Source of the DNA: Chitinophagaceae bacterium | GTDB lineage: Bacteria > Bacteroidota > Bacteroidia > Chitinophagales > Chitinophagaceae | Direction: 5' to 3' | Assembly: GCA_004028795.1 (NCBI GenBank) | Contig: SAIW01000010.1 | Location: 124,001-188,000, forward strand | Length of the DNA: 64,000 nucleotides | In this document: piece after piece, positions 1-64,000 of the stretch | How positions within the stretch are numbered: the first letter of the stretch is position 1 | Layout: the number at the start of each line of letters is the position of its first letter | Position numbers and translations under genes: made by a program | Notes under the pieces: model-generated | Seen by the model: the letters and a program-made list of their open reading frames with translations, nothing else | Databases searched by the model: none | What the model was told of the DNA's origin: nothing

Positions 1-153
1 AGGGTCAACACCTAAACGAATATGCAAATCAACAGAGCTGTCGAATTTTGTACAGTTAATTTCTTTTACTAATGCAGAAGCATCTTTAAGGGAATAAACT
101 TTGTTTTTATCCACCTTAGCTTCAGCAGCTTTTCTTTTTTTAGTCAATGACAT
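1..153 (-). CDS. rplA: 50S ribosomal protein L1, N-terminal part (runs off left edge)
   Basis: The minus strand reads from an ATG at 153 through 51 in-frame codons to the window edge. The protein has the lysine-rich N-terminus and the [14 protein letters not shown] and [15 protein letters not shown] segments of ribosomal protein L1. L1 binds 23S rRNA at the L1 stalk and in many bacteria also represses its own operon by binding the leader mRNA. The gene starts 26 bases after the rplK stop, so the two are co-transcribed. The C-terminal three quarters are outside the window. Confidence 0.95.
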
Positions 154-179
154 TTTTAAAGATTTTTAAAGTGAATAAA

Positions 180-623
180 TTAATTTTCCCAAGGTGCTTT
201 TCCATCAACCGTTAAACCCATGCTACGTGCAGTACCGGCTACCATGCTCATAGCACTTTCTAACTTGAAACAGTTCAAATCAGGCATTTTATCTTTTGCG
301 ATAGCCTCAATTTGAGTCCAGGTTACTTTACCAACTTTAGCACGATTACTTTCTTTACTACCTTTCTGAAGTTTTGCCGCTTCCATTAATTGAACAGCAG
401 CAGGAGCAGTTTTAATTACAAAGTCGAAAGACTTATCTGTATAAACTGTGATAATAACGGGAACAACTTTTCCCATTTTATCCTGAGTTCTTGCATTAAA
501 TTGTTTGCAGAACTCCATAATGTTAACACCCTTTGAACCGAGTGCCGGACCTACCGGAGGTGCGGGGTTAGCCTGACCACCTTTAACCTGCAGCTTTACA
601 AAGCCGGAGATTTCTTTAGCCAT
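180..623 (-). CDS. rplK: 50S ribosomal protein L11
   Basis: This 147-residue protein has the normal length and sequence of L11. It has the N-terminal proline-rich [24 protein letters not shown] segment (shown here only as a landmark: PPVGPALG, residues 23-30) and the C-terminal rRNA-binding domain. L11 forms the GTPase-associated centre with 23S rRNA. It is followed directly by rplA. Unlike the usual secE-nusG-rplK order, the gene upstream is an unrelated DUF2264 hydrolase, and a Bacteroidota-type promoter lies in the 144-base gap. Confidence 0.97.
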
Positions 624-649
624 TTTAATTGATTTTTATTGGTTTTAAC

Positions 650-688
650 GTTAAGCCTGAGCTTAACTCCCAAGCTGCTTTTCAGCAG
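650..688 (-). promoter_or_regulatory. Two consecutive hairpins in the rplK leader
   Basis: In the predicted rplK leader the minus strand forms CTGCT-GAAA-AGCAG (688-675), a 5-bp stem with a GNRA loop, and then GTTAAGC-TCAG-GCTTAAC (667-650), a perfect 7-bp stem. The linker contains TTGGGA. Ribosomal protein operons are often autoregulated, and L1 binds the rplK leader in Escherichia coli, so an L1 binding site is plausible. I cannot show that this one fits the L1 consensus. Confidence 0.35.
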
Positions 689-730
689 ATTTTCAAATCA
701 TTCTTAGTTAAAAGAACTTTTTTGGGACTG

Positions 731-762
731 CAAAAGTAGGGGAATGAACTATTACTAACAAA
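731..762 (-). promoter_or_regulatory. Predicted promoter of rplK-rplA
   Basis: On the minus strand a TTTG (762-759) is followed after 20 bases by TACTTTTG (738-731). This matches the primary-sigma consensus of Bacteroidota, TTTG-N(19-21)-TAnnTTTG. Transcription would start near 724, giving a leader of about 100 bases before the rplK ATG. The site lies just after the stop codon of the upstream DUF2264 gene, so rplK-rplA need not depend on read-through. Confidence 0.7.
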
Positions 763-767
763 AGATT

Positions 768-1970
768 TTATTTATCAATTGCATGATCTCCCCTTACATC
801 TTCTCCACTCCATATTTTTTGTGAAGTAAACTTTCGGGAAGCATCGGCCCAAAAGGAATCTGCAGGAGGCAAGCCTAACGGAAGAAAAATGAAAGAGGTT
901 AAATAAAGGCTTCCTGTATTATTGTAGGTATCTGCTAAATCTGGCTGATAGCCATATAATCCGATAGTTAACCAACCTTGCGAATTAAAAGTAGTATTGC
1001 TTTCTGTTGTTTTTTTAATTACGGCTGTTAATGCACACCGTACCTGAGCAGGCAAAAGGCTTTCAGGCAATTTTTTCTTCACAACCATATCTGCTAAATG
1101 ATGAAAAGCCCCAGCTCTGTAAACAATAGAACGACCGGTTGCAGGAAAACTTCCGTCTGTATTAATCAATCTTTCCTGAATAACAGCATACCGCTCGCTT
1201 CTTTCTTTATACTTTATGAGAAATGGTTTAAAAGATGTATTTTTTTCACTTACAACTTCTGCGATAGCATTTAAAAAAGGGTGAATAACATAGCTGTTAT
1301 AGTAATCCCAATGATAAGCAATGCCATCGGAATAAACACCATCGCCTACATACCATTGTTCAAACTGCCTGATGCAAAATTCAACTCTTACAATATCCCA
1401 ATCATATCCATATTTACAAAAGAAAGCCTCTATCATACCGGAAAATAAAATCCAATTACTGTATGCAGGTTTTATTTTTTGTGTTGAATGAAAAGCTGTA
1501 ACAACCTGTTGCTTTGTTACGGAATCTAAACGGTTCCAAAGCCAGGGGCATCTTATTAATCCTAATGCCAGAAATGCAGCATCAACTAAAGATTGGCTTT
1601 GTGTGAAATTCATATAATCTTTCGCAAATGGGTTTACGCCGTTTTTCAATCCCTTGATTATCCATTCTCTGTATTGTGAGCGAAGGCCTCTCTCCTTTTC
1701 ATTTCCATCTTCAATATTTAACCAGGTTGACATGCCACAAAACATTCTTGCAAAACCTTCCAGATAGGCCGCCGCTTTTCTCATAACGGCATTATCTGTT
1801 CTTTTGGAAAGTTCAACAGGCATAACTTCTTTTAATTTATCCTGAGATAAATTATACATCAAAGGTTTAGCCATTTTATCCATTATACTTAACCAGTAAT
1901 CTCTGTCTGATTGAGCATTTACATTAATGAACAAAACAGTTAGAGCAATAAATGCAAGAAGCTTTTTCAT
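768..1970 (-). CDS. Secreted DUF2264 family protein, probable glycan-active enzyme
   Basis: This is a 400-residue protein with a signal peptide (residues 1-20, ending NAQ). The rest matches DUF2264 in layout: W-x3-M-x-K-M-A-KPLM near residue 30, then YLEGFARMFCGMSTWLN, and an alpha-helical barrel with many W and Y residues. DUF2264 proteins occur in polysaccharide utilisation loci and resemble (alpha/alpha)6-barrel enzymes, but the reaction is not firmly known. The gene follows the GH88 gene by four bases on the same strand, so they form a two-gene operon. A periplasmic role in uronic-acid-containing glycan breakdown is inferred from that neighbour. Confidence 0.8.
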   Translation of the reverse strand: MKKLLAFIALTVLFINVNAQSDRDYWLSIMDKMAKPLMYNLSQDKLKEVMPVELSKRTDNAVMRKAAAYLEGFARMFCGMSTWLNIEDGNEKERGLRSQYREWIIKGLKNGVNPFAKDYMNFTQSQSLVDAAFLALGLIRCPWLWNRLDSVTKQQVVTAFHSTQKIKPAYSNWILFSGMIEAFFCKYGYDWDIVRVEFCIRQFEQWYVGDGVYSDGIAYHWDYYNSYVIHPFLNAIAEVVSEKNTSFKPFLIKYKERSERYAVIQERLINTDGSFPATGRSIVYRAGAFHHLADMVVKKKLPESLLPAQVRCALTAVIKKTTESNTTFNSQGWLTIGLYGYQPDLADTYNNTGSLYLTSFIFLPLGLPPADSFWADASRKFTSQKIWSGEDVRGDHAIDK

Positions 1971-1974
1971 GATA

Positions 1975-3180
1975 TTATTTTTGAGCTGCAGCTAATTGTT
2001 TATATCTAATCATTGCTTCTACAAAATAATAATCTGCATAAGTTAAAGGCACATCTACTTCAGTTTTGTTTGGCATGTGACCAACACAATGTTGAATAAT
2101 AAAACCGCCATTAGTTCCTTGTGCTGCTTTATAAGTTGAGGATGATAAATTCTTTAAAATAGTTTCTGCAGCAGAAACATATTGAAGGGCCATTTTCGCA
2201 TCAACATACTTATATAACTCAAGTAAAGCTGAAGCAGTAATTGATGCAGCAGATGCATCTCGTAAAGCATCAGGAATATCGGGTGCATTAAAGTCCCAAT
2301 AAGGTATTTTATCTACTGGTAAATTTTTATTATTCAGTATAAATGATGCAATATGGTTAGCCTGCTCCAAGTATTTTTTATCTTTTGTTTCTCTATACAT
2401 AACCGTATACCCATACAGTCCCCAAGCCTGTCCCCTTGCCCATGCAGATTCATCTGAAAATCCTTGTGCCGTTTTTTTCTGCTGCACTGCACCTGTTTGT
2501 GGATTATAATTGACAACATGATAAGAACTGTAATCGTTTCTGAAATGATTTTGAATAGTTGTATTGGCATGGGTAACTGCAATTTTATAAAAAGAAGAAT
2601 CGCCGCTAACTTTTGTTGCCCAAAACAGCATTTCAAGATTCATCATATTATCAATAATTACTAAAAAATCTGAAGGTTTAGAATCCCATGACTTTATACA
2701 ACCCACAGCAGGATTAAATCTTGTACTTAAAGATTTTGCACTGGTCAGTAATATTTGCTTGTATTCAGGTTTTGAAAATGTTTTATCAGCATTGCCAAAA
2801 CTGCAATACATCATAAAACCTAAATCATGTGTGCGGGTATTTAGTTTTTCTTTTTCTAATAAAGTAAGCATTCGCAATGCTTCTTTATACAAAGTTGAAT
2901 CTTTAGTTTGTTGAAAGAGATTCAGCAATGTACCGGAGTAAAATCCACTACACCACCATGATGAACTACTAAACTCATATTGACCGGTTGCCGAAGCATA
3001 AGTTTTAGGGAATTTATCGGCAGGTAAATTTTTCATCAATAGCTTGTATTGATTATCTGCATCAATAAAATTTCGCTCAATAGTTTTAAGCAATGTTTTA
3101 TCAACTTTATAAGCAAATGGCTTTTGGGCAAAAAGCAAATGGGTGGCACATAAAAAAAGGGCAAGCAATTGTTTCTTCAT
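1975..3180 (-). CDS. Secreted glycoside hydrolase family 88 (unsaturated glucuronyl hydrolase type)
   Basis: This 401-residue protein has an N-terminal signal peptide ending near FAQ (residue 19). GH88 enzymes remove unsaturated glucuronic acid left at the non-reducing end by polysaccharide lyases, by hydrating the double bond. Family landmarks are SSSWWCSGFYSGTL (72-85), THDLGFM with Asp119, and IIDNMMNLEML with Asp177; these two aspartates correspond to the catalytic pair of Bacillus UGL. GQAWGLYGYTVMYRET and the C-terminal DVPLTYADYYFVEAM stretch are also typical. It is the first gene of a pair with the DUF2264 gene. No lyase lies nearby, so the substrate is open. Confidence 0.88.
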   Translation of the reverse strand: MKKQLLALFLCATHLLFAQKPFAYKVDKTLLKTIERNFIDADNQYKLLMKNLPADKFPKTYASATGQYEFSSSSWWCSGFYSGTLLNLFQQTKDSTLYKEALRMLTLLEKEKLNTRTHDLGFMMYCSFGNADKTFSKPEYKQILLTSAKSLSTRFNPAVGCIKSWDSKPSDFLVIIDNMMNLEMLFWATKVSGDSSFYKIAVTHANTTIQNHFRNDYSSYHVVNYNPQTGAVQQKKTAQGFSDESAWARGQAWGLYGYTVMYRETKDKKYLEQANHIASFILNNKNLPVDKIPYWDFNAPDIPDALRDASAASITASALLELYKYVDAKMALQYVSAAETILKNLSSSTYKAAQGTNGGFIIQHCVGHMPNKTEVDVPLTYADYYFVEAMIRYKQLAAAQK

Positions 3181-3263
3181 ACAATAGTTTAAGAAACAAG
3201 ATTAACAAATTTCTTGGCAGAAATAAAAAAAGACAATCATAAGTTGATTATCTTCAGAAAAAG

Positions 3264-3632
3264 TGGAGCTGAGCGGAATCGAACCGCTGTCCAAACATCG
3301 CTACCATAAGTTTTCTACATGCTTATTCCATTATTATTTGTCGGCATTAAACAGGAAATGAACAAACCGATTTAAAGCTTAGCTGAATTATCTTAATCCC
3401 GATTCACAGCCTTATCAGGAAGCATCTTGTTTTGTTTTGAGTCGGCGGCGGAACCTGGTAACAAGCTAACCTGTTCGGCGGCCCGAATGACTGGTTAATC
3501 ACTGATTAAGCAGCCATGGCATACTGTGTATTGCCATTTATAGTTTGAATATTCAGATTAAAGTGCTAATTATCCAACGCACTGCATGCTTATACCTACC
3601 GTAACCTATGCTGTCAAAACCAATACAGCCCC
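3264..3632 (-). ncRNA. ssrA: Transfer-messenger RNA (tmRNA)
   Basis: On the minus strand the 5' end GGGGCTGTATTGG (from 3632) and the 3' end (to 3264) form the tRNA-like acceptor stem: GGGGCTG pairs with CAGCTCC, followed by discriminator A. The T-arm GGTTCGATTCC is present at the 3' end. Within the RNA, positions 3535-3506 encode the tag GNTQYAMAA followed by TAA, resembling the Bacteroidota tags that start with Gly and end AA. The 3' CCA is not encoded, as the next bases are CTT, and must be added. tmRNA rescues stalled ribosomes together with SmpB and marks the product for proteolysis. Confidence 0.95.
3506..3535 (-). other. tmRNA proteolysis-tag reading frame
   Basis: The resume codon is most likely GGC at 3535-3533, and the frame reads GNTQYAMAA then TAA. 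The choice of Gly as the first residue follows the pattern of Bacteroides and Porphyromonas tags. The upstream in-frame codons (INGNTQ) leave a small doubt about one extra Asn. Confidence 0.8.
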
Positions 3633-3688
3633 ATAATTATTTACAATGTAATGATGTACGATTTAAGATTTATAAAAAATCAATAATC

Positions 3689-3766
3689 TTTTGTACCAAG
3701 TTGCAAAGCTACTATTAAACTTCCGTTGCGTCGCACTCTTGTACGTTCATATCGCTACTCAACTTT
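3689..3766. repeat. Intergenic palindromic repeat, copy A
   Basis: This roughly 78-base stretch matches copy B at 16228-16305 at about four of five positions, including the identical blocks TTTTGTACCAAG, ACTATTAAACTT and CGTCGCACTCTTGTAC. The ends GTACCAAG and CTTGTAC can pair with one bulged C. The inner stem is weaker here than in copy B. It covers the rseP stop codon (3761-3759) and the region just upstream of ssrA. No reading frame is preserved between the copies. Confidence 0.75.
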
Positions 3767-5117
3767 TATGAAACAGTCTAAAGAAATCCAAGCCTAATGC
3801 ATAAGCCATTAATCCTAATAATAAAACCATACCAACAGTTTGAGCATATTCCATAAACTTATCACTTGGTTTTCTGCCTGTAACCATCTCAACAATGGTA
3901 AACAATGCATGTCCGCCATCCAATGCCGGAATTGGCAATACATTCATAAAAGCTAATATGATAGAAAAAATAGCAGTTAAAGTCCAGAAACTTTGCCAAT
4001 CCCATACACCCGGAAACACACTTCCTATGCTGATTACGCTACCTAAACTTTCGTTAGGATTTGCCTTACCTGAAAATAATTGCTTAATACCTGTTAAGTA
4101 ATTCTGTAAAGTAACAAAGCATCTTGACAATCCTTTTGGTACAGATTGAGCAAACGTATAAGTAACTGTATCTATTTTAAACCCGAGTTTGCTGTAATTG
4201 GCAACAGGTGCAAAACCTATTCTCCCTTCATCAGTTGTTTTAATAGGCAATACCAACGTATCTGCATTTCTAACAATTTTTATTTGAACTGTTTTATTTT
4301 TATACTTTTTAATTTCCTGCATTACTAAATGATGAAATTGTGTAGGCTGATTATTAACAGCAATAATTTGATCGCCCTTTTTTAAACCTGCGGTATAAGC
4401 AGGAAGTTTTTTGTCAACAGTATCAACAATACAAGGGAATCTCAATTCAGCAAAACCTAACCCCTTTTCTTTATTTAGTTGACGTATTAAAGTTTCGGGT
4501 AATTGTAAAACAGAATCTTTTCCATCTCTTAAAATGGTAATAGTTTTTGCTTCAGATAAGATTATTTTTTTGGTTACAGAGCTTTCATCTTTCACAACAC
4601 TTGTATCAACTTTTAAAATGATATCCCCATCTTTCAAACCAACACTTTTACCTATAGAATCTACTGCCAAGCCATATTTTGTTTCTAAAGGTTTTAAATT
4701 TTCATCACCCCAAACCCATGTTATGCCAATAAAAATTATAATTGCCAATAATACATTCACCGTAACACCCCCTAACATAATTATTAAACGTTGCCAAGGT
4801 TTTTTTGCTCTGAATTCATAAGGTTGCGGAGGTAATTTCAATTGCTCTTTATCCATACTTTCATCAATCATACCGCTAATTTTCACATAACCGCCAAACG
4901 GTATCCAGCCAAGCCCCCATTCAGTTTCACCTATTTTCTTTTTAGCCAGGCTAAACCCGGGGTTAAAGAATAAATAAAATTTTTCTACTCTGCATTTAAA
5001 CCATTTAGCCGGTAAAAAATGTCCAAGCTCATGCAGTACTACTAATATGGAAAACGATAAAACAAACTGTGCAGCTTTAATACCTACTGTTGCCCAATTA
5101 ATTGCTAATAAAGTCAT
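3759..5117 (-). CDS. rseP: RIP metalloprotease RseP (site-2 protease)
   Basis: This 452-residue integral membrane zinc protease cuts transmembrane segments, typically of anti-sigma factors, after a first site-1 cleavage. Zinc ligands are in H29-E-L-G-H33 within the first membrane helix and in the late motif N392-VLPIPALDGGH403, where Asp400 is the third ligand. Two PDZ-like segments lie between them (about 125-215 and 220-300, containing GLKKGDQIIAVNNQPT). The length is normal for the family. It follows dxr with an 86-base gap, and the dxr-rseP order is common in Bacteroidota. A long inverted repeat occupies that gap and ends one base before the start codon. Confidence 0.95.
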   Translation of the reverse strand: MTLLAINWATVGIKAAQFVLSFSILVVLHELGHFLPAKWFKCRVEKFYLFFNPGFSLAKKKIGETEWGLGWIPFGGYVKISGMIDESMDKEQLKLPPQPYEFRAKKPWQRLIIMLGGVTVNVLLAIIIFIGITWVWGDENLKPLETKYGLAVDSIGKSVGLKDGDIILKVDTSVVKDESSVTKKIILSEAKTITILRDGKDSVLQLPETLIRQLNKEKGLGFAELRFPCIVDTVDKKLPAYTAGLKKGDQIIAVNNQPTQFHHLVMQEIKKYKNKTVQIKIVRNADTLVLPIKTTDEGRIGFAPVANYSKLGFKIDTVTYTFAQSVPKGLSRCFVTLQNYLTGIKQLFSGKANPNESLGSVISIGSVFPGVWDWQSFWTLTAIFSIILAFMNVLPIPALDGGHALFTIVEMVTGRKPSDKFMEYAQTVGMVLLLGLMAYALGLDFFRLFHKS

Positions 5118-5118
5118 A

Positions 5119-5202
5119 CCCTAAATCCCTAAAGGGACTATTTAAATTAATTAATTATTGTTTATTCTTTCAAATTATTTTCCTTCCCCTTTAGGGTTAG
5201 GG
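5119..5202 (-). repeat. Inverted repeat in the dxr-rseP gap, next to the rseP start codon
   Basis: CCCTAAATCCCTAAAGGG (5119-5136) and CCCTTTAGGGTTAGGG (5187-5202) are reverse complements apart from a two-base insertion, around an AT-only-like spacer of 50 bases. Each arm also contains its own palindrome (CCCTAAAGGG / CCCTTTAGGG). In the dxr-rseP transcript the 3' arm ends directly before the rseP ATG at 5117, so the structure could limit rseP translation or act as a processing site. GC-rich arms are conspicuous in this AT-rich sequence. Confidence 0.7.
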
Positions 5203-5203
5203 C

Positions 5204-6361
5204 TTACATTTGAATTATAGAGGCGGCAAAATTACGTGCCTCTCCATCGCTTTCAAAGTAATCTTTCAATGTTGGCTTTTCTATAAATGGAATTTTTGCC
5301 ATTGTTCTTTCAATCAACTCCGTCATATCTAAAAAACCAATTCTGTTTCTTAAAAAAGCAAATACTGCAATTTCATTAGCAGCATTCATAACACAAGGTA
5401 AATTGCCTCCTTTGTGCAGTGCATCAATGGCTAAGCTTAAATTACGGAAAGTCTTAAAATCGGGTTCTTCAAAAGATAAAGTGTTAGGCTTTTTAAAATC
5501 GTAACGTTTAAAATCATTTGGCAAGCGTTGCGGAAAAGCCATTGCATATTGAATAGGCAATTTCATATCGGGCAAACCCATTTGAGCCTTCATGCTGCCA
5601 TCTTCAAACTGAACCATACTATGAATAATACTTTGCGGATGAATAACCACCTGCACCTGCTCGGCTTGGAGATTGAATAACCATTTGGCTTCAATCATTT
5701 CCAAACCTTTATTCATTAATGTAGAAGAATCAATAGAAATTTTAGCACCCATACTCCAGTTCGGGTGTTGCAATGCATGGTCTCTTTTTACATTCACTAA
5801 AAAATTAGGCTTTCTTCCTAAAAACGGACCGCCGCTTGCAGTAAGAATGATTTTTTCAATTTTATTTCTTCCTTCACCAACCAAACATTGAAATATTGCT
5901 GAGTGCTCGCTATCAACCGGAATTACAGGAACTCTTTTTTCCAATGCTTTTTTCATTACAATATCACCTGCAACCACCAATGTTTCTTTATTTGCCAAGG
6001 CAATTGCTTTGCCGTTATCAATTGCTTTTAAAGTTGGTTTTAAACCTGCATAACCAACGATGGCAGCAAGCATCATATCATAATAATCTGCAGCCGCAGC
6101 TTCTTCCAATGCAGCTTCTCCACTTGCAACACCAATAGTTGTATTAACTAATGCTTCTTTAATTGTGTGATATTTTTTTTCATCACCAATTACAACCAAT
6201 TTAGGATTGAATTGCAATGCTTGTTTAATCAATAACTCGGCGTTATTTTGTGCTGTTAATACAGCAACAGAAAATTTATCGGCATTCGCAGCAATAACAT
6301 CTAATGCCTGCGTACCGATAGAGCCTGTAGAGCCAAATATTGCAATGCGTTTTGTTTGCAT
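5204..6361 (-). CDS. dxr: 1-deoxy-D-xylulose-5-phosphate reductoisomerase
   Basis: This 385-residue protein catalyses the NADPH-dependent conversion of DXP to 2-C-methyl-D-erythritol 4-phosphate, the committed step of the non-mevalonate isoprenoid pathway in the cytosol. The NADPH-binding loop GSTGSIG is at residues 10-16. ANKETLV, the metal-binding VDSEHSAIFQ, the ASGGPF loop and ISIDSSTLMNKGLEMIEA are all intact. Length and domain order are normal. It is the upstream gene of the dxr-rseP pair. Confidence 0.97.
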   Translation of the reverse strand: MQTKRIAIFGSTGSIGTQALDVIAANADKFSVAVLTAQNNAELLIKQALQFNPKLVVIGDEKKYHTIKEALVNTTIGVASGEAALEEAAAADYYDMMLAAIVGYAGLKPTLKAIDNGKAIALANKETLVVAGDIVMKKALEKRVPVIPVDSEHSAIFQCLVGEGRNKIEKIILTASGGPFLGRKPNFLVNVKRDHALQHPNWSMGAKISIDSSTLMNKGLEMIEAKWLFNLQAEQVQVVIHPQSIIHSMVQFEDGSMKAQMGLPDMKLPIQYAMAFPQRLPNDFKRYDFKKPNTLSFEEPDFKTFRNLSLAIDALHKGGNLPCVMNAANEIAVFAFLRNRIGFLDMTELIERTMAKIPFIEKPTLKDYFESDGEARNFAASIIQM

Positions 6362-6410
6362 TAAATTTTATTTCTTCAAAAAATGAAAGCGAGTAAAGAT
6401 AGCAGATTAA

Positions 6411-7904
6411 TTAAGCCAAAAAAGCCTGTAGTTCCTCTGCAATTTTTCTATCGTTACTTAAACGGGGAACTTTATTTTGTCCGCCTAATTTGCCGATAGA
6501 TTTCATATAATCTATAAAGCCATTTTTTCTTATCACGTTAATTTTTAATTGCTGAAGAATATTACCACTGATTAAATCATCGTAATAAACATTTTTCTTC
6601 CGCAAATTATCATCAACTTTTTTTATGAAAGTTGATAAATCATCCGGCATATTTTCAAACTCAATAAACCATTCATGAAAACTTTTCCCTTCCCCTTGTG
6701 CAATGTTAGGAGCAACAGTAAACTCGATAATTTTAGTTTCGAATTCTTCCGCAGCATTTAATAAAGCATACTCTACTTCTTCACCAATAACATGTTCACC
6801 AAAAGCTGAAATAAAGTGTTTTATTCTTCCTGTAACAACAATTCTGTATGGATGTAAGCTTACAAACTTTACGGTATCGCCAATATTATAACCCCATAAG
6901 CCGGCATTACTATTTATTATTAATGCATAGTTTTCATTTAACTGTACATCTTTTAATGAAAGCCTTGTTGGATTGGTGCTGAAGATTTCACCTGCGGGAA
7001 TAAATTCAAAGAATATTCCTGAATTAGTATTTAACAACAAGCCTTCATGTTGTTGAGAATCCTGAAAAGCGATAAAACCTTCACTGGCGGGAAACAATTC
7101 TATGCAATCAATCTGCTTACCGATGCTTTCAAATAATTTCTTTTTATATGGAGCGAAGTTTACACCACCCTGAACCATAACTGAAAAATCAGGAAACAGC
7201 TCTCCTATTTTTTTTCCGCTCTTTTCAACCAACCTGTCAAAATACATTTGCATCCAGGGCGGAATACCGCTAATCAAAGTCATTTGTTGATGTATGGTTT
7301 CTTCAACAATCTTATCAAGCTTGGTTTCCCAATCTTCAATACAATTTGTTTCGTAAGATGGCAATTGATTAGAACGTAAATATTTGGGTACATGATGATT
7401 TACTATACCGCTTAATCTTCCGGTAGGAATTCCGCTGATTCTTTCAAGTTCCGGAGAACCGCTTAAGAATATCATTTTCCCTTTAGCAAAATCGTAATTA
7501 CCTGTTTCTGCCATATAACATAATAAGGCATTTCTGGCGGTATCAATATGATTGGAAATAGAGTCTTTAGTTATAGGAATGTATTTTGCACCGCTGGTAG
7601 TTCCGCTGGTCTTTGCTAAATATATCGGCTTGCCTTCCCATAAAACATTCTTTTTCCCTTCTTTAATTTGTTCTATATAAGGTTTTAACAGCTCATAATC
7701 TCTTACAGGTACGGCTTTTTTAAACTGTTCGTAATCGGCAACTTCATTCAGCTTATGTTCTTTGCCAAAAACGGTTTCCTTCCCGGTTTTTATCAATTTC
7801 TGTAGTATCGCCAACTGGTCTGCAATAGCAGCAGTCTTATTTTTTTCAATTTTTGAATGTATAAGTTGAGCAAATGGCCTTGCCAATAATGATTTTAAAT
7901 TCAT
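6411..7904 (-). CDS. GH3 auxin-responsive-promoter family protein (acyl-adenylating enzyme type)
   Basis: The protein has about 497 residues and is related to plant GH3 acyl-acid amido synthetases of the ANL adenylating superfamily. The ATP-binding segment is LAKTSGTTSGAKYIPIT, followed by ELFPASEGFIAF and YNIGDTVKFVS. Plant members conjugate amino acids to acyl acids; the bacterial substrate is unknown. An in-frame ATG at 7931 exists, but a TACATTTG -7 box lies at 7936-7929, so the ATG at 7904 (MNLKSLLARP) is the better start. The gene is transcribed divergently from rplU. No partner gene indicates its substrate. Confidence 0.85.
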   Translation of the reverse strand: MNLKSLLARPFAQLIHSKIEKNKTAAIADQLAILQKLIKTGKETVFGKEHKLNEVADYEQFKKAVPVRDYELLKPYIEQIKEGKKNVLWEGKPIYLAKTSGTTSGAKYIPITKDSISNHIDTARNALLCYMAETGNYDFAKGKMIFLSGSPELERISGIPTGRLSGIVNHHVPKYLRSNQLPSYETNCIEDWETKLDKIVEETIHQQMTLISGIPPWMQMYFDRLVEKSGKKIGELFPDFSVMVQGGVNFAPYKKKLFESIGKQIDCIELFPASEGFIAFQDSQQHEGLLLNTNSGIFFEFIPAGEIFSTNPTRLSLKDVQLNENYALIINSNAGLWGYNIGDTVKFVSLHPYRIVVTGRIKHFISAFGEHVIGEEVEYALLNAAEEFETKIIEFTVAPNIAQGEGKSFHEWFIEFENMPDDLSTFIKKVDDNLRKKNVYYDDLISGNILQQLKINVIRKNGFIDYMKSIGKLGGQNKVPRLSNDRKIAEELQAFLA

Positions 7905-8017
7905 ACAAATCCTGACTGTACAGGTTTGCAAATGTAAGCGGGCAGTGAAGCCATTTTATAAGTTATTTTCGTAAAAAACAGATATTTAACGTTGTGGTGG
8001 TTCTTATTTCAAAAAAC

Positions 8018-8050
8018 TTTGCAAAATTTCGTCATCAACCCTTACCTTTG
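8018..8050 (+). promoter_or_regulatory. Predicted promoter of rplU-rpmA
   Basis: TTTG (8018-8021), a 21-base spacer and TACCTTTG (8043-8050) match the Bacteroidota primary-sigma consensus. The start point would be near 8057, leaving a leader of about 14 bases before the rplU ATG at 8071. Confidence 0.7.
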
Positions 8051-8070
8051 CCGTCCTAATTTTTTAAGCT

Positions 8071-8376
8071 ATGTTAGCAGTTGTAAAAATCGCAGGTCAA
8101 CAATTTAAAGTGCAAGCCGGAGATAATTTATATGTACCTCACCTGCAAGGTAAAGCCGGAGATAAAGTTGAATTTAATGAAGTATTGTTAGTAGATAATG
8201 CCGGTTCAGTTTCTGTAGGCAGTGCTGCAAAAGCAACTGTAACTGCTGAAATTGTAAAAGATTTAGTGCAAGGCGATAAAGTAATTGCTTTTAAAATGAA
8301 AAGAAGAAAAGGCTTTCGTAAAAAGCATGGTCATCGCACACACTATACACAAATTAAAATTGAAAGTATAGCTTAA
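8071..8376 (+). CDS. rplU: 50S ribosomal protein L21
   Basis: This 101-residue protein begins with AVVKIAGQQFKVQAGD and ends with the basic KMKRRKGFRKKHGHRTHYTQIKI segment typical of L21. L21 binds 23S rRNA in the large subunit. It is followed by rpmA 58 bases downstream, the usual pairing. Confidence 0.97.
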   Translation: MLAVVKIAGQQFKVQAGDNLYVPHLQGKAGDKVEFNEVLLVDNAGSVSVGSAAKATVTAEIVKDLVQGDKVIAFKMKRRKGFRKKHGHRTHYTQIKIESIA

Positions 8377-8434
8377 TTGTTTTTGATAACAATTAAATAG
8401 TTTATAAAAAAATATAATTTAAAAATCATTTTTT

Positions 8435-8701
8435 ATGGCACATAAAAAAGGTGAAGGAAGTGTAAAAAACGGACGTGACAGTAACAGCAAACGTTTAGGT
8501 GTAAAAATATTTGGCGGACAACCTGTTGTTTCAGGAAATATTATTCTTCGTCAGCGTGGTACAGAATATCATCCCGGTAAAAATGTTGGAGTTGGAAAAG
8601 ACTTCACATTGTTTGCTTTAACTGATGGTGTAGTTGAATTTAAAAAAGGTAAAGAAGATAAAACAAAAGTGTCTGTATTGCCTGTAGCAACTTCTGCATA
8701 A
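8435..8701 (+). CDS. rpmA: 50S ribosomal protein L27
   Basis: This 88-residue protein begins [16 protein letters not shown] and contains the conserved [10 protein letters not shown] and [14 protein letters not shown] segments. The N-terminus of L27 reaches the peptidyl-transferase centre. The sequence starts directly with the mature AHKK form, so it lacks the cleavable N-terminal extension known from Firmicutes. It is second in the rplU-rpmA unit. Confidence 0.97.
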
Positions 8702-8772
8702 AAAGTTTTTTTTTGCGGTTAATAAAATGTTTATACTTTTATAGTATTAACTAACCATTAAATTTTAAAATT

Positions 8773-8907
8773 ATGGCAAAGGCCGCAAAAAAAGCTGCTA
8801 AAAAAGCTGCTCCAAAAAAAGTTGCAAAGAAAGCTGCTCCTAAGAAAGCTGCTCCTAAGAAAGCTGCTAAAAAAGCTGCTCCTAAGAAAGCTGCTAAAAA
8901 GAAATAA
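8773..8907 (+). CDS. 44-residue Lys/Ala/Pro-rich histone H1-like peptide
   Basis: This frame of 44 codons encodes almost only Lys, Ala and Pro, in repeats of KKAAPKKAAKKAAP. It resembles the tails of histone H1 and the small bacterial Hc1-like DNA-binding proteins, so nonspecific DNA or RNA binding in the nucleoid is the likely role. It has no globular domain. An ATG preceded by an AT-rich leader and a strong terminator right after the gene support a real transcribed gene rather than a chance repeat. It lies 71 bases after rpmA and could be co-transcribed with it. The low-complexity DNA (AAGAAAGCTGCTCCT units) is prone to length change between strains. Confidence 0.75.
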   Translation: MAKAAKKAAKKAAPKKVAKKAAPKKAAPKKAAKKAAPKKAAKKK

Positions 8908-8928
8908 GCTTCAAAAGCTTAATACAAG

Positions 8929-8958
8929 AAGCCTCGCAAAAACTGCGGGGCTTTTTTT
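8929..8958 (+). terminator. Rho-independent terminator after the histone-like gene
   Basis: AAGCCTCGCA (8929-8938) and TGCGGGGCTT (8944-8953) form a 10-bp stem with one T-G pair and a 5-base loop, followed by an uninterrupted T-run to 8958. Confidence 0.9.
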
Positions 8959-8984
8959 ATTTTTATTAAAAGCCTTGCTATTAC

Positions 8985-8992
8985 TACATTTG
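8985..8992 (+). promoter_or_regulatory. -7 box directly upstream of the PolX-like gene
   Basis: TACATTTG matches the TAnnTTTG element and ends four bases before the ATG at 8997. A start point about seven bases downstream would fall at the start codon, so the mRNA may be leaderless. I do not see a clear -33 TTTG at the right distance, because that position is taken by the T-rich terminator region. Confidence 0.45.
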
Positions 8993-8996
8993 AAAC

Positions 8997-10676
8997 ATGG
9001 ATAACTATTCAATTGCAGATAATTTTTCATTGCTATCCAAACTAATGGATATTCATGGAGATAACAGCTTTAAAGCTAAATCTTATTCAGCCGCCGCATT
9101 TACTATAGAAAAATTAGATATACAATTAAGTGCTATTGAAGAGCAGAAAATATTTTCAATAAGAGGTATCGGTGAGTCAGTAGGTAAAAAAATTGTAGAG
9201 CAATTAAGAACAGGGCAATTATCATCTCTTAATGAATACTTAGAAAAAACTCCACCGGGCATTATAGAAATGCTGTTGCATATTAAAGGCTTAGGTCCAA
9301 AAAAAATTGCAACAGTTTGGAAAGATTTAGAAATAGAAACTATTGGGGAGTTGTTGTATGCATGCAATGAAAACAGGTTAACACTTTATAAAGGTTTTGG
9401 TGAAAAAACTCAAAACAATATCAAGGAATCAATTGAGTTTTATTTAAACAGTTTAGGTAATTACTTATATCAACAAATAGAAACTTATGCAATTGCTTTT
9501 GATGAAAAAATAAAATCTGTTTTTAAAGAACATACATTTCATTTAACAGGTGCATTTAAAAGACAGCTTGAAACAATTGATAAATTAGAGTGGGTTACTT
9601 CAACTCCTGTAAATATCTTACAAACATTCTTTTTTAATAACGGGTTTGAATTAGTAAAAGAAGATAATAATTACATTTCATTTAAGGGAAAAGAAAATGT
9701 ACAATTAGGTTTTTATAGTTGCGAGAGCAATCAATTGATTGCTGCTTTATTTAAAACAAGTTGCAGTGAGGTTTTTTATGATGAATGGGTAAAGCAAACA
9801 TCATGGAATGAAAATGACAATTATATAACCGAGGAGCAAATATTTAGTACTTATAACGTTGATTTTATTCCTTCTTTTTTAAGAGAAAAAGCATCAGTAA
9901 TTGAAACAGCAAAGAACAAAAATTTACCTGCTGTTATTCGAACAGCAGATATTACAGCTATTATTCACAGTCACAGTAACTGGAGTGACGGTAGTAATTC
10001 TGTAGAAGAAATGGCTCATGAATGTATAAAAAGAGGGTTGCAATATTTAGTTTTAAGCGACCACTCAAAAGCCGCTTATTATGCTAAAGGTTTAGATGAG
10101 GAAAGAATTATAGCTCAACACCAACACATTGATGAATTGAATAAAAAACTCAATCCCTTTAAAATATTTAAAAGTATTGAGTGTGATATTTTAAATGACG
10201 GCAACCTTGATTATACTCCCGATATCTTAAAAACTTTCGATATAATTATTGCTTCTGTTCATTCCAATTTAAAAATGAATGAAGAGAAAGCTATGATGCG
10301 TTTATTAAAAGCTATTGAAAACCCATACACTTCGATATTAGGACATATGACAGGCAGGCTTCTATTAAGCAGAAACGGTTATCCTGTAAATCATAAAACA
10401 ATTATTGATGCCTGTGCTGCAAACAATGTTGTAATAGAATTAAATGCTCACCCACGAAGATTAGATATTGATTGGCGATGGATTGATTATGCTTTAGAGA
10501 AAAATATTTTAATCTCTATAAACCCCGATGCTCATAGCATTGAAGGTTATGATGATTGCAGGTATGGAGTTTTGGCTGCACAAAAAGCAGGCTTAACTAA
10601 ACAACAAAACCTCAGCAGTTTTTCTTTAAGCAATTTTGAAGAATTTGTAAATATTCAGCAAAAGAAAAGACCTTAA
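8997..10676 (+). CDS. PolX-like protein: degenerate polymerase X fold fused to an intact PHP domain
   Basis: This 559-residue protein has the domain order of bacterial PolX: a helix-hairpin-helix region (IRGIGESVGKKI 55-66, IKGLGPKKIA 96-105), a polymerase palm, and a C-terminal PHP domain (about 320-540). In active PolX the palm has GSxRRxxExxxDxD. Here the segment is GAFKRQLETIDKLEW (185-199), so the two aspartates are Lys196 and Glu198, and the third (VDLR motif) appears to be Leu237. The PHP metal ligands are intact: H324, H326, D331, D355-H356, E395, H422, H450, NAHPRRLD (483-490), D511 and H513. A nuclease or phosphoesterase without polymerase activity is inferred. The stop lies two bases from the convergent glycosyltransferase stop. 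Confidence 0.85.
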   Translation: MDNYSIADNFSLLSKLMDIHGDNSFKAKSYSAAAFTIEKLDIQLSAIEEQKIFSIRGIGESVGKKIVEQLRTGQLSSLNEYLEKTPPGIIEMLLHIKGLGPKKIATVWKDLEIETIGELLYACNENRLTLYKGFGEKTQNNIKESIEFYLNSLGNYLYQQIETYAIAFDEKIKSVFKEHTFHLTGAFKRQLETIDKLEWVTSTPVNILQTFFFNNGFELVKEDNNYISFKGKENVQLGFYSCESNQLIAALFKTSCSEVFYDEWVKQTSWNENDNYITEEQIFSTYNVDFIPSFLREKASVIETAKNKNLPAVIRTADITAIIHSHSNWSDGSNSVEEMAHECIKRGLQYLVLSDHSKAAYYAKGLDEERIIAQHQHIDELNKKLNPFKIFKSIECDILNDGNLDYTPDILKTFDIIIASVHSNLKMNEEKAMMRLLKAIENPYTSILGHMTGRLLLSRNGYPVNHKTIIDACAANNVVIELNAHPRRLDIDWRWIDYALEKNILISINPDAHSIEGYDDCRYGVLAAQKAGLTKQQNLSSFSLSNFEEFVNIQQKKRP

Positions 10677-10678
10677 CC

Positions 10679-12331
10679 CTACAGTTTAACTAACACATAA
10701 GTGTCTAATTCTTTATCTCTCCCTTGGGGATTTAAAAATGGGAGTGATAATTGTGTTACGCCATAAGTTTTAATTTCTGTAATAATTGATACCGTTGAAA
10801 ACCTTCCTTGAATAACGGGCAAGCTGCTTTTCTTAGCAATTACCATTTCATTCTTTTGTAATTGATTAACTGAAACAATAGGATAAATATGCTTTGAGTA
10901 AAAGTGAAATGAGTGCCCTATATTTTCATCCAGCAAAACGATATTATTTTTATCCAGTTGATTCTTTTCAATATAAGTTGCAAATGCACTACCCTTTTGA
11001 TATTTAAGTAAAGAAGGATAGAATGCTGTATTCAAAAAAATATTCACGCCTATTACCGTAAAACATGCTGCCGGTAAGAGTTTTGGCAACTTGCTATTTT
11101 TTCTGAAAAGAATAAAAAGATAACCTGCAAAACAAACTAAAGCTACTATGCTTACATATTTGGGGATTGTATTAAACGGCCAATACATTAATAAGATTAC
11201 AGCCATCCACAATAAACTGAAAATAAAAAAGTGAAAAACTGATAACACATTTCTCAACTTTTTAAATTCTTCTGTAAACAACAGTTTATACAAAAAATTT
11301 GCTGTAACTATTGCTGCTAAAGGGAATACAACGAATATATAATGTGGCAACTGTGCCTGGCTTCTTGCTAAAATGCAATAAGTAATTATAAAACCTCCTG
11401 TTGATATCCACTCTTCTTTTTGGGTTAGTTTAAACTTGTCCTGAATTAATCTTCCTGCATTCATTATTAAACCGATAAGGAAGAAAATTATCCATGGTAA
11501 AAAACTCCATAACATATTTTGCAGCAGAAAGGTAAATTCATTCATCTCTTTAAATGAATTCTCGCCGGTATATCTTCCAAAGCTTTGTGTCCAATAATAA
11601 AAACGTAAACCGGATTGGATTGGAACATGATTAATAATTTTTCCTGGATGTTTATCAAACTGTTCGTACAAACCAATGCTCATAGGTATTAAAGCAATAG
11701 CGATAATAATAATTCCTAAAAGATATTCCCACCTGAAAAACTGCTTCCATTCTCTTCTTAAAATAAAATGCGGAACTAATGCAAATGCAGGAACCATCAA
11801 TGCTATAGGGCCTTTCGTCATCATGCCTCCGGCTATTCCTATAAAGCCTAATAGAAAATTCTTCCACTTATTTGTTGCAAACCAGGCTGCTAATTGCCAA
11901 AGAGAAAATGCTACCCAACCCATTAACATGGTATCAGTTCTAACATCATGATTAATAAGAAACATTGCCTGACTTGTTGCTAATACCAATGCACTCAATA
12001 AAGCAATTTCTTTTTTATAGAAAATATATGCAAGCCTGTAAGTTGAGTAGATAGCAATTAATGAAAAAAGAAAAGAAGGTAATCTGTAAGCCCAATCATA
12101 CACTCCGAAAATTTTCATGCTTACTGCAGATAGCCAAAACAGCATAGGAGGTTTGTCTAAATAATCTTTGCCTAAATCATACAACTGCAGATAACTTTTT
12201 CTTTCCAGCATTTCTCTTGATATAGATGCATACTGAGCTGCATCAATATCCATTAAAGGAATACAAAACATTCCCAATAAATAAGTAAGAACAGTGGCAG
12301 CAATAATTATGTTGAAAGTATTTTTATTCAT
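10679..12331 (-). CDS. Membrane glycosyltransferase, PMT/ArnT type (GT39/GT83-like)
   Basis: The 550-residue protein has about 11-12 membrane helices. It has the hallmarks of polyprenyl-phosphate-sugar-dependent glycosyltransferases: an N-terminal luminal loop with the acidic motif DIDAAQYASISREML (about 28-42) and YLDKPPMLFWLSA. Such enzymes transfer a sugar from an undecaprenyl-phosphate carrier to lipid A, protein or glycan on the periplasmic face. The acceptor is unknown. Its ATG overlaps the stop of the upstream PAP2 gene (TAATG), so the two are translationally coupled. That suggests the phosphatase recycles or processes the lipid carrier. Confidence 0.85.
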   Translation of the reverse strand: MNKNTFNIIIAATVLTYLLGMFCIPLMDIDAAQYASISREMLERKSYLQLYDLGKDYLDKPPMLFWLSAVSMKIFGVYDWAYRLPSFLFSLIAIYSTYRLAYIFYKKEIALLSALVLATSQAMFLINHDVRTDTMLMGWVAFSLWQLAAWFATNKWKNFLLGFIGIAGGMMTKGPIALMVPAFALVPHFILRREWKQFFRWEYLLGIIIIAIALIPMSIGLYEQFDKHPGKIINHVPIQSGLRFYYWTQSFGRYTGENSFKEMNEFTFLLQNMLWSFLPWIIFFLIGLIMNAGRLIQDKFKLTQKEEWISTGGFIITYCILARSQAQLPHYIFVVFPLAAIVTANFLYKLLFTEEFKKLRNVLSVFHFFIFSLLWMAVILLMYWPFNTIPKYVSIVALVCFAGYLFILFRKNSKLPKLLPAACFTVIGVNIFLNTAFYPSLLKYQKGSAFATYIEKNQLDKNNIVLLDENIGHSFHFYSKHIYPIVSVNQLQKNEMVIAKKSSLPVIQGRFSTVSIITEIKTYGVTQLSLPFLNPQGRDKELDTYVLVKL

Positions 12332-12951
12332 TACTGAACTTGTAAAGTGTTTTCAAATTTTGAAAGCAAAAACTTAGCCATTACATAACCTATTCCGCTA
12401 CCTACTAATGCTCCGCAAACAACATCAAAAGGATAATGCACACCAACATAAACCTGAGCGTAACTGATAATAAAAGCCCATGCAATAAATAACCATTTCC
12501 ATTTTCCTAAAAACTGTTGTAAAGTAATTACGATAAAAGTTGCTACACCAAAATGATTGGTTGCATGAGAAGAAGTAAAACTAAAACCACCGGAACAATT
12601 ATTTAATAACAGCCTTACAGGAAAGTGAAGCGTTACATCGCTGCAGGGTCTTGGACGTTGTACCAACAGTTTAATTATATGGCTGCTTATCTGATCGGTA
12701 AAAGTAACAGTAACTATAAGTGCGGTAACCCATACCCAGCCTTTATTTCCGAAGTTTAAAAAAATAAAAACGAGCAGGAAAAGGTATAAGGGAATCCAAA
12801 AAATTGAGTTGCGTGTAAATGGTAAAACTGTATCAAAAAACGAATTTGTAAAGTGTGAGTTTATTTGCTGAAACAGAAAATAATCTGCCTGTTTTATGGC
12901 AGCTAAAAGTTTATTAAAAAATGCGAGCAATAAAACCGATAGAGGTAACAT
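12331..12951 (-). CDS. PAP2-family membrane phosphatase
   Basis: This 206-residue protein has about five to six membrane helices. PAP2 motifs are KLLVQRPRP (Lys94 to Pro102), FTSSHATNHF with His129, and YAQVYVGVHYPFD with His172 and Asp176. The usual Arg of the third motif is Gln166 here. The family includes undecaprenyl-diphosphate and lipid-A phosphatases. It is coupled by a TAATG overlap to the PMT-type glycosyltransferase, so a role in lipid-linked sugar metabolism or lipid A modification is inferred. Confidence 0.85.
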   Translation of the reverse strand: MLPLSVLLLAFFNKLLAAIKQADYFLFQQINSHFTNSFFDTVLPFTRNSIFWIPLYLFLLVFIFLNFGNKGWVWVTALIVTVTFTDQISSHIIKLLVQRPRPCSDVTLHFPVRLLLNNCSGGFSFTSSHATNHFGVATFIVITLQQFLGKWKWLFIAWAFIISYAQVYVGVHYPFDVVCGALVGSGIGYVMAKFLLSKFENTLQVQ

Positions 12952-13042
12952 ACTGTAAAGATAAATTTTAACAGTTGAAAACTAACGCTGTTGCATTTTG
13001 AGTAAGATATTGTTTTATTTTTAATGCATTAAACTTACTGCT

Positions 13043-13465
13043 ATGAAAAAAGCATTAACCATTTTACTGTTGCTGTCAGGTTTTTACTCTTTTGCACAAG
13101 AGAAAATTATTTTGGTGCAACCCAAAAATGATTCTTTAATAACTGATGCAAACAAACAACTTTTTGTAAAAAGGAATTTTGATAATATGCCGGTTATTGG
13201 TAACAATTTAAAGCAAACATTTTCTTACAATAACGGGAAAGGTTTTGATGTTTATAAAGCTGAACCTGATAATATGCCTGTATTAAAACCTGATGCAGGA
13301 AATGAGGCTTCCTTAAACATTAAAAATATGATAAGCAGGCAAGAAAGATTAGAAATAGCCAAAAGGCTTTTAGATTCTTTAAAAACAAACAAGCAAAATT
13401 TTTATCGCTTTAAAATGAACCCGGAATTAGAGGTTCCATCTGATAAAAATATTCCCAACCGTTAA
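13043..13465 (+). CDS. Uncharacterised secreted protein
   Basis: I do not recognise this 140-residue protein. It has a clear signal peptide (residues 1-19, ending SFAQ) and a basic, Asn-rich mature part. The pentapeptide DNMPV occurs twice, at 47-51 and 76-80, suggesting a small repeat. It has no cysteine, no lipobox and no membrane helix after the signal. Its stop codon shares the TTAA at 13462-13465 with the convergent methyltransferase stop. A 14-base palindrome precedes it at 13020. Confidence 0.75.
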   Translation: MKKALTILLLLSGFYSFAQEKIILVQPKNDSLITDANKQLFVKRNFDNMPVIGNNLKQTFSYNNGKGFDVYKAEPDNMPVLKPDAGNEASLNIKNMISRQERLEIAKRLLDSLKTNKQNFYRFKMNPELEVPSDKNIPNR

Positions 13466-14208
13466 ACTTTCTTCTTGGCTATAATAATCATTCTGGGTGA
13501 TTGGTTAACATCATATCTTCCCAATTGATAATCACCAAACACTTGCTGTATCTGCATTTTCTGATATCCAAGCATTTCAGTAAAGTCTCCTAGAGAAAAC
13601 TTTGCCACTCTTTCAGTAAACAAATGTTTCAGTTTATTGGTCTTAATATCCATTACCTGAATTTGCTTAAAAAAATGTTCTTCATCGTGCCATTTGGTAA
13701 TGTGAAAGTTTAAACCATTCATTTCTTTAATGAAAGATTTCTGCAAATGTGTTTCTGTATAATGTACATTCAAATAATCAATTACCAAAACGCCGTTTGC
13801 CTTTAAACTTTGTGCTATTGAACGTATAGCATTGTTATGTTCTCTTTGTGTTCTGAAATAGCCAAAACTTGTAAAGAAATTAAAGGCAAAATCGAAATAG
13901 TTTATCCAGAATGGCAAACGCATATCGTGCTGATAAAAATGAAGTCTTTCCTCTTCATTTTTTATAGCCTCCTCAATAGATGGAAACGATAAATCAATAC
14001 CTGTAACATCAAAGCCCATATCTGCCAAAGCCTTGCTGTGTCTGCCTTTTCCACATGCCACATCAAGCATTTTACAGTTAACCGCCGGCTCTAAATATGT
14101 AATGAGTTTTTTAATAAATATCATTGCTTCTTCATCATCACGATGATTGTATAACATGTGATAATAAGGCGAGCTGAACCAATCTTTATACCAGGACTTA
14201 AACTGCAT
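13462..14208 (-). CDS. Class I SAM-dependent methyltransferase
   Basis: This 248-residue protein has the Rossmann-type SAM-binding motif MLDVACGKGRHS (residues 47-58), followed by an acidic residue after strand 2 (VTGIDLS) and the motif-IV-like FDFAFNFFTSFGYF. It has a C-terminal extension that may bind the substrate. Nothing in the sequence or neighbourhood fixes the substrate. It stands alone on the minus strand and is convergent with the secreted protein gene. Confidence 0.85.
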   Translation of the reverse strand: MQFKSWYKDWFSSPYYHMLYNHRDDEEAMIFIKKLITYLEPAVNCKMLDVACGKGRHSKALADMGFDVTGIDLSFPSIEEAIKNEEERLHFYQHDMRLPFWINYFDFAFNFFTSFGYFRTQREHNNAIRSIAQSLKANGVLVIDYLNVHYTETHLQKSFIKEMNGLNFHITKWHDEEHFFKQIQVMDIKTNKLKHLFTERVAKFSLGDFTEMLGYQKMQIQQVFGDYQLGRYDVNQSPRMIIIAKKKV

Positions 14209-14338
14209 GAATTACAAATAACAACAAATATAGTTACTCAAAAAAGAAACCATTTACTAAGAATAGACATGCTTAAATTTATTATGTTTGCAGCCCCCGC
14301 CATAGTAAAACATTAAGCAACACTTTAAACCGTATTTT

Positions 14339-15724
14339 ATGGCATTGATAAAAAGTATTTCAGGCATCAGAGGCACTATAGGTGGCAAACCCGGCGAAAC
14401 ATTAAGTCCGTTAGATGTTGTTCGTTTTACAGCAGCATTCGGCACCTGGCTTTCACAACAATCAACTAATAAAAAAATTATTATCGGGAGAGATGGAAGA
14501 ATAAGTGGTGAAATGGTACAACGTTTAGTGGTAAGCACGTTAAATGCATTAGGCTTAGATGTTATTGATGTTGGCTTAAGTACCACCCCTACTGTTGAAA
14601 TGGCTGTTGTATTTGAAAAAGCTGCTGGTGGCATTATTCTTACCGCAAGCCATAACCCTAAAGAATGGAATGCTTTAAAATTATTAAATGGTAATGGGGA
14701 ATTTATTAACGGAGAAGATGGAGCAAAGGTTTTAGATATTGCTGCAAAAGACGATTACTCTTTTGCTTCAGTTGATAAATTAGGAACTTATACAACCAAC
14801 ACAACTGCATTGCAACAGCATATTAATGCAATTATTAATTACCCCTTGGTTGATGTATCAATAATTAAGAAAAAGAAATTCAAAATTGTTATTGATGCCA
14901 TTAACAGTTCGGGTGCATTTGCTGTTCCTGAATTATTAAAAGCATTGGGCGTAAAAGATGCTGATATTATTGTTTTGAATAGTGAAGTAAACGGAAAGTT
15001 TGCCCACAACCCTGAACCATTACCACAACATTTGACCGAACTATGTAATGAAGTAAACAAACAAAAAGCAAATTTAGGAATTGCTGTAGACCCTGATGTG
15101 GACAGGCTTTGCTTTGTTTGCGAAGACGGAACTTTATTTGGCGAAGAATATACTTTAGTGGCTGTAGCCGATTATGTTTTGCAACAAAAGAAAGGTAATA
15201 CAGTAAGTAATATGTCATCTACAAGGGCATTAAAAGATATTACCGTAAAACATGGGGGAGAATATTTTCCGAGTGCTGTAGGAGAAGTAAATGTGGTAAC
15301 CAAAATGAAAACTGTAAATGCCGTTATTGGTGGTGAAGGTAATGGTGGCATTATTGTTCCTGATTTACATTATGGCAGAGATGCTTTAATAGGCATTGCA
15401 TTATTTCTTACCTATTTAGCCAAAGAAAATAAAACAGTTAAACAATTAAGAAGCAGTTACCCAGACTATTTTATGAGCAAGAACAAAATAGAGTTAGAAA
15501 ACGGCTTTAATGTTTCAAAAATTTTCGACGGTATAAAAAAGAAATACAAGAAAAATCCTATCAACACAGAAGATGGATTAAAGATTGAATTTGAAAATGA
15601 TTGGGTGCATTTAAGAACAAGCAATACAGAGCCTATTATTCGCATTTATGCAGAAAGCAATTTTGAAACTACTGCTACCAATATTGCTAATAAACTAATG
15701 CAGGATATTAGAGAAGCCATGTAG
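14339..15724 (+). CDS. glmM: Phosphoglucosamine mutase (alpha-D-phosphohexomutase family)
   Basis: This 461-residue cytosolic enzyme has the four phosphohexomutase motifs: the phosphoserine loop TASHNP with Ser104, the Mg-binding DPDVDR, the sugar-binding GEGNGG, and the phosphate-binding RTSNTEPIIR. It should interconvert glucosamine-6-phosphate and glucosamine-1-phosphate for cell-wall synthesis. The GEGNGG form is closer to the archaeal/Bacteroidota branch than to the E. coli loop, so phosphomannomutase or phosphoglucomutase activity cannot be excluded. TATGTTTG at 14283-14290 is a likely -7 box. Confidence 0.88.
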   Translation: MALIKSISGIRGTIGGKPGETLSPLDVVRFTAAFGTWLSQQSTNKKIIIGRDGRISGEMVQRLVVSTLNALGLDVIDVGLSTTPTVEMAVVFEKAAGGIILTASHNPKEWNALKLLNGNGEFINGEDGAKVLDIAAKDDYSFASVDKLGTYTTNTTALQQHINAIINYPLVDVSIIKKKKFKIVIDAINSSGAFAVPELLKALGVKDADIIVLNSEVNGKFAHNPEPLPQHLTELCNEVNKQKANLGIAVDPDVDRLCFVCEDGTLFGEEYTLVAVADYVLQQKKGNTVSNMSSTRALKDITVKHGGEYFPSAVGEVNVVTKMKTVNAVIGGEGNGGIIVPDLHYGRDALIGIALFLTYLAKENKTVKQLRSSYPDYFMSKNKIELENGFNVSKIFDGIKKKYKKNPINTEDGLKIEFENDWVHLRTSNTEPIIRIYAESNFETTATNIANKLMQDIREAM

Positions 15725-15849
15725 GGTATTATAAGAGTTGATGATTAACAGAAATTCATCATACCAAAAATTAGCAAAAAAAGTAAATTAATTAAAGTTA
15801 CTCGCTAATCTAAGCGAAGGTTTTTATTTACTTTCGCATCCAATTAATA

Positions 15850-16218
15850 ATGTTCAAACAGTTTGTTACCATATTATTACTTACTGCTTTCAGCCTGCAA
15901 ACATTTCAAAAAGCAGGTATGGTTTTAAACTATTATACCAATACAGCTTCCTACGCAAAGAATTGCGAAAACAAAGCCAGGCCTATGTTGCATTGCAACG
16001 GTAAATGCCAGTTAATGAAAAAATTAAAGCAGGAAGAAAACAAAGACAAACAAAATCCTGAAAGAAGAAGTGATAATAAAGATGAAGTACTTTCTTCAAA
16101 ATCATTTTTTGCAAGTGTTAGCAATACCGTTATTACAAGCAACAATTCTTATCTATTCAGAAACAATAATCTTATAAAAGATATCCCTTCAGATTTTTTT
16201 CATCCTCCGGGTGTATAG
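15850..16218 (+). CDS. Small membrane-anchored or secreted Cys-motif protein upstream of a TonB receptor
   Basis: This is a 122-residue protein with a hydrophobic N-terminus (1-20) and a conserved-looking segment CENKARPMLHCNGKC (Cys39, Cys49, Cys53: C-x9-C-x3-C), then a highly charged linker rich in Lys, Glu and Asp. It ends in FFHPPGV. The function is unknown. The Cys/His pattern and its position directly ahead of a TonB receptor and a PepSY protein suggest a metal-related periplasmic role; this is inference. I recall similar short proteins at the head of such cassettes in Bacteroidota but cannot name the family. Confidence 0.7.
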   Translation: MFKQFVTILLLTAFSLQTFQKAGMVLNYYTNTASYAKNCENKARPMLHCNGKCQLMKKLKQEENKDKQNPERRSDNKDEVLSSKSFFASVSNTVITSNNSYLFRNNNLIKDIPSDFFHPPGV

Positions 16219-16227
16219 CCTTTATTT

Positions 16228-16305
16228 TTTGTACCAAGCTGCATAACCACTATTAAACTTTAGTGGCGTCGCACTCTTGTACATATTGTTCGTTACTCAA
16301 CTATT
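16228..16305. repeat. Intergenic palindromic repeat, copy B
   Basis: This is the second copy of the element at 3689-3766, in the same orientation relative to the + strand. GTACCAAG (16231-16238) and CTTGTAC (16276-16282) form an outer stem with one bulge. Inside it CCACTA and TAGTGG pair perfectly around an 8-base loop. The copy sits between the small Cys protein and the TonB receptor. It is too short for a transposase gene, so a REP- or MITE-like element or a shared structured RNA/regulatory element is possible. Confidence 0.75.
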
Positions 16306-16359
16306 TACATGCAGTTTAAGTTCATAAAACTTAAACAAGCGTACATCCAACTTCAACTA

Positions 16360-18657
16360 ATGAAAAAAATATTTTCTTTCATGTTGCTCTGTATGATATT
16401 ACACAGTGCAAAAGCCCAACAGGCTAAAACCCTTACAGGTAAAGTATTTGATGCTGTAAGCAAAGAACCCATAGAAGGTGCTGTTATTACAGACAGCAAA
16501 AACAAAAAAGCAATAACAGATATTAACGGAAAATTTACTATTACAACACAAGCAACACAATTAACCATTAGCTCCATAGGTTTTACAGATAAAATAATAG
16601 CAATAAAAGAAAACTTTTTAGCTATTTCATTACAGCCAGCCAACAAGCAATTACAACAGGTGGTGGTTTCTGCCAACAGAACAGCAGAAAAAAGAAGTGA
16701 GGCACCTGTGGCTATATCAGTTATTAATAAACAAACCATTGAAGAAACCAAAGCACAACGTTTAGATGCATTGCTTAATAAAACAAGCGGTGTGTTCATG
16801 GTAAACTTAGGCAATGAACAACATGAAATGAGCATTCGCCAACCTATGACAACCAGCAGCCGTTTCCTGTACATGGAAGATGGCATACCCTTAAGAACAA
16901 CCGGTGTATATAACCATAATGCTTTATTGGAAATGAATTTACCTGCTGCTAAAAGCATTGAAATTATTAAAGGACCATCATCAGCTCTTTACGGCGGAGA
17001 GGCCATTGGCGGTGCTGTAAACGTTATAACGCAAGCTGCACCTGCATTTACAAGTGGCAGCATCAGCACACAACTAAACAATACAGGTTATAAAAGAGCT
17101 GATGCACAATTAGGTACTTCGCTTGGCAAATTGGGCATTATTGCAAGTGGTTATATTGCTGATAAAAAAGATGGACCTATTGAACACAGCGATTTCAGAA
17201 AATCAGCTTTCACACTCAGGGCAGATTATAAATTTACTAATCACTTAAGCTGGAGTAACAGTGTTACTTACTTAGACTATTACAGTGACATGACCGGTGC
17301 TTTAGACAGTATCAAATTTGCTCAGAGAAATTTCAGCTCTTTACAAACTTTTACTTACAGAACTGTTTATGCATTGCGTTATAAATCAATACTAACACAA
17401 CAATGGAATAATAATAGTGCAACAAGTATTTCTTTATTATACCGTGATAATTCAGTTATTCAAAATCCATCTTATTCTATTGCAAGCACTGCAAGCCCTA
17501 CTGTTTACAAAGGCCAAATAAATGATAATGCTTTTAATACTTATGCATTATTTATTCAGCATACACAAAAGTTTAATTGGCTGAACAGTAAGTTGATTGC
17601 AGGTGCCAGTGTAGACTACAGTCCACAAACATATTATGCTAAATTCATCTGGATTAATAAAGACCTTTCATCAGGTAAATATGTAAGCTATATTTCGCCA
17701 ACACCGGATTCTTTATTAAGTAATTACAAAACAAACATCAGCAATACCGCTGCTTTTGCAGACTTTGAATTCAGTCCTGTAAAGGGTTTACGCATTGTTA
17801 CAGCTTTACGCTATGATGCTTTTAAGTATAATTTTCAAAACAGCCTAACACCATCAGCTTCGTCGGGTGCACCTTCATCTGTTACCACTTTTAACAGGGT
17901 TACGCCAAAAATCGGTTTCACTTATAACAAAAAAGGAATCGGCTTTTATGGTAATTACAGTGAAGGTTACGTACCACCGCAAATAACAGAACTATTCAAC
18001 AGTGTAAAAGTTCCTTATTTACAACCGCAAACATTTTTTAATTATGAAATCGACGGATGGTTATCGCTTATAAATAATAAACTATATGCAGACTGGAGTT
18101 TGTATTTAATGAACGGTACCAATGAAATTATTTCTGTAAAACAATCTGATGGCAGTACGGTAAACCAAAATGCAGGTAAAACACAACACTATGGCATTGA
18201 GTATGGCTTAACCTATAAACCAACAGAAGAATGGGCTATTCATGTTAGTGCAACCAATGCTAAACATACTTATATAGACAACTTAGTAAAAGGTGTTGAT
18301 TATAGCGGAAAGGAAATAAGCGGTGCCCCACGCTTTTTTTCTAATGCAGAAGTAAGCTTCAAACCCAAGGCAGTAAAGGGTTTACGCTTAGCTGCAGAAT
18401 GGCAACACCAAAGCAAATATTTTATGGACGATTTGAATAACTATACCTACAATGGTTTTAATGTGGTAAACTTCAGGGTTGGTTATCAACTAAAAAGTAT
18501 TGAATTATGGGTAAATGTATTAAATGCTTTTAATGAATACTATGCTGTATTGGCAACCAAATCTGCCACAAGCAGCGGCAACAGTTCTTACTCTTACAAT
18601 ATGGGCGACCCAAGAGAAATAACTTTTGGTATTGCTTACAGGTTTGGAAAGAAATAA
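16360..18657 (+). CDS. TonB-dependent outer-membrane receptor (siderophore/metal type)
   Basis: The protein has about 765 residues from the ATG at 16360, which begins a good signal peptide (MKKIFSFMLL...AKAQ). An ATG at 16309 would add 17 residues before it and is less likely. After the signal comes a carboxypeptidase-regulatory-like domain (LTGKVFDAVSKEPIEGAVI), then a TonB plug (RSEAPVAISVINKQTIEE ... EIIKGPSSALYGGEAIGGAVNVIT) and a 22-strand-type barrel ending in YRFGKK. It imports a chelated metal or similar ligand using TonB energy. The downstream PepSY protein points to iron or copper chelates rather than sugars. It has no SusD partner. Confidence 0.9.
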   Translation: MKKIFSFMLLCMILHSAKAQQAKTLTGKVFDAVSKEPIEGAVITDSKNKKAITDINGKFTITTQATQLTISSIGFTDKIIAIKENFLAISLQPANKQLQQVVVSANRTAEKRSEAPVAISVINKQTIEETKAQRLDALLNKTSGVFMVNLGNEQHEMSIRQPMTTSSRFLYMEDGIPLRTTGVYNHNALLEMNLPAAKSIEIIKGPSSALYGGEAIGGAVNVITQAAPAFTSGSISTQLNNTGYKRADAQLGTSLGKLGIIASGYIADKKDGPIEHSDFRKSAFTLRADYKFTNHLSWSNSVTYLDYYSDMTGALDSIKFAQRNFSSLQTFTYRTVYALRYKSILTQQWNNNSATSISLLYRDNSVIQNPSYSIASTASPTVYKGQINDNAFNTYALFIQHTQKFNWLNSKLIAGASVDYSPQTYYAKFIWINKDLSSGKYVSYISPTPDSLLSNYKTNISNTAAFADFEFSPVKGLRIVTALRYDAFKYNFQNSLTPSASSGAPSSVTTFNRVTPKIGFTYNKKGIGFYGNYSEGYVPPQITELFNSVKVPYLQPQTFFNYEIDGWLSLINNKLYADWSLYLMNGTNEIISVKQSDGSTVNQNAGKTQHYGIEYGLTYKPTEEWAIHVSATNAKHTYIDNLVKGVDYSGKEISGAPRFFSNAEVSFKPKAVKGLRLAAEWQHQSKYFMDDLNNYTYNGFNVVNFRVGYQLKSIELWVNVLNAFNEYYAVLATKSATSSGNSSYSYNMGDPREITFGIAYRFGKK

Positions 18658-18665
18658 ATAATTAT

Positions 18666-18702
18666 CGCTGTCAGCCTTTTTCAAGGCTGACGGCGGTTTT
18701 TT
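18666..18702 (+). terminator. Terminator or attenuator between TonB receptor and PepSY genes
   Basis: Positions 18666-18676 and 18685-18695 form an 11-bp stem with one T-G pair (core GTCAGCC/GGCTGAC) and an 8-base loop, followed by six T. It ends 15 bases before the next start codon, so partial termination may set the receptor to reductase ratio. Confidence 0.85.
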
Positions 18703-18716
18703 AAAAATAAATTTCA

Positions 18717-20306
18717 ATGAAAAAACATATTTATAAATGGCATAGAACGGCTTCACTCATTATCGCCATTCCTGTCTTATTATGGGCTGTCAGCGGATTT
18801 ATGCATCCGATAATGACAAACATCCGACCTGCTGTTACAACACAGTTTATTCCTTCAACTATAATTGATAGCAATAAGATAAAAGTATCATTACAAACAG
18901 CTTTAACACAAAACAAAATTGATTCATTTCAATCATTTCGTTTTATTCATATCGATACAAATTGGTTTTATCAAATAAAACTGATAGATAAAAATGAATT
19001 GGTTTATCTGAGTACACAAACAGGCAAACAACTAAATAAAGGTGACTGGATTTATGCTCAATATCTTGCTCGATATTTCTTAGAAGGAAAAGACACAACT
19101 ACTCAAGTAAATAAAACTGATAAAGAACAAAAAGTAACTGCAATAACAGATTGCTGTGATGCAGCTGCAGCCTGTGTTTTAAAGCCAACGCATGGTATAA
19201 AAATTACGACTGTCAACTTGCTGAAAGATTTTGACGATGAGTATAAAAGTATTAATAAACTGCTGCCTGTTTATAAAGTTGCATTTGAAAGAAATGATGA
19301 TATAAGAATTTATGTAGAAACCATTCAGGACAGGTTTGCTTTTGCGGTTGATGATAAACGTGCAGTATTCAATAAAATTTTTGCACTATTTCACACATGG
19401 GAATGGTTAAACTTTTTAGGTAAAGGAAGAGTTTTTGTTGAATTGTTTTTTGTGGGTTTTGCGTTTTTAACAGCCACCATGGGTATTTATATTTTCTTTA
19501 TTACCAAAACAAAAAAAGCCAATGGTAATGGTTTGGTGAAAGCAAGAAGAAATCACAGGCTTACTTCAATAATAGTTGTATTGTTCACATTACTGTTTAC
19601 ATTCAGCGGATTTTACCATGCTACTACTAAACTAAAAGATGAGCATTATAATGTTAGTGCTCCGAAGCATTATCACACTGCATCAATCAATTTTAATTTC
19701 AACAATATTGCTTCTGCAGTACATCAAGCCATAAGTAATATTCAGTTAGCAACTATTGATACAACAACTTATTGGCAGGTATATATAAAAGCAAAACAGC
19801 CTTTAAATAAGCAAGAAAAAAAAACAAAAGATTTAATGAAAGAAATGAATGTTCAAGCTCCTGTTGTTGTTTATATCAATACTTCAAGCAATAACATATT
19901 ATCTAACGGAGAAAAACTATATGCTCATTATCTGGCTACACAATTCACCAATCATACTGCAAAAGCTATTGTATCAGATTCTGTTGTTACAAAGTTTGCA
20001 GGTGAATACGGTTTTATTAATAAGCGTTTACCTGTATGGAGGGTAAATTTTAATGATAACAATAACCAAAGAGTATATGTTGAAACAAGTACAGGCAATT
20101 TAGCTGCGGACATTAATGATATTGATGTTAGAGAAGCCCTCAGCTTTAACTTTTTCCATAAACACCATTTCATGGATTTTGCGGGAAAAGAATGGAGGGA
20201 CTTCAGTACTATGTTTTGGGCGGCTGCACAAATTGCTATGGTAATAGTTGGATTGATTCTTTATTTTAAATACAGAAATAAGACTTTGTTACCGAATAAA
20301 AAATAA
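18717..20306 (+). CDS. PepSY-associated membrane protein (putative ferric/metal-chelate reductase type)
   Basis: This 529-residue protein starts with a membrane helix (WHRTASLIIAIPVLLWAVSGFMHP, 9-31; His9 and His30) and has further helices near 240-262, 285-305 and 500-520, with two large periplasmic PepSY-like regions. FHTWEWLNFLGKGR and FFHKHHFMDFAGKEWRD are His-rich repeat ends typical of the PepSY-associated TM family. Members such as FoxB/PiuB reduce or process ferric siderophores at the inner membrane. Unusual are Cys146, Cys147 and Cys153 in the first periplasmic region. It follows the TonB receptor, so the two probably serve one chelate. Confidence 0.82.
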   Translation: MKKHIYKWHRTASLIIAIPVLLWAVSGFMHPIMTNIRPAVTTQFIPSTIIDSNKIKVSLQTALTQNKIDSFQSFRFIHIDTNWFYQIKLIDKNELVYLSTQTGKQLNKGDWIYAQYLARYFLEGKDTTTQVNKTDKEQKVTAITDCCDAAAACVLKPTHGIKITTVNLLKDFDDEYKSINKLLPVYKVAFERNDDIRIYVETIQDRFAFAVDDKRAVFNKIFALFHTWEWLNFLGKGRVFVELFFVGFAFLTATMGIYIFFITKTKKANGNGLVKARRNHRLTSIIVVLFTLLFTFSGFYHATTKLKDEHYNVSAPKHYHTASINFNFNNIASAVHQAISNIQLATIDTTTYWQVYIKAKQPLNKQEKKTKDLMKEMNVQAPVVVYINTSSNNILSNGEKLYAHYLATQFTNHTAKAIVSDSVVTKFAGEYGFINKRLPVWRVNFNDNNNQRVYVETSTGNLAADINDIDVREALSFNFFHKHHFMDFAGKEWRDFSTMFWAAAQIAMVIVGLILYFKYRNKTLLPNKK

Positions 20307-20359
20307 TCAAATGATTCTCTATACAGAAGGTGTCAACTTAAAGACTACTTATACTAAAC

Positions 20360-21487
20360 TTATTTTTCTGAAGTTATGCGATTATTAGATGCCACTTTAG
20401 TTTTATCTGTATCACTATTAAATACAGAGGCGATTGAGTTACCAACAGGATGATTAGTATTAAAAGAAAAACCTAATAAAGAAGCAATTGTTGATGCTAT
20501 TTGCTTTTGATACAACTGCTGTTCAATTTTCATTTCGCCAAAGGCTGGTGTATCTGGTCCTAAAACGGCCATCCATATCTGCCCTGATTCTTTTATTTCA
20601 GACCCATGATCTGTCCAGTTATTTTTATCAACATCTCCCCTTCCATGATCACAGGTAATAATTAAAGTAGTTTTATTTTTATAAGATGCAGAGCTTTGAA
20701 TTAAGTTCCATAAGTCTTCAATCATCCGATCTTGTGCATGAGCACTTTTTAAATATTGATCATAATCTCCCCCATGTGCCATATCATCTGTTTCGTCGAA
20801 TGCTATGTACAGAACTTTTGGTTGATATACTTTCCAATATTCTCTTGCAGCAAAATAAGTAAATACATCAGGTCTTACGCCTATGGGTTTAGCAGTTAAA
20901 AACTGCATATCATTCAGTAATTGTAAAGAAGGAGTATTAAAATGCAAACTATCAACATCTGCATTAATAAAAAGATGGCTTCTGTTTTTATTGAGTATAA
21001 AAGGAAAAACATCCCATGTTGCAAACACCGCAACTTTATTTTGATAATCTTTTTGTTGATTAATAAACTCTAATACATTCTCATTAGGGTTATTAATTTT
21101 TTCATTTGAGTTTACTAAAGTATCAGGGTAACCTGTTAATAGTTCATTATAGCCGGGATAAGAGAATTGATATGGGTTAGCGTTATTCAGGTTATTATTA
21201 AATGTTCTGTTTCCATACAGTTGGCCTTGTTTAGCAACTACATTCCATAAAAAAGGAAATAGCTTCTTTCTTCTTTCATTCAAATCATCACTCCAGAAAA
21301 GACCAGAGGTGTTTTCATAATCATGCGTATAATTTTTATTCTTTAAAATAAAAGAATCAGCCCCTTTAAATACTTCCTGCCAACGCATTCCGTCTAAAGT
21401 TACTATAACAATATTTTCTGTTTTGTTTTGAGCTGATATAACAATACTGAAGAATAGAAAAAGAAAAAATAAAGATACTATACGCAT
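20360..21487 (-). CDS. Secreted alkaline-phosphatase-superfamily enzyme (phosphodiesterase/sulfatase-like)
   Basis: This 375-residue protein has a signal peptide (1-19, ending ISAQ) and the metal-binding pattern of the alkaline phosphatase/nucleotide pyrophosphatase superfamily. The sites are VTLDGMRWQEVF (first Asp), FSYPGYNELLTG (nucleophile region), FDETDDMAHGGDYD, ITCDHGRGD and DHGSE. The nucleophile position appears to be in the SYPGYNE segment rather than a clear Thr or Ser followed by Cys, so I do not assign phosphatase or phosphodiesterase activity precisely. It is likely periplasmic. It is convergent with the PepSY gene and has no obvious partner. Confidence 0.82.
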   Translation of the reverse strand: MRIVSLFFLFLFFSIVISAQNKTENIVIVTLDGMRWQEVFKGADSFILKNKNYTHDYENTSGLFWSDDLNERRKKLFPFLWNVVAKQGQLYGNRTFNNNLNNANPYQFSYPGYNELLTGYPDTLVNSNEKINNPNENVLEFINQQKDYQNKVAVFATWDVFPFILNKNRSHLFINADVDSLHFNTPSLQLLNDMQFLTAKPIGVRPDVFTYFAAREYWKVYQPKVLYIAFDETDDMAHGGDYDQYLKSAHAQDRMIEDLWNLIQSSASYKNKTTLIITCDHGRGDVDKNNWTDHGSEIKESGQIWMAVLGPDTPAFGEMKIEQQLYQKQIASTIASLLGFSFNTNHPVGNSIASVFNSDTDKTKVASNNRITSEK

Positions 21488-21707
21488 AAGAAAAATCTTA
21501 ATTGCTTATTACATATTCTTAATTTGTAAAATTGAAACTCATATGTTAGCTTAATATTTTCAGTATATTATTAAAATGAAAACTTTGCTCTTTCAAGTCA
21601 ACTCAAGCTTGAACAGTTAAAGGAGAAATTACTGATAAAAAAACAAAGCCATTAATTGTAGCTACTGTTATAATTTGAGGAAGCTAAAATTGGACGTAAA
21701 ATAACTT
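21488..21707. other. 220-base intergenic stretch without a recognised feature
   Basis: The stretch is strongly AT-rich and contains only very short open frames (for example 14 codons from 21574). I see no convincing hairpin, promoter pair or RNA gene. Confidence 0.6.
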
Positions 21708-22007
21708 GTGTATCATTTTATTATCATCGTATTAATTTTCACTGAGGTACTCTTTTTTATTGTTACTATCAAAATAATTACTATTTTAGAATCATTAAAA
21801 TTATCCCTTTTGAGTACTGCTATGCAAGATGAAATTAATGAGAATGCTGTTTTTAAACCCATGTTTGGAAGATTAAGCGGATGGCTAACTGAAATTTATG
21901 TTGCCCGAGGTTGGGTTAAACGAACAAGTAAACAAGGAATGTATTACATAACGCAGTTAGGTAAAAAATTTCTACTTATCGGTACTAATAAAAAGAAACC
22001 TGATTAG
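21708..22007 (+). CDS. Possible small protein or remnant with a winged-helix-like end
   Basis: This open frame of 99 codons starts with GTG; an ATG at 21822 would give 61 residues. The first 37 residues are hydrophobic. The rest (MFGRLSGWLTEIYVARGW ... YYITQLGKKFL) looks like the end of a winged-helix or small DNA-binding domain. I do not recognise a family. It sits between two minus-strand genes in an AT-rich stretch and could be a decayed gene. Confidence 0.35.
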   Translation: MYHFIIIVLIFTEVLFFIVTIKIITILESLKLSLLSTAMQDEINENAVFKPMFGRLSGWLTEIYVARGWVKRTSKQGMYYITQLGKKFLLIGTNKKKPD

Positions 22008-22062
22008 GTGGAAAATAGTGCTATAATTAGCATTTTAAAGTCTTAATCAAAGAGTTTAACTG

Positions 22063-25000
22063 CTACTTAATAATCATTGCACTATCATTATTCTTTGCAA
22101 TAACAAAGGCTTTTTGATTCTTTATTTTTAGTGGAAGTATGTGCCTTGCCTGTCCTTTGATTTGTAATCCATTAATCAGTGAAACTTCTAATTTTCCATT
22201 ACCCTTGTTAATTAATACTGTTCCGAAATCTGCATCATATCTGCCCATTTGAATATTGTTATCATAGTAATTACCAACTAACAAAATATCAGGCAGGTTA
22301 TCATTATTTACATCTGCAATTACAGCATCTCTGTAAGGCGATAACTGAGCTTCCCAAGGCAAAGGTTCTGTACTGAAATTCAGGTTGCCTTTATTTATTA
22401 AAACACTGTTAGCAAAATAATCTGCTGTTAATGTTTGAGCATTCTTTAGCTTTTCAGGGCTGAAAATTTCATTTAATGATGCTTTAGCAAAGTCTGCTGC
22501 ATATAAAAATTTCTTTTTAATGGATGGTAATTGTTTTTGTAATTCATCTTTATTGGCAAATGGAATTTCTTTGCCATTTAAAAAGTAAGTGAGTATTTGT
22601 TCACGTTTGCCATTATCATCAAAATCGTTACAGTAAAGCTTTACAGGCTCCTTAGCAGAAGCATGTAACCTGCTGTTTAACCCTAAATTACCTGCTATTA
22701 AATCAACTTGTCCATCATTATTAATATCAACCGGCAGAATAAAATTCCACCATCCTTTTTTATCAGTAAGTTCTTTTTTACTAAAAGAATTTTTATTGTT
22801 TATATAGGCTGTTATACCTCCCCACTCATAGCAAACCAATAAATCCTTATCGCCGTCTTTATCAATATCAAACCACAAAGCCTGTGTTACCATTCCTGCA
22901 GTAGCTAATTCTTTACAATAGGTTTGGGTAACATCAGTAAACTTGCCTTTACCATTATTCAGCAATAAGTATGAGTTGGGTGTTTTCCCATACTCCCAAG
23001 GCACTGCCCTTCCTCCGATAAATAAATCCATAAAACCATCGTTATTAAAATCGCAAGGTACTATACAGGATTGTGTTGTATAGATATTCGGTAACGCATC
23101 TTTCAATTTTGTGAAATTGCCTTTGCCATCATTAAGGTAAATTCTTGGCAGTAAATGCTCATCTTCCCCATAATATTCATTACCTCCACTCGCTACAATT
23201 AAATCAACATTACCGTCATTATTAATATCTGCAAAACGGGCATCAACATCTTCATAAATACTATCAATAAATAATGCCGGTTGTTTAGTTTGAATAAATT
23301 TCCCATTTGCCTGTTGAAGAAAAACGGCACTATGGCTATTTCTTGCAGCACCAATAAATACATCTTCCAACCCATCATGATTAATGTCTGCAACTGCTAA
23401 GGCAGGCCCTTCTGTTGAAATCATATGAGGAAGTAAAAACTCTCTGTTAAATTCAACAAACTGATTTTCTTTATGCAAATAATTCAATCCTGTTTCTTTG
23501 GTAATATCTGTAAAAGGTTTTGTTGTGTTAGGATGGTATTGTGTTATTGAACGATAATTAAACTGTGGTAATTTTTTTTGATAAGAAAATGAAATATTAC
23601 CACTATGTATTTGTATAGATTGATAAGTATTATCAGGCCAAACAAGTAAAGCAGAATCTATTGTAGTATTGTTTAACCCAATAAGTAGAGGTGTTTCCAT
23701 GCTTGATTGAAAGCCCCGGACAGCCTGCTTTTCATAGGTTCTTATTCCTGTATTTGTAAACAAAATTATTTTACTGCCAACTGCATTTATATTTTGTTCA
23801 CTACCTTTTAAATGAATAGATGCAAATGAGTTTTGTTTATTACCGTTTGCTTTGTTTTCATAAATTAAAACAGGCTCATCAATATTATTTACTACAATAT
23901 CTAAATCGCCATCATTATCTAAATCTGCATACACAGCTCCATTTGAAAAAGTTGATTTATCATTTTCAATTAATGCTGCTTCATCTTCAAATTGAAGGTT
24001 GCCTTTATTGAGATAAAATTTATTCGGGATTTTTATTTCAGGGAACTGATTAATTAAAGCCGTATCTTTTTCGTGTGTTCGATTGTTTCTAAGCTTTTGC
24101 TGTACTTCACTGTTTGATACAAAATTTACATAATCTATATCGTTCATTCTTTTAGGAATGCCGTTAGAAATAAATAAATCTTTTAAACCATCATTATTAA
24201 AATCTGCAAACAAAGGAGCCCAACTCCAATCTGTTGCATACACACCGCTATACAACCCCACTTCACTAAACATTCCGTTTCTTCTGTTGTATTGCAAATT
24301 ATTTCTTGTGTATTGATAGGTGTAGCCCATGTTTACTTTCTCATAAAACAAATCATAATCATCTTCACCTAAAGAGCGTTTTAAAATGTACGGATCTGAA
24401 GGCAACATATCCATAGAAATAATTTCAGGATAACCATCATTATTAATATCTGCTACATCAACACCCATAGAAAACTGGCTGGTATGCATTAAGTGTTGTG
24501 CATTCTCTTCACTGAATGTACCGTTATGTTGATTAATGTATAAATAATCATTTTCATGAAAATCATTACCCACATATAAATCCGGCCATCCATCTAAATT
24601 AATATCAGCAACAGTAACACCCAACCCGTAACTGATAGCAGATGAATTAATTTTACTTTCTTTTGTAACATCAGTAAAATGCCCGCCATCATTGCGATAC
24701 AGCTTATCGCCTGATAACTCACTGTAGGTACCTAAAAAGTTTTTACGTGGTGCAAATAAGTTGTTTTGATGTACAGAGTGGTTTAATAAAAACATATCCA
24801 AATCACCATCTCTATCATAATCAAAAAAAACTGCTTGTGTGCTAAAGCCTGAAAAATCTAATCCATACTTAGCAGCTTCATCTTCGTAAAATGGGTTACC
24901 GTTTTTATCTATGCCTTTACAAACCAACAATTGATTTTTACTTTTCAGCGTTTCATAATTGCCAACTCTGCAAACATAAATGTCTAACAAGCCATCATTG

Positions 25001-25371
25001 TTCATATCAACAACAGCAACACCTGTACTCCATCCGCCGTCATTAGGAATGTGAGCTTCTTTAGTTGCATCTTTAAAATGCATTTTACCTTCATTCAGGT
25101 ATAATTTATTTTGTGATTGATTGGAAGCAAAGAATAAATCAATCTTTCCATCATTATTAAAATCGCCTGCTCCAATACCTGCACCATTATAGAAGTACAT
25201 GTAATGGAATAAATTAAAATCGTTGGTTGGGGTAAGTTTATTAGCGAAATGAATGCCTGTGCTATCTTCCGTTAATGTTGTAAATAAATAATCTTTTTTA
25301 ACCTCAGCTTGTTTGCACGAAATAAAAAAAGTAACAATAATGATAATATGATAATATTTCTTAAACAGCAT
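22063..25371 (-). CDS. FG-GAP/VCBS-repeat lipoprotein with ASPIC-UnbV domain (third of three)
   Basis: This 1102-residue surface or periplasmic lipoprotein has a lipobox ending at Cys19 (FFISC). It carries many FG-GAP/VCBS calcium-binding repeats of the form D-x-N-N-D-G-x-x-D in two blocks (about 60-500 and 630-1080), forming beta-propellers. Between them is the ASPIC/UnbV domain (about 510-590, GSKIILFTNTGIRTYEKQAVRGFQSS). Such proteins are frequent next to SusCD in Bacteroidota and are thought to bind glycans or proteins at the surface; no enzymatic role is known. Its start overlaps the stop of the preceding paralogue (TAATG). It is the last gene of the susC-susD unit and is shorter than the first copy. 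Confidence 0.88.
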   Translation of the reverse strand: MLFKKYYHIIIIVTFFISCKQAEVKKDYLFTTLTEDSTGIHFANKLTPTNDFNLFHYMYFYNGAGIGAGDFNNDGKIDLFFASNQSQNKLYLNEGKMHFKDATKEAHIPNDGGWSTGVAVVDMNNDGLLDIYVCRVGNYETLKSKNQLLVCKGIDKNGNPFYEDEAAKYGLDFSGFSTQAVFFDYDRDGDLDMFLLNHSVHQNNLFAPRKNFLGTYSELSGDKLYRNDGGHFTDVTKESKINSSAISYGLGVTVADINLDGWPDLYVGNDFHENDYLYINQHNGTFSEENAQHLMHTSQFSMGVDVADINNDGYPEIISMDMLPSDPYILKRSLGEDDYDLFYEKVNMGYTYQYTRNNLQYNRRNGMFSEVGLYSGVYATDWSWAPLFADFNNDGLKDLFISNGIPKRMNDIDYVNFVSNSEVQQKLRNNRTHEKDTALINQFPEIKIPNKFYLNKGNLQFEDEAALIENDKSTFSNGAVYADLDNDGDLDIVVNNIDEPVLIYENKANGNKQNSFASIHLKGSEQNINAVGSKIILFTNTGIRTYEKQAVRGFQSSMETPLLIGLNNTTIDSALLVWPDNTYQSIQIHSGNISFSYQKKLPQFNYRSITQYHPNTTKPFTDITKETGLNYLHKENQFVEFNREFLLPHMISTEGPALAVADINHDGLEDVFIGAARNSHSAVFLQQANGKFIQTKQPALFIDSIYEDVDARFADINNDGNVDLIVASGGNEYYGEDEHLLPRIYLNDGKGNFTKLKDALPNIYTTQSCIVPCDFNNDGFMDLFIGGRAVPWEYGKTPNSYLLLNNGKGKFTDVTQTYCKELATAGMVTQALWFDIDKDGDKDLLVCYEWGGITAYINNKNSFSKKELTDKKGWWNFILPVDINNDGQVDLIAGNLGLNSRLHASAKEPVKLYCNDFDDNGKREQILTYFLNGKEIPFANKDELQKQLPSIKKKFLYAADFAKASLNEIFSPEKLKNAQTLTADYFANSVLINKGNLNFSTEPLPWEAQLSPYRDAVIADVNNDNLPDILLVGNYYDNNIQMGRYDADFGTVLINKGNGKLEVSLINGLQIKGQARHILPLKIKNQKAFVIAKNNDSAMIIK

Positions 25372-28300
25372 TATTTATTTTTATTAAAACGAAATAAAAC
25401 AGGCTTTTCATTGTTCTGAAGAAAGATAAATGCTTCCTCCTTTTTAATATGTACCGGCTGAATATCACGTACCATTCCACTAAGATTGATACCTGATTCT
25501 TTTGTTGTTAAAACGGTAAAACCGTTTTTATGATTATTCAGTAAAATCCAACCCGGGCTTGCGTCTAAACGCCCTAATTGCGGCTGAAAATTAAACTCAT
25601 TTCCACCTAATAGCAGGTCTATGTATCCATCATTATTTACATCTTTACAAGCTATTGCTTTTACAGAAGATAGCTGTACCTGAACAGGTAATTTAATTAT
25701 TTCAAATTCATAATTGCCTTTGTTTATAGCAATAATTGACGAACTGTAGTTAACCTGCTTTATAGTTGTTTTTGCTAATTGCTCTGCCGTAAATAAATCT
25801 TTAATTGTTTTAGTGGCATATTCTGCATGATGCAGGTTTTCCTTTTTTAATACAGGCAATTCATCCTGTACTTCACGTTTCATGAATAATGGTTTATCAT
25901 TTCCATCAATAGTTCGGGTGATGATTTTATCTGTTCTGCCATTATCATCAAAATCGCCGATGAAAATTTTTACAGGTTGTGTTACAGATGGCTTTAAGGA
26001 AAAGTTCTCACCTAAATTTCCTAAAATAAAATCCGGCTTTCCGTCGTTATTAATATCTGTTACAGCTAAGCTTTGCCACCATCCTTCCAAAGCATTCAGA
26101 TTGGTTTTTATTGCATTGAATTTTCCATTTGTGTACTTAAACACCTGAATACCCATCCATTCTCCTGTAATAATTAATTCATTTTTTCCATCATTATCAA
26201 TGTCTGCCCAGCAAGCAGCTTTAATCATACCTAAATTATCAATACCATTTAATTGTGCTGCAGGCATATCCGTAAAGATTCCTTTGCCGTTATTGATATA
26301 AATGTGACTAAGCGGTGTAACGCCGTATTCTTTAGATACACATCCTGCACCAACAAATAAATCCATATCGCCGTCTCCATCAAAATCATTTGCAGCAATA
26401 ACACTGATATTATCTTTATTAATCGGGAAGGCATTAGCAGCTAAAGTAAAATTGGCTTTACCGTCATTCAATAATAAGCGATGCTGTAATTCACGGCTGG
26501 CTGGCATTGCAGCGTTTCCTGCCGCAGTAATTAATAAGTCTTTATAACCATCACCATTGGCATCAAAAAATAAAACGGCAGCATCTTCAAAACCCATGAA
26601 CTGTTTTAAAGCGGGTATTTCTTTTTTTATAAATCCGTTATTCGTCTGTATGTACAAACTGCCTTGTTGTTGAGCACTTCCACCAATATAAATATCATCC
26701 AATCCATCTCCATTTATATCTGCAACTGCACATTTCGGGCCTTCGGCTGAAAGCATTTGCGGTATGGCTCTTTCAGCATAAAAATCTGTGTAATCATCTT
26801 CAACATGTTTAGAAAAACTATTGGGTTGTTCTGTAAAAACCGGCTGACTATTCTGTTGCTGAATAGTTTTTATTTTATCTCCGCTTGTTGGTTGTGTTAA
26901 TTGTAATACTTTATTTATTTCTGGATGAATGATTGTAGTATGTAATAAATTTGGCCAGATAATTACCAAAGAATCGATAACGGTTGCTTTACCTAAACCA
27001 ATAATTTGCTTGTAATCAACAGATGATTGAAAGCCTCTCGCAGGGATAACTTCTTTACTTAAAATTTCATTTTTATTGTACACTAAAATTTTACTTCCCA
27101 CAGCAAAAGTATTGCTGCTGCTTCCTTTTAGCTGAATACCGATGTAATTATTCTTATTTTGTTCCCTACTATTATTTTTTATAATAAAACATTTTTCGTT
27201 GGTATTATTTACTACCAAATCCAAATCGCCGTCGTTATCCAAATCTGCATAAGCAGCCCCGTTTGAAAAAGAGTTCTGCGTTAATCCCCAATTAGTGCTT
27301 TCATCACTAAAACTTAAGTTCCCTTTATTTCGAAACATTTTATTAGGTACTGCAATAGAAGGTATTTTATTAACTAACTCAGTTAAATTCTTTTTGCCCG
27401 TTGCAATCATTTTTTCTCTTATCTCATTGGCATCAAAATCTAAAAAATCCTGATTGGTTAAATCTCTGTAAATACCGTTACAAACATATAAATCTGTTAA
27501 GCCGTCGTTATCTGCATCAAACATTAAAGCACCCCAACTCCATTCACTTGCATTAACACCTGCATAGTTAGCTATATCATAGAACTTACCTTCTTTATTA
27601 TTTAGTTGCAAAGTATTTTGTAAAAATTGATGATAAAAACCATTACGTTCCTTTAACCGGTATTGATCAATATCATCAAAACTTAAGGTTGTTTTTAAAC
27701 GGTAATCATCAGCAGGTAACATGTCAGTTGTAAAAATATCCGGGTAGCCATCGTTATTAATATCTCCGAAATCGGCTCCCATAGAGGCATAGCTGTTATG
27801 CTGCATCCATTGCTCTGTTTCGTCTTTAAAAGTTCCGTTTCTTTGATTAATGTATAAATAGTCTCTTTCAAAGAAGTCATTTGATACAAATACATCAGGA
27901 TAATGATCTCCATTAACATCACCAACAGTAACTCCTAAACCAAAGCTCATTAGTGTTCCATGAATGCCTGCCTGCTGTGTTACTTCAACAAAATGTCCGT
28001 TATCATTCCTGTATAAATGATCACCTCCTCCTTTTAAATCATCCTCTACTTTCCATTGACTGGCTATTAAATCTCTCTGATGCGGATATCCCAAACTGTT
28101 AACCGGAACAGGGCTGTTATTAATAATAAAACAATCCAAATCTCCATCCATATCATAATCAAAAAAACTTGCATGTGTGGTATAGCCATCATTATCTAAA
28201 CCATATTCATGAGCTTTTTCTGTAAATGTTAAGTCATGATTATTAATAAAGAGTTGGTTTTTTCTTAATTCAGGATGATGCATATTACCTGCATTGCAAA

Positions 28301-28679
28301 CATAAATATCCAACCATCCATCATTATTTATATCTACGAAAACCACGCCTGTACTGAATTGCAGCTTATTACCAAACCCTGCTTTTTCTGAAATATCTTC
28401 AAATTGAAAATTGCCTTTATTTAAGTATAACTTGTTGGCACCTTGATTAGCAGTAAAAAATAAATCGGGTAAGCCATCATTATTAATATCTCCTGCTGCT
28501 ACTCCGCCCCCGTTGTAAAAATTTCTGTAATTGAGAATGTTAATACTATCATTATCTGTAACAGTATTAATAAAATCCACTCCGGTATTTTCCATTAATT
28601 GAAAAAGTGGTGGTTGTGTATTTTTCTGCTTACAGGAAAATAACATTATAATACATAACACTAACAGCAAACGCTTCAT
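25371..28679 (-). CDS. FG-GAP/VCBS-repeat lipoprotein with ASPIC-UnbV domain (second of three)
   Basis: This 1102-residue paralogue of its two neighbours has a lipobox ending at Cys16 (LFSC). It contains the same two FG-GAP blocks with repeated DINNDGxxD motifs and the central ASPIC/UnbV domain (VGSKILVYNKNEILSKEVIPARGFQSSVDY). By eye it is closer to the first copy (28685-32020) than to the third: both share stretches such as GGGDHLYRNDNGHFVEVT and VSND-[FS]-[FY]-ERDYLYINQ. It starts five bases after the first copy and overlaps the third by one base, so the three are one transcript. The ligand is unknown. Confidence 0.88.
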   Translation of the reverse strand: MKRLLLVLCIIMLFSCKQKNTQPPLFQLMENTGVDFINTVTDNDSINILNYRNFYNGGGVAAGDINNDGLPDLFFTANQGANKLYLNKGNFQFEDISEKAGFGNKLQFSTGVVFVDINNDGWLDIYVCNAGNMHHPELRKNQLFINNHDLTFTEKAHEYGLDNDGYTTHASFFDYDMDGDLDCFIINNSPVPVNSLGYPHQRDLIASQWKVEDDLKGGGDHLYRNDNGHFVEVTQQAGIHGTLMSFGLGVTVGDVNGDHYPDVFVSNDFFERDYLYINQRNGTFKDETEQWMQHNSYASMGADFGDINNDGYPDIFTTDMLPADDYRLKTTLSFDDIDQYRLKERNGFYHQFLQNTLQLNNKEGKFYDIANYAGVNASEWSWGALMFDADNDGLTDLYVCNGIYRDLTNQDFLDFDANEIREKMIATGKKNLTELVNKIPSIAVPNKMFRNKGNLSFSDESTNWGLTQNSFSNGAAYADLDNDGDLDLVVNNTNEKCFIIKNNSREQNKNNYIGIQLKGSSSNTFAVGSKILVYNKNEILSKEVIPARGFQSSVDYKQIIGLGKATVIDSLVIIWPNLLHTTIIHPEINKVLQLTQPTSGDKIKTIQQQNSQPVFTEQPNSFSKHVEDDYTDFYAERAIPQMLSAEGPKCAVADINGDGLDDIYIGGSAQQQGSLYIQTNNGFIKKEIPALKQFMGFEDAAVLFFDANGDGYKDLLITAAGNAAMPASRELQHRLLLNDGKANFTLAANAFPINKDNISVIAANDFDGDGDMDLFVGAGCVSKEYGVTPLSHIYINNGKGIFTDMPAAQLNGIDNLGMIKAACWADIDNDGKNELIITGEWMGIQVFKYTNGKFNAIKTNLNALEGWWQSLAVTDINNDGKPDFILGNLGENFSLKPSVTQPVKIFIGDFDDNGRTDKIITRTIDGNDKPLFMKREVQDELPVLKKENLHHAEYATKTIKDLFTAEQLAKTTIKQVNYSSSIIAINKGNYEFEIIKLPVQVQLSSVKAIACKDVNNDGYIDLLLGGNEFNFQPQLGRLDASPGWILLNNHKNGFTVLTTKESGINLSGMVRDIQPVHIKKEEAFIFLQNNEKPVLFRFNKNK

Positions 28680-28684
28680 GAATG

Positions 28685-31600
28685 TTATTTAATTTTTGTT
28701 TGAAGAGAAAATAATAAGGGGTATTCATTGTTTTGCAATATCAATATACGTTTATCAGTCTTACTGTTTAATTGCACTATGTCTCTAACTTCCCCTCTTA
28801 TATTAAAGCCTGTTTGTTTTGCATCAACAACAGTAAAATTTCTTTTACCATTATTAATTAAAATATCACCAAAGCCTGCATCTAATTTTTCATACTGCGG
28901 AAGAAAACCGAATTGATTACTACCGATAATTATATCAGGTTTGTTATCGTTATTTACATCCATCACATGAATTGTATTGATGCACGAAAGTTGTGCCGTT
29001 ACCGGTAATTTTTCAATGCTAAAGTTTCCATTTCCATTATTATAAGCAATGCATGATGAAGCATAATTGAACTGCTTTACAATAGCTTTACTCATTATTT
29101 CTTTCGGGAATAAATCCTGTATAGCCTGATGCGAGTACACTTCATTCTTCAGATTATTTTTTTTAATTGACGGAATCTGTTCTTCCAAATCATGCTTTAA
29201 AGAAACAGGCATATCTTTTCCATTAACCGTATACGTAAGAATTTTATCAATGTTACCATTCAAATCATAATCATTCAACCAAAGTTTTACCGGGTTTTTC
29301 TCATCAGGTTGCAATAAAAAATTCTCCCCGATATTTCCTAATATCAAATCATTTTTACCATCATCATTCAAATCTGCAACGGCTATGCTTTGCCACCAGC
29401 CATATAAATTATTAAGATTAGATTTTACTTCAACAAAATGATTGTTGCTGAACGAAAATATTTTAGGATACATCCACTCACCAACAACAATTAAATCACT
29501 TTTATTATCCCCGGTAACATCTGCAAATGCAGCACCGGTAACCATTCCCATATAAGCAATATCTTTATTAACTGTTGCAGCTATGTCTTTAAACCTGCCT
29601 TTACCATCGTTTATAAATACAAAACTTTGCGGGTCTTTTCCATATACACCCGGGTAATTTCTTCCACCTGCAAATACATCAATAAAGCCATCATTATTAA
29701 AGTCCGCCGCTATTACGGTTCCAATATTCATTCCTGTATTGGGAAATGCATCGGCATCTAAACTGAAATTGCCTTTGCCATCATTTTTAAATAAACGAAA
29801 TTGTAATTCTCTGCTTGCGATTGGATATTGATTGCCACCTGGGCATACCAATAAGTCCATATCGCCATCATGATCGTAATCTAAAAAAACAGAGCAGGCA
29901 TCTTCAAAAGATAAAAACTGGTTAAAGATTTTTTCTTCTTTTAAGGTAAAAGAACCATTTGCATTTTGAAGATATAATTGTCCGGGATGATTGGGTGTAC
30001 CACCTATAAATAGATCTTCTAAACCATCGCCATTAACATCGGCTTTAGCAGCTTTAGGACCTTCTCTTGATAATACTTTAGGAATATTTCTTTCAGTATA
30101 AAAATCAACAAAATTATTTTCTTCGTGCTTTAAGAATGAAGTTGTTGGTTGAATTTTGAAATAAGTTTCGCTTGTTTTTGTATTGGAGTAATAAGCTTGT
30201 TTTTTCAGAGCTGTATCATTTTGATTGAATAACAGTGTTGTATTTATTTGTGGGTACATTACGGTTGTAATGCTTCTGTTTGGCCATGTAATTTTAAGAG
30301 AATCTATGGTACTTTGCTTGCCTAGACCAAATACTAATTTATAATCTACACTGGACTGAAACCCTCGGCTGGGAATATTTTCACGGGTTTGTATTTCATT
30401 ATTATAATACAGTTGCACTTTTGTTCCTACTGCAAACGGATTCTTTTCATTTCCCTTCAAGACAATACTTACATAATTATTTTTATTAATTTCTCTTGCA
30501 TTATTCTTATAGATAAATGCAGGTTGGTTTTGGTTGCAGATAATTAAATCTAAATCACCATCATTATCTAAATCTGCATAAGCTGCTCCGTTAGAAAATG
30601 TTGGTTGTCCTAAACCCCAGGCTGCACCAATATCTGTAAAGTGTAAGTTTTTATCGTTTCTGTAAATCTTATTAGGTAAAGGTGTTTGCGGAATTTCTTT
30701 TAATACTTTATCTACTTCTTCTTTCTTACCTGTCAACACCATTTTTTGAATGACATCATTGGCAAAAAATTCCATAAAATCTAAGTTGGTAACATCTCTG
30801 TTTACACCATTGCAAACTAATAAATCGTTCCACCCATCATTATCCATATCAAACATTAAAGCACCCCAACTCCAATCTGTTGCTGCAACGCCGGCATATC
30901 TTGCTATATCCGCAAACTTGCCGTTTCTGTTATTTAACTGCAAACAGTTTTTTGTAAATTGATAATAAAAACCAGATTGTAATTTGGAGTTGAATAAATC
31001 AATATGATCGAAAGAGCCTGTTGTTTTTAAACGATAATCATTCAATGGAAGCATATCTGTTGTAAATAAATCAGGATAGCCATCATTATTAATATCTGCA
31101 ATATCTGCACCCATTGAAGAGAAACTTGTATGTTGAAACCAATCTTCCAGTTCATCTTTAAACGTTCCATTCTTTTGATTAATGTATAAATAATCTCTTT
31201 CATAGGAGTCATTTGAAACAAACACATCAGGATACCCGTCGTTATTTATATCGCCAACAGAAACACCTAAACCAAAACTTATCAACCCTCCATGAATACC
31301 TGCCTGTCTTGTTACTTCAACAAAATGTCCGTTATCATTTCTGTATAAATGGTCGCCACCACCTTTTAAAAAATTACCAATCTTCCAAACACTGTCGGGT
31401 ATATCTCTTCCGCTTGCATAGTTTAATTGATTAATAGGAACAGGGCTGTTATTAATCATAAAACAATCCAAATCTCCATCCATATCATAATCAAAAAAAG
31501 ATACTTGTGTAGTGTAGGCCGAAATTGCTAAACCGTATTGCTGTGCAGACTCTGTGAATGTTAAGTTATGGTTGTTGATGTACAATTTATTCATTCTTGT

Positions 31601-32020
31601 GCCTGTACCCATATGGCCCGATGAACAAACATAAATATCTAAATACCCGTCTCCGTTTACATCAGCCATTGTTACACCTGTATTCCACTTATCATCTTTT
31701 ATAATACCTGCTTTATCAGAAATATCTTCAAACTTTAAATTGCCTTTGTTTAAATACAGTTTATTATAACCTGTGTTTGATGTAAAAAAAACATCAGGTA
31801 AACCATCATTATTAATATCACCAATTGCCACACCGCTTCCGTTATAAAAGTTCCTGAACAAAAAACTGTTTTCTAATCTTCCGTCCACAACAGTATTGGT
31901 AAAGTCAACACCCGTACTATCCTTTGATAGTAAAGAAAAAAGTGTTTGTTCTTCTTTCGTATTGTTATTACATGAAACAAAAAAGAATATGATAAAACTA
32001 AAGCAAGCTATTCTGAACAT
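28685..32020 (-). CDS. FG-GAP/VCBS-repeat lipoprotein with ASPIC-UnbV domain (first of three)
   Basis: The protein has about 1111 residues from the ATG at 32020; a TTG at 32038 would add six residues before the signal and is less likely. The lipobox ends FFFVSC (Cys17 from this start). It has the same architecture as the next two genes: an N-terminal FG-GAP propeller, a central ASPIC/UnbV segment (VGTKVQLYYNNEIQTRENIPSRGFQSS) and a C-terminal FG-GAP propeller. It lies 98 bases after susD, separated from it by a strong terminator hairpin. Expression may therefore be read-through at reduced level or from a separate promoter. Confidence 0.88.
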   Translation of the reverse strand: MFRIACFSFIIFFFVSCNNNTKEEQTLFSLLSKDSTGVDFTNTVVDGRLENSFLFRNFYNGSGVAIGDINNDGLPDVFFTSNTGYNKLYLNKGNLKFEDISDKAGIIKDDKWNTGVTMADVNGDGYLDIYVCSSGHMGTGTRMNKLYINNHNLTFTESAQQYGLAISAYTTQVSFFDYDMDGDLDCFMINNSPVPINQLNYASGRDIPDSVWKIGNFLKGGGDHLYRNDNGHFVEVTRQAGIHGGLISFGLGVSVGDINNDGYPDVFVSNDSYERDYLYINQKNGTFKDELEDWFQHTSFSSMGADIADINNDGYPDLFTTDMLPLNDYRLKTTGSFDHIDLFNSKLQSGFYYQFTKNCLQLNNRNGKFADIARYAGVAATDWSWGALMFDMDNDGWNDLLVCNGVNRDVTNLDFMEFFANDVIQKMVLTGKKEEVDKVLKEIPQTPLPNKIYRNDKNLHFTDIGAAWGLGQPTFSNGAAYADLDNDGDLDLIICNQNQPAFIYKNNAREINKNNYVSIVLKGNEKNPFAVGTKVQLYYNNEIQTRENIPSRGFQSSVDYKLVFGLGKQSTIDSLKITWPNRSITTVMYPQINTTLLFNQNDTALKKQAYYSNTKTSETYFKIQPTTSFLKHEENNFVDFYTERNIPKVLSREGPKAAKADVNGDGLEDLFIGGTPNHPGQLYLQNANGSFTLKEEKIFNQFLSFEDACSVFLDYDHDGDMDLLVCPGGNQYPIASRELQFRLFKNDGKGNFSLDADAFPNTGMNIGTVIAADFNNDGFIDVFAGGRNYPGVYGKDPQSFVFINDGKGRFKDIAATVNKDIAYMGMVTGAAFADVTGDNKSDLIVVGEWMYPKIFSFSNNHFVEVKSNLNNLYGWWQSIAVADLNDDGKNDLILGNIGENFLLQPDEKNPVKLWLNDYDLNGNIDKILTYTVNGKDMPVSLKHDLEEQIPSIKKNNLKNEVYSHQAIQDLFPKEIMSKAIVKQFNYASSCIAYNNGNGNFSIEKLPVTAQLSCINTIHVMDVNNDNKPDIIIGSNQFGFLPQYEKLDAGFGDILINNGKRNFTVVDAKQTGFNIRGEVRDIVQLNSKTDKRILILQNNEYPLLFSLQTKIK

Positions 32021-32051
32021 AATAATAAACGTAAGCAATGTATTTTAAAAA

Positions 32052-32081
32052 AGAAAGGTCATTTTATAAAATGACCTTTCT
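32052..32081 (-). terminator. Perfect 15-bp palindrome with T-run after susD
   Basis: AGAAAGGTCATTTTA (32052-32066) and its exact reverse complement (32067-32081) form a hairpin with an effective 4-base loop. On the minus strand it is followed by TTTTT (51-47), which fits a rho-independent terminator or attenuator of susC-susD ahead of the three lipoprotein genes. Confidence 0.85.
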
Positions 32082-32117
32082 ATACCTCAAAACTATGAAA
32101 ACAACTGCTAATTAAAA

Positions 32118-33803
32118 TTAATAGCCAGGATTTTGGGTTAAATTAGGATTTGCTGCCAAAGCCTGATTAGGAATCGGGAATACTAAATATTTAGGATTAT
32201 CGCTTGGTTTGTATTGCCATAATTGACCGAATACACCGAAACGAATCAAATCTGTTCTTCTTTGTGTTTCCCAGAAAAACTCTCTACCTCTTTCAGTTAA
32301 TAAAGCACTAGGGTCATAAAGGGTTCCTGTAACAGAACCTGAACCAACTAATTTAATTGTTGTTAAAGGCAATGCTTTTCTTGCTGTTCTTAAAGTATTT
32401 ACTAAGGCTAAGGCAGAGGTTGCATTTGGTGTTGCCTGACGCAAGTATGCTTCTGCAACCATTAATAATACATCAGAATAACGTAAGATAACTATATCAT
32501 TGCCTGGATTGTTGGTAAAGTAAGCACCGTTATTATTAAAATCTGGTGGATACTTAATAACACGTATACCTGTTACTTCTAAATTGGCTCCTGTTTCCTG
32601 CATATTAGCAGCGATAGTAGGGTTGAAAGATAGCGGTGCTCCTTTTCTATCTTTTTGAGGAGTTCCATCTGCATCGAATTGTTGACCGATTAAGAATCCA
32701 GGTCTGATACCTGAAATATCTGTTACTCCAGGATAGTATCTTCCGCCGATTCTAGAATCAATTAAAGTATCAGCGTTTGTTGTTGCATCAACATTTGGAA
32801 ATTGAGTAACACCCGTAGTAGCTTGAGTTGGAGAGCTAAAGCTGTTATAAAAATCACTAATAGTTGAGAAACCATTCCAACCCGCATTTGGTGCTGCCGG
32901 TTTGTATGAATTATAATGCAATGTCATTTCCCATCTTGAATGAATACCACTGTTATTAGCAGCTACACCTTCATTATTAACATAAGTAAACACGTTTTCA
33001 GTAGAACCTGTACTGTTATTGGCATCAAAGTTTTTAAAATATTCAGATGACAAACTGTATTTACCACTATTGATAATTGAATTTCCCAATGTTATTACCT
33101 GTTGCATATCTGCATCGGCAAATGTTGGAGAGGCTCTGTTTACCCATGCACCTCTGTTTAAGTAGCATTTCATTAATAACATTTTACCGGCAGCTTGAGA
33201 TGCTTGACCCGCACTTGTTACAGTAGCAGGTAAATCATTCATTATCGCTGTTAATTCATCAATAATGAATTGAGCTGCTGCTGCACCTGATTTTACAGTT
33301 GGAGCATTCAATAAATTATCACCTGCATTTCTAACCGGATACTGGCCATATAGGTCTAGTAAGTAATACAATGAAAGGGCTCTTATAAATCTCGCTTCTG
33401 CTGCTTGTTGCTTAGAAGGTCCGAAGGCTAACACGTTTGTAGCATCGAAATTGATTTTATTTAAAGAGTTGAATACATTTAAAACCTGAGAGTGGTCTGC
33501 TGTCCATGTATGAGCATGTACAACTCTCCAAACTCCGTTATCATCCCAGTCACCACCTCTTGTCGGAACTAAAGATTCATCAGCAGCATTTTCTTCTAAA
33601 GAAAACAATAAATCTTGAGCATTAAAAGGTCCACCAATATCAGAGTAAGCAGCTTGTAAAAGCAAGCCCACACCGGAAGAACCTAAGGCGGTAGCTGTTT
33701 GTGAGTTGGATAATGATGAATTTAAGCTTTCATCAAGCTTGGTACAGCTTGCAGCAGTAACCAGCAAGATGGCATATAATTTTATGTTTCTAAACTTTAT
33801 CAT
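32118..33803 (-). CDS. SusD/RagB family nutrient-binding lipoprotein
   Basis: This 561-residue protein has a lipobox ending at Cys20 (TAASC). It has the TPR-rich SusD fold with the typical segments EARFIRALSLYYLLDLYGQYP, LLMVAEAYLRQ, LLTERGREFFWETQRRTDLIRFG and a C-terminal YLVFPIPNQALAANPNLTQNPGY. SusD proteins cap the SusC barrel at the cell surface and capture the glycan. It follows susC by 20 bases. The sugar is not readable from the sequence, but the neighbouring LacI, MFS and GH65 genes suggest an alpha-glucoside. Confidence 0.93.
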   Translation of the reverse strand: MIKFRNIKLYAILLVTAASCTKLDESLNSSLSNSQTATALGSSGVGLLLQAAYSDIGGPFNAQDLLFSLEENAADESLVPTRGGDWDDNGVWRVVHAHTWTADHSQVLNVFNSLNKINFDATNVLAFGPSKQQAAEARFIRALSLYYLLDLYGQYPVRNAGDNLLNAPTVKSGAAAAQFIIDELTAIMNDLPATVTSAGQASQAAGKMLLMKCYLNRGAWVNRASPTFADADMQQVITLGNSIINSGKYSLSSEYFKNFDANNSTGSTENVFTYVNNEGVAANNSGIHSRWEMTLHYNSYKPAAPNAGWNGFSTISDFYNSFSSPTQATTGVTQFPNVDATTNADTLIDSRIGGRYYPGVTDISGIRPGFLIGQQFDADGTPQKDRKGAPLSFNPTIAANMQETGANLEVTGIRVIKYPPDFNNNGAYFTNNPGNDIVILRYSDVLLMVAEAYLRQATPNATSALALVNTLRTARKALPLTTIKLVGSGSVTGTLYDPSALLTERGREFFWETQRRTDLIRFGVFGQLWQYKPSDNPKYLVFPIPNQALAANPNLTQNPGY

Positions 33804-33823
33804 AAGAATTTATTTTATACTGG

Positions 33824-36796
33824 TTATAATGTGAAATTGATTCCGAAAGTAACTGTTCTCATGCTTGGATAAGGAACATATTCAATGGATCTTGATGGAT
33901 AATTGTTGTTACTTTTATCAACGTTAACTTCCGGATCAAACCCTGAGAACTTAGTTAACAATAACAAGTTAGTAGCACTTGCAAAAGCATTAAAGTTCTT
34001 AATGTATTTGCCAACGTTTCCAACTTTATAAACTAATGAAACGTTTCTGATTTTTAAGAAGTTACCGCTCTCTAAAAATCTGGTAGAAGCACCTACCGCA
34101 CTTGTTGGTTTTTCAGCAGAATTATACGCGTTTTTATCAATATTTCTTCCGTTAGCAATACCGGAAATATTCGTTACGCTCGTAGCCGTATTATTATAAA
34201 CTAAGTAACCACTGGCACCACCACCATTAACAGTTAATGTTAATTTCTTATAACTGATGGTAGTACTGATACCATAGTTGCTGCTAGGATTTGGATCTCC
34301 TGCAAAAGCCGGAGCAGCTCCAATAACCTGATTACCGCTACCATCAAAACCGCCGAATGATTTTAAATAATAAACGTTAATTGGTTGATTATTAGTAATA
34401 GCTTGTGCTAATGTTCCTGATACACCCTGACCATTAACTTGTCCTGTTTGGATTAAGATATCTTTTCCGTTTTGAGTGAAATTCTTCAACATGTTTTTGT
34501 TGTAAGAATAATTACCGGAGATATCCCAGGTTAAATCTTTCTTGCTGATTAAGTTTACACCTAAGGTTAACTCAAAACCTGAGTTCATTAAGTTAGCAGG
34601 TAAATTTAAGAAGTAGATTGAATTAGGAGCAGGTTGAATAGCTGTACTTTGGAAAAGGATATTAGTTGTATTCTTGCTATAAACATCAATGCTACCAAAT
34701 ACTTTTCCATTTTTTGATGTGAAATCTACACCAACATCATATGAACCGGTTTGTTCCCATTTTAAATCCGGGTTGGCAACATTAACTTGGCTTGCATTAT
34801 TATATGAACTAAATACAAATTGTTCTTGAGAAGCACCTGCAGGGAATTCTTGGTTACCCGTAATACCATAAGAAGCTCTTAAAGATAAATTTGAGAACAG
34901 TTTATTAGACTGCATAAATTTCTCGTTACTGATAGCCCATCTTGCAGCAATGGAAGGGAAATAACCATATTTATTGTTTTTTCCGAATTTGCTTGAACCG
35001 TCGGCACGAACAGTTGCAGTTAAATAATATCTGTCATCATAATTAAATTGTGCTCTTGCGAAATAAGATTGCAATTCAACTTTAGGATCTGCATAAGAAA
35101 AAGGTAATGCCTGAGATGTACCATTTGCCAACATATTTGTGTAAGGGATGGTAACATTGAATTGATCTAAATTGGTATTAAACCCTGTAGCAGAAAATGC
35201 ATTCGCTTTAAAATTAGATTTCCAGTACTCATAACCTGCTACCGCATCTAATTTAATTTTCTTAGTAAGGTTTGTTTTGTATGATAGCGTATGAGTAAAT
35301 GTTTCAGAAGTTAATTGCGTATTTAAAATAGCTCCCAAACCTTTACCTGAAATACTGTTAAAACCTTGTATAAATCCATATTGGTTTACAAACCTGTTAC
35401 CAACACTGTTATTTATAGCGTATAAAAACTTGTATTCCAAATTATCCAATATTTTGTAGCTGCCTCTTACATTACCTAATATAGAATTAACATAAGCTTT
35501 ATCATTAATAGCCGCCAATATAGCCATTGGATTACCGGAACCGTTTGTTGGATAAACAAAAGTGCCGTTAGCTGTTGTCATTGCTGTAGTAGGATTCCAT
35601 TGTAATGCAGAGCTGATAATATTACCTTCAGAACCTGCTAAATTTGAAACACCTACTAAACTTTCAGTAGTATGTCCGGCAATTAAGTTAAATCCTAATG
35701 TTAATCTTTTATCCATGAATTTAGTTTCACCACTAAATGTTCCAACATACTTATCTAAAGTTGAATTTTTGATGAAACCATTAGCAGATGAAGCTAAGAA
35801 TGATGCTCGGAACTTACCATTCTCTCCACCACCGCTTAATGCTAAGCTATAGTTTTGACTAAGGTTTGTATTTTTAATAGATTTAAAAGCATCTACATCA
35901 GAGCCGTTATCCTGTCCTGTAATTCCATATTTTTTTAATGCATCTCTGAATTCACCTGTTTTAAGAATGTTATATCTTTTAAGTAAACCTGCATTTGCAC
36001 CCCAACTTGATGAAAATTCAAGTTTAGCAGGACCGGAACTTCCGGTTTTTGTAGTAATAACAACAACTCCATTGGCACCGCGAGAACCGTAGATTGCTGC
36101 TGCTGAAGCATCTTTTAAGACATCGATGCTTTGAATATCGTTTGGATTGATAAATAATAAAGGATTAGCATCCGGTGAACCGTTAACTGCTCCACCTGAG
36201 AATACAGGGCGGGCAGATCTACCATCTAATGGTACTCCATCAATTACATATAATGGATTACCACCAGCTCTGATAGAGTTGTTACCACGAATTTTTACAG
36301 TTGTTGCAGCACCAGGTTGACCATTTTGGCTGGTTACTTCTAAGCCCGCAACTTTATTTTGTAATAATTGGTCTGGAGCGGTGATAACACCCTGATTGAA
36401 GTCTTTGGCCTGAAGCGATACAACAGAACCAGTTAAATCTTTTTTACGAGAACCACCATAACCAATTTGAACAACCACATCCGTTAAGTTTTCAATTGAT
36501 TGGGTTAATGAAACAGAGATGTTATCGCTTATGGCAACATCTTGTGCAACATAACCTGTAAACGAAATTGTTAAGGTTTTTGCTGTTGCAGGAACTGATA
36601 ATTTAAAACTACCATCGGCACCGGTTTGAGTACCTGTTTTAGTTCCTTTAGCTACAACTGAAGCTCCGGCAATAGGTGAGCCATCTTTGGCATCTGTAAC
36701 TTTACCGGAAACTGTTTTGTTTTGGGCCATAACCCAAGACGAGAGAAACACGAGACACATAATTAACATGCCTCGCAATGAGGTGTTTACATTCAT
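33824..36796 (-). CDS. SusC/RagA family TonB-linked outer-membrane transporter
   Basis: The protein has about 990 residues from the ATG at 36796 (a TTG at 36802 adds two residues). After the signal peptide (ending VMAQ) comes a carboxypeptidase-regulatory-like domain (VSGKVTDAKDGSPIAGASVV), then the SusC signature IGYGGSRKKDLTGSVVSL. The plug follows (LQNKVAGLEVTSQ ... VKIRGNNSIRAGGNPLYVIDGVP ... LKDASAAAIYGSRGANGVVVITTK), and then a large barrel. It imports oligosaccharides with SusD. It is divergent from a LacI gene across a 203-base region that holds the CAAACGTTTG palindrome, so LacI control is likely. Confidence 0.95.
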   Translation of the reverse strand: MNVNTSLRGMLIMCLVFLSSWVMAQNKTVSGKVTDAKDGSPIAGASVVAKGTKTGTQTGADGSFKLSVPATAKTLTISFTGYVAQDVAISDNISVSLTQSIENLTDVVVQIGYGGSRKKDLTGSVVSLQAKDFNQGVITAPDQLLQNKVAGLEVTSQNGQPGAATTVKIRGNNSIRAGGNPLYVIDGVPLDGRSARPVFSGGAVNGSPDANPLLFINPNDIQSIDVLKDASAAAIYGSRGANGVVVITTKTGSSGPAKLEFSSSWGANAGLLKRYNILKTGEFRDALKKYGITGQDNGSDVDAFKSIKNTNLSQNYSLALSGGGENGKFRASFLASSANGFIKNSTLDKYVGTFSGETKFMDKRLTLGFNLIAGHTTESLVGVSNLAGSEGNIISSALQWNPTTAMTTANGTFVYPTNGSGNPMAILAAINDKAYVNSILGNVRGSYKILDNLEYKFLYAINNSVGNRFVNQYGFIQGFNSISGKGLGAILNTQLTSETFTHTLSYKTNLTKKIKLDAVAGYEYWKSNFKANAFSATGFNTNLDQFNVTIPYTNMLANGTSQALPFSYADPKVELQSYFARAQFNYDDRYYLTATVRADGSSKFGKNNKYGYFPSIAARWAISNEKFMQSNKLFSNLSLRASYGITGNQEFPAGASQEQFVFSSYNNASQVNVANPDLKWEQTGSYDVGVDFTSKNGKVFGSIDVYSKNTTNILFQSTAIQPAPNSIYFLNLPANLMNSGFELTLGVNLISKKDLTWDISGNYSYNKNMLKNFTQNGKDILIQTGQVNGQGVSGTLAQAITNNQPINVYYLKSFGGFDGSGNQVIGAAPAFAGDPNPSSNYGISTTISYKKLTLTVNGGGASGYLVYNNTATSVTNISGIANGRNIDKNAYNSAEKPTSAVGASTRFLESGNFLKIRNVSLVYKVGNVGKYIKNFNAFASATNLLLLTKFSGFDPEVNVDKSNNNYPSRSIEYVPYPSMRTVTFGINFTL

Positions 36797-36945
36797 AGAC
36801 AAGCATTTAGTTTATTTTTATCGTGTTTTTCTTACACAAACTTTTTCGGTCAAAAAAAAATTGTTAAAGTTGTACCACGATTTGAATAATTAAAATTATT
36901 ATGCTGAACGTTCATCTAAAAATTAATTTCACCCTAAAAAAATCT

Positions 36946-36955
36946 CAAACGTTTG
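36946..36955. promoter_or_regulatory. LacI-type operator palindrome between susC and lacI
   Basis: CAAACGTTTG is a perfect 10-base palindrome with the central CG typical of LacI-family operators. It lies just upstream of the predicted lacI promoter (TTTG at 36964) and in the susC upstream region. The same 10 bases occur at 58254-58263. Confidence 0.7.
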
Positions 36956-36963
36956 CGAAAATG

Positions 36964-36995
36964 TTTGCAGTGGAAATTTTTAAAATATAACCTTG
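36964..36995 (+). promoter_or_regulatory. Predicted promoter of the first lacI gene
   Basis: TTTG (36964-36967), 20 bases, then TAACCTTG (36988-36995) matches TTTG-N-TAnnTTTG with one mismatch. The start point would fall at the ATG at 37000, suggesting a leaderless or nearly leaderless transcript. Confidence 0.5.
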
Positions 36996-36999
36996 CTAT

Positions 37000-37986
37000 A
37001 TGACCGGTACAACCCTGAAAGAAATCTCTAAAGCTCTTGGAATAAGCATTTCAACAGTTTCAAGAGCGTTGAAGAATCACCCGGATATTTCCTCAAGGAC
37101 TAAAACAAAAGTTGCTGAATTAGCTAATTTGCTTGATTATGAACCTAATGCAAATGCTATCGGACTACGAACAAATACGAATAAAGTATTCGGGCTATTA
37201 ATTCCCAGTATTTCAAATTCCTTTTACGATTCTTTTGTTGCAGCAGTAGAAGAAGAAAGCCGAAAGGTTGGCTACTCTATCATGATTTTACAATCTGGTG
37301 ATAACGCTGAAATTGAGGTTGAGAACTTAAAACTGTGCAGACAAAACAGAGTTTCAGGGGTTTTTGTATGCATAGCATCACAAACCCAGCACTACGAACC
37401 ATTCAATAAGATTAAAGAACAAAAAATTCCTTTAATTTTTTTTGATAAAGTGCCGGACAGCTATGAAGGAAATAAAGTGTGTTTAGCAGATAAAACCTCA
37501 GCCGTTCTTTCAGCAAATACAATCATCCAATCAGGTAAAAAAAGTGTTTTGGCTTTTTTTGGCAATGAAAAATTATCTATAACAGCTAAAAGAGTGGAGG
37601 CTTTTAAAGATTGTTTTAAAAATAAAAAAATAAAACTTGAAACTCAGTTTTGTAATTCAATGAATGAAGTTTATCCGCAAACACTTTCAGCACTGAATAA
37701 AAATCAAAAGCCTGATGCCATATTTTGCATGAGCGATGAAATTTTATGTGGTGTTATGAAAGCTGTTCTTCAATTGAAGTTAACTGTTGGAAAAGACGTT
37801 TCTGTAATTGCGATAAGTGACGGGTTCTTTCCTAAAATTTACGCTCCTGAAATTACTTATGTTGAAACAAGTGGTTATAAATTAGGCAAAGCAGCGTTTA
37901 CCAGAATGATGGAATGCATTAATGACAACTCTGAAATAAAAGAAATTATTATAGACTCTGTGCTTATACAAGGTGCATCTATTTAA
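37000..37986 (+). CDS. LacI family transcriptional regulator (next to susC)
   Basis: This 328-residue protein has an N-terminal LacI helix-turn-helix (TLKEISKALGISISTVSRALKNHPDIS, residues 4-30), a hinge helix (NANAIGLRTN) and a periplasmic-binding-protein-like effector domain (VFGLLIPSISNSFYDSFV onward). It should bind a sugar ligand and repress or activate nearby glycan genes. It is divergent from susC and has a CAAACGTTTG operator in front of its own promoter. The recognition helix differs from that of the second LacI (48410) by only one residue in SISTVSRALKNHPDI. The stop overlaps the convergent SRPBCC-type gene by four bases. Confidence 0.93.
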   Translation: MTGTTLKEISKALGISISTVSRALKNHPDISSRTKTKVAELANLLDYEPNANAIGLRTNTNKVFGLLIPSISNSFYDSFVAAVEEESRKVGYSIMILQSGDNAEIEVENLKLCRQNRVSGVFVCIASQTQHYEPFNKIKEQKIPLIFFDKVPDSYEGNKVCLADKTSAVLSANTIIQSGKKSVLAFFGNEKLSITAKRVEAFKDCFKNKKIKLETQFCNSMNEVYPQTLSALNKNQKPDAIFCMSDEILCGVMKAVLQLKLTVGKDVSVIAISDGFFPKIYAPEITYVETSGYKLGKAAFTRMMECINDNSEIKEIIIDSVLIQGASI

Positions 37987-38924
37987 TATACAGGTTTATA
38001 AATATCTGTTATCCATTTAGTGCTGTCTTTTTCTTTTTGCCTGTCGGTAATCATCATACAAAAATCTATTGCCATGGAGGTGTTGTGATTGTCATCAAAA
38101 AAGTATTGCAATTGTTTATTAGTAAAATCAATCTTCGTCTCATCTCCTACTGCTCTCGATACTAAAAAACTTCCCGGAACCATTCTTTTAAAATGATAGG
38201 TTGCATCACCGGCCATAACTTTTGAAACACCAATAGCAACCATTAGTTCATAAGAATTATTTCCTTGAGCAGTTATATGATAGATAGGGCTTCCGGCTTC
38301 TGTAACATTATTGGCAGTAATGTATTTGCGAAGTTCATTCACTATATCATTTACCTCATTTGAATGGGGTAAATAAGTATAATTTTTTTTAGTAGAGATA
38401 TACAATAACTGGTCAATTGATTGTCGTTGAATTTTTATTCCGTACACTTTTTGCGTATCACTGGCATATATGCTTAATGCATAATTTATTTGCTTCAAAT
38501 CTTTTTTCAAAGCATTCAAACTAAAATAGTTTAATGGCTTGCTTATTATATTTCCTTTCACCAAAACTGTATCATATTGCCATGCAAGCATTGTTGCATT
38601 ATTTCCTAAATCAAACAATAATAATTTAGCATCAATATTTGCATTTTTAGTTTTTACTTTAAAAAAATAAGCATTGTTTGCTGTTGCAGCAACTATATAA
38701 TTATTATTATTCAACTCATAAACACTATCGTTTAACACTTTACCGGGCCACCATTTTTTCCAGTTTTTTTTGTCACTTAAATTTCTTGTTAAACCAGTTT
38801 CATTGGCTGTTATTTTATCAACTCTTCCTATAACAATTTTTGAAGGAATAAAAACATAAAAACTAACAACTATAACAACTAATAAGATTAGCAACACAAC
38901 AATAATTCCCAACCATTTCTTCAT
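37983..38924 (-). CDS. Membrane-anchored SRPBCC/GyrI-like two-domain protein
   Basis: This 313-residue protein has one strong N-terminal membrane helix (about 5-28) and no signal cleavage site. The following part (IVIGRVDKITANETGLTRNLSDKKNWKKWWPG) has the W-rich layout of SRPBCC (polyketide cyclase-like) domains. The second half (VYGIKIQRQSIDQLLYISTKK ... GSPIYHIT) resembles GyrI-like effector-binding domains. Such proteins are common and uncharacterised in Bacteroidota. The reaction and ligand are unknown. The gene lies between LacI and the sugar porter but may be unrelated to them. Confidence 0.55.
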   Translation of the reverse strand: MKKWLGIIVVLLILLVVIVVSFYVFIPSKIVIGRVDKITANETGLTRNLSDKKNWKKWWPGKVLNDSVYELNNNNYIVAATANNAYFFKVKTKNANIDAKLLLFDLGNNATMLAWQYDTVLVKGNIISKPLNYFSLNALKKDLKQINYALSIYASDTQKVYGIKIQRQSIDQLLYISTKKNYTYLPHSNEVNDIVNELRKYITANNVTEAGSPIYHITAQGNNSYELMVAIGVSKVMAGDATYHFKRMVPGSFLVSRAVGDETKIDFTNKQLQYFFDDNHNTSMAIDFCMMITDRQKEKDSTKWITDIYKPVY

Positions 38925-38978
38925 ACAAATAATTTCTTAAAGATTTAAGTAATCAATACTGCAACATTAAGCAGAAAA

Positions 38979-40325
38979 TTAATGCAACAACTGAGATGAG
39001 ATATTTTCTAAGCTTTTGCCCTTTGTTTCAGGTACTTTAGTAACAATCCAAACTATTTGCAGCACCATCATTAAAGCGAAAAATAAAAATATAGGGTAAG
39101 GATTTTTTCCAAATATGCCTTTTTCTTTATCCAGAAACAATGGCGTTATTAAGGTAATAATTGCTGCAAAAATCCAATGCACACTGCTGCCTAAAGCTTG
39201 CCCTGTAGCTCTTATTTTGTTAGGAAAAACTTCTGATATAAATACCCATATTACCGCACCCTGTCCAATGGCATGTGCAGCTATAAAACCCATTAATGAG
39301 CTTAATAAAAAAGTATTGTTTAATGTAAACTTAAATGAAGCAGCAACACAACACAAACTGATTATGTAGCCAATAGAACCAATTATTAATAAAGTTTTTC
39401 TACCTGCTTTATCAATAAAATATAATCCGATAAATGTGAAGATTAAATTAACACCGCCAATAGCTATTGAATTAAATAAAGAATCTTTAGAACCAATGCC
39501 TGCACTTTCTAAAATTTCCGGTGCGTAGTATAAAATAAAATTAATGCCCGATAGTTGATTAAAAAATGCAACCATAAATGCCAGCCAAACCATTTTGATG
39601 TATTTTCTGGAAAATAAATTTTCACCTTTTATTGAAATATTTTCTTTTTCAAACAATTCTATTTTATCAATCTCAGCTTGTGTATCAGATACACCGATTT
39701 TTATAAAATTAAGCTTGGCTTTTAAATAATCTTTTTCCCGTAACACAAGCCAGCGTGGGCTTTCAGGCAAAATAAAAACCAAAGAGCTATACAATATTGA
39801 TGGAATTGCTAAAACGCCCAACATCCAACGCCAATCATTTTTTCCATCAAATCCCTTTAAAAAATAATTAGAAATAAAGGCAATTAAAATACCGAATACA
39901 ATATTAAATTGATACATACCCACTAATCTTCCTCTGGTTTGTGAAGTTGATATTTCTGAAATATATGTTGGTACTGTAACAGATGATATACCAATGCCTA
40001 ATCCACCAATAAATCTAAAAAAAGAAAATGTGTAAGGGTCTTGAGCCAATGCACTGCCTATAGCTGAAATGAAAAATAATATGCCAACAGTTAATAAAAC
40101 TTTTTTTCTACCAAAAACTTCTGTTGGTATTCCGCCTAATAAGGCTCCAACAACAGTTCCCCATAAAGCCATGCTCATTATAAAAAATCCATGAAAGCCC
40201 GGAGATGTGTGCCACAATTGTTTTATGGGAAGATTAGCACCTGAAATAACAACCGTATCAAAGCCAAAAATAAATCCTGCTAAAGCAGCAACAATTGAGT
40301 AAATAAAAAGTCTTCCTTTTTGCAT
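38979..40325 (-). CDS. Sugar-porter (SP) family MFS transporter
   Basis: This 448-residue protein has 12 membrane helices. SP-family signatures are intact: GFDTVVISGA in helix 1, GGIPTEVFGRKK (loop 2-3), RFIGGLGIGISSVTVPTYISEIS, PESPRWLV after helix 6, the QLSGINFILYYAPEI motif in helix 7, and VPETKGKSLE at the C-terminus. It should be a proton-coupled monosaccharide or disaccharide importer of the inner membrane. It is divergent from the GH65 gene, so it may import the glucose released in the periplasm. Confidence 0.93.
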   Translation of the reverse strand: MQKGRLFIYSIVAALAGFIFGFDTVVISGANLPIKQLWHTSPGFHGFFIMSMALWGTVVGALLGGIPTEVFGRKKVLLTVGILFFISAIGSALAQDPYTFSFFRFIGGLGIGISSVTVPTYISEISTSQTRGRLVGMYQFNIVFGILIAFISNYFLKGFDGKNDWRWMLGVLAIPSILYSSLVFILPESPRWLVLREKDYLKAKLNFIKIGVSDTQAEIDKIELFEKENISIKGENLFSRKYIKMVWLAFMVAFFNQLSGINFILYYAPEILESAGIGSKDSLFNSIAIGGVNLIFTFIGLYFIDKAGRKTLLIIGSIGYIISLCCVAASFKFTLNNTFLLSSLMGFIAAHAIGQGAVIWVFISEVFPNKIRATGQALGSSVHWIFAAIITLITPLFLDKEKGIFGKNPYPIFLFFALMMVLQIVWIVTKVPETKGKSLENISSQLLH

Positions 40326-40444
40326 TGCAATCGTTTTGGATTAACTAAAGAACAACTTTTTTCAATTACTTGTTAATAATAAAAATTGCAAAGGATTGCG
40401 GTGAGAAATTTTATCTGTTACGCAACAGCAATATTATTTCACAA

Positions 40445-40452
40445 TACATTTG
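40445..40452 (+). promoter_or_regulatory. -7 box of the GH65 gene
   Basis: TACATTTG matches TAnnTTTG and lies 19 bases before the ATG at 40472. I see no exact TTTG at the -33 distance. Confidence 0.45.
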
Positions 40453-40471
40453 AAATAATTAATGCTTGTTT

Positions 40472-42502
40472 ATGAAGAAAAATTTGTTTACAATTTTCGC
40501 TGCAATCCAATGTTTATCAGCATTTACACAAGATGCCTGGAAGATTAAAGCTGAAAAAATTAATCCATCAGATTATTACGGTATTACTGTTGCCAATGGC
40601 ATGATTGGTATTGTGTCTTCTCCCGAGCCGTTCAAAGTAAAAGATGTTGTATTAGCCGGTGCTTATGATTTGTACGGAAGAGGCAGAGTGAGTAATTTTT
40701 TGAGGAGTTTTAACTTATTGAACGGATATATTGAGATTGATGGAAAAAGAATAGATGCTAACAGCGTAACTAACCTGCAACAACAGTTAGACATGCAACA
40801 CGCAAGTTTTACGGCATCGTTTGATTATGCTGATAAAGCAACCGTTACTTACACCTATTACTCATTACGCCAATTGCCTTTTACTGTTTTAATGGACGTT
40901 AGCATAAAAGCAAAAAAAGATATTGCTGTTACAGCAGCAAGTGTTATGGAAGCCCCTGATGCATTGAAAGATGTGCAGAATTATTACAATGAAATTGATA
41001 GACCTCATGTTGTGATAAGCTTACTTACTTCTTCAGCAAAAAGCCCCACAGGTAAATTATTAATGTGTGCTTCCAATACATTTTTATTTAATGAGCAGCA
41101 TGGCTTGGAGCCAAAAGTTATTCATGAAATGTGGGATAACAATATGCATTTAATGAAGTTTTCTAAAAAGCTGAAAAGCGGAGAAGCTTACCAATACAGC
41201 ATTGCAGGCTCATCAATTACTTCTGCACATCATGATGACCCATTAAATGAAGTAGAACGTATGACCATTTTTGCAAAGCTGGAAGGAAGAAACAGATTAA
41301 TTCAATTTCATAACAAAGCATGGGATGAACTTTGGAAAAGTGATATACAAATTGAAGGGGATGCTCAATCGCAGCAAGACATACACAGCATGTTGTACCA
41401 TCTGTATTCGTTTGTAAGAGAAGGTACCGCATTATCTCCTTCACCAATGGGATTATCTGGCTTAGGTTATAATGGTCATGTTTTTTGGGATGCAGAATTA
41501 TGGATGTATCCTGCAATATTGGTATTACACCCGGAAATGGCGAAGAGCATGATTGAATACAGGTATGAAAGATTAGAAGCTGCTAAACGTAATGCATTCA
41601 ATCATGGTTATAAAGGTGCTATGTTTCCTTGGGAAAGTGCTGCAAGCGGTGTTGAAGAAACACCTGTTTGGGCATTAAGCGGGCCTTTTGAACATCATAT
41701 AACAGCCTGTGTTGGTATTGCAGCATGGAATTATTACTGCGTAACACAAGACAAAGCCTGGCTGAAAGAAAAAGGTTGGCCTTTATTAAAAGAAACGGCA
41801 GATTTCTGGGCAAGCAGAGTTGAAAGAAACGGAGATGAAAAATATGAAATAAAGAATGTTGTTGCTGCAGATGAATGGGCTGAAAACGTTGATAATAACG
41901 CATGGACAAATGCCGCAGCCAAAGCTGTTTTGCAATATGCCAACAAAGCAGCAGCAATATTAAGTCTTCCAATAAATAACGATTGGTCTTTGGTTGAAAA
42001 GAACATTCCGATATTAAAAATGGATAATGGTGTAACACAGGAACACGCTTCTTATAAAGGTGAAGGAATTAAACAGGCAGATGTAAACTTGTTAGCTTAC
42101 CCGCTAAAAGAAATTACAGATACCAAACAAATTCAAAAAGATTTAGCATATTATGAACAACGTGTTCCCGATGAAGGAACACCTGCCATGACGCAAGCTA
42201 TCTTTACATTGTTGTATGCGAGATTAGGTAATGCAGAAAGGGCTTGGCATTGGTTTAAAGATGCTTATATACCTAACCAAAAAAATCCATTCAATGTTAT
42301 TGCAGAAACCAAAGGCGGCACAAATCCATATTTTGCGACGGGTGCGGGTGGCATTATTCAAAGTGTATTAATGGGTTTTGGTGGATTGGATATTACTGAT
42401 AAAGGCATTGTTCAAATAAAATCTGTTCTCCCCTTTGCATGGAAAAAATTGACGATTACTGGAGTTGGAATCAATCAGAAAACGTTTGCAGTTGAAAAAT
42501 AA
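40472..42502 (+). CDS. Secreted glycoside hydrolase family 65 (possible kojibiose hydrolase)
   Basis: The protein has 676 residues from the ATG at 40472 (a TTG at 40466 adds two). It has a signal peptide ending near SAFTQ. The (alpha/alpha)6-barrel holds GHVFWDAELWMYP, the substrate loop PWESAASGVEETP, and AADEWAENVDNNAWTN. There the general acid is Glu468, close to Glu472 of the Flavobacterium johnsoniae kojibiose hydrolase FjGH65A. Most GH65 enzymes are cytosolic phosphorylases; a signal peptide fits a hydrolase acting in the periplasm. A trehalose or kojibiose substrate is likely but unproven. It is divergent from the SP-family porter. Confidence 0.85.
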   Translation: MKKNLFTIFAAIQCLSAFTQDAWKIKAEKINPSDYYGITVANGMIGIVSSPEPFKVKDVVLAGAYDLYGRGRVSNFLRSFNLLNGYIEIDGKRIDANSVTNLQQQLDMQHASFTASFDYADKATVTYTYYSLRQLPFTVLMDVSIKAKKDIAVTAASVMEAPDALKDVQNYYNEIDRPHVVISLLTSSAKSPTGKLLMCASNTFLFNEQHGLEPKVIHEMWDNNMHLMKFSKKLKSGEAYQYSIAGSSITSAHHDDPLNEVERMTIFAKLEGRNRLIQFHNKAWDELWKSDIQIEGDAQSQQDIHSMLYHLYSFVREGTALSPSPMGLSGLGYNGHVFWDAELWMYPAILVLHPEMAKSMIEYRYERLEAAKRNAFNHGYKGAMFPWESAASGVEETPVWALSGPFEHHITACVGIAAWNYYCVTQDKAWLKEKGWPLLKETADFWASRVERNGDEKYEIKNVVAADEWAENVDNNAWTNAAAKAVLQYANKAAAILSLPINNDWSLVEKNIPILKMDNGVTQEHASYKGEGIKQADVNLLAYPLKEITDTKQIQKDLAYYEQRVPDEGTPAMTQAIFTLLYARLGNAERAWHWFKDAYIPNQKNPFNVIAETKGGTNPYFATGAGGIIQSVLMGFGGLDITDKGIVQIKSVLPFAWKKLTITGVGINQKTFAVEK

Positions 42503-42568
42503 ATGCTCATTTTAAAAAGACAACTGCTTTTGGAATAACAAAACTTATAATTTTATTTCTCTAACTGT

Positions 42569-43135
42569 TTGAAAAAGATTGCAGCCATATTATTACTTGC
42601 TGTCCTGATGTTTAATTGGATAGGTTACCGTTTCATTTATAATTATTTTGAACGTCAATCGGTTGCTGTATTACAATCAATGGTTGATGATGATTTGTAT
42701 AATGAAAATGCACTTATCACTTTCAAGGTTCCTTTAAGTATGCCTTACGGACCAAATTCTGATAAGTTTGAAAAAGTAAGAGGGCAAATTGAAGTAAACG
42801 GTATAAGCTATCAATACGTTAAACGCAGATTTTACAAAGATTCATTAGAGGTATTTTGCATTCCCAATACAGATAAAGCAGGGATTAATAATGCAAGGGA
42901 TGAATTTTTTAAGTTAGCTAACGACTTCAATAATTTTAATGCAGATAAAAAATCAAACTCACATCACAATAGTAAATTAACCAAACTTTCTGTTGATGAC
43001 TTTACGAATAATAACAGTTTTCTTTCAGCAGAAAATAAACTTATAGCATTTAGTATAGACAAGCAAACACCCAACACTACTTTTCTAAGCAGTGATTACA
43101 GAACACGAATAGAGCAACCGCCGCAACTTGTATAA
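42569..43135 (+). CDS. Uncharacterised membrane-anchored protein
   Basis: This 188-residue protein is read from a TTG start (MKKIAAILLLAVLMFNWIGYRF); the next ATG (42608) would cut the hydrophobic segment, so TTG is preferred. It has one N-terminal helix or signal and then a beta-rich region (ALITFKVPLSMPYGPNSDKFEKVRGQIEVNGISYQYVKRRFYKDSLEVFCIPN). The tail is polar with no cysteines beyond Cys in VFCIPN. I do not recognise the family. It precedes the first haloperoxidase gene by 58 bases and may share its transcript. Confidence 0.7.
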   Translation: MKKIAAILLLAVLMFNWIGYRFIYNYFERQSVAVLQSMVDDDLYNENALITFKVPLSMPYGPNSDKFEKVRGQIEVNGISYQYVKRRFYKDSLEVFCIPNTDKAGINNARDEFFKLANDFNNFNADKKSNSHHNSKLTKLSVDDFTNNNSFLSAENKLIAFSIDKQTPNTTFLSSDYRTRIEQPPQLV

Positions 43136-43193
43136 TCTCATACACGAGCATTCTTCTGTTTTTAATATCAAATTCGTTTGCTAATTCAATTAC

Positions 43194-44525
43194 ATGAAAA
43201 AAATAATTACATGCCTTGTAATGGCATGCATAGTACTATACAGTTGTAAAGAAAAAACTGAATACAAAACATACCTGCACGATACACAATTATTAACCAA
43301 TACTGTACATGAATTGAATACAGTAGTAATGGGTAATAATTTTCCGCCAATGATTGCTGCAAGAAATTACACTTACGCAGCCATTGCAGCATATGAAGCC
43401 ATAGCAGCAGGTTATTCAGATAAGTATCAATCGTTAGCCGGTCAACTAAATGGATTGAAAAACTTACCTAAGCCTGATAAATCTCAACCGATAGACTATG
43501 AATTGGCTTCTCTGCTTACATACATAAAAGTTGGTGAATCGGTTACTTTCCCTGAAGGAAGTATGCAGCGTTATAAAGACAGTGTGTTGAATATAGCAAG
43601 AGAAAAGGGTTTGCCTTCAGACATAGAAAAAGCATCGCAAACTTTTGCCGACAGCATTAGTGCAGGCATTATTCGTTGGGCAAAAAAAGATAATTATTTA
43701 CAAACAAGAGGTGCGGAAAAATATACAGTAATGGCAGATGTTCCCGGCAGATGGGTTCCTACACCACCAATGTATGCCAGTGCTGTTGAACCGCATTGGA
43801 AAGAAATACGCCCGATGGTATTAGATAGTGCAGGTTTATTTTTACCACCACCTCCGCCTGTGTTTAATATAACTGATAAGAACAGTAAGTATTATCAGGA
43901 AGTAATGTCAGTAAAAAATGCAGGAGATAGTTTAACTGATGAACAAAAACACATTGCAGAATTTTGGGATGATAACCCTTTTAAAATGAATGTAAGCGGT
44001 CATGTTATGTTTGCCAGTAAAAAATTTTCTCCTCCCGGCCATTGGATGAGTGTTATTGGTATTGCCTGTAAAAAAGCGAATTACGATTTTGCAGCAAGCA
44101 CTTATGCTTTTGCCAAAACAAGTATTGCTTTGTTTGATGCATTTATTGAGTGCTGGCAGGTAAAATACACTTATAACACAATAAGACCTGAAACAGTTAT
44201 TAATAAATATATTGATATTAATTGGCGACCATATTTGCAAACACCTGCTTTTCCTGAATATACTTGCGGCCACAGCACCTGCTCTTCATCTGCTGCGGAA
44301 GCCTTAACAAGTGTATTCGGCGATAACTTTTCTTATACAGATAGTACAGAATTAGAATTTGGTATTAAAAACAGAAGTTTTAAATCTTTCAGAGACGCAG
44401 CTATTGAAAACAACTGGGCCCGCTTTTATGGTGGTATTCACCTGCACAACTCATGTATTGTAAGTACAGATATGGGTAAAAAAGTTGGCGGCTATGTTGT
44501 AGATAAACTGAAAATGAAAAAATAA
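43194..44525 (+). CDS. Vanadium-dependent haloperoxidase-like lipoprotein (PAP2 superfamily), copy 1
   Basis: This 443-residue protein has a lipobox ending in LYSC near residue 18. Vanadate/phosphate-pocket motifs are K-x6-RP in KYTYNTIRP, PEYTCGHSTCSS (PSGH type), and R-x5-H in ARFYGGIHLHNS. The Asp normally four residues after this last His is Ser here (HLHNS instead of HxxxD), whereas copy 2 has it. The family oxidises halides with peroxide or acts as an acid phosphatase; which one applies is unclear. It is the first gene of a haloperoxidase/barrel, haloperoxidase/barrel series. Confidence 0.83.
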   Translation: MKKIITCLVMACIVLYSCKEKTEYKTYLHDTQLLTNTVHELNTVVMGNNFPPMIAARNYTYAAIAAYEAIAAGYSDKYQSLAGQLNGLKNLPKPDKSQPIDYELASLLTYIKVGESVTFPEGSMQRYKDSVLNIAREKGLPSDIEKASQTFADSISAGIIRWAKKDNYLQTRGAEKYTVMADVPGRWVPTPPMYASAVEPHWKEIRPMVLDSAGLFLPPPPPVFNITDKNSKYYQEVMSVKNAGDSLTDEQKHIAEFWDDNPFKMNVSGHVMFASKKFSPPGHWMSVIGIACKKANYDFAASTYAFAKTSIALFDAFIECWQVKYTYNTIRPETVINKYIDINWRPYLQTPAFPEYTCGHSTCSSSAAEALTSVFGDNFSYTDSTELEFGIKNRSFKSFRDAAIENNWARFYGGIHLHNSCIVSTDMGKKVGGYVVDKLKMKK

Positions 44526-44564
44526 AATCAACATTATTTAAACAGGATTAGTTTTTAATGGCTC

Positions 44565-44585
44565 AAAAGTGTTTTTCACTTTTTT
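44565..44585 (+). terminator. Hairpin with T-run after the first haloperoxidase gene
   Basis: AAAAGTG (44565-44571) and CACTTTT (44577-44583) pair around a TTTTT loop and run into more T. It would end the 43194-44525 transcript ahead of the barrel gene at 44620. Confidence 0.65.
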
Positions 44586-44619
44586 GCAGCCTTATGCTAT
44601 CACCATTCAATAATCAATC

Positions 44620-45633
44620 ATGCTTGAGAATTTATTGATTTCAATAAACTATTTTCCTTACAAAGAAAAGGAGCATAAAAAAATTAAACAAGGTTTTCTT
44701 CTGTTACGAATAATTATTCTAAGCATATTCAGTACCGTTCTTTTTACTATTGAAACTAAAGCACAAACAACTGAAGATGTAATTATGATGAATAAAAAAC
44801 AATGGTGTAACGGTTTAACATATTCATATAATTCATGGAGTAGTTATTGGGAAGGAACATATAAAAGAACTAATGACAATATCGGAATCGTTTCAGCACA
44901 ATCTGTAATGTTTATGAGCAACTATGGCATTAAGAATAATCTTAATGTTATGGTAGGTTTACCATGGGTTTCAACAAAAGCAACTGCCGGAACTTTACAG
45001 GGTCTAAATGGTTTACAAGATATCAGCCTTGCTGTAAAATGGAAAGCATTAACTAAAAAATTTGCCAAAGGGAAAATCAGTTTGTTTGGCGTAGGAGAAT
45101 TAACAACCCCAACATCAAATTATGTAATTGATTTTTTACCGCTTTCTATTGGTTTAGGTTCTACAAATATTTCTGCGAAATTGATTGCTAATTATCAACA
45201 AAAATTTTTAAATATAAGATTAGCCGGAACTTATGCCTGGAGAAGTAATGTAAGCTTAGACAGAACTGCTTATTACACTACACAAATAATTTACTCTAAC
45301 AAGGTTAATATGCCCAATGTTGCCAATTATAATTTGGCAGTTGGTATTCATAAAAAATATTTACTGGTTGATGCTTTTGTAAATAACATGACAACATTAG
45401 GTGGTTTTGATATGCGTAAAAACGATATGCCTTTTGTAAGTAACACAATGAACAGTACAAATATTGGTGTTAGTTCTAAATATACTTTACCATCAAATAC
45501 ACATATCTCTTTTGTTGGTGCCGTAAGTCAGGTAATAGCAGGCAGAAATGTGGGTCAGGCAACATCTTTTACAGTAGGATGCTTTTATGCAAATTCATTT
45601 GCTCATAAAGTAAAGTCACAATCAATAAAATAG
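44620..45633 (+). CDS. Outer-membrane beta-barrel protein, copy 1 of the haloperoxidase cassette
   Basis: The protein has 337 residues. The signal sequence is preceded by an unusually long charged N-terminus (about 25 residues), with hydrophobic core and cleavage near TKAQ (residue 49). The mature part is rich in alternating hydrophobic/aromatic strands (NGLTYSYNSWSSYWEG, NLNVMVGLPWVSTKA, KISLFGVGELTTPTSNY), typical of the Phenol_MetA_deg or transporter-like barrels of Bacteroidota. The function is unknown. It lies five bases before the second haloperoxidase gene, which suggests co-translation and a shared envelope role. Confidence 0.75.
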   Translation: MLENLLISINYFPYKEKEHKKIKQGFLLLRIIILSIFSTVLFTIETKAQTTEDVIMMNKKQWCNGLTYSYNSWSSYWEGTYKRTNDNIGIVSAQSVMFMSNYGIKNNLNVMVGLPWVSTKATAGTLQGLNGLQDISLAVKWKALTKKFAKGKISLFGVGELTTPTSNYVIDFLPLSIGLGSTNISAKLIANYQQKFLNIRLAGTYAWRSNVSLDRTAYYTTQIIYSNKVNMPNVANYNLAVGIHKKYLLVDAFVNNMTTLGGFDMRKNDMPFVSNTMNSTNIGVSSKYTLPSNTHISFVGAVSQVIAGRNVGQATSFTVGCFYANSFAHKVKSQSIK

Positions 45634-45637
45634 TCGT

Positions 45638-47191
45638 ATGAAAAAAATATTAATAGTTACAATATCAACACTCATCATTATTTCTTTTCCATTCATTTAT
45701 TCGTGCAATAAAAATGTTACCAATAGAACAGCAGATTTACCTGCGTTAAATCCATCTTCAACAGATATGAATGCAGGTACCTGGAAAACCATGTTGTTAA
45801 CAAGACCAGACACTTTTGCAGTTGCAGCACCAATTGCAGTTACAGCACCCAATTATATTGCTGAATTAAATGAAGTAAAAGGCTATCAAAAAAATGCAAC
45901 TGATGAGCAATTAGCAAAAGTTAAATATTGGAGTGCCGGTGGTGTATTAAGGTGGAATGAAATATTAAGAGGCTTAGTAGCAAAGTATAATCTTCCACCC
46001 TATCAAAATCCGGACGGAACTTATCCAATACCAAGTGCAAATAATCCTTTTGCATATCCATTATTTCCATTTGCAAACCCACCATATGCTGCAAGAGCTT
46101 ATGCTTATGTTACCGCTGCACAATATGATGCATTGGTTGCCTGCTGGTATTATAAAAACAAATACAACAGGCCTGCACCTTATAAAACAGATACAACAAT
46201 AACTGCATATGTTACAAAATCAAGCTTACCTTCTTATCCATCTGAAGCGGCAGTTTTAGCTGGTGTTACTTCAGAAATGATGTTGCTTTTATTTCCGGGA
46301 GAAAGCTCTAATATTCAACAATTAGCAGTAGAACAGGAGCAGGCAGCTATAACAAGTGGTACTGCAACAAGGAGTGATATTACTGCAGGAGAAGCATTGG
46401 GAAAACAAATTGCTGATGCATTTATTGCCCGTGCAAGAACAGACAAAGCCGGCAGTGCAGTTGGTACCCCTACTGATTGGGCTAACTTTGTGACTACCGC
46501 CAACTCAAGAGGAGAAACTCCCTGGTACAGTTTAGAAACGCCAAAACGTCCGCCCATGCTACCATTGTTTGGTAACGTGAAATCATTATTAATTGATTCT
46601 GCAACTGTTGTTTCACTTCGTCCCGGTCCTCCGCCATCAACTTCAAGCGACCAGATGAAAAAAGAAACACAAGAAGTGTACGATTATGTTCAAAACCCGA
46701 GCAGGGATAATATTCGAATTGTACAATTCTGGGCTGATGGTGTTGGAACATATGCACCACCCGGGCATTGGAATGCAATTGCAGCAGAAGATTTTATTAA
46801 TCTGAATTTTAGTGAAGTTCGTTGGGCAAATAATTTAGCTTTACTAAATGTAACTTTAATGGATGCTGCCATTGTTTGTTGGAATACAAAATATTATTAT
46901 TTCAATCCGAGACCTTGTCAGCTGAACCCTGCAATTAAAACATTAACAGGTGTTCCGAATTTCCCATCATATATATCAGGTCATTCAACTTTCAGTGGTG
47001 CTGCTGCTGCATTATTAAGTTTTGTTGTTCCTTCAAATGCAACGAAATATAATCAAATGGCACAGGAAGCCTCTATATCAAGGTTAATGGGCGGAATACA
47101 TTACAGAAGCGATTGCAGCACTGGTTTACAAGTTGGTCAAAACGTTGGTGGCTATGCAATTGCAAGAGCAAAGATTGACGGAGCTCACTAA
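45638..47191 (+). CDS. Vanadium-dependent haloperoxidase-like lipoprotein (PAP2 superfamily), copy 2
   Basis: This 517-residue protein has a lipobox ending PFIYSC near residue 23. The vanadate/phosphate pocket is complete: K-x6-RP in KYYYFNPRP, PSYISGHSTFSG, and SRLMGGIHYRSD (SR-x5-H-x3-D). It therefore has all residues for haloperoxidase or acid phosphatase activity, unlike copy 1. It is sandwiched between two barrel genes, with gaps of 4 and 40 bases. Halide preference cannot be told from sequence. Confidence 0.85.
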   Translation: MKKILIVTISTLIIISFPFIYSCNKNVTNRTADLPALNPSSTDMNAGTWKTMLLTRPDTFAVAAPIAVTAPNYIAELNEVKGYQKNATDEQLAKVKYWSAGGVLRWNEILRGLVAKYNLPPYQNPDGTYPIPSANNPFAYPLFPFANPPYAARAYAYVTAAQYDALVACWYYKNKYNRPAPYKTDTTITAYVTKSSLPSYPSEAAVLAGVTSEMMLLLFPGESSNIQQLAVEQEQAAITSGTATRSDITAGEALGKQIADAFIARARTDKAGSAVGTPTDWANFVTTANSRGETPWYSLETPKRPPMLPLFGNVKSLLIDSATVVSLRPGPPPSTSSDQMKKETQEVYDYVQNPSRDNIRIVQFWADGVGTYAPPGHWNAIAAEDFINLNFSEVRWANNLALLNVTLMDAAIVCWNTKYYYFNPRPCQLNPAIKTLTGVPNFPSYISGHSTFSGAAAALLSFVVPSNATKYNQMAQEASISRLMGGIHYRSDCSTGLQVGQNVGGYAIARAKIDGAH

Positions 47192-47231
47192 AAATTAAAA
47201 CAAAAAAATTATCACATTGAATTACTTAAAT

Positions 47232-48305
47232 ATGAAAAAAATAATCTTCTCACTATTAATTATCGTTTCCGGTTTAAAAATTAACGCTCAAGGCTGTGTT
47301 GCCATAAGAAGCACAGGTGCAGCCTGCAGTATTGAAAAATTTATGTACAGAGATACCACCAAATGGGAATTGGGTATTAATAACCGTTACTTTAAATCTT
47401 ACAAACATTTTGTTGGCGAAGTTGAACAGAAACAAAGAGTTGACAGCCAGACTGAAGTTATTAATCATTCCTATACATTAGATTTAAACTTAGCAAGAAA
47501 ATTTAACGAGAGATGGAGTATGATGATTGATGTACCGATTATTGCCAATACCCGTTCTTCATTATATGAGCATGGCGGAAAAGACAGAAGGCAAACACAT
47601 GCTTTCGGCATTGGTGATATAAGATTAGCTGTTTACAGATGGATGATTGACCCGATGAAACATTCAAAATTTAATTACCAATTGGGCTTAGGGCTAAAAT
47701 TACCAACGGGGGATTATAAATATCAGGATTATTTTTATAGTGCAACAGGTACCAGAACTTTAGGCCCCGTTGATCAATCAATTCAATTAGGAGATGGCGG
47801 TACAGGCATAACAGCAGAATTAAATGCGTTTTATAATTTGTCTCATGCAGTAAGTTTTTACGGAAACTTTTATTATCTGTCTAACCCGAGAGAGCAGAAT
47901 GGTGTATCAACTGCAAGAGGTGGAACACCAAGTGCAGCAGCCATTGCAAACGGCAGTGATGTAATGAGTGTACCTGACCAGTACATGTACAGAGCGGGTG
48001 CTAACGTTATGCTTAATAAATTTACAGTTTCTGCAGGCGTAAGAAAAGAGTGTATTCCCGTTTATGATTTAATCGGCGGCAGCGGTGGTTTCAGAAGGCC
48101 GGGCTATGTAATTTCTGTGGAGCCCGGGGTTAATTATCGTTCTAATAATATTTCATTGTATGCTTATGTACCTGTTGCAGTAGTAAGAAACAGAACACAA
48201 AGTGTTCCTGATAAAATTAAAACAGACTTAACAGGTATCTATACACAAGGAGATGCAGCCTTTGCAGATTTAAGTGTGAGTATTGGTATGAGTGTAAGAT
48301 TTTAA
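47232..48305 (+). CDS. Outer-membrane beta-barrel protein, copy 2 of the haloperoxidase cassette
   Basis: The protein has 357 residues from the ATG at 47232 (a TTG at 47217 adds five residues). The signal peptide ends at INAQ (residue 20). The mature start GCVAIRSTGAAC has two Cys. Strand-rich sequence (NNRYFKSYKHF, SMMIDVPIIANTRSS, GIGDIRLAVYRWM, LGLGLKLPTGDYKY) fits an outer-membrane barrel of the same broad class as copy 1, though the two differ strongly. It ends with FADLSVSIGMSVRF, a barrel-closing strand with C-terminal Phe. Confidence 0.75.
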   Translation: MKKIIFSLLIIVSGLKINAQGCVAIRSTGAACSIEKFMYRDTTKWELGINNRYFKSYKHFVGEVEQKQRVDSQTEVINHSYTLDLNLARKFNERWSMMIDVPIIANTRSSLYEHGGKDRRQTHAFGIGDIRLAVYRWMIDPMKHSKFNYQLGLGLKLPTGDYKYQDYFYSATGTRTLGPVDQSIQLGDGGTGITAELNAFYNLSHAVSFYGNFYYLSNPREQNGVSTARGGTPSAAAIANGSDVMSVPDQYMYRAGANVMLNKFTVSAGVRKECIPVYDLIGGSGGFRRPGYVISVEPGVNYRSNNISLYAYVPVAVVRNRTQSVPDKIKTDLTGIYTQGDAAFADLSVSIGMSVRF

Positions 48306-48324
48306 ATCAGTTAGTATTGTGTAA

Positions 48325-48380
48325 AAAAGTGAAGGTTAATTAATAGTATTCAATTAATAAATCACTTAACTTTCACTTTT
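48325..48380 (+). terminator. Long-stem hairpin after the second barrel gene
   Basis: AAAAGTGAAGGTTAA (48325-48339) and TTAACTTTCACTTTT (48366-48380) form a 15-bp stem with one G-T pair. The 26-base AT-rich loop makes it weaker than a standard terminator, but the 3' arm ends in TTTT. Confidence 0.6.
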
Positions 48381-48409
48381 ATCACTTGCATGTAACCCAT
48401 ATCTAACGA

Positions 48410-49402
48410 ATGCATCAAAGTACACTGAAAGAATTATCAGAGGCATTAGGATTAAGTATATCAACTATTTCAAGAGCCTTAAAAAACCATCCTGACATTG
48501 CAGAACGCACCAAGAAGAAAGTGCGGGAACTGGCTACTGTAATGGAATATGAGCCTAACCCCTACGCAGTACAATTAAGAACACAGCAAAGCAATGTATT
48601 AGGTATTTTGGTTCCTACAATTGATAATTTTTTTTACGACTCCTTTGTTGCTTCATTAGAACAGGAAGCCAGAAATAATGGCTATTCTGTTTTAATTATG
48701 CAATCGAAAGATTTAGTTGATGTAGAACAAAACAGCCTGAAACTTTTCAGAAAAAATTTAGTAACAGGTGTGTTTGCTTCTGTATCTATAGAAACAAATA
48801 ACTTAGAACCCTTTCATAAAATGGAAGAAATGGGTATTCCTGTTGTTTTCTTTGACAGAGTACCCGAAGAACCGGGCTATACAAAGGTTTGCCTATCAGA
48901 TGAAGTAGCTGCGAGAATAGCTGCAGAAGCAATTATAAAAAAGAAAAAGAAAAACGTATTGGCGTTATTCGGTCACCCGCATTTAAGTATCAGTAAGGTA
49001 AGGCATGCATCTTTTATGGAAACCTTTAAGAAATCTGCACCCAAAACAAATGTACAGGTTGCCTGGCCCGAACAGATTGAAGCATCAAGAATTGAAACAT
49101 TAAAAGCATTAGGTAAAAAGAATAAGCCTGATGTAATTTTTTGTATGGGTGATATGATTTTAATTGGTGTGATGTATGCCATAAATGAACTGGAATTAAA
49201 AGTGCCTGATGATATTGCGGTAATAGGCATCAGCAATGGTTTAATGCCAACATTGTACAACCCAAAAATTACTTATGTAGAAACCAGCGGTCAAAAACTT
49301 GGTAAGTTGGCATTTAAGCAAATGATGGATAAATTAAATCATAATATAATTACTGATGAAGTCTTTTTGGAATCTGTTTTAATAGAAGGCGACTCATTGT
49401 AA
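48410..49402 (+). CDS. LacI family transcriptional regulator of the trehalose-type operon
   Basis: This 330-residue protein has a helix-turn-helix (TLKELSEALGLSISTISRALKNHPDIA, residues 5-31), a hinge (NPYAVQLRTQ) and a sugar-binding effector domain (VLGILVPTIDNFFYDSFV onward). It is clearly paralogous to the first LacI (37000). It is the first gene in a same-strand series with an MFS porter (30 bases on) and a trehalase, so trehalose or a related disaccharide is the likely effector. No CAAACGTTTG palindrome is seen immediately upstream of it. Confidence 0.93.
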   Translation: MHQSTLKELSEALGLSISTISRALKNHPDIAERTKKKVRELATVMEYEPNPYAVQLRTQQSNVLGILVPTIDNFFYDSFVASLEQEARNNGYSVLIMQSKDLVDVEQNSLKLFRKNLVTGVFASVSIETNNLEPFHKMEEMGIPVVFFDRVPEEPGYTKVCLSDEVAARIAAEAIIKKKKKNVLALFGHPHLSISKVRHASFMETFKKSAPKTNVQVAWPEQIEASRIETLKALGKKNKPDVIFCMGDMILIGVMYAINELELKVPDDIAVIGISNGLMPTLYNPKITYVETSGQKLGKLAFKQMMDKLNHNIITDEVFLESVLIEGDSL

Positions 49403-49432
49403 TTATCATTTAATAAAGCCTAAAAAATTGCC

Positions 49433-50668
49433 ATGCGAAACTTACCTATAAAAATCTCTATCTTCTTAAACTATTTTGTTTTTGCCATACTTTTAAACAG
49501 TGTAGGTATTGTGATTGCAAAATCTATAAAAGTATATGGAGTAGATGAAAAGCAGGCTTCAATATTAGAAGCTTTTAAAGATCTTCCCATTGCAATTGTT
49601 TCAATTATTGTAGCCTCTTCTCTTCCGAGATTGGGCTATAAGAAGGCAATGCAATCAGCTCTTTTGATTGTGTTTTTCGGATGTATAGGAATGCACTATG
49701 GAAATAGTTTCTGGACTGCCAAACTTTTATTTTTATCAGTTGGGATAAGCTTTGCTTTAATTAAACTTTCTGTTTACAGCTTAGTTGGCGTTGTTACAGA
49801 TACTCCGCAACAACACTCGTCTTTAATGAGTGCTATTGAAGGTTTTTTCATGGTTGGTATAGCAGTAGCTTATTTTCTTTTCCCTGCATTTTATTCTGAT
49901 ACAGATACCAATGCATGGTTAAATGTATACCTGCTGTTAGCAGCTTTAATAGCCGTTTCTTTTTTGTTCCTGAGTTTCTCAAACATTAATATCCCTGCTG
50001 AAACTGCGGGTTCATCTGCATTAGACGATATCAAAGAATCACTGAAATTGATTATTATACCATTGGTTTTGATATTCATTTCTTCAGCATTCTTTTTTGT
50101 TATGATTGAACAAGGCATTATGACATGGCTGCCTCGTTTCAACGAAAAAATATTTTCTTTCTCAGATAAACTTAGTGTACAAATGGCTTCTATATTAGCC
50201 ATTTCACTTGCTGCAGGCCGTTTTTTGGCAGGATGGTTATCAAAGAAAATTTCATGGTCTTTAATTGTTATCAGTTGTGCAATACTATCGCTCATTTTAA
50301 TCTTAGTGATATTACCTCAATTAAAACCAGCTAATGAAGTTATGGTACTTAACAAATTATCAGATGTACCAATGCTGGGTTTTATCTTACCGTTAATAGG
50401 ATTATTCATTGCCCCGATATATCCTTTATTAAATTCAACAGTGCTTAGCCATTTACCTAAACATCTTCATTCACCAATGTCAGGCTTAATCATTGTCTTC
50501 TCTGCATTGGGTGGAACAATAGGTTCAAGAATTGTCGGAACATTATTTAAAAATATTGGTGGTGTTAATGCGTTTTATTTTCTAATCATACCCATTGTAT
50601 TACTGATTATTTCTGTAATACTTATACAAAGAATTATAAAAAAAGATGAGCTTAAAAAGGCTAACTAA
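49433..50668 (+). CDS. MFS transporter, probable trehalose/disaccharide importer
   Basis: This 411-residue protein has about 12 membrane helices (for example 12-30, 45-65, 75-95, 205-225). It has no SP-family signature and belongs to a broader MFS group (fucose/glucose-permease-like or unassigned). Its place between a LacI gene and a cytosolic trehalase, with 24 bases to the trehalase ATG, makes it the likely importer of trehalose. The substrate is inferred from context only. Confidence 0.85.
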   Translation: MRNLPIKISIFLNYFVFAILLNSVGIVIAKSIKVYGVDEKQASILEAFKDLPIAIVSIIVASSLPRLGYKKAMQSALLIVFFGCIGMHYGNSFWTAKLLFLSVGISFALIKLSVYSLVGVVTDTPQQHSSLMSAIEGFFMVGIAVAYFLFPAFYSDTDTNAWLNVYLLLAALIAVSFLFLSFSNINIPAETAGSSALDDIKESLKLIIIPLVLIFISSAFFFVMIEQGIMTWLPRFNEKIFSFSDKLSVQMASILAISLAAGRFLAGWLSKKISWSLIVISCAILSLILILVILPQLKPANEVMVLNKLSDVPMLGFILPLIGLFIAPIYPLLNSTVLSHLPKHLHSPMSGLIIVFSALGGTIGSRIVGTLFKNIGGVNAFYFLIIPIVLLIISVILIQRIIKKDELKKAN

Positions 50669-50692
50669 TTTTTGCAAATTGTATTGTTATTT

Positions 50693-52198
50693 ATGAATCA
50701 GCATTTTTTTAATAGTACTCTTTTTAAAGATGTTCAGGTAAATAACATATTTGCAGATGGTAAAACTTTTGTGGATTGCACTCCTAAGTACGATTTAACT
50801 TTTATAGAAGAAGATTATCAGGCTCAAAAAAATAATCCTGCATTCAGTTTAGAAAAATTTGTTGAAGAAAACTTTGAAATACCTGCTGCTGTTGATTCTT
50901 ACAGCATTAATAAAAAGTATTCAATTGAAGAACATATTAATAATTTATGGACTGTTTTAGAAAGAATAACCACTCCCACCAACCATTCACTTATTCCTTT
51001 ACCGTATTCATACATTGTACCAGGTGGCAGGTTCAGAGAAATATATTATTGGGATAGTTATTTTACCATGTTGGGTTTAGCAGCAAGCTTCAACATTAAT
51101 TTAATTGAAAACATGGTAAATAATTTTGCTCATTTAATTAATACAATCGGTTATATACCTAATGGCAACAGAACTTACTATATCGGTAGGTCTCAACCAC
51201 CATTTTTTACTTTAATGGTTAAGTTGCTTGCGAAGTTTAAAGGTGAAAATATTTTATTGGATTATTCATCAGCTATTGAAAAAGAATATTCATTTTGGCA
51301 AGATAGTATTACTGAAATTGATAAAAACAACACTGCTGATAAACGTGTTGTTAAACTGAATAACCATGAATATTTAAATAGGTATTGGGATGAGCATAAT
51401 ACACCGAGACCTGAATCTTATAAAGAAGATATTGAGTTAGCTCACACATCAACCGATACAGAAATTTACAGACATATAAGAGCAGCAGCAGAATCGGGTT
51501 GGGATTTTAGTACACGTTGGTTTGCCGACGAAAACAACTTTACTTCTATTCATACAACAGCAATAATTCCTGTTGATTTGAATTGTTTATTATACCACAT
51601 GGAGGAAACATTAGCTGAGATTTATAAAAAGGCTGATAATACCATACAAGCTGAAATATATGCTCAGAAAGCATTTCAGCGAAAGCAATTAATTCAACAA
51701 TATTGTTGGAATGAAGAGAAAGGGTTTTATTTTGATTATGACTTTATAAAAAAGCAACAGAAAGATGTTTACTCTTTAGCTGCATTATTTACTTTATTTT
51801 TTAAAATAGCAACTACTGAACAAGCAAAAAGTATAGCTGCTGTTGTAGAAAAAAACTTTTTGAAGGAAGGGGGGTTACTAACTACACTACAAACAAGCGG
51901 GCAACAATGGGATGCACCTAATGGTTGGGCACCTTTACATTATATAACCATAAAAGGATTAGAAAACTATGGCTTACAGCATTTAGCTGAAACTATTGCC
52001 GGGCGTTGGATTACATTAAACAAAACTGTTTTTGAAAGAAGTGGTAAGCTAATGGAAAAATACAATGTGGTTGATACTGATTTAGAAGCAGGTGGTGGCG
52101 AATACCCGGGACAGGATGGGTTCGGCTGGACGAATGGTGTATTATTGAATTTGATGAACAGCTATCCTCATCTTGCTTCCATCACACAAAAACTATAA
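50693..52198 (+). CDS. treF: Cytosolic trehalase, glycoside hydrolase family 37
   Basis: The protein has 501 residues from the ATG at 50693; a TTG at 50672 would add seven. No signal peptide is present, so it acts in the cytosol. Both trehalase signatures are present: PGGRFREIYYWDSYF (about 110-124) and QQWDAPNGWAPLHY (about 403). The general acid is Asp271 (ESGWDFSTRW) and the base is Glu470 (GGGEYPGQDGFGWTNGV), as in E. coli Tre37A. It cleaves trehalose to two glucose. The last 31 bases overlap the 3' end of the convergent amylosucrase gene. Confidence 0.95.
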   Translation: MNQHFFNSTLFKDVQVNNIFADGKTFVDCTPKYDLTFIEEDYQAQKNNPAFSLEKFVEENFEIPAAVDSYSINKKYSIEEHINNLWTVLERITTPTNHSLIPLPYSYIVPGGRFREIYYWDSYFTMLGLAASFNINLIENMVNNFAHLINTIGYIPNGNRTYYIGRSQPPFFTLMVKLLAKFKGENILLDYSSAIEKEYSFWQDSITEIDKNNTADKRVVKLNNHEYLNRYWDEHNTPRPESYKEDIELAHTSTDTEIYRHIRAAAESGWDFSTRWFADENNFTSIHTTAIIPVDLNCLLYHMEETLAEIYKKADNTIQAEIYAQKAFQRKQLIQQYCWNEEKGFYFDYDFIKKQQKDVYSLAALFTLFFKIATTEQAKSIAAVVEKNFLKEGGLLTTLQTSGQQWDAPNGWAPLHYITIKGLENYGLQHLAETIAGRWITLNKTVFERSGKLMEKYNVVDTDLEAGGGEYPGQDGFGWTNGVLLNLMNSYPHLASITQKL

Positions 52199-54114
52199 GG
52201 CGGTAATACAAAATATTCATCATCTCTTCCAACAGCATATTCTTCCTCCGTCCAGTAATCATAAAGGGTAACAGGTTGCTTACCTGTTTCTTTAAATACA
52301 TACCAAGTTATAAAAGAAGTTTGGTTATTGTAATTGAATAGGCAATACAAATATTGATTACCATAACTTCTTACAAAACCTGCCACATGAATATTATGCG
52401 GTGTAAGCCATTGAATATTTTTATAATCGCCTATTGCAGGTAATTGTTTTCTTATACTTAACAACCTTTGTGTATTTGCATAAATACGCCCTTCAACAGT
52501 ATCAGTATTATTTACTGTTTCATTTTTCTGCCAGTTAACTAAAGGCCTGTGCATCCATCTGTTATCATAACTTTTTCCTTCTTCATTCAAATAACTATAA
52601 TCATTAGTATACCCTGCTTCATCACCATAAAACAGCATTGATATTCCACCTATAAAAAAACTTTGTGCCTGCATCATGGTAATCTTACTAACAGCTATTG
52701 TAACAGCTGCTGCATCATTATCATTTATTGCTTTTTCTAATCCACATAAAGAAGCCAGCGTGCCGCTTATTCTTGCATCTTGTGTTTTAGGATTAACGGC
52801 AAATAAAGCACCTCTTGCAGGTGAGTTATAAGAGCTGCCTGAGTAATATTCTTTTAAAAATTTCCTGTGTTCATAAGCATTAAAGCCTGCTTTATTAATC
52901 ATCCAATCATCGTACCCTAAACCGATATCATCATGGCAACGTGTGTAATTTATCCATGTTGTCCCATAAGGCTTTTGTAATAATATTTCCTGAGCTGCCA
53001 ACATAACTCTTGTATCTGTTGTTGCCAAAGCATCCCATTGCAAAGCCATTTGTGTAGCATTATAAGCAACATCGCACTCTTTTGCTGTGTAATTATCCGT
53101 TCCGAAATATTTAATAATTTCTGTGGGTGCTACTATAGCTTCACCTAATAAAGCCATACCGGGTGTTGCAACAGCAACGCATTGCTTAATTAACCTGAGT
53201 AATGTATGAGCTTTAGGTAAATTCTGGCAGGTAGTGCCTAATTGTTTCCAAATAAAGGCAGGTGCATCAATACGCAGTACATCAATCCCTAAGTTGGCAT
53301 AGAAGAAAATATTATTAAGCATTTCAATAAATACCTGCGGGTTGGTATAATTTAAATCCCATTGATAGTTATGAAATACAGTCATTACCCATTGTTGGCA
53401 TTCTTCATTCCATGTAAAATTTCCGGGTGCTGCTTCAGGAAAAATTTCGGGCATAGTGCTTTCAAAAGCATCAGGTAAGTTTCTGTCTTGAAACATGTAA
53501 TAATAATCCTGATAATGCTTCTCTCCTGCTTTGGCTTTTTGTGCCCATTCATGATGGTGTGAAGTATGGTTCAACACAATGTCAATCATTAAATAAAAAC
53601 CTTCCTGCTGTAAATGAGTAATAAGTTGTTGCAAATCTTTTAGCGTTCCGAATTTTTCCTCAACCTCTCTGAAGTTTGAAACTGCATAGCCGCCATCACT
53701 TTCAGTAGCAGGACTTTTAAACAAAGGCATTAAATGAAGAAAATTAATCCCCAGGTTTTTTAAGTATGGAAGTTTGGATGGAAGGTTTTGTAAGTTTCCG
53801 CAAAAACGATCTACATATAAACTCATGCCCGCAATATGATTACTCAAAAACCAATAATCTTTTTGCAGTTTAGCATCATCAATATTTTTTAATATTACCG
53901 AACGGTTACTATGTGTTTCAACAATTGTTTCTATCAGTTGATTAAAGAATAATGCTGCTTCAGGATGCCCGCCATAAAGAGTATTATATAAATCACTTAA
54001 TAAGCTGATATGCAATTGTAACCTTTCGTAAAATGCTTTATCAGCTTCAGTAGCAGCAATATTAAATTTCAGTATGGTTTCATTAATTAACCTTTCAAAC
54101 GCACTGGGATGCAT
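52168..54114 (-). CDS. Amylosucrase, glycoside hydrolase family 13 subfamily 4
   Basis: This 648-residue protein has no signal peptide and is cytosolic. Amylosucrase uses sucrose to extend an alpha-1,4-glucan and releases fructose. Catalytic residues are Asp283 (GIDVLRIDAPAF), Glu325 (LLGEAIVAP) and Asp395 (TRCHDDIG), against Asp286, Glu328 and Asp393 of the Neisseria polysaccharea enzyme. The segment IWKQLGTTCQNLPKAHTLL is specific to amylosucrases. It has the N-terminal helical domain of the family. It is last in the operon, five bases after the fructokinase, which would phosphorylate the fructose released. Confidence 0.94.
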   Translation of the reverse strand: MHPSAFERLINETILKFNIAATEADKAFYERLQLHISLLSDLYNTLYGGHPEAALFFNQLIETIVETHSNRSVILKNIDDAKLQKDYWFLSNHIAGMSLYVDRFCGNLQNLPSKLPYLKNLGINFLHLMPLFKSPATESDGGYAVSNFREVEEKFGTLKDLQQLITHLQQEGFYLMIDIVLNHTSHHHEWAQKAKAGEKHYQDYYYMFQDRNLPDAFESTMPEIFPEAAPGNFTWNEECQQWVMTVFHNYQWDLNYTNPQVFIEMLNNIFFYANLGIDVLRIDAPAFIWKQLGTTCQNLPKAHTLLRLIKQCVAVATPGMALLGEAIVAPTEIIKYFGTDNYTAKECDVAYNATQMALQWDALATTDTRVMLAAQEILLQKPYGTTWINYTRCHDDIGLGYDDWMINKAGFNAYEHRKFLKEYYSGSSYNSPARGALFAVNPKTQDARISGTLASLCGLEKAINDNDAAAVTIAVSKITMMQAQSFFIGGISMLFYGDEAGYTNDYSYLNEEGKSYDNRWMHRPLVNWQKNETVNNTDTVEGRIYANTQRLLSIRKQLPAIGDYKNIQWLTPHNIHVAGFVRSYGNQYLYCLFNYNNQTSFITWYVFKETGKQPVTLYDYWTEEEYAVGRDDEYFVLPPYSFCVMEAR

Positions 54115-54119
54115 ATATA

Positions 54120-55073
54120 CTAATTAAAAATACTGTTAGATAAATGTTTAAATGCTTCCATAGCCCCCATAAATTCGCAGGTTCTTGCACCGGCTTTATT
54201 AGCATTAATAATAATTTTTTGCCAGTCATCTTCAGTCAATGAGGCTATGTTTTCTGATGATAATAAGCTAAGCTGATATAATACTGCACCAACAAATGCA
54301 TCTCCCGCTCCTGTTGTATCTGTTGGTTTTACTTCAATGCTCGGAACAATAAATCGCTTTTTCTTTACGCATAATAATGTTCCTTCTTTACCTAATGTTA
54401 TTGCAAATACATTTTCCATTCTTTCTGAAAACTCCTCCGCTGCTGCATTTACAGAGTTAGTATTGGTTATAAGCATAGCTTCTTCATCGCTTACTTTAAA
54501 AAAGTTACAATGATTTAAAAAATGCCATGATTGTTTAATAAAGTAGGATACATTTTTTTGAAAGAGGAGATGACGATAATTCGGATCGAAACTGATAAAT
54601 ATTTTTTGCTCAATGGCTTTATGTAATAATGATAGATAAGCTTTTTGTAAAGGGCCATCTAAGAAAGCTGTTGCCGAGCCGAAATGTATAATGCTAAACT
54701 CAGATAAATCTATTTGCTCAATTTCTGTTTCTGTTAATTGCCCGTCTGCCCCGCGGTTAAAATAAAAATCTCTTTCTCCGTTTTCCATTAACGAAACAAA
54801 GGCAAATGTTGTAAAGAAATTTGCATCCTGTATTACCCATTTGGTTGAAACACCGAATGATTGCATTACTTCAATTAAATGTTTGCCGAAAGGGTCTATC
54901 CCCACTTTGGCAGCTAACTCTGCTTTGCCACCCAATGCTGCAATAGCTGCTGCCACATTGGTTGGTGCACCTCCGGCTTTTTTTAAAAAGTTATTACCAT
55001 TGTTTAATGATGTGCCTTTATCGGTACAAATCATATCAATCAATGCTTCACCAATACAAAGAATTTTTTTCAT
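54120..55073 (-). CDS. Fructokinase-type PfkB family carbohydrate kinase
   Basis: This 317-residue protein has the two PfkB signatures: GGAPTNVAAAIAALGG (34-49) and DTTGAGDAFVGAVL (252-265), with the catalytic base Asp258. FFTTFAFVSLMENGERDFYFNRGAD matches the sugar-binding lid of bacterial fructokinases. It should make fructose-6-phosphate from fructose and ATP in the cytosol. Its place three bases after the GH13 gene and ahead of amylosucrase fits sucrose breakdown well. Confidence 0.92.
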   Translation of the reverse strand: MKKILCIGEALIDMICTDKGTSLNNGNNFLKKAGGAPTNVAAAIAALGGKAELAAKVGIDPFGKHLIEVMQSFGVSTKWVIQDANFFTTFAFVSLMENGERDFYFNRGADGQLTETEIEQIDLSEFSIIHFGSATAFLDGPLQKAYLSLLHKAIEQKIFISFDPNYRHLLFQKNVSYFIKQSWHFLNHCNFFKVSDEEAMLITNTNSVNAAAEEFSERMENVFAITLGKEGTLLCVKKKRFIVPSIEVKPTDTTGAGDAFVGAVLYQLSLLSSENIASLTEDDWQKIIINANKAGARTCEFMGAMEAFKHLSNSIFN

Positions 55074-55076
55074 ATA

Positions 55077-56828
55077 CTATAATTCATAAACTGCTGCTTC
55101 ATAAGGTCGTAAAACTTTATTTGAAGCAGTTGAATAATTACTGATAAGTTGTTTTGCTTTTAAAAGGTTAATACCGGTATTTGCTGTTGCATTATTTGCG
55201 GTAAAGTTTAATAACACTAACAATTTTTTGCCATTCAATTCTCTTGTATAAGCATAAACAGCAGGATTATTTTTATCGAGCAATGTATATTTTCCATACA
55301 CGAGTGCAAGATTATTTTTTCTTAACTGTACCATTTTTCTGAAATAATTAAGAATAGAATTAGCATCTTTATCCTGCACAGCGGCGTTTATGGTTGTGTA
55401 GTTTGCATTAACATTTATCCAGGGCTTGCCTGTTGTAAAACCCGCATTAATACTATCATTCCATTGAAAAGGTGTTCTGCCGTTATCTCTGCTTTCAAAA
55501 GCTTTGCGTATAATAAACTCACTTAAGTTTCCGCCGTGCGTTTTTTGATATTGATATTCGTTTAATGTTTGCACATCTCTGTAATCTTCAATCTTATTAA
55601 AACGGATATTCGTCATTCCTAATTCATCACCATTATAATAATATGGTGTGCCTCGCATACTCATTAAAAAAGTGATTAACATTTTTGCAGATTGTTCTCT
55701 AAACTGCGGAGCATCATTTCCAAAACGTGTTACAAGCCTTGCCTGATCATGATTAGAAAGAAAAACAGATAGCCAACCATTGTTTGCAAAAGCACTATCC
55801 CATTTAGAAAATATTTCTTTGAATTTAATGATGCTATACTTTTCTCCGTTTGGCGTTGAAGGATATTTAGCCAAATTAACACCATCAAATGCATAAGCCA
55901 TCCCTAATTCATTTCTGCCCGCATCAACCAAATTATGTGCATCTTCAAAAGTTTGTCCTGCACCTTCTGCAACACTCATTACATCATACTTGCTGAACAC
56001 TTCTTTATTCATTTCTTTTAAATAATCATGTAAGCCGTTTACCATGCCGTAATACTTTTCAAACTTTGTATTTAAGTCTGAAGGAAGTGCAGGCCATGTT
56101 GTATCCTTAGCAGCAAATTGAAAAGCATCTAACCTGAATCCATCAACGCCTTTAGCAGCCCAGAACTTCATCATATCATACACTTCATTTCTAACTTTAG
56201 GATTCTCCCAATTTAAATCCGGTTGTTTACGCGAGAAATAATGCAGATAATAAGCATTGGTTAAAGAGTCATACTTCCATGCATCATGATTTACATCGAA
56301 CAAACTATAACGATAAGGTGGTTTGCCTCTTTCTGCATTCCACCAGTGATAATAATTTCTGTAAGGGTTCGTTCTTGAGCTTCTGCTTTGTTTAAACCAT
56401 TCATGTTCATCGCTGCTGTGGTTTACCACAATATCCATTACTAATTTTATTCCGCGTTCATGCATTCCTTTTAATAAACTATCAAAGTCCTGCATGGTGC
56501 CGAAGTCTTTCATAATATTTCTATAATCGCTTACATCATAACCATTATCATCATTAGGTGAACTGTAAATAGGGTTTAGCCAAACAGCAGTAATACCAAG
56601 GCTTTTAATATAATCTAATTTGGAAATAATACCTTTCAAATCGCCAATACCGTCACCATCACTGTCTTTAAAACTGCGGGGATAAATTTGATACACTACT
56701 GCTTCTTTCCACCATTTTCTGTTTAATGTGTCAACAGTTGAAAGTTTTTTTTCAGCACTATTATGGCAGGATGAGATTAATGTTGATAAAAAGAGGCAAT
56801 AAAGCAGTTGTACTGATTTTCCTTGCAT
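55077..56828 (-). CDS. GH13 alpha-glucosidase lipoprotein (oligo-1,6-glucosidase-like, subfamily 31 type)
   Basis: This 583-residue protein has a lipobox ending at Cys21 (LISSC), so it is periplasmic or surface-exposed. QIYPRSFKDSDGDGIGDLKGI (47-67) and MDIVVNHSSDEHEWF are typical of the oligo-1,6-glucosidase/alpha-glucosidase group. The catalytic residues are Asp234 (GVDGFRLDAF), Glu288 (SVAEGAG) and Asp361 (FLSNHDQAR). It hydrolyses alpha-glucosides, possibly sucrose or isomalto-oligosaccharides. Being exported, it works on the other side of the inner membrane from the amylosucrase of the same operon. Confidence 0.9.
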   Translation of the reverse strand: MQGKSVQLLYCLFLSTLISSCHNSAEKKLSTVDTLNRKWWKEAVVYQIYPRSFKDSDGDGIGDLKGIISKLDYIKSLGITAVWLNPIYSSPNDDNGYDVSDYRNIMKDFGTMQDFDSLLKGMHERGIKLVMDIVVNHSSDEHEWFKQSRSSRTNPYRNYYHWWNAERGKPPYRYSLFDVNHDAWKYDSLTNAYYLHYFSRKQPDLNWENPKVRNEVYDMMKFWAAKGVDGFRLDAFQFAAKDTTWPALPSDLNTKFEKYYGMVNGLHDYLKEMNKEVFSKYDVMSVAEGAGQTFEDAHNLVDAGRNELGMAYAFDGVNLAKYPSTPNGEKYSIIKFKEIFSKWDSAFANNGWLSVFLSNHDQARLVTRFGNDAPQFREQSAKMLITFLMSMRGTPYYYNGDELGMTNIRFNKIEDYRDVQTLNEYQYQKTHGGNLSEFIIRKAFESRDNGRTPFQWNDSINAGFTTGKPWINVNANYTTINAAVQDKDANSILNYFRKMVQLRKNNLALVYGKYTLLDKNNPAVYAYTRELNGKKLLVLLNFTANNATANTGINLLKAKQLISNYSTASNKVLRPYEAAVYEL

Positions 56829-56837
56829 AATAATTTT

Positions 56838-58178
56838 TTAGTGGCTGCTGCCTGAAGGCATTGAAAGTATTGCTTCTTCATCCGGTTTTTTAGCCTTTAT
56901 TAATAGCGTAGCCATTGCGGCAATTAATAAAAACACTCCAGCAAATGCAATGGCATTTCCTGCATTGTTGTGTAAAAAGTTTTTGAGTATGTAACCGAAT
57001 GTGGTTGTTTGAATAAACATTGGTATAACAATCATCATGTTAATGATACCCATATACACTCCATACCTTTCTTTCGGTATTTGACTTACCACCATTAAAT
57101 AGGGAATACCCATTATACTTGCCCAGCCTATACCAAAACCTGTTATAGCAACAAATAATAAATATTTATTTGCAATAAAAGGAAAGAAAAGAAAACCTGC
57201 ACCAGCTAATACAAGGCAACCGAAATGAACCAATTTCGGAGAGTACTTTTTTGCAAACCAAACCAATGCAAATGCAGATAGAAATGTTACCACATTATAC
57301 CATCCGTTTACAAGGCCTGTCCAGCTTACAGCTTCTTCATAAGCTGCAGCATTTGATTGTGGGGTTGCTTTCCAAACAGATAAAGCAACACTTTTAGATG
57401 AGTTCTGCCAATAACAAAACAATGCATACCATTGAAAGAGATATACCAATGCTAACTGCCATAATACTTTGGGCATATATTTTATTGCTTTGATAATGTC
57501 TGCAAAAGGAGAAAATATATTTAAAGGTTCTGCCTTCATTTTTTGCAATTCTTCTGCTGTCGGCGGTATTTCAGGTGTTGTTCTTGCACTCCACCATACA
57601 GAGCCGATTGAACAAACTGAGCCTAAAATAAACGAAGCAAAAACCCATGTTGGCAGCTTACCTGTTTTACCAACAAAAATCATTGGAAAAATAAAAAGAG
57701 AAACATTGGCCAATGTTTGGCCTAAACCTGTAAAAAAACTTTGTGCCTGAAAACCTATGGGTTGCTGCGAGCCATCTAATTTATCTGCAATAAATGCCCT
57801 ATAGGGTTCCATAGCAGTATTATTGCCTGCATCTAAAATCCATAATAAACCTGCAGCCATCCATAATGCACTGCTGAAAGGAAAAAGAAATAATGCCAAA
57901 CTACACACCATGGCACCTATAAAAAAGAAAGGCTTTCTTCTTCCGAATTTAGGATGCCATGTTTTATCACTTACGGCACCGATGATAGGTTGAATTAATA
58001 AACCCGTTAATGGACCGGCTAAATTGAGCCAAGGAATTTCATCTGGTTTAGCTCCTAAAAAATCATAAATCGGATTAACTGCACTTTGCTGTAAGCCAAA
58101 GCTGTATTGAATGCCGAAGAAGCCCACATTCATATTAATAATCTGGCTGAAGCTGAGTTTGGGTTTTGTAATTTGCAT
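56838..58178 (-). CDS. SUT/SLC45-like MFS transporter (sucrose or maltose type)
   Basis: This 446-residue protein has 12 membrane helices. The N-terminal part NVGFFGIQYSFGLQQSAVNPIYDFLGA, then GLLIQPIIGAVSDKTWHPKFGRRKPFFFIGA, matches the SUT/SLC45 and bacterial GPH-like disaccharide carriers. It is the first gene of a four-gene operon with gaps of 9, 3 and 5 bases, ending in amylosucrase, so sucrose is the likely substrate. A LacI operator palindrome lies 76 bases upstream. Confidence 0.9.
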   Translation of the reverse strand: MQITKPKLSFSQIINMNVGFFGIQYSFGLQQSAVNPIYDFLGAKPDEIPWLNLAGPLTGLLIQPIIGAVSDKTWHPKFGRRKPFFFIGAMVCSLALFLFPFSSALWMAAGLLWILDAGNNTAMEPYRAFIADKLDGSQQPIGFQAQSFFTGLGQTLANVSLFIFPMIFVGKTGKLPTWVFASFILGSVCSIGSVWWSARTTPEIPPTAEELQKMKAEPLNIFSPFADIIKAIKYMPKVLWQLALVYLFQWYALFCYWQNSSKSVALSVWKATPQSNAAAYEEAVSWTGLVNGWYNVVTFLSAFALVWFAKKYSPKLVHFGCLVLAGAGFLFFPFIANKYLLFVAITGFGIGWASIMGIPYLMVVSQIPKERYGVYMGIINMMIVIPMFIQTTTFGYILKNFLHNNAGNAIAFAGVFLLIAAMATLLIKAKKPDEEAILSMPSGSSH

Positions 58179-58253
58179 GCAATCGTAATAATAAACACTA
58201 ATGTAATACTCTTATTGTTTGGGATTTATACTACCTGCTGCCTGCTTTTTTTG

Positions 58254-58263
58254 CAAACGTTTG
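58254..58263. promoter_or_regulatory. LacI-type operator palindrome upstream of the sucrose-type operon
   Basis: CAAACGTTTG is identical to the palindrome at 36946-36955, and the flanks share a TTTGC end (GCAAACGTTTGATG here). On the minus strand its TTTG half could overlap the -33 element of the MFS promoter, so binding would block transcription. Confidence 0.72.
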
Positions 58264-58324
58264 ATGTAAATATTTTTAAAAAGAAGTTGAAGATAATTCC
58301 TGCAAAAGGTTTTAGCAGATACAA

Positions 58325-58356
58325 AAAAAGATAATCAGCAACCTGATTATCTTTTT
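58325..58356. terminator. Bidirectional terminator-like hairpin
   Basis: AAAAAGATAATCAG (58325-58338) and its exact reverse complement (58343-58356) form a 14-bp stem with a CAAC loop. A and T ends make it usable on either strand. It separates the sucrose-type operon's promoter from the PID-CTERM/T9SS unit transcribed toward it on the minus strand. Confidence 0.8.
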
Positions 58357-58455
58357 GGAAGTAATGTGAAGATTACTATTACTGTCGAAAGTTTAATTTT
58401 TTTTATATACGATTTAAAAGATTGATTGATTTTTAGTTTAACATAGCTTCAACTA

Positions 58456-58485
58456 AATAGGTCTTTGAATTATCAAAGACCTATT
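58456..58485. repeat. Perfect 13-bp inverted repeat after the PID-CTERM gene
   Basis: AATAGGTCTTTGA (58456-58468) pairs exactly with TCAAAGACCTATT (58473-58485) around an ATTA loop. It lies 26 bases after the small gene's stop on the minus strand. No T-run follows on either side, so it is either a terminator without a U-tract or a transcript-stabilising hairpin; the real terminator may be the one at 58325. Confidence 0.75.
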
Positions 58486-58510
58486 GCTTAAATTGTACTC
58501 AATAAGAAAG

Positions 58511-58753
58511 CTATTTTTCATTTTGTTTTCTTCGTTGTTCTCTTACCTTCTTTACGCCGTAGCCTATACCACCTGCAATGAGAAGGGATAATCCTCCATC
58601 TACAGGGGCATCTGCATCAAATATAGGGTCAGGGTCGGCATGGGCTATGCCGTAAGTGCTGATTAAAATAACTGCTATCAGGTATACATGCTTACTATAG
58701 CGGCTGTTAATAATTTTGTTGGCTATCTTTTGTATGTTGATGATGATTTTCAT
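58511..58753 (-). CDS. Small PID-CTERM-like sorting-signal protein
   Basis: This 80-residue protein is made of an N-terminal membrane or signal segment (23-40, ending AHADPDP), a short acidic linker, and a C-terminal tripartite tail. The tail is APVDGGLSLLIAGGIGYG (about 49-66) followed by the basic KKVREQRRKQNEK. The P-[IV]-D-G-G-L-S-L-L motif, hydrophobic helix and basic end match the PID-CTERM-type putative protein-sorting signal found in many Bacteroidota. Its role is unknown. It follows the T9SS cargo gene by 44 bases on the same strand. Confidence 0.75.
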   Translation of the reverse strand: MKIIINIQKIANKIINSRYSKHVYLIAVILISTYGIAHADPDPIFDADAPVDGGLSLLIAGGIGYGVKKVREQRRKQNEK

Positions 58754-58797
58754 GTTATTCGTTTTTACTTGGTTGGTAATGGAATGTTGTTGGGCTT

Positions 58798-61626
58798 TTA
58801 CTCTTTTACTACTTTTTGTACACTGCTCACTTTATCGTTCTTTACTTCTACCAAGAGTATTCCCTTACCTATGCCTTGTAAGCCTACCTTAATACTGCTT
58901 GCCCCTACTCCTGCCTGTTGTGTCTGCAGGGTCTGCCCGTCGGCTGTCAGTACTCTTACATTGGTTACGCTTGTGGTGCTTACCGCATCTTTGCCTAATG
59001 TAATGGTTAACTGGTCTGCTACGGGGTTGGGGCTTAACTGTACTGCTATCGTATTGTTATTCGTGTTATCTATTACCGCTGTGGTTTTGTTGTTTTGTAA
59101 TACTAATTCAAAGCGATTGTCGCCTTTGGTGGCCGTGTCTTTTGTTATGCTGAAGGTATAGCTGTCGTTTGCTGCTTTTAGTACTGTTTCTGTCTGTAGT
59201 AACTTGTCTCTCAGTATGACTGTTTTATCTTCCATGCCTTCAATGGATGTTACTTTTAAGGTGAAGTCATTGGCTGTCAGGTTGGTTTTTATGCCGATAG
59301 GTATTACTGTTACATCATTACCTCTGGCATCTATACATAGTTTGCTGCCATCGGAAGCAATGCTGTACATATCGAAGTTGATATTGCTCCATTTGGCTGC
59401 ATCGTATCTGTCGGTTGAACCATTGCCTGCTCCTGCATCTATTCTTACCTGCAACGCATCCATCTCGCCGTAACTGTTGACTGCTGTCAATCTTAATTTG
59501 GGGGTGGTGCTGCCGGTTCCCATTAGTACTAACGGGGTACCGGTTGATTTGGCTGTTTCTGCAAACTGTATGGTTTGGCCTGCTGCTCCGGCTTGTATAA
59601 AGAAGGCTCCCATGCTCGGGATAATTACATTTGTTGTTCCATCATTGGTATAAGCATCATAACCGCCGGCAAATACGGCTGCTCCTGTACTGCTCTTATA
59701 TGGATTGTATACATAAAAAGTACCGCCGATATTGGCATTGCTATTAATGGCTCCACCATTTGATTTTAATAATTTTAAATTGATGGGGCTGGCATAGGGA
59801 TTACCCACCAAATTATAGTTGTTGGCTCCGCCGCTGTATTGTAAGCTGTAATCGGCTACTGTGGTTCCATCGTTTAAAGCTCCGGTGGCGGAGATGGCAA
59901 AAGCGGTTGGCCCTCCGCCGGTAGTATAACTGTTGCCGCTCTGGCCGCTACTTAAGCCATTACCTTCATTGGCCTGACCTCTTACCATTACATATATCGG
60001 TTGGGTGTATTTCCAGATACTTGCTGTGGCATCCGTTACTCCTGTTAATGCTGAGCCTGCTGCTGCTGTGGCATTGTAGGTAAACACGGATGGATTGCCG
60101 CTGCTGCTGGCATAAGTTCCGCTGCCTGTAGCGGTGCTTAAACCTGTTACTGCTAAACTATTTGTTATGGCTGAGATATTTTGTGTCGCTGTAAAGGGTG
60201 TGCTTAGCACTCTATAGGCTCTCTGAGCAGGAAACCATCGCTGTACCGTTACATTGCCACTGATGCCGCCTGATGATATGGCTGCTACATAAGCTGTTCC
60301 GCTTGCTGTGGAGCCTAAGGTTAAATTACCACCCGTGGTTAATGTGCCGGATGTTATGGTGAGACTCTTGGTTAGCTTTGTAACACTGCTCAATGCAACA
60401 CCGGAACTATTATTTATTACAAGATTAGGAATACTGCTTATTAGCTCTGAACCTGTTGCTTGAGACGAAGTACCTCCATAAGATAAAATAGCATTAGTGC
60501 CATATGCTATACTTCCGTTATTTGTTATGGTACCGCCATTTTGATTTAAAGTGCCGTTAATTGTTAATGTAACTCCATTATCAATTATCAATGTACCTCC
60601 TGATGATAATGTTACATTATTTAAAGTTTGATTACTACTTATTTGAAGTGTTCCACCATTACTGATAGTTACATTATTAGCAGATGGTAATGTGCCGCCA
60701 CCACTATTATTCAGTTTTAAAGTCCCGCCCGAAACAGTAGTTAATCCGGTATAAGTATTAGCAGCTGTTAAAGTAACAGTTCCGGTTCCTGCCTTTGTTA
60801 AAGCATTGGCATAACTGGTTCCGGAAGTTGTTTGATCTGCGTAATAACCATCTGTTATAGCATTGGCAATGCTAAAAGAGGTATTACTGGAACCAATACT
60901 TAAAGCTCCTGTACTTTGAATTGAAGCATTAGAAGAAGCACTTAATCCCCAATAGGCATTTCTGCTCTGACCTCCATCATAGTCATCCTGTAAATAAATT
61001 GAATAGTCAGTTATTGGATTTGATGTATTTAATTGAACGTCGTTAAATGTAGATGTAGTACTGCTCGTATTATCTTTCACAGTAATATTCATTCTATTGG
61101 CAGCAGTAAGCGTAAACGTAAAAATAAAATCGTGATAATTTGTTTGATTACCCCCAAAAGAAGCAGCAGAAGTAGCACCTCCGTTATACGCCAAGTACCA
61201 AGAACCATAACCCGAACCTGTGTAAGCAGGCCCATCTAAGTTTACAGAAACAGCATAGTTGTTAGTTGCATCTGCAAATGAGCTTCTTGATGATGGTGAC
61301 GCCAACAATCCAATTCCGATTCTGCCATAAGCTCTGGTAAAAGAGCCTGCAATGGTAAATTTATCACCTATTTGCAATGCTCTTGCAGAACCTGTATTGT
61401 CTCCCGCAGTTTTAAAACTTCGCCAGGCAACTGATTGTTTACTACCGGAGGAGTTTGCGTACTGACCAATTTGTATTCCGGCAGACTGATCATAAATACC
61501 TGATGATCCGGATGTGAAAGTTGTAGGATAGTAGCTTACTTTTTGACCATAACTAACAGTTGCAGATTGAGCGTAAATGCAATTAGCTAATAGAACAAAT
61601 AGTAATGAAAGTAAAATTTTTTTCAT
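58798..61626 (-). CDS. Large secreted T9SS cargo protein with beta-strand passenger repeats
   Basis: The protein has about 942 residues from the ATG at 61626 (a TTG at 61632 adds two). The signal peptide ends IYAQ. An N-terminal globular domain is followed by beta-helix-like repeats rich in Gly, Ser and Thr (NTYTGLTTVSGGTLKLNNSGG, autotransporter-associated strand type, about 290-360). A long Gly/Ser-rich region follows. A type IX secretion C-terminal domain (about 870-942: VQLSPNPVADQLTITLG ... GKGILLVEVKNDKVSSVQKVVKE) targets it to the cell surface. The function is unknown; adhesin or surface-coat protein is a guess. The C-terminal half is much more GC-rich than the N-terminal half. Confidence 0.85.
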   Translation of the reverse strand: MKKILLSLLFVLLANCIYAQSATVSYGQKVSYYPTTFTSGSSGIYDQSAGIQIGQYANSSGSKQSVAWRSFKTAGDNTGSARALQIGDKFTIAGSFTRAYGRIGIGLLASPSSRSSFADATNNYAVSVNLDGPAYTGSGYGSWYLAYNGGATSAASFGGNQTNYHDFIFTFTLTAANRMNITVKDNTSSTTSTFNDVQLNTSNPITDYSIYLQDDYDGGQSRNAYWGLSASSNASIQSTGALSIGSSNTSFSIANAITDGYYADQTTSGTSYANALTKAGTGTVTLTAANTYTGLTTVSGGTLKLNNSGGGTLPSANNVTISNGGTLQISSNQTLNNVTLSSGGTLIIDNGVTLTINGTLNQNGGTITNNGSIAYGTNAILSYGGTSSQATGSELISSIPNLVINNSSGVALSSVTKLTKSLTITSGTLTTGGNLTLGSTASGTAYVAAISSGGISGNVTVQRWFPAQRAYRVLSTPFTATQNISAITNSLAVTGLSTATGSGTYASSSGNPSVFTYNATAAAGSALTGVTDATASIWKYTQPIYVMVRGQANEGNGLSSGQSGNSYTTGGGPTAFAISATGALNDGTTVADYSLQYSGGANNYNLVGNPYASPINLKLLKSNGGAINSNANIGGTFYVYNPYKSSTGAAVFAGGYDAYTNDGTTNVIIPSMGAFFIQAGAAGQTIQFAETAKSTGTPLVLMGTGSTTPKLRLTAVNSYGEMDALQVRIDAGAGNGSTDRYDAAKWSNINFDMYSIASDGSKLCIDARGNDVTVIPIGIKTNLTANDFTLKVTSIEGMEDKTVILRDKLLQTETVLKAANDSYTFSITKDTATKGDNRFELVLQNNKTTAVIDNTNNNTIAVQLSPNPVADQLTITLGKDAVSTTSVTNVRVLTADGQTLQTQQAGVGASSIKVGLQGIGKGILLVEVKNDKVSSVQKVVKE

Positions 61627-61686
61627 AAGCAATGCAAGTATTAGAATACTAAGTTTAGGTAAAAAACTTACTTTTCAAAATTTTTT

Positions 61687-61703
61687 TGTGTATTTTATAC
61701 ACA
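61687..61703. promoter_or_regulatory. 17-base dyad in the divergent T9SS-protein/amylase promoter region
   Basis: TGTGTAT-TTT-ATACACA is a perfect 7-bp inverted repeat with a 3-base centre, in the 106-base gap between two divergent start codons. It could be an operator for either gene. The sequence is AT-rich, so chance is not excluded. Confidence 0.4.
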
Positions 61704-61732
61704 TTAAATAAATTCACGTCTTATTCTGCCAT

Positions 61733-64000
61733 ATGAAGAAAATTCTACTGTATCTCCTACTGTTGGTTTCATTGTGTGCAACTGCCCAACAGAAAATAAA
61801 AAGAACTGTTTTTCAGGCTTTTTGGTGGGACTATTATAATTCACAGTATCCTAATGGTTGGTCAAATTATCTATGCGAATTAGCTCCCAGATTAAAGGCA
61901 GCAGGCTTCAATGCTGTTTGGATTCCACCAAGTATAAAAAATTCAAGTCCAAACTCTGACGGTTATGTACCGTTTGATTATTATGATTTAGGGGATAAAT
62001 TTCAAAAAGGGGGCTCTGCTTCTTCATCCAATAAAGTGTACACAAGAAGTGGTACCAAAGATGAATTATTAAGAATGATTGCCGTAATGCATGCAAACGG
62101 TATAGAAGTAATTGAAGATGTTGTTCTCGGACATATGAATGATGCCGGAAGCAGCACGGGAGCCGGAGGTCAGGATACTTATGCAGCCACTAATTACAGT
62201 GATGGCAGTACCAATGGATATAAAAATTTCAGAAATGTGTCATATGCAACTCCTGCTATAGATGAATCTCAAAATGATTACTGGAGCAGAAGCGGAAGGT
62301 GGCCTAAAAATTGGGAAAACTTCTACCCTAATCAGTTTAATAATTCTTATAATACTAATAATATTAATAGTATTCAATTTGGCCCTCAGATATCATTTGA
62401 ATCTAATGCTTATGGGCAAAGTTCAAGTATGGTTGATGGAACGTCAGTAACCATTGGTTCTACAACCAGAAAATTATACAACCCTTCGCAATATTCCAAT
62501 TACATGTACACCAATGCCAATAATTGGCTTGTTTGGTTTAAGAAACAAACAGGCGTTGATGGATGGCGGTGGGATGCTGCAAAAAATATGTATGGGTATG
62601 TTGTGAGAGATTTAACAGTAAATACAAAATATAATGCTGCATTCGCTAACGGCGGGCAAAACATGTTTTGTGTTACTGAATATGTTGATTCAAAAAATAA
62701 TTTAGATAGTTATATAAGCAGTATTGAGAATAGTGGAGACTTAATTGCGGGCACTTTTGATTTTAATTTAAGAGCCTACGGTTCATCAGGTGGTATTTAT
62801 GGTATGGTTACAGGGCTTGGTAATTACAATATGCAAAGCCTGCCCGGTGAACAACAGTATTACAGGTATATGGATTATGCTGATGGTACAAGAGTTCATA
62901 GAACCGTTCCTTTTGTGAATAATCATGATACTTTCCGTCCCATCTTAGATTCAACCGGTAAATTTTCACAATCTTTAGGTGTTTCCTCAGGCTGGAATAA
63001 TGGTAGTGAATTGAGTGGCCATATTGACCCGAGGGAGCCAAGATTGGCAGCAGCTTATGCTACTATTTCAGCAATGGATGGAAATCCGACTTTCTTTATA
63101 GAAGATGTATTTGATTTGGGAACTACCGGAAAAAGGTATACGCATTTGGCTACTAATACAACAGATTTACCAATCAGAGGTGATTTGGTAAACATAGTTC
63201 AAGCCCATCAGGCATTAAAATTTAAAGATGGAGATTATGGCGTTGCTACGGCTCAAACAGGTGGTTACGCTCCTTATTACAGTACAGGAAACAGTGGTGA
63301 TCATTTAATAATTGAAAGAAAAGCTAAAGTCATTATTGGAATTACAGATGCGTATAGTACAGTAGGTAATAACACGGCAGACCAACAGGCATATATTACA
63401 ACAAATTTTCCGATAGGTACAGTTTTATATGATTTTAGTGGTGCACACGGCATCAACTCTGTAACTGTAACAGATAATTTTGGAGACCAAAGTAATCATC
63501 GTGTTTTAATTCAAACATCACCAAACGGACATACCATTGCCAATGTATATGGTCATGGATATTCTATTTGGGCTCCCTATCCTAACGGTACTCCAAATTC
63601 TGTAAATGATTTATTCAATTATTTAGCCAATAACCTTGTTCAAACTTTATCAACTACTCAAACAACACAGGAGTGGGAAATGGCTGATGACCTAGGTGAC
63701 AGTCATTGTAATTCTTTAGGTCAGGGAGGTGCGTTGCCTAATCATTCTACCAATCAAAGAGTTGCCGGTAAAATATTTGCTGCTGCAGGAAAAAGTATTA
63801 CTTATAAAATTTATCCAGAAGTTGATGGGATGAAAATAACTGCTGCTTTATGGGATTTAGACGGAAATAAATTAAGTGAAATAAACGGTGCTTCAACTTC
63901 AGCCTCTCCCATAACCGGTAACTATACACCCAATTCTGATGAATGGATTACCATTAAAGTTCATTACACTGATACAACTCAAATTACGCACAGATGCTGG
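61733..64000 (+). CDS. Secreted alpha-amylase, GH13 (runs off right edge)
   Basis: The frame is open from ATG 61733 to the window end (756 codons). The signal peptide ends CATAQ (residue 19). GH13 motifs follow: FNAVWIPP, EVIEDVVLGHMND, GVDGWRWDAAKN with nucleophile Asp281, FCVTEYVD with acid Glu316, and VNNHDT with Asp399. VFQAFWWDYYNSQYPNGWSN at the mature start is typical of the secreted amylases related to GH13 subfamily 5/7. After the catalytic domains a beta-rich region begins (about 640-756, KIFAAAGKSITYKIYPEVDG), perhaps a carbohydrate-binding module or the start of a T9SS tail. It is divergent from the T9SS protein and starts starch breakdown. Confidence 0.92.
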   Translation, partial: MKKILLYLLLLVSLCATAQQKIKRTVFQAFWWDYYNSQYPNGWSNYLCELAPRLKAAGFNAVWIPPSIKNSSPNSDGYVPFDYYDLGDKFQKGGSASSSNKVYTRSGTKDELLRMIAVMHANGIEVIEDVVLGHMNDAGSSTGAGGQDTYAATNYSDGSTNGYKNFRNVSYATPAIDESQNDYWSRSGRWPKNWENFYPNQFNNSYNTNNINSIQFGPQISFESNAYGQSSSMVDGTSVTIGSTTRKLYNPSQYSNYMYTNANNWLVWFKKQTGVDGWRWDAAKNMYGYVVRDLTVNTKYNAAFANGGQNMFCVTEYVDSKNNLDSYISSIENSGDLIAGTFDFNLRAYGSSGGIYGMVTGLGNYNMQSLPGEQQYYRYMDYADGTRVHRTVPFVNNHDTFRPILDSTGKFSQSLGVSSGWNNGSELSGHIDPREPRLAAAYATISAMDGNPTFFIEDVFDLGTTGKRYTHLATNTTDLPIRGDLVNIVQAHQALKFKDGDYGVATAQTGGYAPYYSTGNSGDHLIIERKAKVIIGITDAYSTVGNNTADQQAYITTNFPIGTVLYDFSGAHGINSVTVTDNFGDQSNHRVLIQTSPNGHTIANVYGHGYSIWAPYPNGTPNSVNDLFNYLANNLVQTLSTTQTTQEWEMADDLGDSHCNSLGQGGALPNHSTNQRVAGKIFAAAGKSITYKIYPEVDGMKITAALWDLDGNKLSEINGASTSASPITGNYTPNSDEWITIKVHYTDTTQITHRCW

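Follow-up and report, generated by a model that had tools for sequence, protein, structure and literature searches.

Many dispersed repeats of bacterial genomes, the REPs, are explained by hairpins and Y1 transposases. REPs and REPINs are abundant extragenic sequences that include the most abundant 16- to 20-mers and are mobilized by RAYT (Y1) transposases (PMC3116915; PMC3733652). A class of CGTC-tagged REPs, which occurs also in the Bacteroidetes, apparently has no dedicated transposase; in these repeats an 8-9-bp stem with a loop of 4-5 bases carries an unpaired CGTC at one end (PMC3733652).

The family of dispersed repeats that we describe here in the Chitinophagaceae shares with REPs and REPINs a high copy number, short extragenic units, inverted close pairs and a position often near the 3' ends of genes, but its unit is about 80 bases long as against the 20-40 bases of a REP (PMC3116915; PMC3733652). 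It differs from them further in that the unit has no palindrome or hairpin, that Y1 was not found in six genomes holding copies, and that the one borderline Y1 ORF of the genome under study has no core in its vicinity. The family is REP-like in abundance, place and pairing, and it is not a REP by the defining features tested, namely a palindrome and a RAYT. Like the CGTC-tagged REPs, it contains CGTC, is intergenic, is dominated by head-to-head pairs and has no known transposase; its CGTC, however, lies inside the core with no consensus stem, whereas that of a CGTC-REP lies beside a stem (PMC3733652). MITEs and the enterobacterial RU elements are likewise short, intergenic, present in many copies and devoid of a gene of their own, but in contrast to these elements the Chitinophagaceae unit has no terminal inverted repeats, and no clear target duplication was seen at two empty sites (PMC2759123). 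What is new here is the conservation of the core above the arms at orthologous places, together with a switch between two core types. Without hairpin or Y1, the family nonetheless attains a density of about one copy per 5 kb in one genome and retains a 20-base core from genus to genus, and it points to a putative enzyme or DNA-binding system.

The window, that is, the whole stretch of 64,000 nucleotides analyzed, comprises positions 124,001-188,000 of contig SAIW01000010.1 of Chitinophagaceae bacterium GCA_004028795.1, whose genome (the source genome, G000) amounts to 3.43 Mb in 26 contigs. A preliminary description had reported in it two matching stretches in the same orientation, one overlapping the rseP stop just upstream of ssrA and the other preceding a TonB receptor gene, and all of this holds (table 1). 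The two copies, A and B, are 81% identical over 72 bases and have an exact 17-mer in common (3728-3744 and 16266-16282), for which 100 shuffles gave a mean of 0 matches at up to 3 mismatches. A leave-out profile, built from 98 other copies of the source genome with both window copies excluded, finds exactly these two places, at 3689-3763 (E 6.8e-15) and 16225-16302 (E 7.6e-14); no further match in the window reached E<=1, and the reversed window and reversed contig gave none. Copy A has its T-rich end towards ssrA and the rseP stop codon inside its right arm, and the true start of the TonB receptor gene probably lies downstream of the position listed.

Table 1. Positions, in window coordinates, of the two repeat copies and their neighboring genes
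Feature	Position	Strand	Basis and remarks
Copy A, ~80-base dispersed element	3686..3765	+	Leave-out profile match and family boundaries -42..+37; in the rseP-ssrA spacer
Copy A, 20-base core, type 1 (GTTGCGTCGCACTCTTGTAC)	3725..3744	+	Shared 17-mer; family profile
Copy B of the element	16224..16303	+	Leave-out profile match; flanked by a 122-aa ORF and the TonB receptor gene
Copy B, 20-base core, type 1	16263..16282	+	First three bases GTG, not GTT
rseP (site-2 protease)	3759..5117	-	ORF; Peptidase_M50 E 1.1e-52 and PDZ
ssrA (tmRNA)	3261..3632	-	RF00023, 134.8 bits; ARAGORN 3263-3632
TonB-dependent receptor gene	16309..18657	+	PF00593 E 2.7e-34 and PF07715; longest reading

Copy A has an ortholog at the same place in the congener G002 and is absent from G001 and G003; therefore, it is probably ancestral in the genus and was lost in those two. 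When the left arm of the G002 copy was compared with the 102 copies of the source genome, copy A was the best match (34/42 bases; mean 20.8) and copy B the second (31), and copies A and B look closely related to each other. On the minus strand copy A contains TAGCTTTG at 3704-3711, upstream of ssrA; the corresponding letters of the G002 copy are TAAATTTG. The former fits TAnnTTTG, the form of the -7 promoter element in Bacteroidota. We rejected a promoter role of TAGCTTTG for the family, as it sits in the loose arm, outside the consensus. We likewise rejected the element as an inversion breakpoint: there is a rearrangement between G000 and G001 near copy B, but the breakpoints examined lie on terminator-like sequence and about 500 bases from the copy.

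The window stretches are members of a large dispersed repeat family that is restricted to the Chitinophagaceae and patchy within it. The preliminary description had suggested a repeat family, and there are many further copies: at up to 2 mismatches the 17-mer core gives 162 matches in the source genome (reversed control, 0), a second core type, TTGTGTCACTCACTTGTAC, gives 28 at up to 1 mismatch, and a BLAST search with a 72-mer gives 41. In a set of 59 genomes, the type-1 18-mer is present in 18 (the source genome included), all of the same family, with counts from 0 to 361, and in none of the 23 genomes from other families of the order; the type 2 core occurs in 16 of the 59. Among 395 sampled genomes of the phylum, an exact 19-mer was found in 7 of 14 genomes of the family, the source genome included, and in 0 of the 381 others, an exact pattern being one that would miss diverged relatives outside the family. 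The maximum of this sample is genome G180, apparently a Limnovirga strain, with 1,166 exact copies in 5.5 Mb. A scan of named genomes yielded at least 120 stretches with the core; the 80 titles listed are either Chitinophagaceae (Segetibacter, Foetidibacter, Limnovirga, Hydrotalea, Niabella, Paracnuella, Pinibacter, Flavisolibacter and others) or metagenome-assembled genomes titled Chitinophagales, Sphingobacteriales, Bacteroidetes or Bacteroidota. Searches of the literature by core sequence and topic found, among the matches listed and by title or start of abstract, no paper describing the family.

The boundaries of the unit were drawn from the information content over 540 distinct copies, fetched with the core pattern at up to 1 mismatch. 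Around GTTGCGTCGCAC(A/T)CTTGTAC, and counted from the start of the core, the unit extends from about -42, where information content rises, to about +37, where it falls. The core, from -3 to +16, is strongly conserved, in copies that were themselves chosen by the core pattern. The left arm opens with a T-rich end, continues loosely as GTAMCCRGC and closes with TTNAGC ahead of the core, and the right arm often has GTTC followed by TCARCAA. Some positions are two-state, A/T at +9, C/T at -5 and G/C at -3. The core comes in two discrete types: with a search pattern that admitted every mixture of the three linked bases by which the types differ, it starts with GCGTCGCAC in 457 of the 540 copies and with GTGTCACTC in 68, leaving 15 with neither.

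The unit shows no consensus fold. The preliminary description had called the repeat palindromic and possibly structured, on the strength of a pair of outer arms, one of them CTTGTAC, and an inner CCACTA/TAGTGG; those letters do exist in copy B, but they are no feature of the family. Inner arms pair in 32 of 102 copies; combining each 3' arm with the 5' arm of a different copy gives a mean of 29.4. For the outer arms the figures are 8 of 102 and 9.65. RNAalifold finds no consensus pair on either strand in the copies of the source genome (102) or of G180 (55). Relative to dinucleotide shuffles the fold z-scores average 0.03 and -0.37, and relative to shuffles of single bases they average -0.18 to -0.81. 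End-to-end comparison of the copies found no terminal inverted repeats, one end, set against the reverse-complemented other end, being identical at 6.78/15 positions, when dealt ends give 6.74 and DNA outside the element 6.58. Over threshold, Rfam reports only the tmRNA in the window, and a permissive search of both spacers returned only the end of the tmRNA and a chance-level snoRNA match outside copy B. We reject a hairpin or RNA element on the absence of a consensus fold, arm pairing equal to that of dealt arms and the lack of an Rfam match. The label of a REP- or MITE-like family survives in part, since the repeat is abundant, mostly intergenic and dispersed, but a palindrome, inverted ends and a link to TnpA-REP are not supported. 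Another candidate, short C-terminal peptides encoded on the reverse strand, which by eye is open through the core, was discarded because the changes of core type alter amino acids.

The copies lie mostly between genes, as delimited by a simple ORF caller of our own: 11 of 102 copies in the source genome overlap an ORF call, and in G180, where a stretch of 200 kb was scanned, 9 of 59 cores lie inside one. Genes often end at the element. With a plus-strand gene on the left, the stop falls 37-45 bases ahead of the core, at the T-rich end, in 18 of 37 cases; with a minus-strand gene on the right, it falls no more than 36 bases from the core in 23 of 46. Close pairs of copies (less than 400 bases apart) are 31 times head-to-head, once tail-to-tail and never in the same direction (binomial P = 1.5e-8), in a scan of the fetched loci in which pairs of identical sequence were counted once and to which the source genome contributed only 2 pairs; among neighbors less than 300 bases apart in the 200 kb of G180, 8 are head-to-head and 2 tail-to-tail. 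Within pairs, therefore, the T-rich ends face the genes. One head-to-head pair (L255:5504-5828) encloses a tRNA-Leu(CAG) gene at 5642-5728.

The abutting stops would suit an RNA that acts at gene ends, as a transcription terminator or a 3' element of mRNA stability, as would the raw counts in the 200 kb of G180, where 13 copies lie in 5,087 bp of convergent spacer and 5 in 5,233 bp of divergent spacer. We nevertheless consider such an RNA quite improbable. Beyond the missing fold on either strand and the missing Rfam match, 17 of the 90 copies of the source genome with both neighbors lie between divergent genes (63 lie between tandem and 10 between convergent genes), and orientation relative to tandem genes shows little preference, with 27 plus and 36 minus in the source genome and 136 and 146 among single copies. 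One locus of G001 and G003 already has a terminator-like hairpin, recognized by eye, before the element.

The local GC skew in the orientation of the element is negative at 65 of 102 places in G000, 33 of 46 in G001, 41 of 63 in G003, 24 of 34 in G007 and 144 of 248 named-genome loci, and shows no negative bias in G180 (29/55). Because no two-arc pattern of orientation along the replichores was found in the one-contig genome G007 (71 places; permutation P = 0.49), this skew is possibly an effect of gene strand.

A search for a mobilizing enzyme turned up no general candidate. Following the idea of the preliminary description that a TnpA-REP gene might accompany the repeat, we looked for Y1_Tnp and did not find it at E<=0.001 in the copy-holding genomes G001, G002, G003, G015 (72% complete), G025 and G027. 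The source genome has one borderline Y1_Tnp ORF (22.3-23.2 bits; cut-off 23), and GCGTCGCA at up to 1 mismatch was not found in the 3.2-kb locus of this ORF. Because Y1_Tnp was not found in these six genomes, RAYT/IS200 is rejected as the mover. A reverse transcriptase (retron or DGR) fails for the family as a whole on similar grounds: RVT_1 is present in the source genome, G001, G002 and G007, among others, and was not found at E<=0.001 in the six copy-holding genomes G003, G013, G019, G027, G028 and G030. Nor does a transposase-like or cargo family recur beside the copies among the 30 most widespread gene clusters, which by eye are housekeeping genes and related phage genes.

Comparison of orthologous places reveals both persistence and turnover. 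Of the 46 copies in G001, 37 have both flanks on one fetched G003 locus; the core there agrees at 13 or more of 17 bases in 33 of them and at 16 or more in 26. Conversely, 39 of 63 G003 copies have both flanks on a G001 locus, and 31 of them keep at least 13 core bases. Between more distant congeners turnover is high: of the G000 copies whose orthologous place falls in unselected stretches, G001 lacks or has decayed all 8 of 8, and in G003 the same holds for 7 of 11, with the other four kept; 12 of these 15 absences were aligned. Empty sites were identified in G003 opposite the G000 copies L026 and L041; at these two sites, the only ones compared for a target duplication, there is a possible 3-base TAA at L026 and none was seen at L041. 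Decayed copies exist as well. Opposite the G003 copy at C7:49276 (L422), the copy in G001 C11 (L339) has decayed through clustered substitutions, which by eye are mostly C to T, across core and right arm, and its upstream flank is almost identical to that of G003; another decayed copy lies in G003 opposite L085.

At the 21 loci with type 1 in both orthologs, 347 of 357 core bases are identical compared with 1063 of 1260 arm bases (Fisher P = 7e-13), a contrast that is partly selected because the loci were mostly fetched by core pattern, which favors conserved cores. A safer figure is how many cores are well kept, differing at no more than one base in 17. These are 26 of 46, as against 10.6 expected at the 15.6% arm divergence of the type-1 pairs (P = 1e-6) and 6.3 at the 19.1% arm divergence of all 37 loci (P = 1e-11). 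These expectations bear on whether the copies could be relics, an inactive and decaying repeat whose conservation is only apparent, produced by fetching loci with the core pattern. Most loci do come from such searches, decayed copies exist as just described, and if neutral, intergenic divergence were only 11%, 19.7 well-kept cores would be expected, so that the excess would be barely above chance (P = 0.04). At the divergence of the arms themselves the excess is large, and in G010 a single core variant, the form with CTCCCTTGTAC, makes up 16 of the 18 listed places (it occurs once each in G002, G016 and G018), so that we think relics very unlikely. The core form at these 16 places of G010 reads TTGTGTCACTCCCTTGTAC, and the type-1 18-mer was not found in G010 at up to 1 mismatch.

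The core also switches between types. Of the 37 orthologous loci of G001 and G003, 10 pair a type-2 core in G001 with a type-1 core in G003, none shows the reverse, and one further locus is mixed; at the remaining loci both genomes have type 1 (21) or both have type 2 (5). The left arms at the 10 switched loci are identical at 292 of 390 bases, far above the 0.40-0.48 of random pairs though below the 698 of 819 at unswitched type-1 loci, so that the switched loci hold the same copies and chiefly the core has changed. Two loci, L064 and L065, have type 1 in G000 as well as G003 and type 2 in G001, although the G000 set was mostly fetched with type 1 and is biased accordingly; they suggest that the change to type 2 happened in G001, its direction being only partly polarized. 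The switch looks like a block-wise templated replacement or very strong joint selection, and it makes the choice between templated conversion and selection for recognition directly testable in culturable species.

We therefore incline, with little more than even confidence, to the hypothesis that the family is a REP-like, nonautonomous dispersed repeat of the Chitinophagaceae whose core is read by a putative trans-acting factor that copies the unit, a mechanism that we infer. The factor would be a DNA-binding enzyme, neither a Y1/RAYT protein nor a reverse transcriptase, whose recognition of the core would let it copy the unit into the spaces between genes. This recognition would also keep old copies canonical, by conversion from other copies or by selection for recognition, and either process would make the core change as a linked block. 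In favor of a REP-like repeat we count the copy number, the sharp boundaries, the distribution within the family, the empty sites, the constraint on the core, the switch, the head-to-head pairs and the dominance of one core variant in G010. Against a mobile element we count the many old copies (33 of 46 in G001 are common to G003, and copy A is common to G002), the lack of a mover enzyme in our searches and of a clear target duplication at the two empty sites, and the conservation of the core at old places, which also fits a function for the host. A bolder version of the copying hypothesis, in which this would be a new kind of bacterial dispersed DNA, with an unstructured 80-base unit lacking inverted ends, two core types that replace each other blockwise at fixed chromosomal places through sequence templating, and an enzyme of no known transposase class, spread in Chitinophagaceae and their phages, seems to us possible but rather doubtful.

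The main rival to a core-recognizing copying factor is a host function, with the copies being useful binding sites for a chromosomal protein (a nucleoid protein, a global regulator or a replication or repair protein) and the two types being alternative forms of a single operator or the sites of two paralogs. Conservation of the core above the arms at orthologous places is what such sites would show, the two-state positions at +9, -5 and -3 look like base contacts, and one copy keeps its place in G000, G001, G003 and MAG381 between genes that we take, by eye, to be rpsB and tsf; the copies kept at one place in six related predicted phage contigs point the same way. Binding sites of general use to the host would, however, hardly vary from 0 to 1,166 copies within one family or be absent or decayed as often as the G000 copies are in G001 and G003, and they are at odds with the use of both orientations and all gene arrangements and with the absence of a replichore pattern in G007. 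In addition, the three linked bases switch jointly, with few mixed forms. On balance we judge a host function unlikely, and the copying factor remains the reading that we prefer.

The phage contigs belong to the 21 stretches with the core in IMG/VR. In six related predicted ones (L132, L133, L134, L138, L145 and L148) the element stands at a fixed place upstream of a small uncharacterized gene, which reads as 95 aa in four contigs and 84 aa in two, and a NinB-like gene lies 201 bases away in four of the six. Phages may thus carry the element; the 78-base consensus had no match in the named phage and plasmid collections.

Finally, five copies of the source genome (L024:1537, L066:5833, L030:1517, L053:1480 and L093:1098) contain short palindromes, of the TCCAAAGGACTCCTTTGGA type or the CCTGCC..GGCAGG type, within the core region. 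Five of the eight such palindromes found in the loci of this genome, which are enriched for the element, lie in element cores, and it seems that a separate, truly palindromic repeat inserts into the element.
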